Shown here: positions 1-64,000 of the stretch, in pieces | How the letters are laid out: each line of letters begins with the position of its first letter | How positions within the stretch are numbered: the stretch's first letter is position 1 | Source of the DNA: Caenorhabditis elegans | Lineage: Eukaryota; Nematoda; Chromadorea; Rhabditida; Rhabditidae | DNA: 64,000 nucleotides | NCBI RefSeq assembly: GCF_000002985.6 | Contig: NC_003283.11 | Location: forward strand, 744,001 to 808,000 | Direction: 5' to 3' | Program-made: the position numbers and the translations under genes | Notes under the pieces: generated by a model | The model's input: only the letters and a program-made list of their open reading frames with translations | Databases searched by the model: none | What the model was told of the DNA's origin: nothing

Positions 1-1475
1 ATGCATCTCCCTCCTCTGTACACAGTACATGTTCCGGTACATCGTTATTTGCCAGTGAGTTTGAGTTAGGCTCAGGAAATTTGATTTTCCCGCCAATTTT
101 TTCTCAGAGAATTTGAATTTTCCGCAGCAAAATTTCTGTTCGGAAAATGTGCACTTCTCGCCAAAATTTCTGCTCATGAAATTCGAATTCCCCGCCAAAA
201 GTTTCCGCTCAGAAAATTTAATTTTTCCGGCAAAAGTTTCCGCTCAGAAAATTTAAAATTTCCGCCAAAAGTTTCCGGTCAGAAAATTTAAATTTTCCGC
301 AAATGTCTTTTATCAGAAAATTGTGTTTGTCAGAAAGTTCAAATTTCCTCCAAAAATTTCTGCTCCGAAATTTTTGAATTTTCTCGAAAGGTTTTTTCTC
401 AGAAAGTTCAAATTTCCGCCAAAATGTTTTTAAAAAAACGAACAGAAAATTTTAACTTCCCGCAAAATATGTTCTGTTCCAAAAAGGTGTGCTTCTCGCT
501 AAAATTGTTGCTCATGAAATCTGAATTCCCTCCAAATTTTTTTCTCAGAAAATTCAAATTTCCCGAAATATATATTTCGCCGAAATGTTGTTTCTCTGAA
601 AATTTGAGTTTCTAGTCCAACCTTTTTTCTGAGAACATTTTAATTTTCCGCCGAAATGTTTTTTTCTTATAAAATTCGAATTTTCCGCAAACATTGTTTT
701 CATATATATTCCAATTTTCAGCCAAAAATACCTTCATTTAATTGAGGGAAAACGACTTGCTTTACTGTTTCTCTTCCCCACTACAATTTCCATCACTTGG
801 TTCACTTTCTGTTATTTCGGCTTGACTATAACCTCTGAAAAACGAGAAGCTCTTAGAATTCCATTCCAAGAAAACTATGGGGAAGATTCGGATGTTCTCA
901 TGTTTGCCGCTGGCCAATACTGGATTTTCGGTGCAAATGGTGAAAAGATATGGTGCTTACGAGATTGTTTTGCGACTCTTGGGCTTGTTGGATTAATGGT
1001 AATGATTTCAAGTTATGAGCACATAAATTTTAAAGTTTTCAGGGAATTTGCTGCTTTGTGATCATTTTTTGTGGACTGAAGACGTTCAGGAAAATGATAG
1101 AGGTTCAGGGCTCAATGAGCAAGCAAACAGCGGCGCTGAACAAACAACTTTTTCTGACGTTAACGTTACAGGTAAGAAAAATGAATTTCAAATTGACTTC
1201 TATGAATTTGATTTAAAATAATATATTATATATATTTTCAGACTCTACTCCCTTTTATCTTAATGTACGGCCCCGTTGGTCTTATATTCTTTGCGCCACT
1301 TTTCGAATGGAACCTTCAACTTTTCGTCAGCTCAGCCGGAGCCACGACAGCTATTTACCCGGCTTTTGAGCCATTAATTGTTATTTTCTGTATTAGTCTG
1401 TTCCGCAACGCAGTTTTTCCGTGCACACGGTCAAAAGTCACCACTTCTTCGGGAGCGTTTTCCTCTGCTCTTTAA
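1..1475 (+). CDS. str-type 7TM chemoreceptor, copy A, 5' truncated by window edge
   Basis: C-terminal part of a nematode seven-transmembrane chemosensory receptor of the Str superfamily, a sensory-neuron membrane protein. Exons seen: 1-54, 722-998, 1043-1171 and 1252-1475, each bounded by GT and TTTCAG and joined in one frame. The first exon carries the Str-like motif FRYIVIC at the cytoplasmic end of a membrane helix. The next begins QKYLHLIEGKR, then a TM helix (LLFLFP) and a long extracellular loop ending GEKIW. The last exons contain LNKQLFLTLTLQ, a Pro-bearing helix (PFILMYGPVG) and the signature YPAFEPLIVIFCISLFRNAV before the tail. No stop interrupts the visible part, in contrast to the downstream copy. 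Earlier exons lie outside the window, so intactness cannot be judged. Str is favoured over srd or srh from the FRYIVIC/LxKQL/YPxxxPL combination. Confidence 0.7.
55..721. repeat. Array of TTTCCGCCAAAA / CAGAAAATTTAAA repeat units in intron
   Basis: The intron consists of about fifteen diverged units of roughly 45 bp built from AAATTTTCCGCCAAAA and a segment like TTTCTGCTCAGAAAATT. The same unit, usually in the opposite orientation (GGCGGGAAATTCAAATTTT), recurs at 6.48-7.2 kb, 27.69-27.79 kb and 59.88-60.3 kb. ORFs across it are low-complexity Phe/Lys/Asn translations and are not genes. Confidence 0.75.
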
Positions 1476-2387
1476 TTGTTCACAAACTTTATTCATTGAT
1501 AAATTCTAAACTCAGTATTTTGAAAAAAATAATGAATGGCATAAGCTCAAATTATCAAGTTCACACTTAAAGCAATGAAAAACCGCTCAAAATCGAAAGC
1601 ACACGTAATTTCTTGGCCCGACATCTACAGGGTTCGGCGTGTCGCGCTACCAAGCCCACAGAGGCGCGGAATCCGATTGTTGTCGGACCACGATTCTCAA
1701 TTGGGACCTCGATTTGTTAAGCATCTCGGAAAGTGTCCCTCATATTGGGCGGGGCTTAAACTTTGCGGTTTATGTAGTCGTACCTTCCACAAAACCGAGT
1801 GAAAGTTTTATAACATTTCTTGCAGCTGACAAAACTTGGGTGCTCAAAAACCAACAAGTCTTTTGACTTTTTAAGGATATGCACATTCAAAAACAAAAGT
1901 GCAGCAAAATGCTACAAAAACTTGAAGCAATTATCCCATGACACATATTACGATGTTTGCTCATTCGAAGCGTCACATTGTGCATGAGACTGTAATTGGT
2001 GTGTAATTTATAGTTTCAATGAAGTCACATTTTTCCTTCAAGTCCTATGTCTCCATGTAAAAATAAGACAAAAAAACCATGTAAAAACTGAAAGGCGGGT
2101 GAAAAACTGATAAGCATAGCTCTCGCCTACGAAACTTTCCCCAAAATTTCAACCTAACATTCCAATTTTCCTACAAAACCAAAAAAAACCAAAAAATAGA
2201 TTTTCGTCAGAATACCAAACAACCAAAAAACCACAAAACAAAAAAACAAAAAACCAAAAACCAAAAAAAAATCCCATTTTTTGTACAAAAATTTTTGTAC
2301 AAATTTTTGCATATATGGGGTAAATGAAAACACGACCAAAACAAAACGCCCCGTTTTCCCTACATCAGAACACTTTTTCGAGTCATT

Positions 2388-3649
2388 TTGCGAAAAATGT
2401 ACCATGTGGTTTATTCCATCCAATATATTGGATTCTTCTTCTCACAATTCATCTACTTTATTCTACTTTATCTCCTTCGGGCAAAAGCTGGAAAACATTT
2501 AGGCCCTATTGGTTTCAAAAATTTGAGTGAATTTAATTTTTTTTATATTTTTTATTTAGGCATCTTTGGCGCTTCGTTTGGATTATGCACCTCCCTTCTC
2601 TGTACAGAGTTCATGTTCCGATACATCGTTATTTGCCAGTGAGTTTGGGTCAAAATCTGAAAGTGATTTCCGTATATGGTTAATTTTTTTGCTTCGGAAT
2701 TCGGAATTTTCCGCCAAACATTTCACAAAAAATTGTAATTCTCGCCAATTAACTTCACAGAAATATATATTTCGCCGAAATGTTGTTTCTCTGAAAATTT
2801 GAGTTTATAGTCCAACCTTTTTTTTGAGAACATTTTAATTTTCCGCCGAAATGTTATTTTCTTATAAAATTCGAATTTCCCGCAAACATTGTTTTCATAT
2901 GTTCCAATTTCAGACAAAAATACCTTCATTTGATTGAGGGAAAACGACTTGCTTTACTGTTTCTCTTCCCCACTACAATTTCCATCACTTGGTTCACTTG
3001 CTGTTACTTTGGCTTGACTATAACCTCTGAAAAACAAGAAGCTCTTAGAATTCCTTTTCAAGAGAACTTTGGTGAAGATTCGAATGTACTGATGTTTGTC
3101 TCTGGCCAATACTGGATTTTCGGTGCAAATGGTGAAAAGATATGGTGTTTACGAGACTGCTTCGGGACACTTGGACTTGTTGGATAGATGGTAAAGAACT
3201 TAAACTGTGAGCACATCAATCTCACAGTTTTCAGGGAATCTGCTGCTCTGTGATTAGTTTTTGTGGACTGAAAACGTTCAAGAAAATGATAGAAGTGCAG
3301 GGCTCAATGAGCAAGCAAACGGCGGCGCTGAACAAGCAACTTTTTCTGACACTAACGTTACAGGTAAAATGTCAGCTATGGGCACGTTTTCAAAAAAAAA
3401 TTGACATATTTTCAGACCCTATTACCTTTTATCTTGATGTACGGCCCCGTTGGTGTTCTATTCGTCGCACCTTTTTTCGAATGGAACCTTCAACTGCTCG
3501 TCAGCGCAGCCGCAGCCACGACGGCAATTTACCCGACCTTTGAGCCATTAATCGTTATTTTCTGTATTAGTGTGTTCCGAAATGCGATTTTTCCGTGCAA
3601 GCGGTCAAAAGTCACTACTTCTTCGAAAACGTTTTCATCTGCTCTTTAA
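2388..3649 (+). pseudogene. str-type chemoreceptor, copy B, degenerate
   Basis: Second copy of the receptor in the tandem duplication. Recognisable exons: about 2388-2525 (first TM, IQYIGFFF), 2560-2638 (IFGASFGLCTSLLC then FRYIVIC), 2914-3190, 3235-3363 and 3416-3649 (YPTFEPLIVIFCISVFRNAI). The segment between the first helix and IFGASFG is too short for a Str receptor and lacks the usual second and third helices. In the third exon copy A reads LGLVGLM before the donor, whereas copy B reads LGLVG-stop-M because TTA has become TAG at 3185-3187. The N-terminal gap and the nonsense codon together support a pseudogene. The reading frame elsewhere is well kept, so the loss is recent or the stop could be a strain-specific allele. 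Confidence 0.65.
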
Positions 3650-4343
3650 TTGTAGAGAAACTTTATTCGTTGAAAAATTCTAAGTAATTCTGAAAAGATT
3701 AATAAAATACATAAACTTAAATTATCAAGTTTACACTTAAAACAATAAAAATCCGTTCAAAATCGGAAGCCCCAGTTATATCGTGGGCCGACATCTACCG
3801 GGTTTGTGTTCGCGTGACGCGGAATCCCGGTTGGTGTCGGACCATATTTACCAGTTGAAATCCCACAAAGCACAAAGTGTCCCTCAAAGTGAGTGGGGCT
3901 CAAAGTTTGCGTATTGTGTCTCAAGTACACCTTCCACAAAACCGAGTGAAAGATTTACAAAAATTCTTGCAGCTGACAAAATTTGGGTGCGCGAAAGCCA
4001 ACAAGTCTTTTGACTTTTTTAGGATATACACATTCAAAAACAAAAGTGTAGCAAAATGCTACAAAAACTTGAAGCAATTATCCCATGACACATATTATGA
4101 TGTTTGCTCATTCGAAGCGTCACATGGTGCATGAGACTGTAATTGGTGTGTAATTTATAGTTGGCATGAAGTCACATTACCTTTTCAGGTTTTTTTCTTC
4201 ATGAAAAAAAAAGACAAAAAAACCATGTAAAAACTAAAAGGCGGGTAAAAAACTGATAATCATAGCTTTCCCCTTCCTAACGAAATTTCAACCCAACATT
4301 CCAATTTTGGCAGAAACATTTTTCTAACATTCATTTTGATCAA

Positions 4344-6405
4344 ATGATTAATGGAAGCAATTTCTGTCCACGGGAGTGCCCGGCACACTATGAGCCTATT
4401 ATTCATAGTATCGGTGTTGTATCTACAGTTTTTAATGTCTTTGGGATTTATTTGACGTTGGCAAAGTCGAAAAAAAACACAAATTATAGATTTTGTCAAT
4501 TGTATGTTCAGGTTAGTGAAGTTTTTATTTTTTTATTCTGTTTAATCAGCAGCCGACAAAAATCGGGCCTTCAATTAATTAAAAATGTCAATATACATTT
4601 TTGAATTTTCGGGCAATTTCCCTCGGTCTTTTTTTAAATTTATTTTTTATGAAGTAATTCAAAGAATAAAAATTTAAGACACTTGAAATATTTTGGAAAC
4701 ATTTTTTACAAATTTAGAATTTTTTTTAATATTTTCACTGTTATGTTTGGTATTTTGGGAAAAAAACTTGAATTTGAATTTAGATAACCGCTCTAATTAC
4801 TGAATTCGACATCTCCATAGTCAACCCAGCGTATTTCTTTTTCCCAATGATTGGAGGAATGAATTGCGGAAAAATGAGAGAAGTTCAAGTCAAATTTGGG
4901 ATAACGTCGCATATATGTATCGTAAGTTTTAAATTAAATTTTTTTCAAATTGAATTGGAACTGGAAAGTTTCCAGACTTTCTTCACTTTCATATTATGCC
5001 TTCAAGTTCCCGCACTCCTCACGTGCTTTATTTATCGGCACCAGGTCGCCGCCAAGTGCAGTCCGGATAAGGTAACTTTTCAGGCTTTCAGAAAATCGCA
5101 GAAAATTTGAAATTTCAGACCTGGAGCTTATCGAAATTTCATCTCTACAGTATTCTTTTCATCTATCATATTTTTCCCTGTCTCATCGCGTTTTCGTTAT
5201 ACCATTCGGGGCTTTCCAAGGATGAAAAGAATTATTCAATGCACATGGTATGTGTTTCAAAACTGTAGTTTGGAAAATAATTGGATTTCACCAATATATT
5301 GGAATGCTTTCAAAAAAGAACGCTATAAATTACAATTTCCACTCTAAAATATATGGTGCATTGTGACGTAGTGAAAACATGGTGCATCTTGACATTATTA
5401 AAACATGGTGCATCGTCACGTTTTTGTAACATGGTGAATCGCGACATCAATAAAACATGGTGCAACGTCACTTCATCAAACATGATACACAGCAGAACAG
5501 CATAGTGCATTTTGACATAATTAAAACATCGTGCATCCTGTCTTTACTGAAACTTGGTGCATCGCAAAATCAATGTTTTTCAATTTTTTACTGTTAAATT
5601 CGGAATATTGCGGCTGCTTTCTGCCATTTTGACAAAAAACTTCTCATTTTTCACTTACAAAGAATTTTTCAAACAACAAAAATTTCAGAACTATCCGGGC
5701 TGCATCCATTCTCTAGATGATTTCACGTTTGACTTTTACGATTATCAAGTTAACCCAACATTTATCGCATTCGGGATTCTTATATCTGTGTACTACGTCA
5801 TGGCTGGTGTGATAGGGTTTGGTCTGGCCTGGCGGACCGGTCAAGTCCTAAACCGTTATCGTTATATCATGTCTGCAAGAACATACCAGCTCCACAAATC
5901 TTCACTGATCACGCTAACAACTCAGGTTTGTGAGATTTATGTTGTTTGGTAGTTTGTGAGTAGATAAACCCTATAATTTGGAATGAGTATTGCACTTCCG
6001 ACAAATAATTTCGTCACTCCTCTATTTTGTATGTAGTTTGAAATTTGAATTTTCAGGTATCCGGCCCAACTCTAGTTCTAGGGATTCCTGTATTTGTGGT
6101 CTATGTAATTGTTGCCAGCCAGATGACGCAGCTTCATGGTTAGTAATATCGGAATTATTCTATAAAGTAATTTCCCCAAATTTTCAGACCTGGCGGCAAC
6201 TGCTCCATTTTTTATATCCGCTCACTCGGCGGTGACAACTTCCTGTCTAATTATGACCACCGCGAATTACAAGAATTTGTTCACTAAGAATTACGATAAC
6301 GTGAGAAAAAAGATGAAGTGCAAGCGGACACCTACAGCGTCTGTCATGTCAAGTCCCGTGGCGGTGATGAGGCCGATGGCTAGCGTAGTCAATACATTTT
6401 TCTGA
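4344..6405 (+). CDS. sri-type 7TM chemoreceptor, 355 aa
   Basis: Nematode serpentine receptor, Str superfamily, probably class I (sri); expected in the ciliated membrane of chemosensory neurons. Seven exons: 4344-4511, 4784-4921, 4976-5071, 5119-5247, 5689-5925, 6057-6138 and 6188-6405, total 1068 nt. The N-terminus has the short Cys-rich extracellular segment (CPRECPAHYEP) then a first helix with NVFGIYLTLAKS. Exon 2 gives TEFDISIVNPAYFFFP. Exon 3 has the LQVPALLTCFIYRHQ helix typical of sri/srh. Later exons hold HKSSLITLTTQ and the last helix SAHSAVTTSCLIMTT followed by a basic tail. The start was chosen because this ATG directly precedes the conserved extracellular Cys motif. No frameshift or stop seen. 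Class srh is the main alternative. Confidence 0.82.
5340..5575 (+). repeat. Diverged minisatellite, unit ~35 bp, in sri intron 4
   Basis: About seven imperfect units containing AAAACATGGTGCATCGTGAC, with variable last bases (ATTATT, TTTTTG, ATCAATA). The array fills the middle of the 441-nt fourth intron of the sri gene. Unit divergence is about 15-25 percent by eye, so the array is old. Confidence 0.75.
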
Positions 6406-6477
6406 AAGCTTTTGTTTATTTTTAGTTATTTTTGACTGTTGTTAAAAAATAAATAGTCTGTTCCGTTTTTATGTTTT

Positions 6478-7215
6478 TTTTAATTTTCAGAAAAAATGTT
6501 GGCGGGAAATTTAATTTTTCTCACAAACGAATTTGGCGAGAATTTCCAATTTTTTTTCTTAAAACATTTTTGCTGAAAATTCAGATTGTCTGAAAAATAT
6601 TTTTTCAACTCAAATTTTCTGAGAAAAAAATATCTGGAAATTCAATTTTTAATTTTTTTCAAATTTTGGAGGGAATTTCATTTTTTTCTGAAAACTTTTT
6701 TACATAAAATGCACTTTTTTATAAATTTTGCCGGAAAACTCAAATTTTCTAAGAAAAATGATCTCGGGAAATTATAATTTTTTTTTCCTCAATTTTTGAG
6801 TAAGTTTCGAATTCTCTGATAAAAATTTTTTGGCGGGAAATTCAAATTTTAAAAAATGTTTTGGTGGGAAACTCAATTTTTTAAGAAATTCTGGCGGGAA
6901 ATTCAAACGTTCTCTGAAAATATTTTCGCTCTTCTCTGAGAATTTCGCAAAAAAAAGGGAATTTCCAATTTTTCTAAAAACATTTTTACAGAAAAAACAC
7001 ATTTTCTCAGCAAAAAAAATTAGCGGAAAACTCAAATTTTCTGAGAAACTGATCTCAGTAAATCAAAATTTTAATTTTTTTTTTCTCAAATTGTAAGGAA
7101 TTTTCAAATTTTCCAAAATACATTTTGCCGGGAACTTCAAGTTTTTTAAAAAAATCTGACGAGAAATCAAATGTTCTCTGAAAATATTTTCGCTCTTATT
7201 TGAGAATATAAATTT
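6478..7215. repeat. GGCGGGAAATTCAAATTTT repeat array
   Basis: Intergenic block between the sri and str genes made of roughly fifteen units of the form GGCGGGAAATTCAAATTTT plus TCTGAGAAAATATTTT, in mixed spacing. Same family as the array at 55-721 but inverted. It gives rise to Lys/Phe-rich ORFs on both strands that are not genes. Nothing else is visible here; 7216-7325 is plain AT-rich 3' flank. Confidence 0.75.
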
Positions 7216-7325
7216 AGTGAACAAGAAATTTAAAATACAAATGAAAATCACGAAATTCATGGAAAGGAATGAAATTTTTTTAAAATCAAAGCAAAAATAA
7301 TTGTGTACTTAAATGAAAATTTTTG

Positions 7326-8779
7326 TCAACTTGTGGTCGTGAAAATCGAGGAGACGGGTATGACCTGAACAGTATGCGACACAGGAATCACCGTTGGCTT
7401 TTTCAAAAGTGTATTTTTTATTGAAATAAAATAATCTGAAAACATTTAACATTTTCAAATGATTTTTCTCATTACGGACAAACCTTTCACGGCTTTTCGG
7501 TAGCTTTGAACTATATAAATGGTTGGAAGCGGATTCATTGCAGGGTACATCGCGATCGTTAAGCTCAAAGTTTCTCCGACGATTACCGAAGATTTCTCGA
7601 AGAAAATGGTGATATAAATTGCAGAAGCCGGAATATGCATTAAAACTACTGGGATTATGGTTTGAATGCATAGAGCTTGGAAAAGCTGCTTTTGAATATT
7701 TTGAAACTGTTCCGAGTTGCTTGTAATTGCGAGTAGATTGTTCATACTTATATATCCCTTAATTCCGAAGAATATCATGATCGAGCTAGAGAGACCCTAA
7801 AATGTTTGACAATTTTTTACAGTTTTTTTTACAAATAAACTCACAATTGACCCCATAACTATCAATGAGCCTTCCGCACCTTTCCAACTAAAATACGTTT
7901 CCGTTATTGAATTTTCAAGTTTCGGCCAGAAAAACGGGCCCATGTAATAGAGGTCTTCAAGATTTGTTTGATTTTTAATTACTTTTAGATAATTTTCTCT
8001 GAAAGTCATGATAATAAGCACCAGAATTTCTGAAATGTTCAGACCTCATGAACCGATCCGTTTCCGCATCAGCCGACAGAATAATACCACCGGTAATCAT
8101 ATAGAGGACGCCGTTGATAAGAGGGACTGTGAAAATGGGAATAATTAGCCATGAGTCAAAGATTTTAAGGTAGCGACTGCTGAAAACAATTTGAAATTGA
8201 AAATTTCTTTAACATATTTGAAAATTTGGGAGTTTTTTTTTTTTATTTGAAAAATATTACTAACTTTGTGACGCTGAAAAATCGATAAATGAAATGAAGA
8301 GCTAGAATTGACATGGACGTTCCAAAAAAGCCGACGAAAAGCACTGAAAAACTATTAAGATTTTCAGAAAACTGGGGGTACCTACGATCCATTAAACATG
8401 ACATGGTTGCTGGGAAAATAGACTCCTTCCAATTAACGATCAAAAAGAATGCAGACTTTTTGGTGAAGAGATCCTGTGGAAATAATTTTATCTAAGTTAG
8501 AGAAATATGGGAGCAACCGACATTCCACGGGTTGGTTTTTTAAACTTAAATCTTGAAACCCGTGAGTTGTCGGCTGCGGCAGATCCCACAACTTACAGGT
8601 TTTTCTGCAAAGTATAGAATTGCGTAGGAGAACTCGAAAAGGTTAATATAAAGCATCAAAAACTTATATGAGCCCAATGATTTTGGGGATTTTTTCAGAA
8701 TTAAAACAATCAAAAGGAAATTAATAAGAACTGCGCAGACCGCTGACAAGTTTAGGATTAAGGTGCTGTTAAGATGCAT
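7326..8779 (-). CDS. str-family 7TM chemoreceptor, 353 aa
   Basis: Minus-strand receptor of the str family. Exons in transcript order: 8779-8597, 8473-8386, 8343-8265, 8179-8045, 7998-7845, 7796-7484 and 7435-7326, total 1062 nt in one frame. Diagnostic motifs are LILKKSPKSLGSYKFLM after the first helix (the str SPxxLGxYKxLM signature), FIYRFFSV at the end of TM3, IQKQLFQALCIQTIIPV before TM6, and YPAMNPLPTIYIVQSYRKAV in TM7, followed by a Ser/Thr-rich tail. The initiator is the Met in MHLNSTL; a Met 20 codons upstream would add an atypical N-terminus. It is divergently oriented to the serpin gene next door. The 578 bp between the two ATGs holds no further gene that I can see. Likely intact. 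Confidence 0.85.
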
Positions 8780-9357
8780 ATTTTGAAACAAAACTTCCTT
8801 CAACCGATGTTTGGGAGAGTAAATCGTATCATGTGGCAACTCTTGTGATTAGAAACACCAAGTAGTACCATTTTAATTTCCGTGTATGCCTATGAATGCT
8901 GTCTAGTGCGTAGGCATAAAATAACAGAAAAAACGTAATAAAGAATGAGAAAAAAAAACCTTAATTTCTGTCCATTTTTGGGAAAACTTCCAAATTTGTA
9001 TTCCCGAAAAAAAAAAATATTTTCCGTCTAAATTTTTTTGAAGAAATAGGTTTTTTTTTAATTAATAAGGGAAAAGCTTGGAAAATTGACAATTGGAATT
9101 TAAGTAGTTGAAATTTTTAAAAGTAGATTTATGTTCAATGTGAAGTAGGTGTCATCGCACAATGAATTGAATTTTTGAATTGAATTCTTTTCATTGAATT
9201 CCTTGCGAAATTTCACGCCGACACAACAACAAACAACAAACAAACTCGATTCCTCCCCTCCGAAACCAAACTCCTGTGTAACATACCAGCTGTTCACTTT
9301 ACCTTGAACTTTATTTTTCTCTCCGAAGCATCTACCACATCAATTGATCGTGTAATT

Positions 9358-10124
9358 ATGAGCTTTTCGCTCATAAATTCTACATTTACCGAGGCTCAAT
9401 TTGGTATTAAACTGCTATCAGATCTAACTTCCGACCAGCTCACACCATGCGTCTTCTCCCCGGTGTCTATTCTATTATCGTTGGCTCTGGTGCATCTTGG
9501 AGCTAAGGGACATACCAGACATGACATCCGAAACTCTGTGGTGAATGGGAGCACCGATGAGCAGTTTATCGAGCATTTCAGTTTTATTAATAAACTTTTG
9601 AATAGTTCTGTGAACGATGTGGAGACTTTGATTGCCAACAGACTATTTGTTTCGTGAGTTTTTTTTCTGTAGTGGAAATATTTGTTGTAGTACGTTTAAG
9701 ATTTAAAAAAGTATTTGAGCATATTCCTGGTCTATCAATCATTTCGGGTTTTCGAAAAAAAAAATCAAAACTTAAAAATAGAGTTTTCTGACGGAAAAAT
9801 TAACTTTTTCTCAAATCTTTTTTGGTAGTTGTGTTGCAAATTTTCAGATTATCCAATTTTTAGGCCAGAACAAGCAATTCGAAAAGCTTTTACCGATGAG
9901 CTCCGCGAGCATTACAACGCTGAAACGGCAACAATCGACTTCAAAAAGTCTCAGGAAGCCGCAAAAATAATGAACCAGTTTATATCGGAGAGTACCAAAG
10001 GAAAGATACCTGATATGATTAAGCCGGACAATTTGAAAGGTGAGATTTGAGTGTAGGAACTTGAATGCCTGCTGGGGCATCCAGGTGCCTAGGCTTAGGC
10101 TCAAGCTCAGGTTCAGGTTCAGGA

Positions 10125-10157
<33 letters not shown>

Positions 10158-10983
10158 AAAAAATTTTTTTTGAACTATCAGATAATCGAAAAATCTAAAA
10201 ACGATAATTTTAGATTTTTTTTTCCGAAACAACTTTTAACAGTTTTAGACGTCGACGCAATTCTCATCAATGCAATTTTCTTCCAAGGCGATTGGCGTCG
10301 AAAATTCGGGGAACCCGCGGAATCCAACTTCTCTATTTCTGCTACTGAAAATCGCCTTGTCCCAATGCTCCGCGAGACCAGAGACTACTTTTATAACAAG
10401 GATGATGAGTGGCAGGTTTTAGCTGAAAAATGTTCAGCAAAAAACTGAAAACTATCTAATTTCAGGTTATTGGTATCCCATTCAAAGACAAATCCGCATG
10501 GTTTGCCATTTTCCTCCCAACGCGAAGATTCGCCTTGGCTGAAAATCTGAAATCCCTGAACGCTGCGAAATTCCATAATCTTATCAACAATGTCTATCAA
10601 GAGTACATCTTTTTGACTTTCCCCAAATTTAAGATGGACTATAAGATAAATCTGAAAACCGCCCTCGCCAAGTTCGGGCTCGCGGAGCTGTTCACAGAAC
10701 AGGCTGATCTTTCTGGAATCGGGCCGGGGCTTCAGCTGGCGTCGGCTACACATCAGGCACTGATTGAGGTGATTTTTTTTAGAAACTTTTATCTTGACAG
10801 TGGTATTTAAATCTTCATTTCCAGGTAGATCAAGTCGGAACCCGAGCCGCTGCTGCCACCGAAGCCAAGATCTTCTTCACCTCCGCCAGCAGCGATGAAC
10901 CTCTTCACATTCGTGTCGATCACCCCTTCCTTTTTGCAATTATCAAAGACAATTCTCCATTGTTCTTGGGAACATACACTTAA
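9358..10983 (+). CDS. Intracellular-type serpin, 366 aa
   Basis: Serine/cysteine protease inhibitor fold. Five exons: 9358-9653, 9864-10039, 10249-10415, 10466-10768 and 10825-10983, total 1101 nt. It starts directly with the helix A region (TEAQFGIKLL) and has no signal peptide, so it is expected in the cytosol like clade-B serpins. Conserved serpin blocks: FSPVSILLSLALVHLGAKG, ILINAIFFQGDWRRKF, ATHQALIEVDQVGTRAAAAT (hinge) and VDHPFLFAIIKDNSPLFLG. By alignment to srp-2 the P1 residue is Thr, with Ser at P1' (FFT|SASS). Hinge position P13 is Arg where small residues are the rule, which may weaken loop insertion and inhibition. It belongs to the chromosome V srp cluster with srp-2 8 kb away. 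Candidates are srp-1 or srp-3, but I do not recognise it well enough to assign a symbol. Confidence 0.88.
10091..10157 (+). repeat. GGCTCA hexanucleotide microsatellite in serpin intron 2
   Basis: About eleven tandem copies of GGCTCA/GGTTCA/GGATCA lie inside the second serpin intron. In one frame it reads as a Gly-Ser run (and Ser-Leu on the other strand), which accounts for the spurious ORFs here; the flanking donor and acceptor sites show it is intronic. Confidence 0.85.
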
Positions 10984-11532
10984 CTTTTTTATATTCGATG
11001 AGAAAATGTGTAATTTGAAATTTTGTAAATTAAAGATTTCCCATAACTTAAATTTCGTAGATAGTTTGATACTTGCAAAGAAGCTGCCGACATTTTCAGG
11101 GCTTTGCAACTCATCAATAAACACTTAAGCCTTCGCAGGACGTCGAGAGGTGTTAAACAGGGTTGTGCGGCAACCGGCTAAATTTGTCAAGTTTTCATAA
11201 TTTGTAGCTCCAGCAATTATTTGCAAAACTTTTAATTTCTACTCATAGGATTTTTGAACCAAAATCTAATTACAATGGTTTTTGCGCATTTTTTGTCACT
11301 TTTTGAAAAAAACTACAGCACAATCCTATATTCGAATCCCCGCAATTGTTAAATATTCATAATAGAAATATAAGTAGACTACAAAATTTGAAAAAATTTT
11401 TTAATTGACAAATTCTAAGAAAAACCGCAAAAACTGATTGATTATCTTTTTTTGAAGCGATATTTTATAAAATAAAAACTTTGTTTATAAGTTTTACTAT
11501 GGTGTTCAGGCGCTACTCTCCGCCTTGATTTA

Positions 11533-11715
11533 TTAAATTCTCGAGTCGTTTTCAGACAGAATACCTGTAGAACATCGATCTTCAAAACAATTCACTAATT
11601 CGTCAGATTCGCACAGGCAATATGTCTGCAAAAATTGAATAACAAGTCTAACATCATAACGTACGTGAATAATTATTGTTATTTGCAGAAGGAAGGTAAC
11701 AAAACACAACCACAT
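11533..11715 (-). CDS. Small secreted Cys-containing peptide, 47 aa (hypothetical)
   Basis: Two-exon model on the minus strand: 11715-11665 and 11625-11533, joined in phase 0 across a 39-nt stretch starting GTACGT and ending TTTTTGCAG. The precursor begins MWLCFVTFLLQITIIIH, a good hydrophobic signal sequence, followed by TYCLCESDELVNCFEDRCS and a short acidic tail. The mature part would have four Cys. The family is not recognised. The intron is shorter than usual for C. elegans and could also be read through in frame, giving 60 residues. A decayed related exon lies just upstream on the same strand. Function unknown. Confidence 0.35.
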   Translation of the reverse strand: MWLCFVTFLLQITIIIHVRYDVRLVIQFLQTYCLCESDELVNCFEDRCSTGILSENDSRI

Positions 11716-11836
11716 CTCTTTCTCACATAGACTTTGATTTTCTTGTTGACTGTTTTTTGACCAGTGTTCTGAAATACTTGAGCCTGATTATTATTAAAAA
11801 CAGAATTTGGAAAAAGCTCAGCTGAAATAGTTAATG

Positions 11837-12095
11837 TTAATAAATTGACAAGCCAAATTTAATTACCAATATGCTGAAATTGTACCTAAACTTATTTTCA
11901 GCTTTCAAAAATGTGCTGCCAACAACAAAAAGCCACTTGATCACAAAAAAATATTTCCATAAGTATCGATCACCCTGCAGAAAATCTGTCTTCCAGACAA
12001 TTCCCATACCATGACTCACTAGACTGAAAAAATTGATTAACAATTCTAGAGAATCTATAATTATTTGCATCCTTGGCCCCAAATAACTAAAATAT
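11837..12095 (-). pseudogene. Decayed sister of the small secreted peptide gene
   Basis: On the minus strand, an exon following a TTTTTTCAG acceptor (12028) reads SESWYGNCLEDRFSAG and then stops. This resembles CESDELVNCFEDRCSTG of the neighbouring peptide: same spacing of the NC.EDR core, with two Cys lost. A short Met-initiated hydrophobic segment (MNKFYNLNILVIWG) lies upstream as a possible relic signal-peptide exon. Evidence is a short alignment only. Confidence 0.25.
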
Positions 12096-12468
12096 TTAGG
12101 TTGTAAAATTTATTCATGTTGGAAGTTACACAAATATTCAACCGAAAGCAAAGTTTACAGGCAGGTTTTTTTAAGTGTATAGACTGTATTGATTTTTTGT
12201 AAATTTGTTCCATTATACCAACTGATGTTGAATGAATCTTTTTGACAACAATAAAGCTAAAACTTTCATTTTTTTTTTCATTAAAAATTCAAGTCCTGCG
12301 TTTTCAAGTGGCTTAAATAACTCAACATGATTCTCGGTCGCCCGGTTTCCAGCTGTCCCGCGTGATAATCCCATTTGGCGTTCCTTGCAAAGCTCCGCCC
12401 TTATCTCGGCGGATTTAAAAGTAGCAAATAATTTATTTCTTAATTTTTCTTATTGGCCAGAAAGTGTT

Positions 12469-13829
12469 ATGAATATTTCCAACCAAACTTTTCCTTACGA
12501 AAATTACATAGTTGTCTCTAAACGTATTTCTCATCTCGGCTTCTGCTCCACTTCATTTTTCTGCACTATTCTTATTATAATAATTGTGAAATTTAGTAAT
12601 AAAAATGTTGGAAGTTACAAATATCTAATGATTATTTTTTCTGTTCTGGGAACATTGTTTTCAATAGTTGAAGGGATACTTTGTCCGGTAATTTAAAAAA
12701 TAGTAGATCACAACTATTAACAAAACATTTAGAATGAGCATTCGTACACTGCGAGTTGGCTATTGTTCATTACAGAACGACCGTTTGGGCTCAGCCCAGA
12801 CTCACTAACACTATTCCTCGTACTTTACGCAGTATTATACGCAGCAACAATTTGCATGCTATCAGTACAGTTTGTGTATAGATACTGTGCAATATTCCAT
12901 CAATTTGGGTTAAAGTATTTCGAAGGATGGAGAATGTTGTCAATAGCTGTATATTGTTCCGGTTGTGGGATATTATGGGGAGGATCGATGTACCTTTTTT
13001 CTCAAGTTGATGATTACGCTAAGGCTTATCTCAGGTACATTACTAATAAGCTAAATCGGGTGTTAGAGAGAGCGACATTTGTTGAAGTTCTTGAAAATGT
13101 CCGAAATTTTAAAGAGGTGATACTTTTTAAATAAAATTGACCAATTGTGTAATATTTATTGGTTAATAATATTGGTAATTTTTCCATATTATTCAGAGGC
13201 GAAATGAGTATAAAATATGGAATCAACATTGACAATCTGGTTGCATTCACATTAGTTGCCTACGACAAGGATGGTCATTTTAGGTAGGAAATGTCTTTTG
13301 GGAGTTTAAAACATACAAAAAAGCTTTAGTTTCAGATGGTGGAATTCTATTGCAAATTTCATCTTATGCATTATCATGTTTGCTCAGTATGCAATTATGA
13401 TGTTTTGTGCAGTAGTTATGTATCGGAAAATGGAGGAGAACATGAAAATGATGTCTGAATCACTACGCAGAGTCCACCGGCAGTTCTTCCGGACGCTTGT
13501 CATTCAAATCATCGCTCCATCCATATTCCTATTTTCCCCGCTAACTTTTATACTATACCATCCGTTTTTGAATTATGCAATCAGTTTTCCATCCGGCATG
13601 TTTTTGTGTGCAATTTCTTTATTTCCAGCCATAGATGCAATTGTTATCTTGACTATTGTGAGAGAATATCGAAATGCCGTGAAAAGTTAGCGAAATCTAA
13701 ATGCTTAAATGCAACAAGTGAAAATTTTCAGAAATCTTCCGGTATGCGTGTTGTCGAAGGAAGCAAAATGAAGTAAAAACATCAATCACATATGCTTCTA
13801 CAACTCTAACAACTTCTACTGCTCAATAA
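12469..13829 (+). CDS. str-family 7TM chemoreceptor, 351 aa
   Basis: Five exons: 12469-12687, 12733-13034, 13197-13283, 13336-13685 and 13732-13829, total 1056 nt. Features: KFSNKNVGSYKYLMIIFSVL after helix 1 (str signature, with NKNVG in place of the usual SPxxLG), QFVYRYCAIFHQFGLKYFEGW at TM3-loop, RVHRQFFRTLVIQIIAPSIF before TM6, and FPAIDAIVILTIVREYRNAV in TM7. The last small exon adds IFRYACCRRKQNEVKTS and a Thr-rich cytoplasmic tail, a typical str ending; without this splice the protein would end early at VKS. A Cys pair in that tail could be palmitoylated (inference). The start ATG was chosen because it places Asn-glycosylation-type sites (NISNQT) ahead of TM1. Intact. Confidence 0.83.
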
Positions 13830-15048
13830 CATTAGTGTTGTTTATCTTTTCAGAACGATTTATTACTGCATAAAAACTACCACTTTTCAAAATGATAATG
13901 TTTTCGGTCCCGGTTTTTTAATGAATGAATAATTTAATCTTCTTATTATTATACAGTACTTTACGGGTTTTATAATGAAAAAAGAACATCATGAATGTTT
14001 TGAACATATGAAAAGCAATAGATATAATATATAAACATTTAATAATTAAAATTTCTATTTATAATATCCCGATAATGCCAAAGAAGTCCGGTTTTTGTCA
14101 CTGCAGTTTGATTTTTGAAAAAATACGTCAGGAAGTTGAACTCAAAAAACAAATGGAATTTAATAATTCCATTAGTGTTGATGTTCCTCAAACAGAATTC
14201 TTTTCCATTCCAAGTCACTATCTTTCCCTCTGGATCTTTTCCGTGTTCTTCTTCAATATTGGACACATTTTCCAAATCCCACTCGTTTTTCTCAAGGACT
14301 GGGTCAATTTTCATAAATGAAAATTTCTTGAGGGACAATTGATTGGTTCGAACTGAATCCATTAATATACAGTTTGAATATCAAATTTGAACTTCTTGGA
14401 GGATTTATTTCTGCTATTCGCATAAATATCGAAATTATTGCATCAACGTTCTCTATTGAACCTAATCCATTAGAAATTGTCACAATCATATTCTTGCTCG
14501 GAAAAATAATTCGGACGTTCAGAATTATATTCTCAATTTGGGATTTTACATTACTTGAATTTTCCAGTATTCCGTCTATTGTTTCTTCAGAGAGAAGAAA
14601 AATCTACTTTGAAAACTCCAAACATTCTTATCGCAGAGGTATGCGAGTCCAACGGTTCCGACAACTTTATTACTGAAAAGTATCGATATTCTGCAGGCAC
14701 TAGAGAATAACTTGGTTTATCTCCAAAACTAAATTCGAGTTTTAACGTTTCAATTTTCCAGCGGGAAACAATTATTTCAACAAGTGCTTTTGGAAACGAA
14801 TGTGCTGCAGATTCAAATCCTCTAGATAATATCAATGAGAGACAATCGCAAGTTATAGTATTTGCATACAAACGGAACAATCTGAGAAGAATCGTTTTGC
14901 TTATATTCGCAGCCGTGTACTTATGGAAATTTTTGTGTAGGTACATTTCAACATAGCAGTAGAGCGACCTGAAGAACGTAAAAAAACCAATCGCCATAAA
15001 ATAAATTGCTTTTTTATTAACTAAGTTTTCTATGTTTATCATTTATTA

Positions 15049-15681
15049 CAGTGCCGACCAAAAACATATCCCGTTTTCGTTTTTTGGTAAATTTACAAAT
15101 TTTCCAAAAGAGCACAACTTTAAAACTAGAAAACTTATCGAGAAAAGTTCAACTGATGAAATATTGCCCATGATTTTGTCTACTTGTATTCAGTTGTTTA
15201 AATTGTTTACCAGTGTAACGACAAAAAATACAGCGGCCGACATCTCGTCGTGAGCCCGTTTTTGACAACTTTTACTGATTTGGCCGTATCTCGAAAACTA
15301 AATTTTTTCAGGAAAAATATATGTTGTTATAGGGAAATAGTCGCTCACTCTCCCATAACTTTTTTGCAGGAATTTTGAGAACAAAGTGAATAGGCACAAA
15401 CGATGACAAATAGTATGAAAACTATCTTACTCTAACAACATTTCCAGAAAAAATTTCGTTTACGAGATACGGCCGAATCAGTAAACGTTGTCAAAAACGG
15501 GCTCACGAGATGTCGGCCGCTGAATTTTTTGTCCTGGCATTGGTAAAAAATTTAAACAACTGAATACAAGTAGACGTAATTATGAACAATACTTCATCAG
15601 TTAAACTTTTTTGTGCGCTTGTTTGTAAAATTTGTAAATTTATCAAAAATCGAAAATGGGATATGTTTTTGGCCGGCACTG
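15049..15681. mobile_element. Palindromic MITE with Tc1-like terminal inverted repeats
   Basis: Long inverted repeat: left arm from 15049 starting CAGTGCCGACCAAAAACATA, right arm ending at 15681 as its complement, each about 220-250 bp, with a ~150 bp centre. Both ends are flanked by TA. The tip closely resembles the Tc1 terminus (CAGTGCTGGCCAAAAAGATA, established), so it was probably mobilised by a Tc1-type transposase. No transposase ORF inside. Confidence 0.8.
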
Positions 15682-15685
15682 TATA

Positions 15686-15871
15686 TACAGTGTATTTTTT
15701 TTCTTCCTCTTCGACTTTAAAGGCGCACACATTTTTGCGCAATGATTTCGTCACGCGCCACCATTTTATTTTTAAATATTTTTTTCAAAATCAATGGGTT
15801 GCGCATGGCGAAGCCATTGCGCAAAAATGCGCGCGCCTTTAAAGTCGTAGAGGAAGAAAACAAATACACTG
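15686..15871. mobile_element. Second small palindromic MITE (TACAGTGTATTT ends)
   Basis: Inverted repeat of about 65 bp arms: CAGTGTATTTTTTTTCTTCC at the left, its complement GGAAGAAAACAAATACACTG at the right, flanked by TA. The arms contain CTTTAAAGGCGC, a core shared with other small palindromes in this window (28863, 36944). It abuts the Tc1-like MITE with only TA-rich bases between, so one may have used the other's TA as target. Confidence 0.75.
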
Positions 15872-17644
15872 TATGCAAAGTTTATTTATTTATTTTCTAC
15901 TATTCATTCAACATAATTAAAAAATTATTATTTTTCTCTTAGAAAGAATTTCGAATTTGTACAAAATGTCAGAAACACTTCCATCATGGCGCTCGCATTA
16001 CTCGGAAATCTCTTAATGCTGAATGTGAGCTTGGTTTTGAAATTTTGGATATAAAAATTCACATTGAACAGTTTCACAATATTGACTTTCCAATGGAACA
16101 TGTATTGCTCGAAACTACAGTGGTTTTTTGGTACGGTTCCCTTGTTAAATTTTAGTTCAAATCCATGTTGCAAAAAACAAAAATAAAACTCACTCGTCTC
16201 TTATTTCGAGTGATTCGTAGTGTTTATTCCGTTTGAGAACTAGTGACTGAAGTGGACCATATCTCAGACAATTTTCTGAAATGCGAAAGCACATGTCACA
16301 TCCTTGCCTACAAATGTCGTACATGACCATATAATCCTCTAAATGATTATCTGCAATGTCAAGCGGGTTTTAACCAAATTAAAAAGAAACGTACAATTCG
16401 GTCCGATTAATTCTTTTAAAACAAGGTCATGAAGAATCTTGTCATCTAGGCACATTCGGTTAACTTGGCAGGGTATCAGTACCAGTCTTTGAATTTTGAT
16501 ATCAACCACACTCTTCAAAAATCTGAACAGTTTTAAAATTAGTTTTGAAGAGCTGAAAAGAGCCTTGTTAGGAGAAAACTCTTAGAAACAAAAATAAATA
16601 CAATGTTTAATTCCAATATAAAGTTGCAACATATGTAGTTTTCTTTTTTTTAGATAGTAATTTTCGGTTAGTATAGTTTTCTTCTCTTTTTTAACACTCT
16701 TACCTGAAAAGTTTTGAAATCTTGTTGCTTGTCACTCTCTGACAGTTTAAAAATATTGAACAGCTTTTGCAGTCATAATCCTTTCTACGTTCTGAACCAA
16801 AGTTAATTGTATTCTCGGCTTTGCAATTAAAATCCTTTCGAATTACTACTTCGCGATGCATTTTCTTGATTTTATGGATTATCGCATTGTTGAAACTTTG
16901 ATTGACGAGCTGTAATAAAATTAAATGTGCCAAGTTCTTCTATCAAGTTTAATTTTAAAGGGACTTACTCTGTACTTCGACATAACTGACAAATCCTGTG
17001 ATAGATTCTCCACTATTGTATTCAATAAATAATCATTCCCAAATACTACGGTGATCGCTTTACAGTTCTGTTTCAAAAATGTTTTAGTAAACATTATATG
17101 TTATTCTTTTTACTTTTTTATCTTGTACTCATCCATTTTTTTAAAATTAACATGCTGCAAGAGTGCGCTATGAAGCTGCAACGTTTTACCAAGAATATTT
17201 CACAAGCATAAGAATTAAAAACTTACACGGAATTCATCAGAAATTGAACTTTTACTCATTGTCATAGAAAAAAAATCGGGTTTTAAAATTCAAGAAAACA
17301 CTGTTAATAAGCACAATATCGACTGTCCTTGCTACCTTATGGTGTGTGTATGTGTATGTGTATGTGTGTGCTCGTTGGTTCTGCTGCCGAAGAGGTACGC
17401 ATTCATAATCGATTACTTTCCAGAGCATAGACTACTCCACCGCGCATAATAATTATTGGGGCGCAATTGTTGACAAAGGAAAGGTTTTTTATTTGGTTTT
17501 TTTTTGTCGCCCGATTTGTTTCCCGTTTGAGTATTGCCGCTTTTTCGTCAGTAATTTTCGCATCCAAATTGATTTTTTTCTAAAGTCGGATTTTTTAAAG
17601 AAATAACTAGAGCCTTCACACACATTCATCTTCCAAAATGTTCA

Positions 17645-17953
17645 TCATTGTCTCCTCACAAGTGCAATTTTGTCAAGTGCAATTTGCTCGATTCTTAGTT
17701 TTTGGTCGACATCTGAAAAACAATCTACGAAAATAATGTTTTAATATAATTTTTGTCTTACCTTGCTCAACTTCTTCACTTTCAAAATTTCTGAAACTTT
17801 CTGGGTTATGCTCTACTCCAAAAGAAATACTGTACTGAGAGTTTCTGTAAGTTTTCAAAAAGAAATCGCATAGAATATTTAAACTTACTGCCGCAAATCT
17901 TCGCGAGATGTTTCTTCGAGTACGTCCAGCTCTTCAATGATAGGTGTAAACAT
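17645..17953 (-). CDS. Small acidic protein, 71 aa (hypothetical)
   Basis: Three-exon model: 17953-17889, 17844-17762 and 17712-17645, total 216 nt, all junctions GT..CAG and in phase. The protein begins MFTPIIEELDVLEETSREDL, continues through SFGVEHNPESF and EEVEQ and ends KLRIEQIALDKIALVRRQ, so it has an acidic N-terminal half and a basic helical end. No signal peptide, membrane helix or known motif. It lies between the broken F-box-like gene and srp-2; 17954-18853 beyond it holds no other gene that I can see. Splice consistency is the only support. Confidence 0.35.
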
Positions 17954-18853
17954 TTCAAATTGAATTGAACCAAATACTTAAAATATGACACTTTATGACG
18001 GCACAAAAAAGACAATTTTAATCTTTTGGCATAAACTAAAATGTGTAACATTTTTTGTGAAAATTTTTAATTGTAAAATACTTCGAGACAGGAAAAAAAT
18101 TTAAAAAATTTTCAAATATATTTCCAATTCAAATTTAACTATAAGCAACAAAAAAAACGATAACACAACTGAAAAGTCATATTTCTGTAGAACTATTGTG
18201 TTTTATAACGAGGTAATTCCTAATGACAAAAAATATTATTAGGAAGTTGAAAAATGTCAGTTTTGAAATTTGACACATGATAAGAAATGTGTTCCTGTTT
18301 CCGCATTTTTTATATTTGACAAATAATAATTGACCACGAGAATTGAACAGCTAAAATGTTTATGGGATTTTCTGCAATCTGGAATTAGCAACCATGAACG
18401 CGTTGAAAGCCGATTTCAGAAATTTAATCAATTTTTTTTTCAATTTTCTAGAACACTGTTTAGAATTAGTTTTATAATCTAGATCGTATCATTTCCACTA
18501 ATAAAACCAAATTAAAAACAATCTTTTGATCTAGCGGTCTTGTCAAAATTGTTCAAAGGTCTTATCAATCAACATTCTCCACCACATGAATTTGGAACTT
18601 TTTTTCTAGTTTCCATTATTTTATTTTTAGACTTTTTCATTTTCCCTGCGCTCTCTTTCCCGTTCTGCACTTGTCTGCGTTACTCACTTTCCATCTTTAG
18701 ATGTATATTTTTTTGTTTGTGTGCTGTGTACGTGAACGTTTAAAATAGGAAACCAAAACGGGAAAGGTCATTTTTTCCACTTCAAAGTTTTTGAAATACT
18801 ACTCGTAATTTTTCAGAGAAATAAATTTCCAAAAGTGTCATAATTTTCCGACA

Positions 18854-20546
18854 ATGTCCGATAACGCAACGTAAGTTTTATTCGTGGACCAAATTATAAA
18901 AAACTTTATAGATTTTTTGATGTGGGCAAATTTCGCAATTCTTTTTTGAAACTTATCCGCTGCCTTTTTTCTAGTCCAAAGTTTGTTCGAAATCCTCTAA
19001 ATTTCCTAGGATTTTTGGAGCAGAGTCTAGCCGTAGAAGCCTCTACATTTAAAATAATCATCACATTGGTATTATGAACCACAATTTCTGAGAAAAAGTA
19101 TTTTTGGATTTACATTAACATTTGCAAACGAGCATTGATTTACCAAAAAAAAAGTTATGGCGGCCCAAAAATATTTTTTTGAAAAAATACCATTTTTCCG
19201 CTAAAATTTTAAAATTGGCCAACTTTACATAATCAGAACTTGAATCTCAAATTTCGCCATCCCACCATCAGAATCATCTTCCAGCTCCCAAACCGACTTT
19301 GCTCTGAAGCTCCTTGCCACCCTTCCTCACTCAGGCTCCGTAGTCCTATCTCCACTTTCCATCTCTCTTGGTCTGGCTCTGATCCATGCGGGGGCTTGTG
19401 GTTCCACCCAAAAAGAGCTTGAAGATGTGCTCGGTGGCTCTAGGATTTTTGAGGAATTTTCTGGATTGATGGAAGCTGTTGGTGACACAGATAACGGCGT
19501 GGAAACGAAAATTGTGAATCGGGTTTTTGTGAAGTTAGTTTTAAAAGTTATTGTACCAATTTAAAGTTTTCAAACATGTTTCAGCCAAGCCTATACCATT
19601 CACCAGGATTACCTTGAAACCGTTGAAAAATTATACAAAGCTTCGGGTGAAAGCCTCGATTTTTCTCAGACCGAACAAGCGGCAAAGGTGCATCATGCTC
19701 GCCCGTTTTCCATAATATTCCACTTTCAGACCATGAACACCTTTGTGGAAAATCATACAAATGGAAAGATCAAGGATTTGATTCCGGCGGACAGTGCCAA
19801 TAATGCGTTTGCGTTCCTTGTGAACGCGATGTACTTCAAAGCGGATTGGCAGTCGAAATTTGCAAAAGAGTCGACTACTGGCAGAGAATTTTTCACGTCA
19901 GAAGCGGAATCTAGACAGGTACTTCTACAGGCCACACTGCTAAAAATCGCAAACACGGAAAATCGATCTTTTCCAGATCCCATTTCTCACGGAGCTCGAC
20001 GAGCACCGAGACTACACAGAGGATGTCTTATTCCAAGTGTTGTCGCTAAAATACGCGGATCCCAAGTTCACTCTGGCAATTTTCCTTCCCAAACAAAGAT
20101 TTGGATTGGTTGATGCTCTGGAGGTAGTTTAATGGCTCATTACAATTTTTTTCAAATTTCCCTTTTGACAGAAAATCAATGGAGAATACATCCAAAATCT
20201 GCTCAACGACTTGAAAAGTAGCTACGTTAGCGTGCAAATTCCCAAGTTCAAAATCGAAAAAGAGCTAGACTTGAAGGAAACACTAGAGGCTATCGGTATC
20301 AAGGAGATCTTTGCGGAAGGAGCTGACTTATCCGGAATCGCGGACAAGGTATTCATCTCGTCAGGGATCCACAAAGCAATCATTGAAGTCGACGAGGATG
20401 GGACCACAGCGGCGGCTGCGTCGGCGTTCAAGGTGCAGCTGGAAATGATGATCATGGCGGAGCCCACGCAGTTCGTTGCTGATCACCCATTTCTGTTTGC
20501 TGTTCTGTTTGAAAATCATACATTGTTCCTTGGGGTTCATGCTTGA
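18854..20546 (+). CDS. srp-2: Intracellular serpin SRP-2, 359 aa
   Basis: Cross-class serpin of the chromosome V srp cluster. Exons: 18854-18870 (MSDNAT), 19285-19533, 19585-19687, 19730-19918, 19977-20123 and 20172-20546, total 1080 nt. Motifs: LSPLSISLGLALIHAGACG, FLVNAMYFKADWQSKF, hinge VDEDGTTAAAASAF, and VADHPFLFAVLFENHTLFLG. No signal peptide, consistent with a cytosolic inhibitor. Counting from the hinge (P15 Gly, P14 Thr), P1 is Glu and P1' is Met (QLE|MMIM). An acidic P1 fits the published inhibition of granzyme B-like protease by SRP-2, together with lysosomal cysteine proteases (established). A TTTTTCAG at 18816, about 38 nt upstream of the ATG, is a plausible SL1 trans-splice site, and AATAAA at 20577 a polyadenylation signal. 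Symbol assigned by memory of the family, not by search. Confidence 0.82.
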
Positions 20547-20853
20547 TTTTTTTTGATCGGAATATTTTTTGGAAGAAATAAAGAGTTTTTTTTTATGGTG
20601 GCCTTTTTTGAAACAAAGCTACAAAATTTCGTAATGAGATTTTCTGAAAATAAAAAAAACATTACTTCGGTAGTTTTGTATTCGTTCCGAGAACAATTAG
20701 AATAACACGTTTTTTGTAGATTGTCTGTCTGGGGCGGAGGAGTTTTTATTAGACACCAGACACTCTCCTTTACAACTAATTTCCGGGAGTTATTATTCCG
20801 CGACACCTAGGCTCGAAAGTTCTACGCAACCAGTTTTCATATCACTATCCTCG

Positions 20854-21018
20854 TGGTGTAAGGCTGTCCCATCACGGTTTGATCTACAAAAAATGCGGGA
20901 TTTTCTGCCCAGAAAAAAATGTGACGTCAGAACGTCAGTTGAAAACTCTGCGTCTCAACTCCCGCATTTTTGTAGATTTTTCGTAGATCAAACTAAAAAT
21001 GGGGCACTCTGACACCAC
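20854..21018. repeat. Inverted repeat with GATCTACAAAAAATGCGGGA core
   Basis: Palindromic element between srp-2 and the next receptor: GTAAGGCTGTCCCATCACGG then TTTGATCTACAAAAAATGCG, a GTGACGTCAGAACGTC middle, and the complementary CCGCATTTTTGTAGATTTTT ... GATCAAACTAAAAATGGGGC. It ends only some 15 bp before the str start codon, so the receptor promoter must lie within or beyond it. Related sequences are at 28681, 31795 and 32500-32660. Confidence 0.75.
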
Positions 21019-21031
21019 GTGACTATCTAAG

Positions 21032-24000
21032 ATGTCCACGCAACGTGTTGTGCAATTTGTCTGCACTCCCCTTGCAATCATTACAAATTGCACTTTAATT
21101 CTTTTCGTTCTTAAAAAATCGCCAGAAAGTCTGGGACTCTATAAATATCTGATGATTTATATTGCGGTTTATGAGCTGCTTTTCTCAACTCTCGACATAC
21201 TTCTCGCCCCAGATGCCTATTCTTACGATACAATCTTTATCATGATCACGCGAGCCGACAAACTGATTCTACCACCATGCACAAAAGAAGTGGCATCGAT
21301 GATGTTTTGTGTTCTTTTCGGAGAATCTCTTGCAGTGTTTTCCATTCATTTTGTCTACAGATACTTGGCCATAACGGGGCGAGTTTTCGAATTGCACTTA
21401 TCATTGGTTTCATTGGGGATATGGCCAGGGTACGGTAGTTGTGCTGTAGGGGTACTGTAGGATTACTGTAGTTCTGGAATAATTGACTTTCCGTTATTTG
21501 AAGGGTTTTGGGTTATTGGGGTTACATGGTCGGGGTACTGTAGTAGCACTGTAGGGGTACTGCAGGGGTACTGTAGGATGACTGTAGTTTAGGAAAAATT
21601 GACTTTTCGTGTTTAGGAAGAATATTGGTTTGGGGTTAGATTGTCGCAGTACTATAGAGGTACTGTAGGATTACTGTAGTTCTGGAATAATTATTTTTTT
21701 TGTTTTTTGAAGGGATCTTGGTTTGGGTTTAGGTAAGGGTACTGTAGTATCACTGTAGGGGTACTGTAGGGGTACTGTAGGGCTCAGATAAACTGGAGTC
21801 ACGGCAGAGCGACAGAAAATCACTTCTAATCAGCAAAAGCTAGTAAAGCCATAGTTTATCAGCAGAGAACCACTGCTAATTAGCAGGTCATTGCTAATTA
21901 GCTAAAAAGCACTGCTAATTAGCAGAAACCCACTGCTAACTAGCAGAACATTGATTATTGATTTTATTTTGTTTTTTCTTCGTCGTATTTCACATATTTC
22001 ATTTTTTTGACCTTTTTTTATTGTATTTTTTGTGTGATATGTTATCAATATGTGTTAATTGTTAATTCCAGTGTGTTTTTCAAAGATTTGTATCATTCCC
22101 GGCTAGAAACGGAGGATTATGGCCAGAAATCCAAGAACAACAGTTCGAAGAATTTTGAATTCAGCACCCCGGAGTCTTCTGATTCAAAGCGTGACAATAG
22201 TTGCTCTAGGTAAATTTTTTAAATGATTTTATTGGGACTAAATAACTACTTTCAGACCCGACGGACAATAATCATGGTTCTCACCAGCCGGGAAGCAATG
22301 GTCCATCAAATTCAAGCACCCAGGCCGATAACTTCGAGACGGAAACAACTGCAGATGAAGAACGACAAAAGGAAGATGGTGTAGAAGATGAACTCGAAGA
22401 CGAAGAAACAACAGGATTCATTGATGAAGACGGGGAAATTCGTTATCCGGTCGATGAAGTGGGAAATTACGAGATCGATCAAGAAGCTGAAACCGATGAG
22501 TCATTTTATTTGGACACTCAACGCGATTCTTCTCTATGCGACGAGCGAAGTCAACTGTGTCGTTCTCTGAGCGATCAAAATCTGAGAACAACTTTTTTCC
22601 TCATCACTACTACCAACTCGAAAGCAGCCATTTTGAGATATCTACATTTTCACAATGTTTCACAAGATAGCATTCTCAGAAAATTGCTACTGAATGACTC
22701 TCATCTAACACTTGTAGAAGTATGTAATTTATGTGCGCAGAATATCGAACTGTAGGTTTATTATAAAACTAAATTTCTGAAATATATCATTACAGATGCA
22801 AATGTGAAGATATGCAAGAGAAATGCCAACTAATTTTCGGAGATCTCAAGAAATGGCTCGAAGTTATATTGAATAGTTTTGCGAATATCATGATGAAGAC
22901 TAAAACAACTATTTTGGAAGGATATAATAGCTCCAGTCCAATAAATAAGGGTATCTTTAAAAAAAAGCTACTCAGCGAAATGGCAGATAATGAAATGTGG
23001 ATGCACTTCGAGAGTAGCTTCGACGGAATCAAAGTACATAAAAATGGAAAGTAAGTATCTTAGTTTGATGGCTCTAAAAATTTTAATTGGTTTTCAGTCA
23101 GAACATTTGGCCATATAGTTTACTCAATTTGGATCTCGAAGACGTTCATCGAGCTTCTCCCCAGGCCCTCATTTTAGCAGCGTTATTCATCGGGTTCAAA
23201 AATCCGACAACGAAAATTCATGATAGACTTACACAATGGATTCTGCTCCAAATGGACGAACATGTCTTCTTCTCAGAGGGAGTGGCCTGGAAAGCGGATC
23301 TCACGTGTGCCAATCATGACGATCCAGTGAGATGAAAATTCAGAATTTTGAAAACAAGTGTTTGGTTTCAGGCACGACGAATCGTATACAATCAGTGTGG
23401 ACTCCGATCATCAGGTTCTTGCAACTTTTGCTTAAACCAGGAAACTGAGTGCAAAATCAATGATGAGTATACAACACGTAAGCATCATGAAAACTATTAT
23501 TAAAAAAATAATCACCTCTTTATAGTACGCGAAAATCTCACCGGATCGTGCCCTTCGACTATGAACGATGGCCTTCGTCAAAGAAACCAGCATTCTCATT
23601 TCCACAAGCATGTTTTGTATATGCATCTATGCCCGGTTGACTTGTTTCATTGTTTTGAAGAAGGAATTTTAAGCAATATCAATACAGGTCACTAGTAATG
23701 CCCGAATGCTCCCGAAACGTGTTCATTTTTCAGCATTATTCTCCAAAGGGAAATGGAATTTGTTCCCGTCAAAATCGGTGGATTTTTCATCAACACCTTC
23801 GCTTCCATCTCGATTTCGTTCGTTGTCCGGCAAAGCTTCACAGTGTACTGGTTCTGAGAAAGCACTGGTAAAAAGATTCGTTCAGCTAATTTCTGCAAAG
23901 TGAACACACATTTAGATTTTCGAGTCGATAGTTGTAGCAGCTGCATTTTCCGGTGAACTTGGAGGTGTACCATCGGCTATCATTCTCAGCATTCATGGAC

Positions 24001-27000
24001 TTTATCGTCTTTGCATAGAACCCCAATCAATCACTGACGAGACTCTTCATTTGAAAGTTAGTTTTTATTGTTTTTGCTTGAAAAAAGTAGACCATTCTTT
24101 ACAGATTGAACAAATCAGCAAATCCATCGAAGTTTTAATTGTGAAACGAGCACCGGAAATGTTGAATGGGATCAAAGTACATGTATGGAAATTGTCGTCA
24201 ACTAACACCCATTACTATTTTGCAGCAAGTGTTGTACCACCTTGCAAGAATGACTGAGCTGTACGGTAGCTTATTTCCATTGTCAACTCAATGGTTCGAG
24301 TACTTCTATCACACTATTCAAAGAACTTTAGTTCCGGAAATTTACAATGGACTGGGCATGAGCATCATGAGAAAGTGAGAAAATTAGAGCACGATAGGGA
24401 GCAAGAATGTTTTTACAGAATGTCGGCTCTTCAAGAGATCAAAACCGAAGCTGCATTCCGTCTACACACAAATCACCAGTTTCGAACAGAAGCGAACTTG
24501 AAAATGTGCTATGAACTTGGATTATTAAGGCGACTCAAACGAATATCGGTTGTTCCGACCCCTCCGCAGTACCAACAGTTTTGCGAGACCGGGGATGTTT
24601 TCCTTAATGTTGTATACCACGACGGCATCAGATATTCGAATTATTGCAACAAAAAGACAGATGACTCAAATGTTACGTTTATCGAATATGCTCGCGTACG
24701 ATTTGCAAAGATTATTGGGATGCTGTTGAAGGAAAACAACACTGATCTTCGTTTTATTTTGAAGAAATACTGCAACACAAATGATCATTTGATTGACATA
24801 TCGAACAAGTTATATGAAGAGGATGTACCGCAAATGCATATTCAAAACTGGGTTGATTCAGTTTCAAAATCGAGTTTCGGAGGTCGTGTCACGTTAACAA
24901 ACACAGTTGTCGTGGTTTCCGCCGATTCCATTGTTGGACATGCAGTGGTTGTGAAGCGAAATAACAACTGTGTGGCTCTTCCATTTTCTCGCCGTATCAG
25001 TCTATCTTGACTTTGATAACCACATATAGCTTTGAATTTGTTTGTCTTTTGTCTGTCCCCCCCCCCCCCCGCTCGAAAAAATGTCTGCACCTCCCCCTTC
25101 TTTGACAAATGTTTGTCTCTACCCCTTGCTCGAAAAATGTTCTCATTATGTTCTTGAGGAATTCTTTCAGATTTTTAAAAGTTGTTTCTTTTAATATTTT
25201 CATGAATGCTTATCCGCTTTCAATTAATTTGTGTTTATTTGATGTGTTAATCTGTTCTGTTCAACCCTGCTTATTTAATCTTATTTTATTAACAGATCTA
25301 AAAATCAATTTCAGAAAAAGTCATGTCATTCCTCGAGAAACTAGTGGCAAAATACGAGCCCATTAAAGAAGAAAAACCAAAATTAGTTCCAAAGCCGACA
25401 AGAAAACGGCAACCGGAAACTACGGAAATCGTTGTGAAGACTCGCCGTATTACTCGCCGAAATGCTAAGGTTAGTGGAAGGAGCCACATAACATTAAATG
25501 TGAACCCAAAGCTAACCTATTCCTATGAGTTTTAATATTTCTGTCATTTTCAGGCACCTGTAAAAGAAGAGGAGATTGGACATCAAATCACGATCGTAGA
25601 TGACGAAGAGTTTATGGAGCAACCTGTACAGGAGCCGATTGAGATTGAAGAGGAGCAACAAGAAGAATCTCATCTGGAAATTGCTCTTCCGGAGCAACCA
25701 AATCATGAGCCAATGCAATCAAGTCCATCGTTGCCTAGAAAATCGTTCAAACCGGATATGCATCCAATTGCGAAGGTGTTTACTTCTGCTAATTTCGAGT
25801 TGCTCGGAAATAAATTAATTTCAGAAAGGCGGAAAAATCTGTATTGTAGATCTAGGACTTACATCTCACACACTCCCCACCGAACAAACTCCAGGATTCT
25901 TGGTAAGTTTTTTTTTCCAAAAATCTGGCATGATCAAAATTGTTGACTTTTAGAAAAGACTCGGAGAGAACGTTGGAGGATCAATTGACTATAGTTATGA
26001 ATCGATTGACGAGTTGATCCGCACTGCTCCGGATGCTTGGTCTAAAGCTTCAATGGGTGCAATTCGAGGTGTTATGCTCATGGTCAGTTTTAGTTACTAT
26101 CTTGAATTTGCAATTAATATTGGAGAAAATTTCAGCAGGAACTGGTTACTGAGCGATCAATGCACCCGAAAAGTAAACCAATGGAGAAGAATCGTTTACT
26201 TGTATGTTTATAAGAATGGAACGATTTTGAGCATTTGAAAATGTTATTTACAGGGTGAAGAAATGGCAAAATTGAACCCTAACGATTTTCTGAACCACAA
26301 ACTGCTGGAAGTTTCGAGTTTGGATCAAACTGGTATACCAAGAACATAAATAAAAACCGCCCCCAAGAACATTCTATTTCAGTGTTTATCAACGTCAATC
26401 TCGTGTTTTCGGCGCTGAGCATTCAACATGGCTCGGTTAGATCAATTGTCAATGCTATGTCAAATCACTGGATTGACTACGTGAGCGATCAAATATTACG
26501 TTCTATTTTTGACTATTTAACATTTCAGCTGATTCCGAGAGAGCAACAAGGATCCTTCACGACAAGCAAAAAGACGGAGCCTCTTACTTTCTTCCCAGGA
26601 GACTTGACAAATTGGCCAGCCGGTTAGTTTATGATTTACATGGGCGAGCCACATAAAAATCGTTTTCAGCTCTTCTCGCTGCGGCAATCAAGTTGGACAA
26701 CGACCAGGTGGACGTTACTCGCCTTCCAAGTGTGGTCAATATGCTGTTCAAGCATCATATCAAAGTCAGATTGTAGGTTTCTTGTTATTTACTTTAAAAA
26801 GCCAGCGAATAGAATTTTTCTTTAACTTGAAAAACTATGTTTTCACAAATGTCTTTTTGCAGCGATCATGCCCGTGGTTTGTATCGAACAAAACACGACG
26901 GCCAGAATCCACCAAAAATTGTGCTGCCAAAGCGTCCCATCATCGATTGCACACAATTCTACAAGAGCAGCGAGGATATCGATGAGGAGCAAGTTCCATC

Positions 27001-28585
27001 AACTTCGAACTTTCAATCATCTTCGAACTCTCTATCAACTTCGAAATCTGCTGGAAGGGAAAATATCCCAGACTCCCCATAAATTCACTAGTTCTCCTGT
27101 TTTCTGATACTTTCGAAACTTGTTTTTTTGTTTTTTTTTCCATTTTTCGTTAAATGTTTTTTTTCTGTTGTTTTTTCATTTTGTTTCATTTTCATAATAA
27201 ATCGTGTTATTTTTTATGGTTTTATAAAAGTTTAATCCAATATGAAAGCAAAACTAGCTAGCAAGAAAGCATAACTACGTAGCAAAACATCACCGCTAAT
27301 CAGCGGAAAAGCACAATTACTGCGGTTGACTAAGCCGTGACATAAATGCTAATTAGCAGTGATTTTCTATCGCTCTGCCGTGACTCCAGTCTATCTGAGG
27401 GGTACTGTAGGGGTACTGTAAGGGTACTGTAGTTTAGGAAAAATTGACTTTTCGTGTTTAGGAAGAATATTGGCTTGGGGTTAGACTGTCGCAGTACTGT
27501 AGAGGTAGTGTAGGATTACTGTAGTCTTGGAATATCTGACTTTTCGTTTTTTGAGAGGATATTGGTTTGGATTTAGTGGGGTTAGATGGTCGCAGTACTG
27601 TAAGGGTACTGTAGGATTACTATAGTTTAGAAAAAATTCACTGAAGTTTAAAGGAAAAGTCGTGGTGAGACCTATCATGGCTAAAGCCATTCGTTTTGGC
27701 GGGAATTCAAATTTTCTGACTATGAGAAAAAATTTTGGCAAGAAATTCAATTTCTGAGAAAATAAAACTTTCTAGAAAAATTTTGAAAATTGTGGAATTA
27801 ATATAATAAAAATTTTAAAACGTTAACCTTTTTCAGCCATTCATTTCTTAAAACAAAATCACTCCGAAAAACGTTGATCTGGCTCTTGATTCCTGTTATC
27901 TACGGTTTCCTCTGGGCAGTCAATTTATATTGTACACTATGGGTCAACACGGATACTGAACAGATATTACAGGGGTGAGTAAAATGAAATGCTTGTTGTA
28001 CTCTGTTGAACTTCTCAGGAATGGGTATTTACGCGAGAATAAGTTAAACATATCCGACGTAACATATATTGGGCCCAACTATTGGAAACTTGATGAAAAT
28101 AGAAATGAAGTTATAAATTGGAGAACAATGTTGGGAATGTCTATTGCATCGACACTGATCTCGATTTCCTTCGCAATGATTGTCATTTTTGCAACTTTAA
28201 GCTACAAAGAGGTCTCCAAGCTAACCGAGCTGACTTCCCACTCCGAAAAATTCCGTTCAATTCAACTGCAACTTTTAAATTCTTTGGTGTTGCAATCACT
28301 TGTCCCGGCGTTTTTCATACAGTTGCCATCGTTCGTCCTATTTCTGGCGCCTTTTTTTCATTGTGGAAGGCCAGTGTTTGGCGAGATAATTGGTGTGACG
28401 GTTGCTCTATACCCAGTCTTGGACTCACTTCCAACAATTTTAGTGATCAAGGCTTTCCGTGAAGCAATATTTCGTGAGTAAAAGTTGCCAGCCAAATAAG
28501 TTGAGTGTATTTTCCAGATTGTTGCCCATTCACTAATAAAAATGCTACACTTCCCACATCCGTAGCACTGGTTACTATTCAATAA
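21032..28585 (+). CDS. str-family 7TM chemoreceptor, 335 aa, first intron 6.5 kb containing a transposon
   Basis: Exons: 21032-21378, 27837-27974, 28019-28473 and 28518-28585, total 1008 nt in frame. Exon 1 holds [20 protein letters not shown] and [11 protein letters not shown]. Exon 2 continues at exactly the expected residue ([20 protein letters not shown]). Exon 3 gives [20 protein letters not shown] and [20 protein letters not shown]. Exon 4 supplies the tail [18 protein letters not shown]. The exon 1 donor is GG|GCGAGT, a GC-AG intron, the only donor that restores the frame. GC donors exist in C. elegans but are rare. The intron encloses a complete two-gene DNA transposon and GGTACTGTAG repeats. 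Coding sequence shows no decay, so either the gene is still spliced or the insertion is recent. The two halves could easily be annotated as separate genes by error. Confidence 0.75.
21431..21782 (+). repeat. GGTACTGTAG minisatellite, left of transposon
   Basis: Higher-order tandem array: runs of GGGGTACTGTAGGATTACTG spaced by a ~70 bp spacer containing AAAATTGACTTTTCGTGTTT and TTGGTTTGGGGTTAGATTGTC. At least three ~115 bp units. The same array continues right of the transposon, so the transposon landed inside it. Confidence 0.8.
22119..25010 (+). CDS. Transposase-like protein of the CACTA-like element, 808 aa
   Basis: Eleven exons (22119-22209, 22256-22751, 22796-23050, 23098-23326, 23372-23477, 23526-23687, 23734-23867, 23916-24056, 24105-24176, 24226-24374, 24419-25010), total 2427 nt. 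The basic start [16 protein letters not shown] is followed by a very acidic region (residues ~60-130, [18 protein letters not shown]), a Cys cluster ([18 protein letters not shown]), then [20 protein letters not shown]. Next is a region with [20 protein letters not shown] and the zinc-ribbon-like [15 protein letters not shown], then [19 protein letters not shown]. That order (WP..L.NL, a metal-binding CxFCL, then a D/H-rich MH..DLFH..EEG segment) is what metazoan CACTA/Transposase_21-type proteins show. Catalytic DDE residues cannot be fixed by eye. The start was chosen by phase from exon 2. A viral-type or Chapaev relation is the alternative. Confidence 0.6.
25057..25070 (+). repeat. Poly-C tract, 14 C, between the two transposon genes
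   Basis: Fourteen consecutive C (poly-G on the minus strand) in the 3' flank of the transposase gene. Long poly-G runs are G-quadruplex-prone deletion sites in C. elegans lacking DOG-1/FANCJ (established). Confidence 0.9.
25323..27082 (+). CDS. Second protein of the CACTA-like element, 411 aa (putative DNA-binding accessory)
   Basis: Ten exons (25323-25469, 25554-25775, 25825-25902, 25954-26082, 26136-26201, 26254-26332, 26383-26480, 26529-26622, 26670-26772, 26863-27082), total 1236 nt. The N-terminus is Lys/Arg-rich ([29 protein letters not shown]), then an acidic Glu/Gln-rich stretch ([18 protein letters not shown]), a folded-looking middle ([40 protein letters not shown]) and a Ser-rich tail. 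No known domain recognised. Its place downstream of the transposase inside the same terminal repeats suggests the accessory protein that binds the subterminal CTGCTAATTAGCAG repeats, by analogy to TnpA (inference). The ATG follows a TTTCAG by six bases, so it may be trans-spliced as the second cistron. Confidence 0.5.
27400..27640 (+). repeat. GGTACTGTAG minisatellite, right of transposon
   Basis: Continuation of the array at 21431-21782, with GGGGTACTGTAAGGGTACTG and the same spacer (GTGTTTAGGAAGAATATTGG). Followed at 27690-27790 by a few GGCGGGAATTCAAATTTTCT units before exon 2 of the receptor. Confidence 0.8.
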
Positions 28586-28862
28586 TAATACATTCAATTT
28601 AAATGATAGAAAATGGACTGTATAACTTAATCGAAACTTGTTTTTACACTTTGCAAGAATCTGATTATTTTAAAATTTTTGTAGATCACAACGATATGGG
28701 ACATTATGACACCACGAGAGAAATGTCTGAAAATTTACACACATCAAAGTATATACAATAAATCGGTCATTACGGCTCATTTTCTATCTTTTAAAGTAAA
28801 CATTTTGCGTCAAGAATACGGTAGCCGGTCTCGACACGACAAGCCTTTGTCAAATGAGAAAA

Positions 28863-29069
28863 GGTGTGCGCCTTTAAAGAGTACTGTAATTTCGAGCTTT
28901 TGTTGGTACGGAACTTTTATCGATTTTTTTTTAGAATTTACGTGTTTTTATTTGTTTTATTCAAGTCTTTTTATTAAATAATAACAGTTGAGACGAAAAT
29001 ATGAAAACTCGATGAAAATTCCACAACAACAAGAGTTTGACGCTACAGTAATCTTTAAAGGAGCACACC
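28863..29069. repeat. Small palindromic repeat, CTTTAAAG core
   Basis: GGTGTGCGCCTTTAAAGAGT at the left and the near-complement ACTTTAAAGGAGCACACC-type end at the right, with ACTGTAAT/ACAGTAAT inside, around an AT-rich centre. A closely related element is at 36944-37042. It sits in the intergenic stretch upstream of sti-1; apart from it, 28586-29486 shows only half of a GATCTACAAA-type repeat at 28681. Confidence 0.7.
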
Positions 29070-29486
29070 CGATTACATTAAACAAAAATAGTCGCGTCCA
29101 GACCTGGTACCATATTTTTGACCAAAAATATTCATTATTCCGCGAATTAATGATAACAAAAGTCAGAATTTTGTTTAGTTTCGGGAAAATTCGGAGCAAA
29201 ATTCAGAAAAATTCAAAATTTGACTCGATGCTCGTTATTTTCCGGAGTATCTGTATTTTTATCGTGAAATCCAGTTCACATTGGGTATTCCGGGCGCCTT
29301 TACTTTTCTTTTTTAAATTTCCTAATCAATTTCTATATTTTTATGTATAAAAATCGATCTAAAACGAAACGGGTATTATTTAAAATTCAAGCGTCTCCCG
29401 CCAAGCGATTATTTTCTCTGCGTCTCTCTCCTTCGCACACTCTCTGCCTCGCTCGCTCAATAGAGCGCGTTTGCCATTGGCAAATT

Positions 29487-29500
29487 TTCTCGAAGAATTC
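29487..29500 (+). promoter_or_regulatory. Candidate heat-shock element upstream of sti-1
   Basis: TTCTCGAAGAATTC contains an exact TTCnnGAA pair followed by a further GAA/TTC one base out of register, about 95 bp before the sti-1 ATG. Hop/STI1 genes are HSF-regulated in other organisms (established); use here is inference. A TTTTTTTTTCAG at 29556-29567, 24 bp before the ATG, is a likely SL1 trans-splice acceptor. Confidence 0.4.
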
Positions 29501-29590
29501 CTCATTTTCTCGATTCATTTCCTTCTTTTCATCGTTTCTGCTCACTTTTATCTCATTTTTTTTTCAGATTTTTTCAATATTTCGGCAAAA

Positions 29591-30715
29591 ATGACGGACG
29601 CCGTAAGTTTTTCAACAATTAATCAATAAAATTCAACTAAAATTCCCTATTTTCAGGCGATTGCTGAAAAAGATCTCGGAAATGCTGCCTACAAGCAAAA
29701 GGACTTTGAAAAAGCTCATGTTCACTACGACAAAGCGATCGAGCTTGATCCTAGTAATATTACCTTCTACAACAACAAAGCCGGTAGGTTTTTATTTAAA
29801 AAAAACTGTAGATTTTCCCTAATTTTCCGAATTTCAGCCGTCTATTTCGAGGAGAAAAAATTCGCGGAATGTGTGCAATTCTGCGAGAAAGCCGTCGAAG
29901 TTGGACGCGAGACCCGTGCCGATTACAAGCTTATCGCCAAGGCCATGTCTCGTGCCGGAAACGCTTTCCAGAAGCAGAATGACTTGAGTTTAGCCGTCCA
30001 ATGGTTCCACCGCTCGCTCTCCGAGTTCAGAGACCCCGAGCTTGTCAAGAAAGTCAAGGAGCTCGAGAAGCAGTTGAAGGCGGCCGAGCGTCTTGCCTAT
30101 ATCAATCCAGAGCTTGCCCAGGAGGAGAAGAACAAGGGAAACGAGTATTTCAAGAAGGGCGACTATCCGACAGCGATGAGGCACTACAACGAAGCGGTGA
30201 AGCGTGATCCGGAGAACGCGATTTTGTACTCAAACCGGGCCGCGTGTCTGACGAAATTGATGGAATTCCAGAGAGCTCTTGATGATTGTGACACTTGTAT
30301 TCGGCTGGACTCGAAATTTAGTACGATTTTCTAATTTTTTTGCTCAGAATTAACTAAAAATTGTATTATTTCAGTCAAGGGATACATCCGCAAAGCCGCT
30401 TGCCTCGTCGCAATGCGTGAGTGGTCGAAGGCTCAGCGAGCCTACGAAGATGCTCTCCAAGTCGACCCATCCAACGAAGAAGCCCGTGAAGGTGTGCGTA
30501 ACTGTCTGCGAAGCAACGACGAGGATCCCGAGAAGGCCAAGGAGAGAAGTCTCGCCGATCCAGAAGTTCAGGAGATTCTCCGCGACCCAGGAATGCGTAT
30601 GATTCTCGAGCAGATGAGCAACGACCCGGGAGCCGTGCGAGAGCACTTGAAGAATCCGGAGATCTTTCAGAAACTCATGAAGCTCCGCGACGCTGGAGTC
30701 ATTCAGATGCGCTAA
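29591..30715 (+). CDS. sti-1: STI-1, Hop/STI1 Hsp70-Hsp90 co-chaperone, 320 aa
   Basis: Cytosolic adaptor linking Hsp70 and Hsp90. Exons: 29591-29602 (MTDA), 29657-29783, 29838-30320 and 30375-30715, total 963 nt. Two blocks of three TPR motifs are visible: TPR2A at residues ~5-110 (LGNAAYKQKDFEKAHVHYDK, NKAAVYFEEKKFAECVQFCE) and TPR2B at ~140-250 (KGNEYFKKGDYPTAMRHYNE, NRAACLTKLMEFQRALDDCD). These are followed by a C-terminal DP2 domain (DPEVQEILRDPGMRMILEQM) ending GVIQMR. The usual first TPR block and DP1 domain of yeast and human Hop (~540-590 residues) are absent, as known for C. elegans STI-1. Codon use is more biased (GAG, AAG, ATC) than in the receptor neighbours, indicating high expression. 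The only clearly conserved housekeeping gene here. Confidence 0.96.
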
Positions 30716-30771
30716 TTATTTGATTGCTCCCGGTTTTTCACCCATTATTTGATTTTTATTTGAATTTTTCT

Positions 30772-30787
30772 CCCCCCCCCCCCCCCC
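30772..30787 (+). repeat. Poly-C tract, 16 C, 57 bp after sti-1 stop
   Basis: Sixteen consecutive C in the sti-1 3' UTR or immediate downstream region, a potential G-quadruplex on the minus strand. A second, 14-C tract is at 25057. Confidence 0.9.
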
Positions 30788-30994
30788 ATGGTCTGTGTTT
30801 TTTGCATCTCGCTCGTCCTCTGGACTCGTCTTCAAAATATAAAAATATATTTATCGTCGTCGCAACTAAAAGACAAACAAAATCTCATTAATTTCAGACA
30901 TTTTTTTGTACTTCGCACTACAAAATTGTTCATTCGACTGGAAGCTGAACCAAAAAATTCGTCGAAAACAAAAAAGTCACAACTTCCTTCCCTT

Positions 30995-33272
30995 ATGTCT
31001 TCTTTGGTGACGTCGGTAGCGATTTCAGCGATTTTTTTCACCGAAATCAACGTTTTTCTGAATTTCTACCTGCTTTCTCAAATATTTATACGAAAGAAAA
31101 TCCAGAAAAAGCCAGAATTATCACTGATTTATTGCCGTTTTCTAATCGACGTGATTTATTCTTTCGATAGTGAGTTATTTTTAAGCGGAATCTAGGAAAT
31201 TTCTCCAAATTTGCCCGATTCTGCTCGAAATCGCGAGTTTCTTTCCCCAAAACCATTTTCAAACGCGCGCCAGGGACATTCTCATTGGAGCGCGCCGCGT
31301 GTGTCGATTTACGAGAGTTCGCATTTTTCTCGAGTTTTTTGCGGAAAAAATCGAAATTTCAATGTTTGAAGCGAGAAAAAGTGATGAAAAAAAAGGAAAT
31401 TCATTGAAAAAATCGGAAATCTGAAAAATAAAATTTTCTTATAACCTGAAACATGGTAAAATCTTAATGTAAGTGTTCAAATTATCAGTCATACGTAAAA
31501 AACGGAAAAATTATCGGCAATTTGCCGGTTTGTCGGAAATTTCGAATCCGGCAATTTGCCGATTTACCCGAAATTTCGATTCCGGCAATTTGCCGGTTTG
31601 CCGGAAAATTCAATTTTAGCAATCTGCCGATTTGCCGGAAATTTTCAATTCCGGCAATTTGCCGGTTTGCCGGAAATTTAAATTTCGCCAATTTGCCGAT
31701 TTGCCGGAAATTTCAATTTCGGCAATTTGCCGATTTGCCGGAAATCTTCAATTCCGGCAATGTTCACGTCACATATTTCTGGCGAAAAAGTTCCCGCATT
31801 TATTGTAGATCACACCGAAATGGGACAGCCTGGCACCGGGATTCCCAGTCAGGGGTTGGCGGCAAACAACTTTTCCGGCAAACCGGCGAATTGCCGGAAT
31901 TGAAAATTTCCGGTAAATCGGCCAATTGCTGGAATCGAATTTTCCGGTAAATCGGCCAATTGCCGGAATTGAAGATTTCCGGCAAACCGGCAAATTTCCG
32001 AAATTGAAGATTTCCGGCAAATCGGCAAACCGGCAAACTGCCGGAGTTGAAATTTCCGGCAAATTGGCAACAAACAAGAATTAAAAAAAAACAATTTCAG
32101 CATCAATATTTTTGATTTATTCCCTGATAAAAACGCTTTTTCCCGAGTTTTCTGTGAAAAACCTGGCATATTTCGTCGCTTGGCCCGGCTTCAACTTGGG
32201 AACTATTCGCTGCTGGATTGTATTTTTTATAACATCCGATAGAATTTTCGCAACATGCGCTCCGATTTCATATCACAATCATCGATTCAAAATTCCGCTC
32301 GCCGTGATTATCATCCTCATCTCCGCGTACACAATTCTCGAGCAATATATTTTATTCGGATATTGCGATTTTGTTCTAGACGTTCCCGCCGATTGTGCCA
32401 TTTTCCGGTGTGCAATTAATATTTGCTATCACGAGTATTGGAAAACTTTTTCGCAGGTTTCAATTTGCAGTGGTGGTGCCGCACAGAAAAAGAGGCGGAC
32501 ACGTGGTGTCAGGCTGTCTCATTGCGGTTTGATCTACAAAAAATGCGGGAATTTTTTTCCTAGAAAAATTGTGACGTCAGCACGTTCTTAACCATACGAA
32601 ATCAGTTGAGAACACTACGTATCATTCTCCCGCATTTTTTGTAGATCAAAGCGAAATGGGACTTTCTGTTTAGACGTGGGCGGAGCGGCGTTTTGCAAAC
32701 TTTTTGGAGAAAACTAGAATTTGTTGCTTTTCAGGGAAAATCATATTTTCTTGCCGCAGGTTTGCAAAACGACGCTCCGCCTCTTTTTCTGTGCGGCACT
32801 GCAAAATCAGCAGCTTGATCGTTTCGTTTTAGACGATGTATTTTTGCATTGGAACGTTGACATTTATTTTATTTTTTCGACTTTTCATATGGAATCATTT
32901 TATACTACGTTCCACTAATACAGCTATTTCAAGAGTGAGTTGCACGGTCTCGACACGATAAAAAATTTTTGAAATAAAGAAATTTGTCGTGTCGAGACCG
33001 ATAAAAAATTTTGAAATTATTCAATTTAGGCCACAAAAATCACGCTTCTCGACTCCTTCATCATATTTTCATTTGATCTATTCCCGGTTTTTCTCACAGC
33101 CCGATTCCCGGACATCAATTCTCGAACTGTCGGGCCGTTGAGTGCTTTATTGAAGCACATGGGCTTTGTCATTGAGTCACTGATTATCTGCAAAGTTTTG
33201 AGGAATAGCAAGCAAGTTGTGCCGGCTTCGATGAGCAGAACGACACCGAATAATGCACCGGTTATGACATAA
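30995..33272 (+). CDS. srbc-family 7TM chemoreceptor, 291 aa
   Basis: Exons 30995-31169 (175 nt), 32101-32456 (356), 32833-32934 (102) and 33030-33272 (243), total 876 nt. The first three lengths equal those of the next srbc gene, a strong check of the model. Motifs: PELSLIYCRFLIDVIYSFD at the end of exon 1, PEFSVKNLAYFVAWPGFNLG and the DRIFATCAPISYHNHR loop in exon 2, the Cys-rich loop (CDFVLDVPADCAIF, CAINICYHEYW), FILFFRLFIWN in exon 3, and DSFIIFSFDLFPVFL, RTVGPLSALLKHMGFVIES in exon 4. Introns 1 and 2 are swollen by repeats (CCGGCAAAT array; nested inverted repeats). Expected in amphid/phasmid neuron membranes. No stop or frameshift. Confidence 0.82.
31510..32070. repeat. CCGGCAAATTGCCGGAAATTTCAA satellite-like arrays in srbc intron 1
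   Basis: Units of ~23 bp: GCCGGTTTGCCGGAAATTTC in one orientation (31510-31760) and GAAATTTCCGGCAAACCGGC in the other (31865-32070), around a half GATCTACAAA-type repeat at 31795-31845. The two arms form a large imperfect palindrome. ORFs on both strands here are repeat translations (NLPVCRKFQ-type) and not genes. The family recurs at 37.06-37.40, 44.29-45.02 and 46.2-46.66 kb. Confidence 0.85.
32476..32799. mobile_element. Nested inverted repeats in srbc intron 2
   Basis: Outer ends GTGCCGCACAGAAAAAGAGG and its complement CCTCTTTTTCTGTGCGGCAC (32476 and 32799). Inside, a second palindrome with GTTTGATCTACAAAAAATGC / GCATTTTTTGTAGATCAAAG arms and a GTGACGTCAGCACG middle (32505-32665), the family seen at 20854-21018. 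Looks like one MITE inserted into another. No coding capacity. Confidence 0.75.
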
Positions 33273-33312
33273 TTTGGTTTTTTTTTTCAAATAATGCTAT
33301 TTAAAAATATTT

Positions 33313-33415
33313 TTGCCTACATGCCTACATGCCTACATGCCTACATGCCTACATTCCTACATGCCTACATGCCTACATGCCTACATGTCTACATGCCTAC
33401 ATGCCTATATGCCTG
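33313..33415. repeat. 8-bp minisatellite (CTACATGC)n, array 1
   Basis: About 13 copies of CTACATGC with single-base variants (CTACATTC, CTACATGT, CTATATGC). Between the first srbc gene and the NTF2-like gene. Read in three frames it gives Met-Pro-Thr-Cys-Leu-His-Ala-Tyr, source of spurious ORFs. Confidence 0.9.
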
Positions 33416-33605
33416 TCACACTAACTCTATCAAATACAAAAAACACAAACAAATTAGAGATCGCATGAAGAGACGCAGACATAAAAACAGTGCGAATTCG
33501 TAGTCAACGTAGTTGATGTGACAATGAAAAGTGTAGATTGGGTACAAAAGTGATGGGTATTTAAACAGACACCGAACGGATAGATTTCAACTTTTTTTTT
33601 GAAAA

Positions 33606-34178
33606 ATGGCATCCTACACTGCTCAACGTGAGTTTTTTCTTTTGAAACTTAAAAAAAAAACTGAATAGTTTTCCAGAAGCCGAGGCACTTCTCAAGCCAC
33701 AATTTGAAAAATACGGAAAACTTGTTGATGATGAGGTTTGGGCGGAGGTAGAAGGATATTATCATCCAAATGGTGTCCTCGTTCATAAGGATAAGGAGGC
33801 AGTTTACGGAAGCAAAGGTGAGTAGGCACGTAGGCAGGCATGTAGGCATGTAGGTATGTAGGCATGTAGGCATGTAGGCATGTAGGCATGTAGGCATATA
33901 GGCATGTAGGCATGTAGGTACCAGGGAATTTTTCATCAAATTTTCAATTTTCAGCCATCACCGCCCATCTTGCCAAGTTCGCCGAAGGAACCGGAAAATC
34001 AGTTGCCACAATTTTGAACGCCAAGTACGAGGGAGCCGGTGACTACCTCATCATCACTGCAGACTTCTCTGCTGAAACCGAAAAAGCTGGAACTGTGAAG
34101 GGAAAATTTTTGCAGATCTGGAAGAAGGAAGGCGACAGACACCTGGTTTTCCACGATGAATTTGAAATTAATCCATAG
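33606..34178 (+). CDS. Small NTF2/SnoaL-like (DUF4440-type) protein, 128 aa
   Basis: Exons 33606-33627 (MASYTAQ), 33677-33817 and 33955-34178, total 387 nt. Sequence: an N-terminal helix AEALLKPQFEKYGKLVDDEV, then WAEVEGYYHPNGVLVHKDKE, AITAHLAKFAEGTGKSVATI, GDYLIITADFSAETEKAGTV and FLQIWKKEGDRHLVFHDEFE. That helix-then-sheet layout, with a tyrosine-histidine segment in the second helix and a terminal W-K..G strand, is typical of the cone-shaped NTF2-like fold of DUF4440/SnoaL proteins; ligand or activity is unknown. No signal peptide, so cytosolic. Intron 2 contains an 8-bp minisatellite, and another array follows the stop by 77 bp. Good codon bias suggests real expression. Confidence 0.75.
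33823..33920. repeat. 8-bp minisatellite (GCATGTAG)n, array 2, in intron
   Basis: About 12 copies inside the 137-nt second intron of the NTF2-like gene, starting right after the donor and inverted relative to array 1. Splice sites are intact around it. Confidence 0.9.
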
Positions 34179-34254
34179 AAATTTGGGAACTTTTTTGTCT
34201 GATAACAATTATTGTAATAAATTTTTTATTCTGAATTTTCCTCTCGTCTCTCGT

Positions 34255-34450
34255 AAGCATGTAGGCATGTAGGCATGTAGGCATGTAGGCATGTAGGCAT
34301 GTAGACATGTAGGTATGTAGGCATGTGTAGGCATGTAGGCATGTAGGCACGTAGGCATGTAGGCATGTAGACATGTAGACATGTAGGCACATAGGGACAT
34401 AGGCATGTAAGCATGTAGGCAATTTGGCATGTAGGCACGTAGGCACCAAG
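34255..34450. repeat. 8-bp minisatellite (GCATGTAG)n, array 3
   Basis: About 24 copies with variants (GACATGTAG, GCACGTAG, a CATGTGTAG interruption). Downstream of the NTF2-like gene. Confidence 0.9.
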
Positions 34451-34638
34451 GTCTGGCATTTTCCAGATTTTGTAGCCTAATATTACGGAACTGTGGTAGT
34501 ACGTGCCATTTACGTGATTTTTTTTTCATCTAAATGTCCAAAAATGATTCATTTTGTATGTTTTCTTCGGAACTCGGAACCGTAGTAACTCATTCGAGTA
34601 TGAAATCAAACAAATCTAGTCTAGCTGCTCATTTATGA

Positions 34639-36223
34639 ATGTTTGACGTGGTAACCATCGTCGCATTCTGTGCTCTTCTATTTTCTGTAACCACTTGCTC
34701 ACTTAACACTTATTTTGTGCTCTTTATATTTTTCATCAAAAAGTTGAAAAATAAATCGGAATTTTCTTTAATATATGGCAGATTTGTACTTGATAGCCTC
34801 TACTCATTATCAAGTAGGCTACCAATTGCTTCTGCTTCAACAATTGAAAAATATAAACTTTCAGCTTCGGCTCATTTGAGCTACTACTTCCTTAGAGTTC
34901 TAGCTCCAGAACTTGCTGTCAAAAACCTTTCATTTTTCATCGCATGGCCTAATTTTGTCTTGGGAAGTATTCGAAGCCGTCTCGTACTTCTTATCACTGC
35001 TGATAGAGTTCTAGCCTCGTGTGCTCCGTTTTTCTACCACAAAAATCGGCCGAAAATCTCATTTATTCCGGTTGCAATAGGGTATTTAGCATATTCGATT
35101 TTTGAGCAATATATCATGTTTGGGATTTGTGATATGGTGATTGATATTCCAATTGAGTGCAATAATTTCGGGTGTAGTGTGAACTCGTGTTATCACAACT
35201 ATTGGAAGTGGTATGAACAGGTTGGTGATGGCGTGGACTGTGTAGATTTACGCAAACTTGTGTACTCCGAGAGAAGAAGCTTGAATGAAGGCATGTAGGC
35301 ATGTAGGCATGTAGGCATGTAGGCATGTAGGCATGTAGGCATGTAGGCATGTAGGCATGTAGGCATGTAGACATGTAGGCATGTAGGCATGTAGGCATGT
35401 AGGCATGTAGGCATGTAGGCATGTAGGCAATTAGGCATTTAGGCAATTAGGCATTTAGGCATGTAGGCATGCAGGCTGTGTTAGATGCAAAAACAAATTG
35501 CGAAAAAAAAGTTTAAGCCAAAACAGCTGTAACTCTGTAAAATTTGAACTCACTCTTTTCCACGTGGAGTACACGAATCTTCGTAAATCTACACAGTTTT
35601 AATGCTTTTAAATCACACATGGTTGGGTCTAGGCGCTAGTTTGAAATGCAAAAAAAAATGCAAAAATATATATTTTTTTTTAAAAACATTTTTATGGGAA
35701 CGAAAAGCAAAACTTCGCTTTTTTTTTTAGAAATTTACAATCTTTCGAGATTAAACTATTTTTTCTGTGACAAATTTTTTTTGGAAGAAAAAAAATTTTA
35801 AGATCATGCAACTCTGCATTGGAACCCTGTCGGTGGTTTTGTGCTTTCGCCTATTTGTCTGGAATAATTGCTCGACGGTAGCGAGCAATAAGGCGATTTC
35901 AAGGGTGAGCTACTCACAATTTTTCTTCAAAAAAAAAAACCAAAAATTCCAAAAAATTCCTCCAGGCCACCCGAATCTCCCTGCTTGACTCCTTTATGAT
36001 ATTCGCATTTGACTTTACCCCAATTTTCCTCATGACACACTTCCCTGAAGTCAATTTTCGGTCTGTTGGGCCTCTGAGTGCATTTTGCAAGAACTTGGGT
36101 TTCGTCATCGAAGCTGTGATAATATTTCGAGTTCTTATATCCAACAACGCGGTTTTGCCCGCTTCGACGAGCAGGACGTCTCGGGTTTTTTTAGCAACTG
36201 ATTTTCGCCCTGAGCATCTATAA
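34639..36223 (+). CDS. srbc-family 7TM chemoreceptor, 296 aa
   Basis: Exons 34639-34813, 34865-35220, 35803-35904 and 35966-36223 (175, 356, 102 and 258 nt), total 891. Motifs: SEFSLIYGRFVLDSLYSLS, PELAVKNLSFFIAWPNFVLG, DRVLASCAPFFYHKNR, CDMVIDIPIECNNFGC, NSCYHNYWKWYEQ, LCFRLFVWN, SVGPLSAFCKNLGFVIEA. Intron 1 is 51 nt, free of stops and divisible by three, so an unspliced reading adds 17 residues; comparison with its paralogues shows it is an intron. Intron 2 (582 nt) carries an 8-bp minisatellite. Neighbouring srbc genes in the same direction form a tandem family. No damage seen. Confidence 0.83.
35287..35476. repeat. 8-bp minisatellite (GCATGTAG)n, array 4, in srbc intron
   Basis: About 23 near-perfect copies, the most homogeneous of the four arrays, inside intron 2 of the second srbc gene. 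The last units vary to GCAATTAG and GCATTTAG. Confidence 0.9.
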
Positions 36224-36298
36224 ACTTTTGAACATTACGTGTGCTCAGCGAAGTATAAAGTCGTGTTGCAATGCAACTTCCATTAGTATCTCGTGATA

Positions 36299-37803
36299 AT
36301 GATGCACGTTTCTGCCGTTATAGTAGCTTTGATAGCTCTTATTTTATCGCTAAGCACTTTTTTACTGAATTTTTATATTTTCTTGGCCATATTTATCTTT
36401 AAAAAAATCCCGAAAAAACCTGAAATGTTCCTGATCTACGCCAGATTTGCTATCGACATATGTTATGCACTTGGTAGTAAGTTTTTATGAAAAAAAAAAT
36501 TTCCGCAGAAATCGTAGTGCAAATTTAGATTCTTCAAACCTTGGCTATTTCACTCTTCGGTTACTTTTCCCTGAAGCTCATGTGAAAAACCTGTCATTTT
36601 TCATAGCCTGGCCCACATTTAACCTGGGAAGTTTTCGGGTTTTTCTAGTGTTTTTCATGACTTCCGACCGAGTTTTTGCATCCTTTTTCCCAATTTATTA
36701 TCATAAATATCGATCGCATTGCCCTACCGCAACAATTTTATTACTAATGTGCGCCTATACAGTTTTCGAGCAATACATTCTATTTGTGATGTGCGATTTT
36801 ACAATCGATGTACCAAGTAGTTGTATGCATTTGGGATGTACAGTTAGTAAATGCTATTTTGAGTATTGGTTGTGGTTTGAGCAGGTAATTAGGGTACTAG
36901 GTCTCGACGCGACAATTGTTTTTTGTCGAATGCAAAAAGGTGCGCGCCTTTAAAGAGTACTGTAATTTTTAAATTTACAACTAGGAAAATCGATGAAAGT
37001 TCCGCAATTTTTACGATACTCTTTAAAGGAGCACACCCTTTTTAACCTATCCGGGCAAATTGGGCAAATAGGCAAATTGCCGGTTTGCCGATCCGCCGGA
37101 AATTTTGATTTTCGACAAATTGCTGGTTTTCCGAAAATAATCGTTTGCAATTTTTTCCCGTTTTCTTTTGATATTTTTATAGAATTTGCTTACTTTTCAA
37201 ATCGAATGTAGGAACATTCATAGGATGCGTTTAATTTTGCCGATAAAAATTGAAATTCTTAAATTTCCAAAAAATGTGCAAAACCATAATTTGCCGAAAG
37301 TTTTTGGCAATTGCTGTTTCTCCGGCGATTTGCCGGTTTGCCGGAAATTTCAATTCCGGCAATTCGCCGATTTGCCGATAATAATCGTTTGCCTCCCACC
37401 CCTATAATAAATTTTCAGCATGGCTATTTTTCCATTGGACTGTTATCCCTTTTAGTATGCTTCAGATTTTTTGTATGGAATTTTTTGAAAAAACGGAACA
37501 ATTCTATTTCAAGGGTAAGCTTTGGTAAGAAAAATGCTTCACTCCAAAAATCGCCTTCAGGCCACCAAAATCGCTTTACTGGACACTTTTATTCTCTTCA
37601 CTTTTGATCTACTACCCTCCTTTCTCTTTTCTCACTTCCCCGCCATCAATTTTGAAACAGTGGGCCCGCTGAGCGCAGTTTGCAAGAATGCTGGATTTGT
37701 TATTGAGTCGGTGATAATCTGCAAAATTTTGCTGGGCACGAGGTCCATGGTGGCGCCAAGTTCCAGCAATAAGTACACGCCGAACCGGGAGCCACCGATT
37801 TAG
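36299..37803 (+). CDS. srbc-family 7TM chemoreceptor, 290 aa
   Basis: Exons 36299-36476 (178 nt), 36529-36884 (356), 37419-37514 (96) and 37561-37803 (243), total 873. Motifs: KKPEMFLIYARFAIDICYAL, PEAHVKNLSFFIAWPTFNLG, DRVFASFFPIYYHKYR, CDFTIDVPSSCMHLGC, KCYFEYWLWFEQ, LLVCFRFFVWN, TVGPLSAVCKNAGFVIESVI. Two adjacent ATGs (36299, 36302) start the protein; either is possible. Intron 2 holds two repeats: a CTTTAAAG palindrome (36944-37042) and a CCGGCAAAT array (37060-37400). The exon 2 length matches the other two srbc genes exactly. Confidence 0.83.
36944..37042. repeat. Small palindrome, CTTTAAAG core, in srbc intron
   Basis: AAAGGTGCGCGCCTTTAAAG / CTTTAAAGGAGCACACCCTT ends, ~40 bp arms around AAATTTACAACTAGG. 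Same family as 28863-29069. Confidence 0.7.
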
Positions 37804-38755
37804 AGAAGCCGACACTTCACGGGTTGACTTTGAAAATATAACATTATATATATAACGCTATAACATTCTGCTTTAATTTCTGAAAAAATAGAACCCATAT
37901 AATAACTTTATATAATTTAATAAAAAAGTTTATTTTTTTAAATAATTTTTGGAATTTTTTTACAGGAAATTTAAATTATTTTTAAGTTTATTTTTTCAAA
38001 GTTCCCAATTTAATAAATGTGAATTCTTTTTAACTGAACAAAAATCTCGTTAACTTCAATACTGAATGATTTAAAAAACTGGAAAAACTTTAAAAATCCT
38101 TTAAAAAAAACAAAACCTTACAGCATCTTGATCATTTCATTAATAATAATTTTCAACTTACTTTCAACTTTTTGGCAAAATGCCAAATTTATAAATGTGG
38201 ACACTCCGAAAATTCCTCGGCTAATTGCACCTAAAAAATCTGAAATATGAAAAAAAAAATCCCTCAATATATTCGCAATTTTCAAGTTTTTTCCAGCTAA
38301 AAATATGACTAACAAAAAATATTTTATGTTCTCTCCAAAAATAAATTCCAAAATAAATATGAATTATTCTCATCTGAATAGTGTGAAATTGAATGAAGCT
38401 GATTACTCATTTTTCCAGTGTTCATACGAAAAACAAAAAAAAAACAAAACAAATTTTGATTTCTGGTTGTCACGAAAAGACTCTAACTTTTGTCTCCGAA
38501 ATTTTTGAAGTTTAACAAAAAAAAATCAAAATTAATAGGTTAAACTATCCAACCCCGTCATCAAGATGTTCGACGTCAAAACTCGCTAATCTGCCGAGCC
38601 GTTTTCGAGATGAATAGCTTGTCGTATTTGTTAGATATTCCCCGGTAATCCCCTGGTCACTCTAACTTCATGTGCCTGGATACAAAATTGAAGTCTTGAT
38701 TGGATAAAGCCCCTTTTTCTGCTTATTTTTCATTTTTGGTTTTCCACAACAAATC
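37804..38755. other. AT-rich intergenic, no gene seen
   Basis: Poly-A/T-rich sequence with no splice-consistent exon. Around 38530-38735 it is more mixed in composition and leads into the start of the next receptor, so its promoter is probably there. Confidence 0.6.
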
Positions 38756-40763
38756 ATGTCGTGCGACGAAGAAATTTTAGAAAAAATCGTGAATTCTGTA
38801 ACTCTACGAGTCGTGGAAATTCTCATGCTTATACTATCAACGATATCGATTCCTGTACTTTTTCATATGTTTCACAGGTGCAAAAACACCCAGTTATTTC
38901 ATTTCAATATTCGATTGATTTCTGCATTTCACTGTCTTTGCCTAATGATTCATTGCATTGCAAGGTAAGAGGGATCTATTGATGTATGCCAGGACTTGCG
39001 GTTTTGATAAATGGTAGGCAGGCACTAAAAAGACGGCCTACCTACTATGAATAAACAAATGTTGAAAAATTTCAGAGTATTCCAGCACGGTGCGGACCTG
39101 TTCCTTTACTTCTCAGACATCCCGATTTGCGAAAAAGTACCCAGCGTCAAAAGGTCTCTTAGTATTTTTTTTTCATAAATCCCTAAACTATCCTGAATTT
39201 CCAGATGCCTGGCAACCCGGATTCCCTACATTTTCGGGCTCTTTTGTGCAAGCTACTCCACAGTATTCATGGTTTTGGAGCGGACAATCGCGACAAAGAA
39301 CTATAAAAAATACGAGAATAGACATAAAACTCTGGGCTATTGCTTTATTTTCGGCCAGATTTTCATGGGAACCACCACGACGATTGCGATTTTTTATAAA
39401 TTTGATTTCAATCAAGGACAGGAGTTTTGTTCGGTAAGCTTATCATTTTTGCTCCCGCCCTGCTCCAGCTCAAATTTCCAAATTTTTCAGGGTAGCCAAT
39501 CTTCCGACCCAGCCTATATGATCATACCAGAATCGGTGGCAATATTGTCAAATTTCATAGCTTTCTTCCAATTTGGCAAACTAATGAGAATCAATACAGT
39601 AACCGAACCATCTAAAAAATTTCAACATCAACATGAAATTTTTCCAGAAAATCCGAGTAGGAAGCTCTGAAAACAACTTGAGCCAAAAGTATCAAATTGA
39701 GGAAAATTTGAATGTTGTGAGAATACTCCGTGCGTTCACGAAATGCGATTTCGTATTTATTTTAATTTATTTTACCATGGGAATCCCGTTCCATTTGGTT
39801 GGCAAACATTTGGATCATGCAGATTATTATGCACTTTTCGAGGGTAGGTACAAAATTAATAAAAAATTATTAACGAGTTTTCGACTTAAAAATTTATTTC
39901 AAATTGAAGTTAGGACGGAATTCTGGCTTCCCTCATAAATCAAAATGGCTAGGCCATTTTGGGTCAGAGAGATTTTGTGTAGATTTACAGCGCGTTGCGT
40001 GTCGCGTCGCGGCTCGTTTTTAGTTGTAAAACTGATGTATTTGTCCGTGTGGAGTACACGACACTTAAAGTGAGCTATATCAATCGAAAAAAAAACTTTG
40101 AAAAATTCATCAATTTTTTCTTAACTTTAAAGAAATCTTCCAATTTTCAAAAAACACATTTTAGTTGACTGGATAAAAAATATTCAGAAGTTTAATAATT
40201 TTTGTTTTCATTTTCTAATATTAGTTTCAAATGGAATAAAACGAGAAAAGCCAAAATAACTCAGTAAAATTTGCCGAAACCCACATTTTTGCAAAAAAAA
40301 ATCATAAAGAAGGTTAAAAAAATAATATGTATTTGAGTTTTTAAATTCTCGAAGTTTTTTCTAATTTTCCAGAATTTTTTAAAAACATTTCTGGAGCATT
40401 TTTCTTTTTTTCAATAGCTTCCAGGACATTTTAAGAAAGTTCCAGAAGTTTTCTGAATTTTTCCAGAGGCCTTCCACATTTCTAAAAAAAAAACTTTTTG
40501 GATGTTTCAAAGTACGTCTCACTAATTTCAAAACTACTTTTTTTCAGTGATCTACTTTGTTCCAATATACTCGCTAATCATGCCAGCCTACATTTATCAA
40601 TTCTCCAAAAAAGTTAGTATTTTCTGTCCAAAAATTCTTAGAAATTTTCCAAAAATAATCGCAACACTTCCAGCAACGCGTCGAACGAATCAACAGAGTG
40701 GAGCAGAAAATTCAGGTGTCCGAGGACGCGTATTTTCAGTTTATACATAAACAGTGGACGTGA
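38756..40763 (+). CDS. srab-like (Sra superfamily) 7TM chemoreceptor, 324 aa
   Basis: Exons 38756-38964, 39076-39153, 39205-39433, 39491-39598, 39648-39843, 40548-40612 and 40674-40763, total 975 nt. Features: first helix VVEILMLILSTISIPVLFHM, LFHFNIRLISAFHCLCLMIH, then RVFQHGADLFLYFS, a Cys pair across TM3, VFMVLERTIATKNYKKYENR (the conserved ERxIAT after TM3), NNLSQKYQIEENLNVVRILR before TM6, and VSEDAYFQFIHKQW at the C-terminus. The FHxNxR, ERTIAT and LSxxYQxxEN motifs indicate the Sra superfamily, srab in particular; sra or srb are alternatives. A 704-nt intron between TM6 and TM7 is AT-rich. Intact. Confidence 0.78.
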
Positions 40764-43430
40764 CAAATATTTATACATTTATGCCGTACTTTATTTTTAT
40801 TAAATTTTTGCACCGCTATTTTCCATGAATATCTGATTTTGTTAGGACTTGTTTTTGTAGTTTCTATTTGGAAAACCCATTAAAGCGAAAAGTTCATTGG
40901 ACAATATTGGCATTAGACATGTTTTTCCATTTTATGCAAATAAGTCAGGACTAGAAGCAAAGTGATAAAAGTCACATTTTTAGAATTTTCTAGAAATTTC
41001 CTATAACGCCGGCATCTGCTTAAAGTTTTTCAGCAACTTCCAAAGCATGTCAGAGGTTTTCCGAATTTTTTAAAATCTTCCAAATTGTTTTTGATTTGAA
41101 CTTCAAGCCTATTTTTTTCGGAAAAGTTTTTTGGTAATTTAAAATTTCAAACTTCCAAAACCTGATTTTTGAAACAAAAATTTAAAATTAATTTTTTAAA
41201 AATATTAAAGTTTGAATTTCCTACTAAATTTTTTATTGAAAAATAAAAATCTGAATTTTCAGATTTTTTTTTGAAGAACATGAATTTCCTGCCACCCTGT
41301 CATAATGTTTTCAGTAGTAGAAATTTTAACTTCTGACTTATTTTTGTATAGTTAACAAATTTTTCGTTTTGAATTTTACTCGAAGCATTTTTTTCGAAAA
41401 GTGTAAATTTGATTTTCCAGCCAAATATGTTTCTCTATTAAAAAAAATTTTAAAAATCTTCATTTCAAAGTTCTTTCAACAACAAAAATTCAAAGCTTCA
41501 AACTCATTTTTTTCTAAAAATTATTTTAAAAATTAAAAATTTCATTTCTGTTTTTCTTTGAAAATTTTTAAATTCGAATTTCTAACAAAATTTCTGCCTA
41601 AAAAAAGGAATTTCAGCAACATTCTTTTCCTCAAATTTCATTTGATTAATCAATTTTCATAAAAGCTTCTAAAACTTATTTTCCATAATATACCAATTTT
41701 TTGTTGAAAAATTGAAATTTGAATTTGCAGCAAAGTTGTTGATCCGCCCCTGTTTTTTTTGTATTTCTGTGTTTTCATGTTTTTTTTTGAAAGTATGTAA
41801 CGGAGCCTAATTGGCTCTGCCTTTCAAAATAGTTTTGCAATTTTTTCTCTCTAAAATTCTCCTGACCATTTGTGTTATATTTTGCTCAAAGTTGCGTGGC
41901 CATACCTAACTTCCCTTTTTATAAAATTGAAACTGTTGTAATTTTTCCATTACAATTTTATTCAATTAATCCGTGACGCAAATTTAAAAAATGTGAGAAA
42001 ATTCAAAAAACAGAAAGTACTGATTTTTATTTTTTTTCGAAAAAAAAAAAACAAACAGAAAAAATGTGCTTCAACTTCTCTTCTCAAAATCTGAGAAAAT
42101 TAGTTCTCTATGTTCTGATTAATTTCCGTCAGAAAGTATAGTAAATGTAAGCAATATATATTGTTTTGAGGGGTTTGGTTGTACCGGTCAGTAATTTTTC
42201 GTTTTTGTTTTTCCACTTTTTTTGTGGCGGTGCCGTGAAGACTTTTGTCATAATTCTTTGAAAAAGATTATTCCAGGAATTTCTAATTAAAATTATTATT
42301 CAGTTTTTTTACTCTGAAATTTTGAATTTCAAATTGAACAAGTCACTTTTCTCACAATTTTCTACATACAACCTCTTATCAAACGTTGAATATTTCTTAG
42401 CTTTTTTGAAATTTAATGCTTTTTCGAAACTGTGCAATTTAGTCGCAAGCTTCTGCAATTTTTGGAATAAATTTTAAACTTTCTGGTGAAATTTTGCAGA
42501 TTCTTGGCCAACTTTTAGAACTTTTGCAAAGTTTTATCGACTTTTTCCTGAACTTTCCTGAATAACTTTGAAACTTTAAACAACTTCTGCAGTTTCTTGG
42601 CAAACTTTTAGAATTTTTATTCAATTTCTCATATTTGCAACAAAAGTTCAAAATTTTTACCATTTTTTCATAAAGTTTCAAAGGATTTCTGCAACCTTTT
42701 CGAGCGGTTTCAACTTCCTGGCAAAATTCCAAAAAAGTTTACTTGCCTGTAAACCATAAAACAATTAACAAAAGTTTTTGAATAAATTACCAACAAAAAA
42801 ACGTTCCCAGAGGGTCCAGTCAGACTATTATCTTAGGTTTTTCTAAAAACTTGAATCGAACTTCATTAAACAGAAAAAAAATACAAAAACACCTGATAAA
42901 TATGTGTCTGGTATTTGAATACTCTCAATGAATTGAAGAATAAATTATTTTTAAAAATCATTAAAATATGTCAGCTGAAAAACTTTTGAACTGATCTTTG
43001 CAATTTTCGTTTCCTTTTGTCACGGCTGACGATTTTTCGCTTGTGATGCCAAAAATTTGTTTTTTGTTCTGTCATAATATCTTACTCATAAGGTTTAATA
43101 CTATGTGCACATTAAAATCTCATTAAATACCCTCTAAAGTGAAATAATTTCAGAAAAAAAGTTAACGAGATATTGATAACCTTTCTAAAAACTGAATATG
43201 TGAAAAGTTTCATATCGATTTTTAGTTTTTTTTTCCAGAAATTTAAAAATTTTCGCAGAACCTTACATGTCTTTTTTAAGATGATTTCAGATATTTCTTA
43301 AACATTTCAGGATTTTTCCAAAGGTTTTAGAACCTTCTGAAACCTCTACATTCACAAAACTTTGAAAAATGTTGATTCCAATTTTTCCAAAATTTCTATA
43401 AATATTTTTTTTCTATTTTAAAATTTCCAG
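40764..43430. other. 2.7 kb AT-rich intergenic, no gene seen
   Basis: Long stretch of A/T homopolymer-rich DNA with repeated phrases such as TTTTGAAAAATT and a GGCAAACTTTTAGAA-type motif at 42490-42720 (three loose copies of CTTGGCMAACTTTTAGAAYTTTT). No in-phase exon series, no RNA gene recognised. Confidence 0.55.
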
Positions 43431-45888
43431 ATGTCAAATTTATCCAATTGCAACGAAATGGAAATTTCCAATATTCAAAACTCAATTCTCCTGCATTTCT
43501 CAGAAATTTTCATGCTAATATTAGCATTTGTATCTGTTCCAATTTTGATAATAATTATTGGAAAGTGTCTGAAGTCATCAACTTTCCATGTAAATATCCG
43601 AATTATCACTGCAGTGCACTGTGCGTGCATTTTATATCTATCTATGGCTGGTTCCAAAAATGATATGTGAAAAATTTCAATTTTCCGAAATGTAAGCAAA
43701 ACGTTATTCAAAAAAGGTGATACTAATTTTGGAAGTCGACCAAAAAAATTTTTTTTATGTCCTGATTATGCTCCAATTATTTGTATTTAACCAAGGTAGT
43801 AAAGCTCAAAATTTTCAAAAAAAATCCACATTTTGGAAAATTTGGCAGTTATTGTATGTATGCACATTAATGTTAAATTTCAGATGTGTAATATCCAGAA
43901 GTATGTACACATTTGGTATCTACATTTCCAGCTTCACCACTGTTTCTATGTCAATCGAGCGAACAATTGCCACGAGTATGTCGAAAAAATATGAACATCA
44001 AAAGTCGTGTTTAGGGCAGTCTCTAGTGGGATTTCAGGTAGGTCAAGACCGTTCTGAAGCTTGTTTGAAATATTTAATTTTGGTTTTTCAGGTCCTCTTC
44101 AGCGCGATTATTACATATTTTCTGTGTTTGAATCGCAACTTCACAGATCGACCGCTATATTGTGCGCTTCAGGGAAACGTGGAGTGGGCTCTTTCGGTGG
44201 AGATTGTGACGATTTCAGCAAATTTTATTGCGATTCTACAGTTTTGGAGACTTTATAATATTAATATGGTAAGAACCAGGCGGTGGGCAGCAAACGATTT
44301 TTTTCCGGCAAGTCGGCAAATAGGAAAAATTGCCGGAATTAAAATTGTGACAAATCTGCAAATCGGCAAACTGTCGATTTGCCAAGTTTGCAGGAAAAAC
44401 GTACATCTATTTTGAAAAGTAAGCAAGTTCGATGAGAATATCTAAAGACAACGGGAAACAATTTCAAAAAGGCACACTTTTAGGTGGTTCTTACTTATAA
44501 AAAATCCCATTAAAGGTGGAGTAGCGCCAGTGGGGATTTTGTCTAAATACACCTATAACGATCCAAAACAACCGAATATCATAATAAAACACTCCAAAAA
44601 ATTTTAGATTTTTCATAATTTCCGGTCAAAGTTTTGACAAATTGCCAAAATTTTGAAAAATACGGGCTTTTGAGGAAATTTAAAGAAATGTCGTATGTTT
44701 CGACCCCTACAATGTTTTAATACAAATAGTTTAAACAAAATTAAAACTTCCAAAATTATAAGTCGACTTCCAAAATTATAAGTGGCAAAAACTGAGTAAT
44801 TGTCACTTTTTGACAGTTAATAAAAAATTTACAAAATGTTTTGGAAAAGTTTGATAACGATATTTGGGAATTTTGGGACCAAACGAGTTGTTTTTAACAA
44901 ATTCCCCACTGGCGCTACTCCATCTTTAAACACTTCCGGCAAATTAATATCCGGTAAATTGCAAATCGGCAAACCGGCATCTTGCCGAAATTGAAAATTT
45001 GCGGCGAACTGGCAATTTAAGAACTGTAGTGTTTACTTTTCGCTAAATTTCCAGAAATATCAAAATGTTTTCACAATCAGAAGTTTTTTGACATATCCGA
45101 TATTTTCTAATTTTTCCAAAAATTTCCAATACTTTCTACAGGGTTTTTAATTTCTCCTGAACTTTAAAACAGTATTAAACATTTTTAAACGTTTTGAAAA
45201 AGTTCTAAAAATTCCCAAAACCATCCAGAAGTTTTTCGACTTTTTTCAATTTCCCAATCACCATTTTCTCACAAAAAAAGGATAAATTTTTGCAGAAACT
45301 CCGCACCAACTCAAAAGTGTCAAATTTAAGCCAAAAATTTCAAATCGAGGAGAACAAAACTTTGATTCGAATCATCATGCGTTTCTATTGCTTCGACTTC
45401 ATTTTTATGGTACTCTATTTTTTCGGCAGTTTTTTACTGGAAGCTTTGAATGCTAGAATAGATAAAGGGACCATGTTTGGAATGTTGGAATGTGAGTTTT
45501 CGTCTGAAAGTTGTTTTGGAAGGATTGAATATGTATTTACAGTAATCCATTGCCTTCCCGTTTACACAATTGTCGTTTCGTTTCTGATGATGAAAGTTTT
45601 CAAAAAGGTAAATTCATGAATTTCGTTTTGCCTTTCTACATGCCTACCCCATGCCTGCCTTGTACCTACTTGCCTGCTTTCTTGCCAATTGCAGTACCCA
45701 CGCCGACCGCAGGAGCGTAGGCCCTTAGGCAGGCATGGAGACGTACCTACGATTAAGAAAAAACTTAAACTTCCTACGTAACCTCTTTTCAGAGTAACGA
45801 CGAAAAAACGATGAGAATTGTTTCGGAGGTTCAAGTGAAGGAAGATGCTTACTTCGTTTATTTGAAAGAACAGTGGGCTCACAAGTGA
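43431..45888 (+). CDS. srab-like 7TM chemoreceptor, paralogue of the preceding gene (possibly damaged)
   Basis: Exon 1 from 43431 (MSNLSNCNEMEISN) with HFSEIFMLILAFVSVPILII and FHVNIRIITAVHCACI. Then 43884-44037 (RCVISRSMYTFGIYISS, VSMSIERTIATSMSKKYEHQ), 44092-44268, 45296-45491 (NLSQKFQIEENKTLIRIIMR), 45543-45607 and 45793-45888, ending VKEDAYFVYLKEQWAHK. The last exons have the same lengths (196, 65) and phases as the upstream paralogue. The exon after exon 1, which should encode the TM2-TM3 loop, is not convincing: exon 1 has no donor matching the paralogue's phase and 43690-43800 shows only a weak candidate (SRPKKFFLCPDY). The gene may therefore be a pseudogene or use an unusual splice. 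A 1-kb intron is filled with CCGGCAAAT repeats. Confidence 0.6.
44288..45025. repeat. CCGGCAAATCGGCAAA repeats in srab intron
   Basis: Copies of GGCAAATCGGCAAACCGGC-type units at 44305-44400 and 44935-45020 bracket a ~530 bp unique segment that contains GGAGTAGCGCCAGTGGGGAT and its complement (44518 and 44905), suggesting a small inverted-repeat insertion inside the array. Confidence 0.7.
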
Positions 45889-46199
45889 CTCCCACGTCGT
45901 TGCGTTTTAAATTAATAAATTATAATTTTTCAAGAAATATAATGATTTTTATGACTTTTCAATTTTACCTTTTTTCAGCTGCTTCTGACTAGCAAAGAGA
46001 ACATTTTTGTTTTTAAAGAATGCGACTTACTTGGTACGTACCTTTTTAAATAACAATTTCCGGGTTCAAAAAATATCTACTAGCTCCCAAAAATATTTTA
46101 ACCATGTGATATGGACAGAGTCACAAATATCAAATGTGCTCCAGCTATTATAACAGATTTGAAGATTTTCACTTTTTAAACAAAAAACTAATATAGAAA

Positions 46200-46670
46200 T
46201 AAGAGGTGGGAGGTGAACGATTTTTCCGGCAAATCGGCAAATCAGCAAATTTCCCGGAATGGATAAAGTCCGGCAAATCGGCAAACCGGCAGTTTTGCAA
46301 TTTTCCGGGTTTGACGAAAAATTTTCGGCAACACCTGGTTTTGTACATTTTTTTTGAAAATTTCAGAATTTCAATCTTTATCCGCAAAATTGTACGCATT
46401 CTATGAATGTTCCTACATTTATTTTGAAAAATAAGCAAATTCTTTAAAAAATATCAAAAGACAACGGGAAACAATTTCAAAAAGGCACAGTTTTAAGTGT
46501 TTCCGGCTTATAAAAAATCCCTCTAAAAACTTATTGATATCCGGCAAACGGCAAATCGGCAAACCGGCAAATCGTCGGAATTGAAAATTTCCGGCAAATC
46601 GGCAAATCGGTAATTTGCCGATTTATCGAATTTGTCGACAAAAAAAAAATTGACAAACGTCAATTGCCGC
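46200..46670. repeat. CCGGCAAATCGGCAAA repeats upstream of the retrotransposon
   Basis: Two clusters (46205-46330 and 46535-46670) of the ~23 bp unit. The intervening text (GTTCCTACATTTATTTTGAA, GACAACGGGAAACAATTTCA) is shared with the segment at 44400-44470 and in inverted form with 37140-37215, so a larger composite repeat has been copied around. 45889-46850 contains no gene I can support. Confidence 0.7.
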
Positions 46671-46852
46671 CCACACCTCAGAGAAAAGTAGAGAAATATT
46701 TTTTCATTTTGAAAAAAAAAAGTTGAATGTGTTGGAAACGGTTTTCCCAATACCCCTGAAATATTTCCTATGTCGTTAAATTTTTTTTTGGGTGAACATA
46801 GGCTTTTTTTGAACATTGCAACAAAATTAAGTATAATTTTCAGAATTAACAA

Positions 46853-47401
46853 TGTTGACACCCGAGACCGAATGGGAGAGTCAACCCATCGGGTGAAAAC
46901 GACGTATTCCAATACGCGCGGAGGACACGGAGCAATAGTCGAGCGGCGAGTGAAGATGAGCGGTGCGATGAGGAATAACAGTACACAGTTTAGACGAATC
47001 CCAATTTATTGAGGAAATAAAAAGGAATGAGACACACAGGATAGAATTAGGTAAAGATCCCGGGTCAATCCATCGTCGGTTGGCTAGCCGGCGATGCGTC
47101 TTGGCGAAGTCGAAGCGAATGAATGAACTGGCCTAAAAAGTGGAGGCAATTATTGTGTGGATTTACGGGCAACGATGCTCCGGAGTAACGCAAGTGTACA
47201 AAGGAGCGCGCTTGCACTCGTAATCACACATATTGGTGGTAATTCAAATGGGAATTACTAAGAGCAATCGTTAATGAACGAAATAGAATTATTGAGTGAA
47301 TGGAACAGGCTGATCATGATTGGTGGCGAGTGGGTGAGCCAGACCAATCATACATCAGCAAAGTTGGGACGAATGGGCTCTGAGGGGCCCAAGTCACAAC
47401 A
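46853..47401 (-). repeat. 3' LTR of the BEL/Pao element
   Basis: 549 bp; starts TGTTGACACCCGAGACCGAA and ends AAGTCACAACA on the plus strand. Contains the last 54 nt of the pol ORF. One 5-bp insertion and one C/T difference from the other LTR. Confidence 0.92.
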
Positions 47402-49990
47402 CTCCGGGGGGGAGGAGGACGACGGAGACGTGACAACCAGAGTGTGTACATAGTTAATGTACGGGGCTTTGGCTTTCCGTGGGATATAATCCCTGGAGCG
47501 ACCTACAGGTAGGTTAGCCTCGGCGTGATCGGTCAGTTGATCAGGCGTTGTGGTGTCAGGATCGGCGTATTGGGGGATGCTATCCGAAAACTCCGGGTTG
47601 GGAATGTCGTAGTCGACGTCCTCAAGTTCCGACTCTTGCTCGCCAATAGAGGTGTGAGGGAGTGCCCGATACGTTGGGTGTTCCCGATGGTTCTCAATGC
47701 AAGGCATTGTCTCGATTTTATGTTCGAGAGCGTAATGTATGCTCGTCTGAACAAGACCGTGAGGAGCCGGTGTACACGTAATTGTAGGCATTCGGATTTT
47801 AATATTTTTAATGTTAGAGAGAGAATCAACAAAGTGGAACGGGAGAGTCCCTATAAGTTCCAACTTTGGACTTGTGTAGTTCGGGGCGGCACCTGATGTG
47901 CTGGAGATCAGACGGGTGGATGGAACCCAGTCTTCGTATTTGAAGTGAGTGTACGCATCTGTTGCGTGCGTCAATTGCCTATGGACGTAACTTGACGAGT
48001 CTAAAAAAGACTTTTTGAATGCTCTCCAACGTGGGAGCAGCTCAATTAAGATACGGTCTATCCAGATTACGCCTCTAATCCAAGTATATTGGATGAGTCG
48101 ATTGATCAACACTTGGCTCGTTGTGAGCAGTTCAAGTGGGTCAAAGGTTTGAGCCATGTTCGAAGCTACTTCTCTCTTGGTGGGGTGATCAATATCCAAG
48201 AGCGCGATTTTCACCGACCGGGTGTCGATTGAATCGTCGTTAGAATTCCATTCTAAGCCCAGAAGTTTGAGAAGACAATTATCGACATAGAGATTTTCTG
48301 TGATCTCGTCGTTGAGCTCATGAGGGTTGCGGGCTAGAAAATGATGGATAGCCACAGCCAAAAGAAATGGGCTGTTTGCAACCCCGAATGGGATTCTCGT
48401 GAACCGATAACAACAGAGGTTGTCGTCGGTAATCGGCTGCGAGGGCTCTTGCGCCATGTCAGGAGTGACCCGCTCGATAATGTTCGCCGACTCTTGGTCT
48501 TTGATCACCTGGTGGAATTTTTGGATTAAATTTTGGCCGTTAGCGAACGTCTGAGCTAGACTACACATGCTTGTGTACGCGATGGCATATTGAATTTTGG
48601 GTTTCGACTCGATCCCGTTCAAGGGTAAAGCGAACTCGAGTTGACCAAAAGTGCGTGTGGTGGTTTGCTCAGTCTCGGTTAAAGAATCTGAAGTAGAGTT
48701 CTTTGCTCCGTCGACCAATAGAATTGGGTCGACACCGAGAGTCTCGAGTTTCCACATCTGTTTGAGAGATGACTGGAATTTCAGCTCGGAATTCGCTGTT
48801 GGACCATGAAGCACCGTGTTGGCTAGCAGTATAGAATATATGAGTGCGACGAAGGTGTCGAAGACCCATTTGCCATTATTCTCTGCGTAGATTAAGCCAA
48901 TGCGATTGTCAACTGACAGTGTCGACGGTAGCTGGCGATGCTGGGCGTGCTCATCATGCGAGGTTGATGTAGCACTTTCTCCCATGATCAGGTCCATACA
49001 CCTTCCGTTGGAGACGCTTGGAGCTGCGTGATCAATTTTCAAGTAGTCCAGGTAGACTGTGTCTTGCTCAGAGAAACTGAGATCACGGAAGGTGGGGCTA
49101 GGTAAATTACCAAAGCCAGCGATCGACAGGCTGACGCTAATCGAGCGAATTTTAATTTTGAATTTTATTTGAGCTACAGAGGTCCAAGCATTGCGGTAAC
49201 ATTGCTCTGAGAGAGTGATCGATCCAGTTGAGGCCAGACCGATTTGTTTAGTGTTTCGGTGCTGGACGAGGGGGAAGGACGCTCCTGAGCCTACTAGAGC
49301 CAACGATGTGTGGTTCGAGTCTGTGGAGAGGCAAGTGAAATATAGTTTATCACTGCCAGTGTCTCTTTTATCGACCTCTCGATGTGGCACATCTGTCCAG
49401 GACAGGAAAGCCGCAAACTTGGAGATGCGTTTCTTCTCAGCAAGTGGACTTGTAACGATAATATTTAGAGTTTTAATATTTGGAGATACAGAGGTCGAGG
49501 CATCGTAGAAGCCTTGCAGCAATAGAGTTGCTGAGCCAGAGGACTTCAGACTGATTCGTATAGCTTTTCGGTACTGGATAAGTGACAGAGACGCGCCGGA
49601 GTCCACTAAAGCCAACAATGGTTGGTTAGCGTCTGTGTAAAAGCGCATGAGGGTGACTTTATCATCGCCAGGGTCTCGGATAGTGGTCACTAGATGCGGA
49701 ATGTCTTTACAGGACGGGAAAGACGCATACTCGGAGACGAGTTGCTCCTCTGGGCGACATGTATCGGTTATGTTTAGATTTAAATTTGAATTTTTAATTT
49801 TTAGAAGCGACATTGAAGGAACGACGATGACAGAACTGGAAGAGTTACAGTGAAAGAGAACATCATAGCAACATGCTGATTGCGAATCAGCGTTTGACAG
49901 GGGGCGCTGTGCGGTCGGCCCCGTGCCCGCCCACAATGATTTAGTGGGAGGTGTTGCAAGTTCCCCTCTCGCTGCGAAGAGGGATCTCAC
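47348..49990 (-). CDS. Pol remnant of the BEL/Pao element, 880 codons, internally deleted
   Basis: Open for 880 codons yet missing most catalytic parts. Order seen: an aspartic protease-like motif LALVDSGASLSLI (~130-142), a second, similar domain with LALVGSGASFPLV (~228-240) whose Asp is Gly, and a pre-RT region. Then comes RT with ANIIERV running directly into DDNLCCYRFTRIPFGVANSP, which skips the fingers and first catalytic Asp, and ENLYVDNC (a YVDD-like box). It passes straight to KLLGLEWN, then the connection (TFDPLELLTTSQVLINRLIQ, WRAFKKSF), a short RNase H-side piece (TSPKLELIGTL), and a Pro/Ser-rich tail. No integrase HHCC or DDE is present. The ORF begins (no ATG needed) in a frame one base off gag and ends inside the 3' LTR. 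In-frame deletions with no stops suggest selection or very recent origin. It cannot supply RT or integrase itself. Confidence 0.7.
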   Translation of the reverse strand: MRSLFAARGELATPPTKSLWAGTGPTAQRPLSNADSQSACCYDVLFHCNSSSSVIVVPSMSLLKIKNSNLNLNITDTCRPEEQLVSEYASFPSCKDIPHLVTTIRDPGDDKVTLMRFYTDANQPLLALVDSGASLSLIQYRKAIRISLKSSGSATLLLQGFYDASTSVSPNIKTLNIIVTSPLAEKKRISKFAAFLSWTDVPHREVDKRDTGSDKLYFTCLSTDSNHTSLALVGSGASFPLVQHRNTKQIGLASTGSITLSEQCYRNAWTSVAQIKFKIKIRSISVSLSIAGFGNLPSPTFRDLSFSEQDTVYLDYLKIDHAAPSVSNGRCMDLIMGESATSTSHDEHAQHRQLPSTLSVDNRIGLIYAENNGKWVFDTFVALIYSILLANTVLHGPTANSELKFQSSLKQMWKLETLGVDPILLVDGAKNSTSDSLTETEQTTTRTFGQLEFALPLNGIESKPKIQYAIAYTSMCSLAQTFANGQNLIQKFHQVIKDQESANIIERVTPDMAQEPSQPITDDNLCCYRFTRIPFGVANSPFLLAVAIHHFLARNPHELNDEITENLYVDNCLLKLLGLEWNSNDDSIDTRSVKIALLDIDHPTKREVASNMAQTFDPLELLTTSQVLINRLIQYTWIRGVIWIDRILIELLPRWRAFKKSFLDSSSYVHRQLTHATDAYTHFKYEDWVPSTRLISSTSGAAPNYTSPKLELIGTLPFHFVDSLSNIKNIKIRMPTITCTPAPHGLVQTSIHYALEHKIETMPCIENHREHPTYRALPHTSIGEQESELEDVDYDIPNPEFSDSIPQYADPDTTTPDQLTDHAEANLPVGRSRDYIPRKAKAPYINYVHTLVVTSPSSSSPPECCDLGPSEPIRPNFADV

Positions 49991-50099
49991 GAAATAACTG
50001 GATAGCCGGTCTAGCGCCCGGTGGGTAGTTCGCCATGTCTCGAAAGTGTTCCTTCAAGGGACAGCCGCCGGAATGATGAATTCCGTCGCAATACACACA

Positions 50100-52385
50100 T
50101 CAGTACAGTGAAGTGCACTTTTCGATGGGATGCGATTTACAGCAGTTTGGGCACAGTCCTTTTTGCTCTAACGCTTTGCGGAAAGCGTGGCTGGGGAGAT
50201 AACATCTCACCGGACTGTGGCTGCCGTTGCAGGCCGCACAAGGTGTGCTGGCTGTCCCGTCACTCAAGGGAAAGGTGCTGTGAATGCGATTCAAATTCAC
50301 ACCTCTCGTCCCTGGCTTGAAATAACCTTTCAAGGTGACGCCGCTGATAGGGTCAACATAGGAGCCGGAGTGCTCATTTATGTTGAAGATTGGCTTGGAG
50401 GTCTTTGGTGTAAAGCCTCCATTCAAGCTGTAACCAGTGGGTTTTTGCTCTTGCACGTGAAAAGCGGATGCTTCAGCGTACTGTGCCGGAATCTCATTCA
50501 CAGGGACCACCTGGGGTGGGCTCATACTAGCTGCGATGAGCCCATTTTCGAAGCTGTCAATGTGCTTGCGAATTCTCTGGTACAGGGAGGTGGCTGTAGC
50601 GTGTTCGCCGAGCTCCGTATAGAACTCCGTGACCTTATCTCTGAAAGATAGAGGTAACTTTCCGATGATCCCCATGATGAGGCGATCGTCGGAGACGGAG
50701 AGACCGGTAGCGACCAGTCTTTGTACCAGGAGGTGGTGTGAAGTGAGATCCAATCTCATCTGTTCAGGGAAGGACTGGCTGAATTTCAGCTTCCTGAGTC
50801 GCTCGAGGAGACCTCGCTGAGTGTCTCCTCTGCCATAAACAGATTCGAGCATATCCATTGTGGTTTTGTAGGCCACGGATGGATCGTCATGCGTGGAGAC
50901 GCACTGGTTAGCTTTGCCAATCAGGTGGTTTTGTAAAAGATTATATTTGGTCACCGCGGGCAGTCTGCTGCCAAGAACGACTGTATTAAACCCATTCTTG
51001 AATGCACGGAAGTTGCCGGTGCCATCGAACTTTGGCAAGTTCTTAGTGTTAGTCTCAAAGTTGATTACTCCGTATGAGGAGTGGATGTTTGTGTCTGCTT
51101 GAGGTGTAGGTGGCGGACCACTCCGTTCCTCCTCAGCTTCACTTTCATCTACAACGGACTCCTGAGGGCATGCGTTGCCCTCATCGGCTGCGCGTAAGCG
51201 TTCCGTGACATCATGCATGAATGACGCTAGATGTTGGCGGACTGTTGCTTGCTCTTCTCGTAGAGATGTGAGCAATTGACCCATGTCCAGGACTGTCTGC
51301 CAAAGGACAGCATCCACTGGGAGTGGCTGCGTTGGGTAGCCGGCGGTGACTGGAGGGCGAGGTTGATCAAGGATCGGTGTTTCCTCAGCCCTTTGTACGT
51401 TCTCAGTTCTTTGACGTTCCATCAGTCTCTCTTCAAGAGCCCGACTTCTGGCTTGTTCCAGGCGGCGTTGACGCCGTTCTTCTGCTAGCTCGTCTGCTAG
51501 GGTCTGCTGAATAGACCAAACATCGTCATCAGAACTACGAGTGGGAGTTCTCGCGGTGAACTGAGAAACTGTACGGTAATTTAAGTTTGACGAATCATAA
51601 GGAGGAGGGGTACCTCTATGAATCGTTGCGCGACATTCGGCTGGAGCAACTGGCGCAGTGCCCGTATGGAGAACGTGGTTCGTTCCCATATAACGCTTGA
51701 GCCCGTCGAACGCGTCGTCGATGCTGCGAAGATCAGACGAAGACTCGATGTCGCTCGACTCGTATTCGTACGGAGTGAGAACATGTCGCGTTGCAAATTT
51801 CGACGAGCTGGGAAAGCCGTGGTCTGTCAGCTCGCGGTCGAGCATGACAATATCGCGGTTGATCTCGGTCAAGATTGACTGAGGATCGAGCTCTGCGAGA
51901 TGGCGTTGGACCTCTCTGTGATATGCGTCTCTCAGAGGAGAGTCTCGCAGAGCTGGTTCTTGGAACTTGTCATCTACGTATTGACAAAGATTCCCTAGCG
52001 CTTCAGCATAACGGCGGGTTTTCAAGACCGCTTGGTTAGCAGCGCGGAGCACTTCTTCTTCGATCGGCGAAGAAGGGTCAGGATTGACACCAAAGTGCTC
52101 AAGCATCAGTCGGCTGGCTTCGTTGTGGCAGAGCCGAGATTGGTTGATGATGCGGGTAATATAACCCTTGATGGGAGCGGCAGGGCTTCTCGTTTTGGAC
52201 GAGTGAGAATGTCGAGGACGTCCTCGAGACGACATGCCAGTTGGGTCGCCAGAAGCGGTGACCGCGCGGTTTCCAGGTTGGATAGCCGCAGATGCCTCCG
52301 GAATGGCACCATTAGGAATAGTATCATTGGGAAGGACTTCCGGTAGTTGTTGGGAGCTCATTTTCAGGGTGATTGTCGAGGACAA
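50100..52385 (-). CDS. Gag protein of the BEL/Pao element, 761 aa
   Basis: Structural and nucleic-acid-binding protein of the retrotransposon particle. The N-terminal third is Ser/Pro-rich. At ~290-340 there is a charged coiled-coil-like stretch (LADELAEERRQRRLEQARSR). The capsid-like core follows at ~450-610 (LPKFDGTGNFRAFKNGFNTV, NLLQNHLIGKANQCV, LLERLRKLKFSQ), characteristic of DUF1759 gag. At the end come two CX2CX3HX4C knuckles (CAACNGSHSPVRC and CPNCCKSHPIEKC). The ORF stops with TGA at 50102-50100, but the same frame continues beyond it with a third knuckle of identical spacing (CVYCDGIHHSGGC) up to 49941. So TGA either is a readthrough signal between gag and pol or a nonsense mutation. 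No other defect. Confidence 0.85.
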   Translation of the reverse strand: MSSTITLKMSSQQLPEVLPNDTIPNGAIPEASAAIQPGNRAVTASGDPTGMSSRGRPRHSHSSKTRSPAAPIKGYITRIINQSRLCHNEASRLMLEHFGVNPDPSSPIEEEVLRAANQAVLKTRRYAEALGNLCQYVDDKFQEPALRDSPLRDAYHREVQRHLAELDPQSILTEINRDIVMLDRELTDHGFPSSSKFATRHVLTPYEYESSDIESSSDLRSIDDAFDGLKRYMGTNHVLHTGTAPVAPAECRATIHRGTPPPYDSSNLNYRTVSQFTARTPTRSSDDDVWSIQQTLADELAEERRQRRLEQARSRALEERLMERQRTENVQRAEETPILDQPRPPVTAGYPTQPLPVDAVLWQTVLDMGQLLTSLREEQATVRQHLASFMHDVTERLRAADEGNACPQESVVDESEAEEERSGPPPTPQADTNIHSSYGVINFETNTKNLPKFDGTGNFRAFKNGFNTVVLGSRLPAVTKYNLLQNHLIGKANQCVSTHDDPSVAYKTTMDMLESVYGRGDTQRGLLERLRKLKFSQSFPEQMRLDLTSHHLLVQRLVATGLSVSDDRLIMGIIGKLPLSFRDKVTEFYTELGEHATATSLYQRIRKHIDSFENGLIAASMSPPQVVPVNEIPAQYAEASAFHVQEQKPTGYSLNGGFTPKTSKPIFNINEHSGSYVDPISGVTLKGYFKPGTRGVNLNRIHSTFPLSDGTASTPCAACNGSHSPVRCYLPSHAFRKALEQKGLCPNCCKSHPIEKCTSLY

Positions 52386-53882
52386 TAAAAACCAGTTAAC
52401 TGAAAATAGAGCAGGTGATTAATGAAATCGAGGAGTTCAATAATCTGTTGGAGTTACGCTCGCCGAGTGGGCGGAGTAGCGTATGGGAAAACTGCGCCGT
52501 TTTCAAGGGTTTCATGGAGTTGCGAGTCCATAGGACAAGTTGCATAACTCGCCCTGGGGTTTTGTGGAAAATGGCATGCGTTAGCCATTCCACGGGATGC
52601 GTGGTGGTATTTCTAGTGGACTTTGGGGAAGACCACTACCGGTGTTGTGCGGAACTCCGGATGCATCTTTCCGTACTTCATGCGGGTGCTGGTTCGGATT
52701 CCCATGCATCTGAGAATCCTAGCCCTAGCTCCTTGTTTATGCGATAACAGGGATCAGCGATGTTATACGGAAGGATGAAGAGAGCATGCGTTGCGGAGCA
52801 ATACTATCTCACGTCGTCTTTATTGAATCTCGTCAAGTCTAGGACTCTTCGAGAAACCTTCTAGGTCCACCACTAAGATGCATGTGTACATATGCGACCA
52901 AACGACCAGTTTGAACCCACTGAACGTCTGTTGATGTGTCGCATATGCGGACCAAGAAGTCTCCTATTCGCAGTCTTTTCAGAAACTGGCGGAGCTGACC
53001 AACTTATCCGGATCTAGATGACCGGTCAGTTGCGAATAGAATTAATCAACTCTTGACGGAGCACCTCCGGGTGACTCTGTCCAGTCTCCTAGGACGCGAA
53101 GTCTTTTAGAACAGAACTGGAAGATTCGAACTAACATAGCTTTATAGGGATTTTATTTAGATTTTTAAGTCAGGATTTACAATGGAAGTCTTTATTCGTT
53201 AGAAAACGAATGAAAAGAAAGAAGAAGAGCTCAAGTAGGCTAGTTTTCTTCGACCTGGTGAAGGTCATCTTCCAAATGGCAGTGGCAAGCATTCTGATGG
53301 GTTTCACGAAGCTTGGGCAAGAGGTGAGTCCATATGTGGCTGTACCAGATGATAAGCCGGGTTGGGTAGCGACTTTCGACAAAGGTTGTCAAAGTCGCAA
53401 AATCACAAAAAGTGAAGATTTGAGCGGCGGACACAAAACCTGGACGGCTGGTCACGCCAATCTAGTGCTCTCAATGCTAAAAGGCGATGATGCAATTTTC
53501 AGAGGAAATTGCATCAGTTTCGGACGGAAATGGACCGTACGGGGAAACTGGCGGCTGAATTTGAGAAATTCGAGCCGAAATAACAAGAGAAAGCACTAGA
53601 AAACAATTTTTTCAGAGAAAAATCCGATTTTCCGCAGAGGAGAGCGGAAAATCCGCCGTTGAGGAAATTTTCAGAGCAAATTCCTGGAGTTTCAGACGGA
53701 AACGGTCCGTACGGGGAAACTGACGGCTGGCTCAACAATAAAGGAGCTTGAATCACTTGAATGCGACTGAAAATAGTGAATTTGAGAAATTACACTAACC
53801 TCAAGGCTCATCCTCCTGCGTCGCGTGCCTCCATGACTCTGGGTTCGTTCAGCCGGCTGGAAATTGAGTCATTTACCAGCCG
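52386..53882 (-). other. Leader of the BEL/Pao element, no gene seen
   Basis: 1.5 kb between the PBS and gag start. A ~165 bp phrase with GGAAACTGGCGGCTGAATTT / GGAAACTGACGGCTGGCTC (53535 and 53715) is present twice, with TCAGTTTCGGACGGAAATGG versus GAGTTTCAGACGGAAACGG before it. It probably contains packaging and dimerisation signals by position (inference). Confidence 0.5.
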
Positions 53883-53900
53883 GTTCGGTCGATGCACCAA
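53883..53900 (-). other. Primer binding site for tRNA-primed reverse transcription
   Basis: On the minus strand the LTR is followed after one T by TGGTGCATCGACCGAACC, i.e. TGG (complement of CCA) plus 15 bases that would pair with a tRNA 3' end reading GGUUCGGUCGAUGCACCA. Position and TGG start are diagnostic; I cannot name the tRNA without comparison. Confidence 0.7.
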
Positions 53901-54444
53901 TGTTGACACCCGAGACCGAATGGGAGAGTCAACCCATCGGGTGAAAACGACGTATTCCAATACGCGCGGAGGACACGGAGCAATAGTCGAGCGGCGAGTG
54001 AAGATGAGCGGTGCGATGAGGAATAACAGTACACAGTTTAGACGAATCCCAATTTATTGAGGAAATAAAAAGGAATGAGACACACAGGATAGAATTAGGT
54101 AAAGATCCCGGGTCAATCCATCGTCGGTTGGCTAGCCGGCGATGCGTCTTGGCGAAGTCGAAGCGAATGAATGAACTGGCCTAAAAAGTGGAGGCAATTA
54201 TTGTGTGGATTTACGGGCAACGATGCTCCGGAGTAACGCAAGTGTACAAAGGAGCGCGCTTGCACTCGTAATCACACATATTGGCGGTAATTCAAATGGG
54301 AATTACTAAGAGCAATCGTTAATGAACGAAATAGAATTATTGAGTGAATGGGCTGATCATGATTGGTGGCGAGTGGGTGAGCCAGACCAATCATACATCA
54401 GCAAAGTTGGGACGAATGGGCTCTGAGGGGCCCAAGTCACAACA
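53901..54444 (-). repeat. 5' LTR of the BEL/Pao element
   Basis: 544 bp, near-identical to the LTR at 46853-47401. As the promoter-bearing LTR it should start minus-strand transcription toward gag. No TATA element was fixed by eye. Confidence 0.92.
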
Positions 54445-54494
54445 AACAAGCGTTTTCTTACATTTTGAAATTTTGTCGAAATTTTTTATGCAAG

Positions 54495-56310
54495 CATGAT
54501 ACGAAACAGGCAAATACTCATTGACTCCAAAATCATTCTACTTGTTCTCATTGCCTACTTGTTGCTCGTTAACTACCTTTTCTCATTGCCTACCCTTTGC
54601 TCATTCTCTACTCGTTTTCTTCATCAGTCAAGAGGCACGTACAAGGACCGTATTCCAAGAATTCCAAGTATCACTTGTTTTCTGCTTTTGAGCATATAGG
54701 AACATGACGCCGTAGTATCAGACATGTCAGACAAGGATGCGCTGGAGTTGATGGTGGCTTTCGATCTAAAAATGAAATAACCTCCAAAACTCTCCGAACT
54801 GAGTATTTTCAAACTGGCGTATCTCGAAAAATACACATCTGGAATACAAATGTCTAACTAACAAAATGATCAGAAATATTTTTTCTTTTTAATTCAGTAG
54901 TTTTTATTTCAATACACCAACTTTTTGTAGAGTTGCACGGAGTCAAAGCCATTTTACCAAAATTCACAAATAATTTTAAGAAGTCTTTTGTTGTACCCTT
55001 TATAACTCAACTTTCATTGATTTTCAAAAGATAAATTTTGTTGAATAGTGGGTGAAAAATATTTTTACACATTTTACCAGTTTCAAGTTTTCGGATATTT
55101 TCATGTTCCGCCAAGTTACAGACCGTTTTTCAAAAAAATCCAATTTCGCTTATAAAAATCTTCATATTCAACGTATCGACTTGAAATTTTGAAAAATGTT
55201 CACTTTTTTGATGTCTCTACAAAGTCCTAAAAAATCTTTCAAAAAACACTGTCCATCTCCAAAATCGTCCTCCGCTCCAAAATAAGAAATCGGACTTTTG
55301 CTTCTCGAGAAATGGACGAAAAAATCAAAATGCGATTTTTGGGTCGAAAAAAAAAATTTTTAGAAAGCTGAGAACACGCTATTAACGAATTTCATATTTA
55401 TTTTAGGTGATTCCTTTTTTAAAGAGACCTAAAAATAAAACAAAAATAACATAATTTTTATTCTCACGTGCAATTTTTTTTATTTGCTTTAAAACAATTG
55501 AAACACTGAGCAAATTACCAAATAATGTCCGATTTCTTATTTTGGAGCGGAGGACGATTTTGGAGATGGACAGTGTTTTTTGAAAGATTTTTTAGGACTT
55601 TGTAGAGACATCAAAAAAGTGAACATTTTTCAAAATTTCAAGTCGATACGTTGAATATGAAGATTTTTATAAGCGAAATTGGATTTTTTTGAAAAACGGT
55701 CTGTAACTTGGCGGAACATGAAAATATCCGAAAACTTGAAACTAAAAAAATGTGGAAAAATATTTTTCACTCACTATTCAACAAAATTTATCTTCTGAAA
55801 TTCAATGAAAGTTGAGTTATAAAGAGTACAACAAAAGACTTCTTAAAATTTTTTTAAATTTTGTTAAAATGGCTTTGACTTAGTGTAACTCTACAAAAAG
55901 TTGTTGTATTGAAATAAAAATTATTGAATTAAAAGGAAAAAATATTTCTGATCATTTTGTTAGTTGGACATTTGTATTCCAGATGTGAATTTTTTGAGAT
56001 ACGCCAGTTTGAAAATACTTAGTTCGGAGAGTTTTGGAGGTTATTTCATTTTTAGATCAAAAGCCACCATCAACTCCAGTGCATCCTTGTCTGACATGTC
56101 TGATACTACGGCGTCATGTTTCTATATGCTCAAAAGCAGAAAACAAGTGATACTTTGAATTCTTGGAATACGGTCCTTGTACGTGCCTCTTGACTGATGA
56201 AGAAAACGAGTAGAGAATGAGCAAAGGGTAGGCGATGAGAAAGAGTAGGCAATGAGAACAGGTAGTCAATGATTTTGGAGTCAATGAGTATTTGCCTACG
56301 AAACATGATA
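54495..56310. mobile_element. 1.8 kb foldback palindrome, arms ~790 bp
   Basis: Left arm 54495-55300 and right arm 55525-56310 are inverted copies at high similarity. Examples: AAATACTCATTGACTCCAAA at 54509 with its complement near 56290; TGTCAGACAAGGATGCGCTG at 54726 against the complement at 56078; TCCATCTCCAAAATCGTCC at 55252 against 55552. The central ~225 bp are unique. No transposase ORF. It begins 50 bp beyond the LTR retrotransposon. Large non-autonomous foldback element or MITE. Confidence 0.85.
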
Positions 56311-56742
56311 AAAATTCAAGTAGCCAAGTTGTTAACAAGACCACCGTTTCAGAAAAATCCTTGGTATTTGAAAAAAGAAACAAATTCTCCCGTATTTGGT
56401 TGATGATTTTGATGAGATATCAAGGGCAAGTAAACGGTTCCTGCAGATCCAATATTGCTAGACAGGGCAGATAACCATCGGAACAACTTGATGGTTATTG
56501 AACCTTTAGATTTTTGCAAAAATGGCGTCAGTTTTAAATAATGGGATTGGTGTGTTTTGATCAATATTTGGCCCGTTGAAAATAATATTTAATGCAATTA
56601 TTTTAAAAAAACTTGTACGTATTACGTGAATTCGAAATTAACTCAGTGTGCCTTTTTTGAAAAAACCGTGCCGCAGACAGATATCGGGATTTAATATTGG
56701 ATGCCTCCGTTTATTTGATTTTCCAAAAGCATTAGTTAAAAG

Positions 56743-57148
56743 TTATAGTAGTTTAAGGGGAGTGCCTGGCAGGATTTGTTTTTCGAAAATTTTGAGAATT
56801 TTTAAATAAATTGTTTTTTTCGAAACATAGCCCCTCGACTTTGGTGTTCCAGTTGAAGAACACCAGGGACAATTAATAGCAATAATGTGACGTTGCAACT
56901 GTCTGAGACACCTTCTTTGATAACCATCGGAACACTTTTCAAAATCCGACTTATCTTGTCTTGTTATCAAGACTCACTAAGTTCAGCAACACTTTTCTTG
57001 TAGAATTTTCAAGCAAAGAAGAACCAGAACATTTATACTGAGTCTTGACAGTTCTTGGGTGTGAGTATGTATAATTCAGAAATTGCCTAGCTCTCGCCCT
57101 GAAAACGTTCTGAAAAGTTAGAACTAAAAATGTGAAAAAAACCAACAT
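56743..57148 (-). CDS. Candidate small secreted Cys peptide, 120 aa (weak)
   Basis: Model: exon 57148-56978 and exon 56934-56743, 363 nt, joined across a 43-nt intron GTGAGT...GAAAAG (acceptor weak). It begins MLVFFTFLVLTFQNVFRARA, a plausible signal peptide. The mature part has five Cys (YKCSGSSLLENS, LCSDGYQRRCLRQLQ, INCPWCSS). No family recognised; not an obvious insulin. An alternative is that both reading frames are chance ORFs. 57149-58644 otherwise has no convincing gene: short plus-strand ORFs near 57429-57669 and 57830-57920 have no splice partners. Confidence 0.22.
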
Positions 57149-58644
57149 ATTTAAGTTAGTTAGAGCGTGCCGAAAAATTAGGCAAAATGTTGTAAAGGTG
57201 GAGAAAAAAAAATCTGAACTTTGCTTTTTTATATGGCCAAAAACTACCGAATTTCGTAATGAAACATTCTGAAAATTTCTTTTATAAAATTTGTTCAAAG
57301 CTTTGGTACAATAAAAAGTTTCCGATTTTGGTACTCCACCTTTTAGTTTTTCCAATTAAAACCATGAGTTATCAGAATTTCCATTTTTGATATATAAAAA
57401 ATAACATCCAGATACGTAGCGGTTTTCCAAAAGATAACCATCAAAACAATTTGGAAGACCCACCATGACACTTGCAGAGAAAGTATCTAAAAGTGCAAAT
57501 TGGGTTTTATCAAAAACAAAGCTCTGTGGGAAATATTCAGCTACCGGTCTTGCAAAACAAGTTGCCGCGAGATGTCGCCCGCTATATCTGTGGCAAATAT
57601 GTTGCATCGTGCGCTGTCCTTGATCGCGCTGGGCCAATTGTGCGGTGCTATTCTTACATAGTAATGTAACTTTGTTAATGCATATATAACCTATTCTTTC
57701 CGAGTTTTTTTTCTGTAAATAATTTAGTTGTTTGATTTTCCCTCACCGACCTAGATCCCTCTACGACTTCCTTGAAAAGTGCGCGGAGAAAAGGGCGCCC
57801 CTTTCTTGAGAAGATCAACACCAACTGCCTAGATGACAATCTCACCTTCCAGCGCAGATTCGTGGGTGCGCATTACTCAGTTGCCGCTGCCAAATTGATA
57901 AAATCTGTCCTTCCTTTTTGCTAAAAGTGCAAATTCGAATTGTCTTCTAATTGTGATGCACCTTATCGGCACTGCGAAAATCGATTGATGCAGACGTATT
58001 TTTGACAGTTACTTGTCTGAAAATTTCCAGTACCCACGCAAGCTTTTGGTCGGCTTATGCCCCCAGCCTACCAAAATAATGAATTTCGCGCCGAGTAGCT
58101 TATCTGATTGTCCGAAGTCAGGCATAGCTTCAGGAAGATCTGCTAGATTTTCCAGATTTTTTGAAACGTACGAAAGCTAATTTTCAAATTGAAATTGCCT
58201 ACCGCAGCGTCCGACACTTTTTGGGTTCTGCGCCGCACTATTCAGAAGGCGTGAGTCGCAGAGTGAGGCATGCGGAGGTCACCGGAAAACATGCGCGGCA
58301 GGCGTTTAGGCGGCTCGAATGCCTACTAGCGGTATGCGTATTGAACCTGATTTCGTTGGATAATATACGATCGCAACCGCTTTTTCCAAATTCCACGAGC
58401 CTCTCGGTAGAAATAGCCGTTAATAGTGCGTTAGATTTTATCCAACTTCGGCGTCAAGAGAGTAGAGTTGGCCTTGAGAAAGATTGCCATCTACAAATTT
58501 GGAAGTGATCTTTCAGTTTTCAAATTTAATTCTTAAAAATTTAAATTTTAAGGTGGAAATTTTTATTAATAGAGATCGTGTTTCACATCATTGGCAACAG
58601 TTTAAAAATTATCATACAACAAAAAGAAATAATAAAAAAAATAT

Positions 58645-60774
58645 TCAAGTCAATAAAAAGCTCCGAACAAACATATTAAATTTAGATGGATCAAACAAAT
58701 CGGAGACTTTTGTATGGTTATACAGAACCTTCACCGCCGCCCGAATCTCGCCCATCACCAAAATCAGCTTTCCAAATCGTTCGGCGTGTGTCGCCGGAAG
58801 CTTCACAGTCAGGTAGGACATCAGCTCGGCAAAGCACTTGTTCTTGAGCTTCTGCATGGTGCCTTTAAACTCGGCGAATATTTCCGGTTTTGGATAGGAG
58901 CCTGGAAAAATTTGATTTGAAATAAAATGTGTTAACATTGAAACAAAATACAAAAAGAAAACTTACATGAAAGCAGGAGCAACGTTTTGATGGCGGCTAG
59001 CTCGAATTCGTCAATTTGCAACAGTTGGAATTGTTGCTTGATCGTTACTTCCAGATATTGAACAAACTCGCAGTGGTGTCTGAAAAATATTTTACAAAAT
59101 TATAAACAGAAATTGGGCAAGTCTTAGTTCAGGCTGGCCCAACTTCTGTCAAAGTTCTTAGTTAGTTCGGCCAAACGTTTGCTTGTGTTCTATAGGGTCT
59201 TATAAGAGTACAGCATCGTGCTTAATCCAACTTTGAGCTCAGCGTGACCCGAGCATAAACAAAGCCTCGCCTAAGTTTTGATCTATATAAATAAGTGTTT
59301 TTGGGCAAAACTTGTCCAAAAAGCAGCCGTCAAATTCCGGGTTTCTTGAAAGAAACTAAAAGCTACTCACTTTGTTTTTTCCCGGTCTGCAGTGTCGTCA
59401 ATATTGGCCAGACCGTGAAAATAATCGAAATGTAGAAATGTGCCATTTTGAAACATCCAGAAGCCCCTCTTCGACTCCCGAGCACTCTTAAACCCTTGAT
59501 CGATCAGGAAAAACGCGACTCCGAACTCGGAAATTACACATTTCTGAAGCTCATTGGGCAATAGTTGAAATGGCTCATAATCGGACGCCCACTCGACCGC
59601 ATCATTAAAACTCCACATCAACATCTTGTTCACATCGGAGGCTGAAGCTCTTCTCACGTGCTTCACACTTTGCTCCTTGTGCTCCTCGATCTGCCGGGTT
59701 TGTAAGATGACACATGGCCCCAGTAGGTCCTTTGGTACATCTACGTATGGTGGTGGACTTGGGTTGGCTATGCAGGTATTGACGGCTGACGCTTTCATGC
59801 CCACATCGAAGCACTTTTTGAAACGACAGTGACGACAAGTTGAGCGGAATTCTGGAAAAAAATTGGGTCAGGTGGGTTTTTTTTAGTTTAAAAATTCGGC
59901 GGGAATTTTTTAACTCAGATTTTCTGAGAGCAATTTTATAGGGGGATTAATAATTTTCGGGAAAAACTTTTGGCGGAAATTCAAATTTTCTGAGAAACAT
60001 GTTCGCCGGAGGATACAATTTTTAATGAAAAAAATTCGGCGGGTAATTCAAACTTTCTGAGAGAATGTCAATTTTCTCAGGAAAAGGTTTGGAGGAAAAT
60101 TCGAATTTATCAAGACAATTTTTTTTGTAACAAGCGTTTGGCAGAAATTGGCGCGAATTTCAAATTTTCTCAGAAACAAATTTGGCGGGAAATTAATATT
60201 TTTTTAAATTAAAGATTTTTTGTGGAAAAGTGAAATTTTCTAAAAAAATTTTTGAGAAAAATTAAATGGGGAGTCAAATTTTCGGAGTGAAAAAGTATTG
60301 GCGGGAAATTGAAATTTAATAAAAAAATATAAAATGGAAAAAATTGCAGCAAAAAATTAAAAATTAAAAGTTAAAATTAAAAAAAAACTCACCACTAACA
60401 ACCGGACAAGCGCCCTTCCTTCCACACTTATAAGAAGCATTTTTGAGCACAGATCTTCGAAAAAACAAAATACACCCCAAGCACGCCGGGCATCCGAGCC
60501 GATCACTTTTGACCTGATCTCCACAAACCGCACAGCGTTCTGTGAGAATTGCGATGAGATTGGGCGCTTTCGAAGTAGACGGACTCATAACAGCCAGCAT
60601 GGAAATGGAATGCCCGAGTGAATGAACCGACGTGGAGGAGGGGACGATCGCGCCCCCTCGTGAATTTAGATTCCATCTCCGAGAAATCTTTGAAAGAGGA
60701 CATAGGGGACGGTAAGGGCCGCCAGCAAACTCATAGGGCATGTGAGGTTCGGTGTCTCGGGTAAAGTCTAGCAA
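58645..60774 (-). CDS. Nuclear hormone receptor (nhr family), 410 aa
   Basis: Ligand-type zinc-finger transcription factor. Exons in transcript order: 60774-60393, 59851-59371, 59079-58967 and 58901-58645, total 1233 nt. About 78 residues of Ser/Arg-rich N-terminal region precede the DNA-binding domain. Finger 1 is CAVCGDQVKSDRLGCPACLGCILFFRRS in pieces: CAVC, then CLGC, then FFRR. Finger 2 has C at YKC, GAC, STC and HC, ending FRSTCRHCRFKKCFDVGM. The P-box reads CLGCIL, with Ile replacing the Lys that contacts DNA in CKGFF-type receptors. The ligand-binding domain is split over exons 2-4 (SDYEPFQLLPNELQKCVISE, FQLLQIDEFELAAIKTLLLL, KLILVMGEIRAAVKVLYNHT, DLFDPSKFNMFVRSFLL) and has the conserved D.FE..A.K.L..L helix. 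It is one of the many HNF4-derived nematode NHRs. The start could be 60774 or a later Met. Confidence 0.85.
59875..60315. repeat. GGCGGGAAATTCAAATTTTCTGAGA repeats in nhr intron 1
   Basis: About eight units of the GGCGGGAAATTNAAATTTTCT family in the first nhr intron (60392-59852). Same family as 55-721 and 6478-7215. Confidence 0.75.
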
Positions 60775-62820
60775 AGGCCGATTGAAATTAGATTAGGGGG
60801 GTTTTGGAAAAATTGAATTTGACGTTTTTAAGCTTAAAAAATGAAAAATAAAAAACAAAGATAATGATTGGTTCGAAAGTGGTCGCGATTTCAAAATGAC
60901 TAATTGCCATTGGCTTTGGCAATTTTTAACGTTAAAAAAATAAATGTGGAGCATCGGGATTTTTTTCCAAATTCTCATTTTTTTTATTTTGCAAAAACCT
61001 CAAATATGAACCTAGTTTTTACATTTTTGGTTTCCCAACTAAATTTTAAATTTGCCGAGTTTGCCGAGCTCGGAAAATTTCGAAATTAAAAACTTGACAA
61101 TACAATTTTTACCAAAACAATTCATTTTTTCCCCAAAAAAAAATTTTGTAAAATTGCACAAAATTGAGTTATTTTTATGCTTAAGCCGACACTCTACACG
61201 GAACTTATTCAGACAACCGATTTTTATTCAGAATTCAGTAGTTTTGGAGCTCCAAAAAACATAAAAAAGTATCACATTTTTCGGAGTTTATTAAGGCAAG
61301 TATTGGAAAAAGAGATTTGCCGAATTTGCAAAGCTTGGCAAATTTTGAGATTTGTCTCACACCCCTGACGCAAACATCACCTGTCCCATTTTCAGATGTT
61401 TGCTGATACTTAAAAATTGTACTAAAATCGCTACATTAATTTGTATTTGTGCCGTTTATCTTGAAAAAATGCCTGAAAATGTGGCACAACAACGAAGAAA
61501 CTTCAATAAATTCAGACGGAAAATGCAAGAATGCCGAAACTGTGTAGATCATTCATTTGCGCGAGATTTCAAAAGTAAATCAGACATTTGAAAATTTTTG
61601 CAAAATAAAACAAATTATAATTTTGAAAGCAAAGTCTCTACAGATGTGCTAAATTAAAAACTTTCAGGTTCCTGGTTAAGTTTTGTAATTGAAAATTGTT
61701 CAAAAAATTATAGAAATTTGAAAACACAATATTTCCGGTCATTCTCACATTCCTCAATCGACAAATTTGGCATTTGTTGGCTCTTGAAATTTTCGGCATC
61801 CTCATGAGCATAAGAAAAGTTATTGCAATTACCAATAGTATGTCGAAATTTTATTTCATTTTTTTTGTGAAAATACATATATATTACAACAAATTTAGAC
61901 ATTCGAACCATCAAGTTGTGTTTCTGGTGTTCGAATCGTTTTGATTTTTTGATTTTTCAAATTTTCAACATACTCTCCTTTATCTCATAGGCGGATCGGA
62001 TAATTTCCCTTAAACTGAACCGTAGGCAAGTTGTAGTCAACTGAGTATCTCCTGCGGATCTTTTCAGGCGCTGTGGGTTGTTGCAACCATCCACACAAGG
62101 GTGGCTTAATCTTTTGAAACTGCTTTTAAGACACTCTGGTCGAGTATTTAAGAGAAAAAAATTTTACAATGATTTTTTTGAAAACTAACAATGATTTTTT
62201 TGAAAACTAGTGTTTTTACAATGATTTTTTTGAAAACTAGTGTTTTGCTTTAAACAATAGGAAATGCGTTGTAATTCCCAAATATAACTGTCAAAAAATA
62301 TAAAAATATTCTAAATTCTTCAAAAAAAAATGTTTTTTCAATTTTTCAACAAAAAGTTCTTATTAATTTTTTTACAGTTAATTTCTGTCAATGTAACATT
62401 TTTATATTGATTAAAGTAAAATCTGAAAGTACAAAATTTTCAAAAAAATTACAAATTTATTTTCAATTCGTTTTGAATTTTTGCAACACAGTTTTGGAAG
62501 CTTTTCGCCAAAAAATTGATTTCATCAAAATTTTTGTTTACTTTTATTGCAAAATAACATACTCTCTATTACTTGAACTGAAAGCGAGATAATTGGATGG
62601 TTTTGTTTAATTTTTTACTTCCTGATTCTGACTCTCACCTACGATGAACGCCAACGCCAAAACACACAGTGCATTCTCCGATTTTCAATCTCCGCGTGTG
62701 TTGTTTAGATGAGTTCTTGGGATGGAAAATAAATATGATAAAATACACGTTCAGCAAAATTCAATTAGTAGTTTTAAAAAAACTAGTTATTGGTATATAT
62801 CTGGAAGTTTAGAATATCTT
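60775..62820. other. AT-rich intergenic, no gene supported
   Basis: Upstream of the nhr gene. A plus-strand segment at 61396-61591 after a TTTTCAG reads CTKIATLICICAVYLEKM then a basic QQRRNFNKFRRKMQECRNC and stops. It looks faintly coding but no partner exon with matching phase was found. The motif ACAATGATTTTTTTGAAAAC occurs three times at 62166-62235. Confidence 0.5.
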
Positions 62821-63743
62821 ATTAGGTCTCCAAATAAGTTCCGGGTCAAAATCATAACTTTGTTCGCTGCGAATCGAATTTTATGAAATTGTGGGAATTT
62901 ATGTTATCAACCATGATCTTTCATTTGACAATAGTCACAAAATTTTTTGGCCGTCCGAAGTGCCCGTACTCGGAGCCAATTTTTTCAGGCATTTTTCAGA
63001 TCTCGCTTCTTTTCAGGTTTCAACTGAGGTTTGTGTGCGGATATTGCTTAGTTTAGTACACAATGTAAGAAAACAAGAAAAAATTGAAAAAAAATCCGTC
63101 CAAAAAAAATTTTTTTGTCGATCGTTAAATTTTCGTCAAAAAATTTTTTGTCGAAAATTCTTGATTTTTCATACAAAAAATGATGTAACCATGTGCAAAC
63201 TATTTTTACACATAGAAAAAATTTTAATTTAGTGCGTCACACTAAAAAATAACAAAAAACACAGCTTTTTCGAATTCTTTTCGAGTTTTTGGAGTATTTC
63301 TCGAGATCCAAATTTCATACTCAAATGTTTTGTATGTGTAAAAATACACATAGTTACAATACACATGGCACATGGTTACATCATTTTTGTATAAAAATTC
63401 AAGAATTTTCGACAAAAATATTTTGTAGATTTTTTGACGAGCGACAAAAACATTTTTTTTTGGACGGATTTTTTTTCAAACTTTTCTTGTTTTCTTACAT
63501 TGTGTATTAAATTAAGCAATATCCGCACACAAACCTCAGTTGAAACCTGAAAAGAAGCGAGATCTGAAAAATGCCTGAAAAAATTGGCTCCGAGTACGGG
63601 CACTTCGGACGGCCAAAACATTTTGTGACTATTGTCAAATGAAAGATCATGGTTGATGACATAAATTCCCACAATTTCATAAAAATCGATTCGCAGCGAA
63701 CAAAGTTATGATTTTTGACCCTGAACTTATTTGGAGACCTAAT
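62821..63743. mobile_element. 0.9 kb foldback palindrome, arms ~365 bp
   Basis: Left end ATTAGGTCTCCAAATAAGTT, right end its complement AACTTATTTGGAGACCTAAT. Arms (about 62821-63190 and 63375-63743) match closely, including GGCCGTCCGAAGTGCCCGTA at 62950 with its complement at 63596. The two ORFs beginning MGIYVINHDLSFDNSHK, one per strand, are the same arm read twice and are not genes. Flanks are TA-rich; target site unclear. Confidence 0.85.
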
Positions 63744-64000
63744 ATTAAAAATTTGTGTGTAGTACTATACATACAAACTGTAATATCTGAAAGAAAAATT
63801 ACTTGAAATCAAATAAGTTTTGAAGAGCCAAGAAAACTAGAAGATTGAAAATTTATACAGGTAAAATTACGGAAAAAGGAAAACGTATACGTGTAAAAAA
63901 CATATAATTAAACAGTCCTTGATCGGTGTCGGCTGCGTATAATGTTATATATAACTTCTCGAGCCACAAGTTTTGCATTAATTTATTGAAACAATCCCCA

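What the first reader, a model, noticed from the sequence alone, without database searches (positions are those of the whole stretch)
21783..27399. Complete two-gene CACTA-like transposon hidden in a chemoreceptor intron
Seen: matched ~50 bp terminal inverted repeats, GGG on both sides, palindromic CTGCTAATTAGCAG subterminal repeats, and two same-direction multi-exon genes whose exons sum to 2427 and 1236 nt without a stop. Known: CACTA elements have 3-bp target duplications, subterminal binding repeats and, in En/Spm, a transposase plus a repeat-binding partner. Inference: this is a nematode element with the same division of labour and possibly still active. The second protein has no domain I recognise and is the novel part.
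Basis: partly seen in the sequence, partly recalled or inferred. Interest (0 to 1): 0.85.

Follow-up and report, generated by a model that had tools for sequence, protein, structure and literature searches.

The report
Intact MIRAGE1 transposon in worm genome
The element is a full-length copy of MIRAGE1, an already described C. elegans "jumping gene" that makes two proteins; the part that looks new is that its second protein is related to an ordinary single-copy worm gene.

Summary
The window is C. elegans chromosome V. At 21783-27399 lies a 5,617-bp element with ~53-bp terminal inverted repeats, subterminal TGCTAATTAGCA palindromes and two intact multi-exon genes (810 and 411 aa), inside an intron of a Str-type chemoreceptor gene. 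The target duplication is 2 bp, not 3: 6 of 6 full-length copies share 2 bp, and "GGG" is GG plus a chance G. The termini read CTCAG, not CACTA.

The first protein matches Pfam DUF1258, published as the Mirage group of transposases, and carries the DDE/CxxC/HxxxxH pattern of the CACTA-Mirage-Chapaev lineage. Six full-length copies and two ORFs agree with the published description of MIRAGE1. So this is a known element, a relative of CACTA rather than a member.

What may be new concerns ORF2. Spliced, it is 30% identical over 223 aa to a single-copy C. elegans gene (III:13,337,050-13,339,760), whose four introns in the shared core match ORF2 introns in position and phase. The C-terminal part of ORF2 shows purifying selection against a sister family. 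My best inference, not shown, is a subterminal-repeat-binding partner of the transposase. Structure prediction failed.

The parts
21783..27399 (+). Whole element, MIRAGE1-type, 5,617 bp (V:765783-771399)
   Evidence: six copies aligned end to end
21781..21782 (.). 2-bp target-site duplication GG, left
27400..27401 (.). 2-bp target-site duplication GG, right
21783..21835 (+). left terminal inverted repeat, 53 bp, begins CTCAG
   Evidence: 92% to the right end
27347..27399 (-). right terminal inverted repeat, 53 bp
21824..21945 (+). left subterminal array of TGCTAATTAGCA palindromes (starts 21824, 21874, 21892, 21913, 21934)
27294..27358 (+). right subterminal palindromes (CGCTAATCAGCG at element offset 5512, TGCTAATTAGCA at 27347)
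22119..25010 (+). ORF1, DUF1258 (Mirage) transposase, 11 exons, 810 aa
   Evidence: model; Pfam PF06869 E 3.2e-19; identical to public protein P0001
25323..27082 (+). ORF2, 10 exons (25323-25469, 25554-25775, 25825-25902, 25954-26082, 26136-26201, 26254-26332, 26383-26480, 26529-26622, 26670-26772, 26863-27082), 411 aa, no known domain
   Evidence: no family hit; related to the chrIII gene
21032..21429 (+). upstream exon of the host Str-type chemoreceptor gene
27837..27976 (+). downstream exon of the host chemoreceptor gene

Best explanation
The feature is a full-length, structurally intact copy of the known C. elegans DNA transposon MIRAGE1 (Mirage branch of the CACTA-Mirage-Chapaev lineage). 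Shown by sequence: ends, 2-bp duplication, six near-identical copies, two open genes, DUF1258 transposase. Inferred: ORF1 is the RNase H-like DDE recombinase (D272, D355, E589) that cuts at the CTCAG ends and inserts with a 2-bp stagger. ORF2 is a nematode accessory protein that most likely binds the subterminal TGCTAATTAGCA array and helps bring the ends together or controls transcription. ORF2 shares an intron-bearing ancestor with a single-copy host gene on chromosome III, so one was derived from the other, by capture into the element or by domestication out of it. The window copy landed in the intron of a Str-family receptor gene, within a GGGGTACTGTA repeat array.
For: Copies and ends. 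DUF1258 E 3.2e-19; DUF1258 equals the Mirage group, close to Transposase_21/CACTA (passages of PMC3985635). Motif spacing D355-19-C374xxC377 and H564xxxxH569-20-E589, as in the published C(2)C and H(3-4)H signature of the lineage (passages of PMC12730594). MIRAGE1 described as autonomous, two ORFs, six full-length of 69 Dfam annotations, both ORFs up-regulated in heterochromatin mutants (passages of PMC5395297). ORF2 kinship to the chrIII gene: 68/223 identical, E 4e-27 in a two-sequence comparison, 4 of 4 introns of the shared core in the same column and phase. Selection: against the X:16.23 Mb sister element pN/pS 0.235 (95% 0.204-0.271) for ORF1 over 774 codons and 0.394 (0.293-0.521) for ORF2 over 143 codons. 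Palindromes at element offsets 42, 92, 110, 131 and 152 in both families.
Against: The MIRAGE1 consensus itself was not available, so identity rests on matching description. CTCAG departs from the 5'-CA..TG-3' ends usual for the lineage (PMC12730594 passage). For ORF2: a search with ORF2 alone found nothing at E <= 0.001 in 5.8 billion proteins; the six-frame genome search gave the chrIII gene only E 0.09 and 0.19, and the reverse search with the chrIII protein did not list ORF2 at E <= 10. ORF2 has three core introns that the chrIII gene lacks. The selection test covers only ORF2 exons 7-10; the other six exons have no counterpart in the sister copy, and synonymous change is near saturation. 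The two elements are homologous, so shared palindrome offsets partly reflect descent. No fold evidence.
Confidence: 0.93

Rival explanations
1. A true CACTA (En/Spm) element of nematodes with a TNPD-like transposase and a TNPA-like partner.
For: Two genes, subterminal repeats, transposase related to Transposase_21 (PMC3985635 passages). Some elements assigned to CACTA are reported with a 2-bp duplication (PMC6004678 passage).
Against: 2-bp duplication in 6 of 6 full-length copies and CTCAG ends; Pfam reports DUF1258 and no Transposase_21 match at E <= 1; CACTA elements are described with CACTA/TAGTG ends and a 3-bp duplication (PMC4158355 passage).
Confidence: 0.04
2. ORF2 is not a transposition partner but a regulator or anti-silencing factor, or a captured host gene carried as a passenger.
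For: It has an intron-sharing relative that stands alone in the genome; no known domain.
Against: A homologue of ORF2 sits beside ORF1 in a second Mirage family that differs at roughly 29% of aligned bases, and its C-terminal part is under purifying selection, so it is not a recent passenger. This does not exclude a regulatory role.
Confidence: 0.35
3. Host gene structure or segmental duplication rather than a mobile element.
For: The element is intronic and in the sense of the host gene.
Against: Six copies with identical ends, different flanks and 2-bp duplications on chromosomes II, IV and V.
Confidence: 0.01

Closest known systems
MIRAGE1 (C. elegans; PMC5395297, passages)
   Same: C. elegans, autonomous, two ORFs, six full-length copies; transposase in the Mirage group.
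   Different: No difference found. The published consensus could not be aligned here; ORF2's kinship to a host gene was not mentioned in the passages seen.
CACTA / En-Spm
   Same: Related transposase lineage, subterminal repeats, two genes.
   Different: 2-bp rather than 3-bp duplication, CTCAG ends, DUF1258 rather than Transposase_21, and an ORF2 with no detectable known relative (TNPA itself was not compared).
Chapaev (DUF1280) and Transib/RAG1
   Same: Shared CxxC and HxxxxH between the second acidic residue and the final E.
   Different: Different Pfam family; no DUF1280 match for ORF1 at E <= 1.
C. elegans chrIII gene, 321 aa, labelled 'Phosphoprotein' (P0003)
   Same: 30% identity to ORF2 over 223 aa; four core introns at the same position and phase.
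   Different: Single copy, no inverted repeat or palindrome found in the 8-kb locus with up to 2 mismatches, no DUF1258 on chromosome III in the family search, different N-terminus.

Membership tests
Mirage / MIRAGE1 | DUF1258 (Mirage-group) transposase | tested here: met
   PF06869 E 3.2e-19, 69.9 bits against cut-off 33.1; DUF1258 = Mirage (PMC3985635 passage)
Mirage / MIRAGE1 | 2-bp target duplication (recalled for Mirage, not taken from a call) | tested here: met
   6 of 6 full-length copies; also the sister element at X:16.23 Mb, TA
Mirage / MIRAGE1 | Two ORFs and six full-length copies in C. elegans | tested here: met
   against passages of PMC5395297
Mirage / MIRAGE1 | End-to-end match to the MIRAGE1 consensus | not testable with these tools
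   no Dfam or Repbase consensus held
CACTA-Mirage-Chapaev lineage | D, D, E with C(2)C and H(3-4)H between second D and E | tested here: met
   D272, D355, C374/C377, H564/H569, E589. In the C. remanei relative D272, both Cs, both Hs and E589 are kept; D355 is not, in what may be a faulty gene model
CACTA / En-Spm | CACTA..TAGTG termini | tested here: not met
   CTCAG..CTGAG
CACTA / En-Spm | 3-bp target duplication | tested here: not met
   2 bp in 6 of 6; 3 bp possible in 1 of 6
CACTA / En-Spm | Second protein that binds subterminal repeats | not testable with these tools
   array present; binding needs an experiment

The most novel reading that the evidence does not exclude
Mirage transposons of Caenorhabditis carry a lineage-specific accessory protein (ORF2) that recognises the subterminal palindrome array and is needed for transposition. 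The host keeps a single-copy, intron-sharing relative on chromosome III, either the source of ORF2 or a domesticated copy that could compete for the same sites and restrain the element.
Probability: 0.25. Interest if true: 0.6.

Novelty: already known. Interest (0 to 1): 0.3.

Why it matters
MIRAGE1 is a main target of heterochromatin and piRNA silencing in C. elegans, and its expression contributes to sterility of silencing mutants (passages of PMC5395297). The element is known, so the find itself is ordinary. The ORF2 link to an endogenous gene gives a concrete, testable candidate for either the origin of a transposon accessory protein or a transposon-derived host gene, in a model animal where both can be deleted.

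Tried and rejected
Rejected: CACTA membership (ends and duplication); a 3-bp duplication; the idea that the element is unique to this locus. Structure of ORF1 from two sequences gave mean pLDDT 33.1, pTM 0.25; structure of the chrIII protein alone gave 33.7, pTM 0.22. Both are unusable, so no fold search was run. PDB sequence searches gave nothing significant: one hit at E 1.1 for ORF2, four at E 0.073-2 for the three-row alignment. NCBIfam gave nothing of note. An ORF2-like exon pair at X:1,699,228-1,699,509 (E 8e-4) was first thought to belong to a DUF1258 element; it lies outside that element's end at X:1,698,342. No ORF2 relative was found inside the X-linked DUF1258 loci by tblastn. A weak ORF1 match near the chrIII gene (E 0.73) was judged chance. 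The genome search with ORF1 as a protein did not complete (seven attempts), so the list of ORF1 relatives rests on the DUF1258 family search and DNA searches. A first dN/dS script timed out and was rewritten. The database hit P0003 is by construction, because the query alignment contained the same gene; P0004 in the same call is a read-through of this window's own DNA. Papers: only passages were seen, of 12 papers; no paper was read in full. No paper linking ORF2 to a host gene was seen in the listings (25 of 100 listed), which cover open-licence PMC only.
Full report
Where it is. The window is G000 contig 5, 744001-808000, in a 100,286,401-base genome of 7 contigs. The chromosome lengths are those of C. 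elegans N2 (recalled), and a protein labelled C. elegans, P0003, lies on a contig of 13,783,801 bases, the length of contig 3 here. The element is therefore V:765783-771399.

The element. Its two ends match each other over 53 bases at 92%. A 60-base and a 118-base query from the left end each find 23 matches in the genome. The inner 4.7 kb finds six full-length copies, on II (2), IV (2) and V (2), and shorter or more distant pieces elsewhere. All six end at the same base. Their flanks share 2 bp: TG, GG, TA, AA, AT, TA; only the window copy can be stretched to 3 bp. Of five shorter copies examined at both ends, two keep both termini and both show a 2-bp duplication (AG, AT); the other three have lost bases at one terminus. 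In the window the element interrupts a GGGGTACTGTA repeat array, and removing it with one copy of a 2-bp duplication restores the unit, while a 3-bp duplication leaves one G short. The six copies differ by 0-11 substitutions between pairs, plus small length changes; ORF1 is open in 6 of 6, and ORF2 is open in 6 of 6, at 1236 nt in two copies and 1245 nt in four. This is a recently mobile family.

The transposase. ORF1 has 11 exons and 810 aa and is identical to a public predicted protein. Pfam gives DUF1258 at E 3.2e-19 and nothing else at E <= 1. Passages of PMC3985635 state that DUF1258 corresponds to the Mirage group and is close to Transposase_21, i.e. CACTA. The acidic and metal-binding residues D272, D355, C374, C377, H564, H569 and E589 have the order expected for the CACTA-Mirage-Chapaev lineage (signature from passages of PMC12730594). 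The spacings D-19-C and H-20-E equal those I recall for RAG1. A C. remanei relative (39% identical over 98% of the searched region) keeps these residues except D355; its gene model may be faulty there.

Which element. Passages of PMC5395297 describe MIRAGE1 as an autonomous C. elegans DNA transposon with two ORFs, six full-length copies among 69 Dfam annotations, both ORFs up-regulated in heterochromatin mutants, and partial rescue of fertility by its knock-down. Passages of PMC5850821 list MIRAGE1 among DNA transposon families with the most insertions among wild strains, and passages of PMC7930041 report its RNA in wild-type germlines at 25 degrees. The agreement in number of full-length copies, gene number and transposase family makes identity with MIRAGE1 very likely; the consensus itself was not available to align.

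ORF2. It has 10 exons and 411 aa, a basic then acidic N-terminus, and no Pfam or NCBIfam family above cut-off. Alone it found no relative at E <= 0.001 among 5.8 billion proteins. In the C. elegans genome it weakly matched two collinear stretches on chromosome III (E 0.09 and 0.19). Splicing that gene gave a 321-aa protein with intact splice sites at III:13,337,050-13,339,760, minus strand, identical to the annotated protein P0003, named 'Phosphoprotein'. The two spliced proteins align at 68/223 identities, E 4e-27. The chrIII gene has six introns: the four within the shared core fall in the same alignment column and phase as ORF2 introns, and the two upstream of it do not. ORF2 has three further core introns. 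By rough reckoning, a chance match of four introns at this density is of the order of 1 in 10^8. The chrIII gene found only itself in the genome apart from one E 0.33 hit, and the 8-kb locus holds no copy of the inverted repeat core or palindrome with up to 2 mismatches. Common descent is well supported; direction is open.

A sister family. X:16,231,746-16,236,012 holds a related 4,267-bp element with ends CTCAGACAGG..CCTGTCTGAG, a TA duplication, palindromes at both ends, an ORF1 counterpart without stop codons in the aligned codons, and the last four exons of ORF2; the first six ORF2 exons have no match there. Against it, pN/pS is 0.235 (0.204-0.271) over 774 ORF1 codons and 0.394 (0.293-0.521) over 143 ORF2 codons, with synonymous change near saturation. 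So the C-terminal part of ORF2 was kept by selection. Palindromes with up to 3 mismatches start at offsets 42, 92, 110, 131 and 152 from the left end in both elements; MIRAGE1 has a further one at 118 and the sister one at 71 (no shuffle control for that count). The 21-bp steps are about two helical turns. Common descent explains part of this, but the interiors retain 2 matches each in 5,217 and 3,767 bases, so the sites are terminal features.

How it most likely works. Shown: anatomy, copies, duplication, coding potential. From published work: transcription of both ORFs when silencing fails. Inferred: ORF1 catalyses cut-and-paste at CTCAG with a 2-bp stagger; ORF2 binds the palindrome array as a partner or regulator. 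AlphaFold models were unusable, so the ORF2 fold stays unknown.

Verdict. The family name needs correcting from CACTA to Mirage, and the element is already in the literature. The lead worth following is the intron-sharing relative of ORF2 on chromosome III.

Noticed in passing
L043 (III:13337050-13339760, minus): Single-copy C. elegans gene of unknown function, labelled 'Phosphoprotein', related to MIRAGE1 ORF2 with four shared core introns.
   Followed up: partly
L021 (X:16231746-16236012) and L022 (III:6630161-6630958): A second Mirage family, about 71% identical to MIRAGE1, with a 2-bp TA duplication at the X copy; both copies lack the first part of ORF2 by internal deletion.
   Followed up: partly
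X:16514402-16522778 and X:1691141-1698342 (L045, L046, L048, L052): A further DUF1258 family of about 7-8 kb with CACAG ends; duplication looks like CT in one copy and ACT in the other, read by eye. No ORF2 relative found inside.
   Followed up: partly
L047 (X:1699228-1699509, minus): A decayed ORF2-like exon pair next to, but outside, the DUF1258 element at X:1.69 Mb.
   Followed up: partly
window 25310-25323: A TTCAG acceptor 8 bases before the ORF2 start, 312 bases after the ORF1 stop region, as in trans-spliced downstream genes of worm operons; read by eye, not tested.
   Followed up: no
window 25554-25775 (ORF2 exon 2): In-frame 9-base length difference between copies: two copies 1236 nt, four copies 1245 nt.
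   Followed up: yes
window 26994-27047: Three head-to-tail 18-base repeats in the last ORF2 exon.
   Followed up: no
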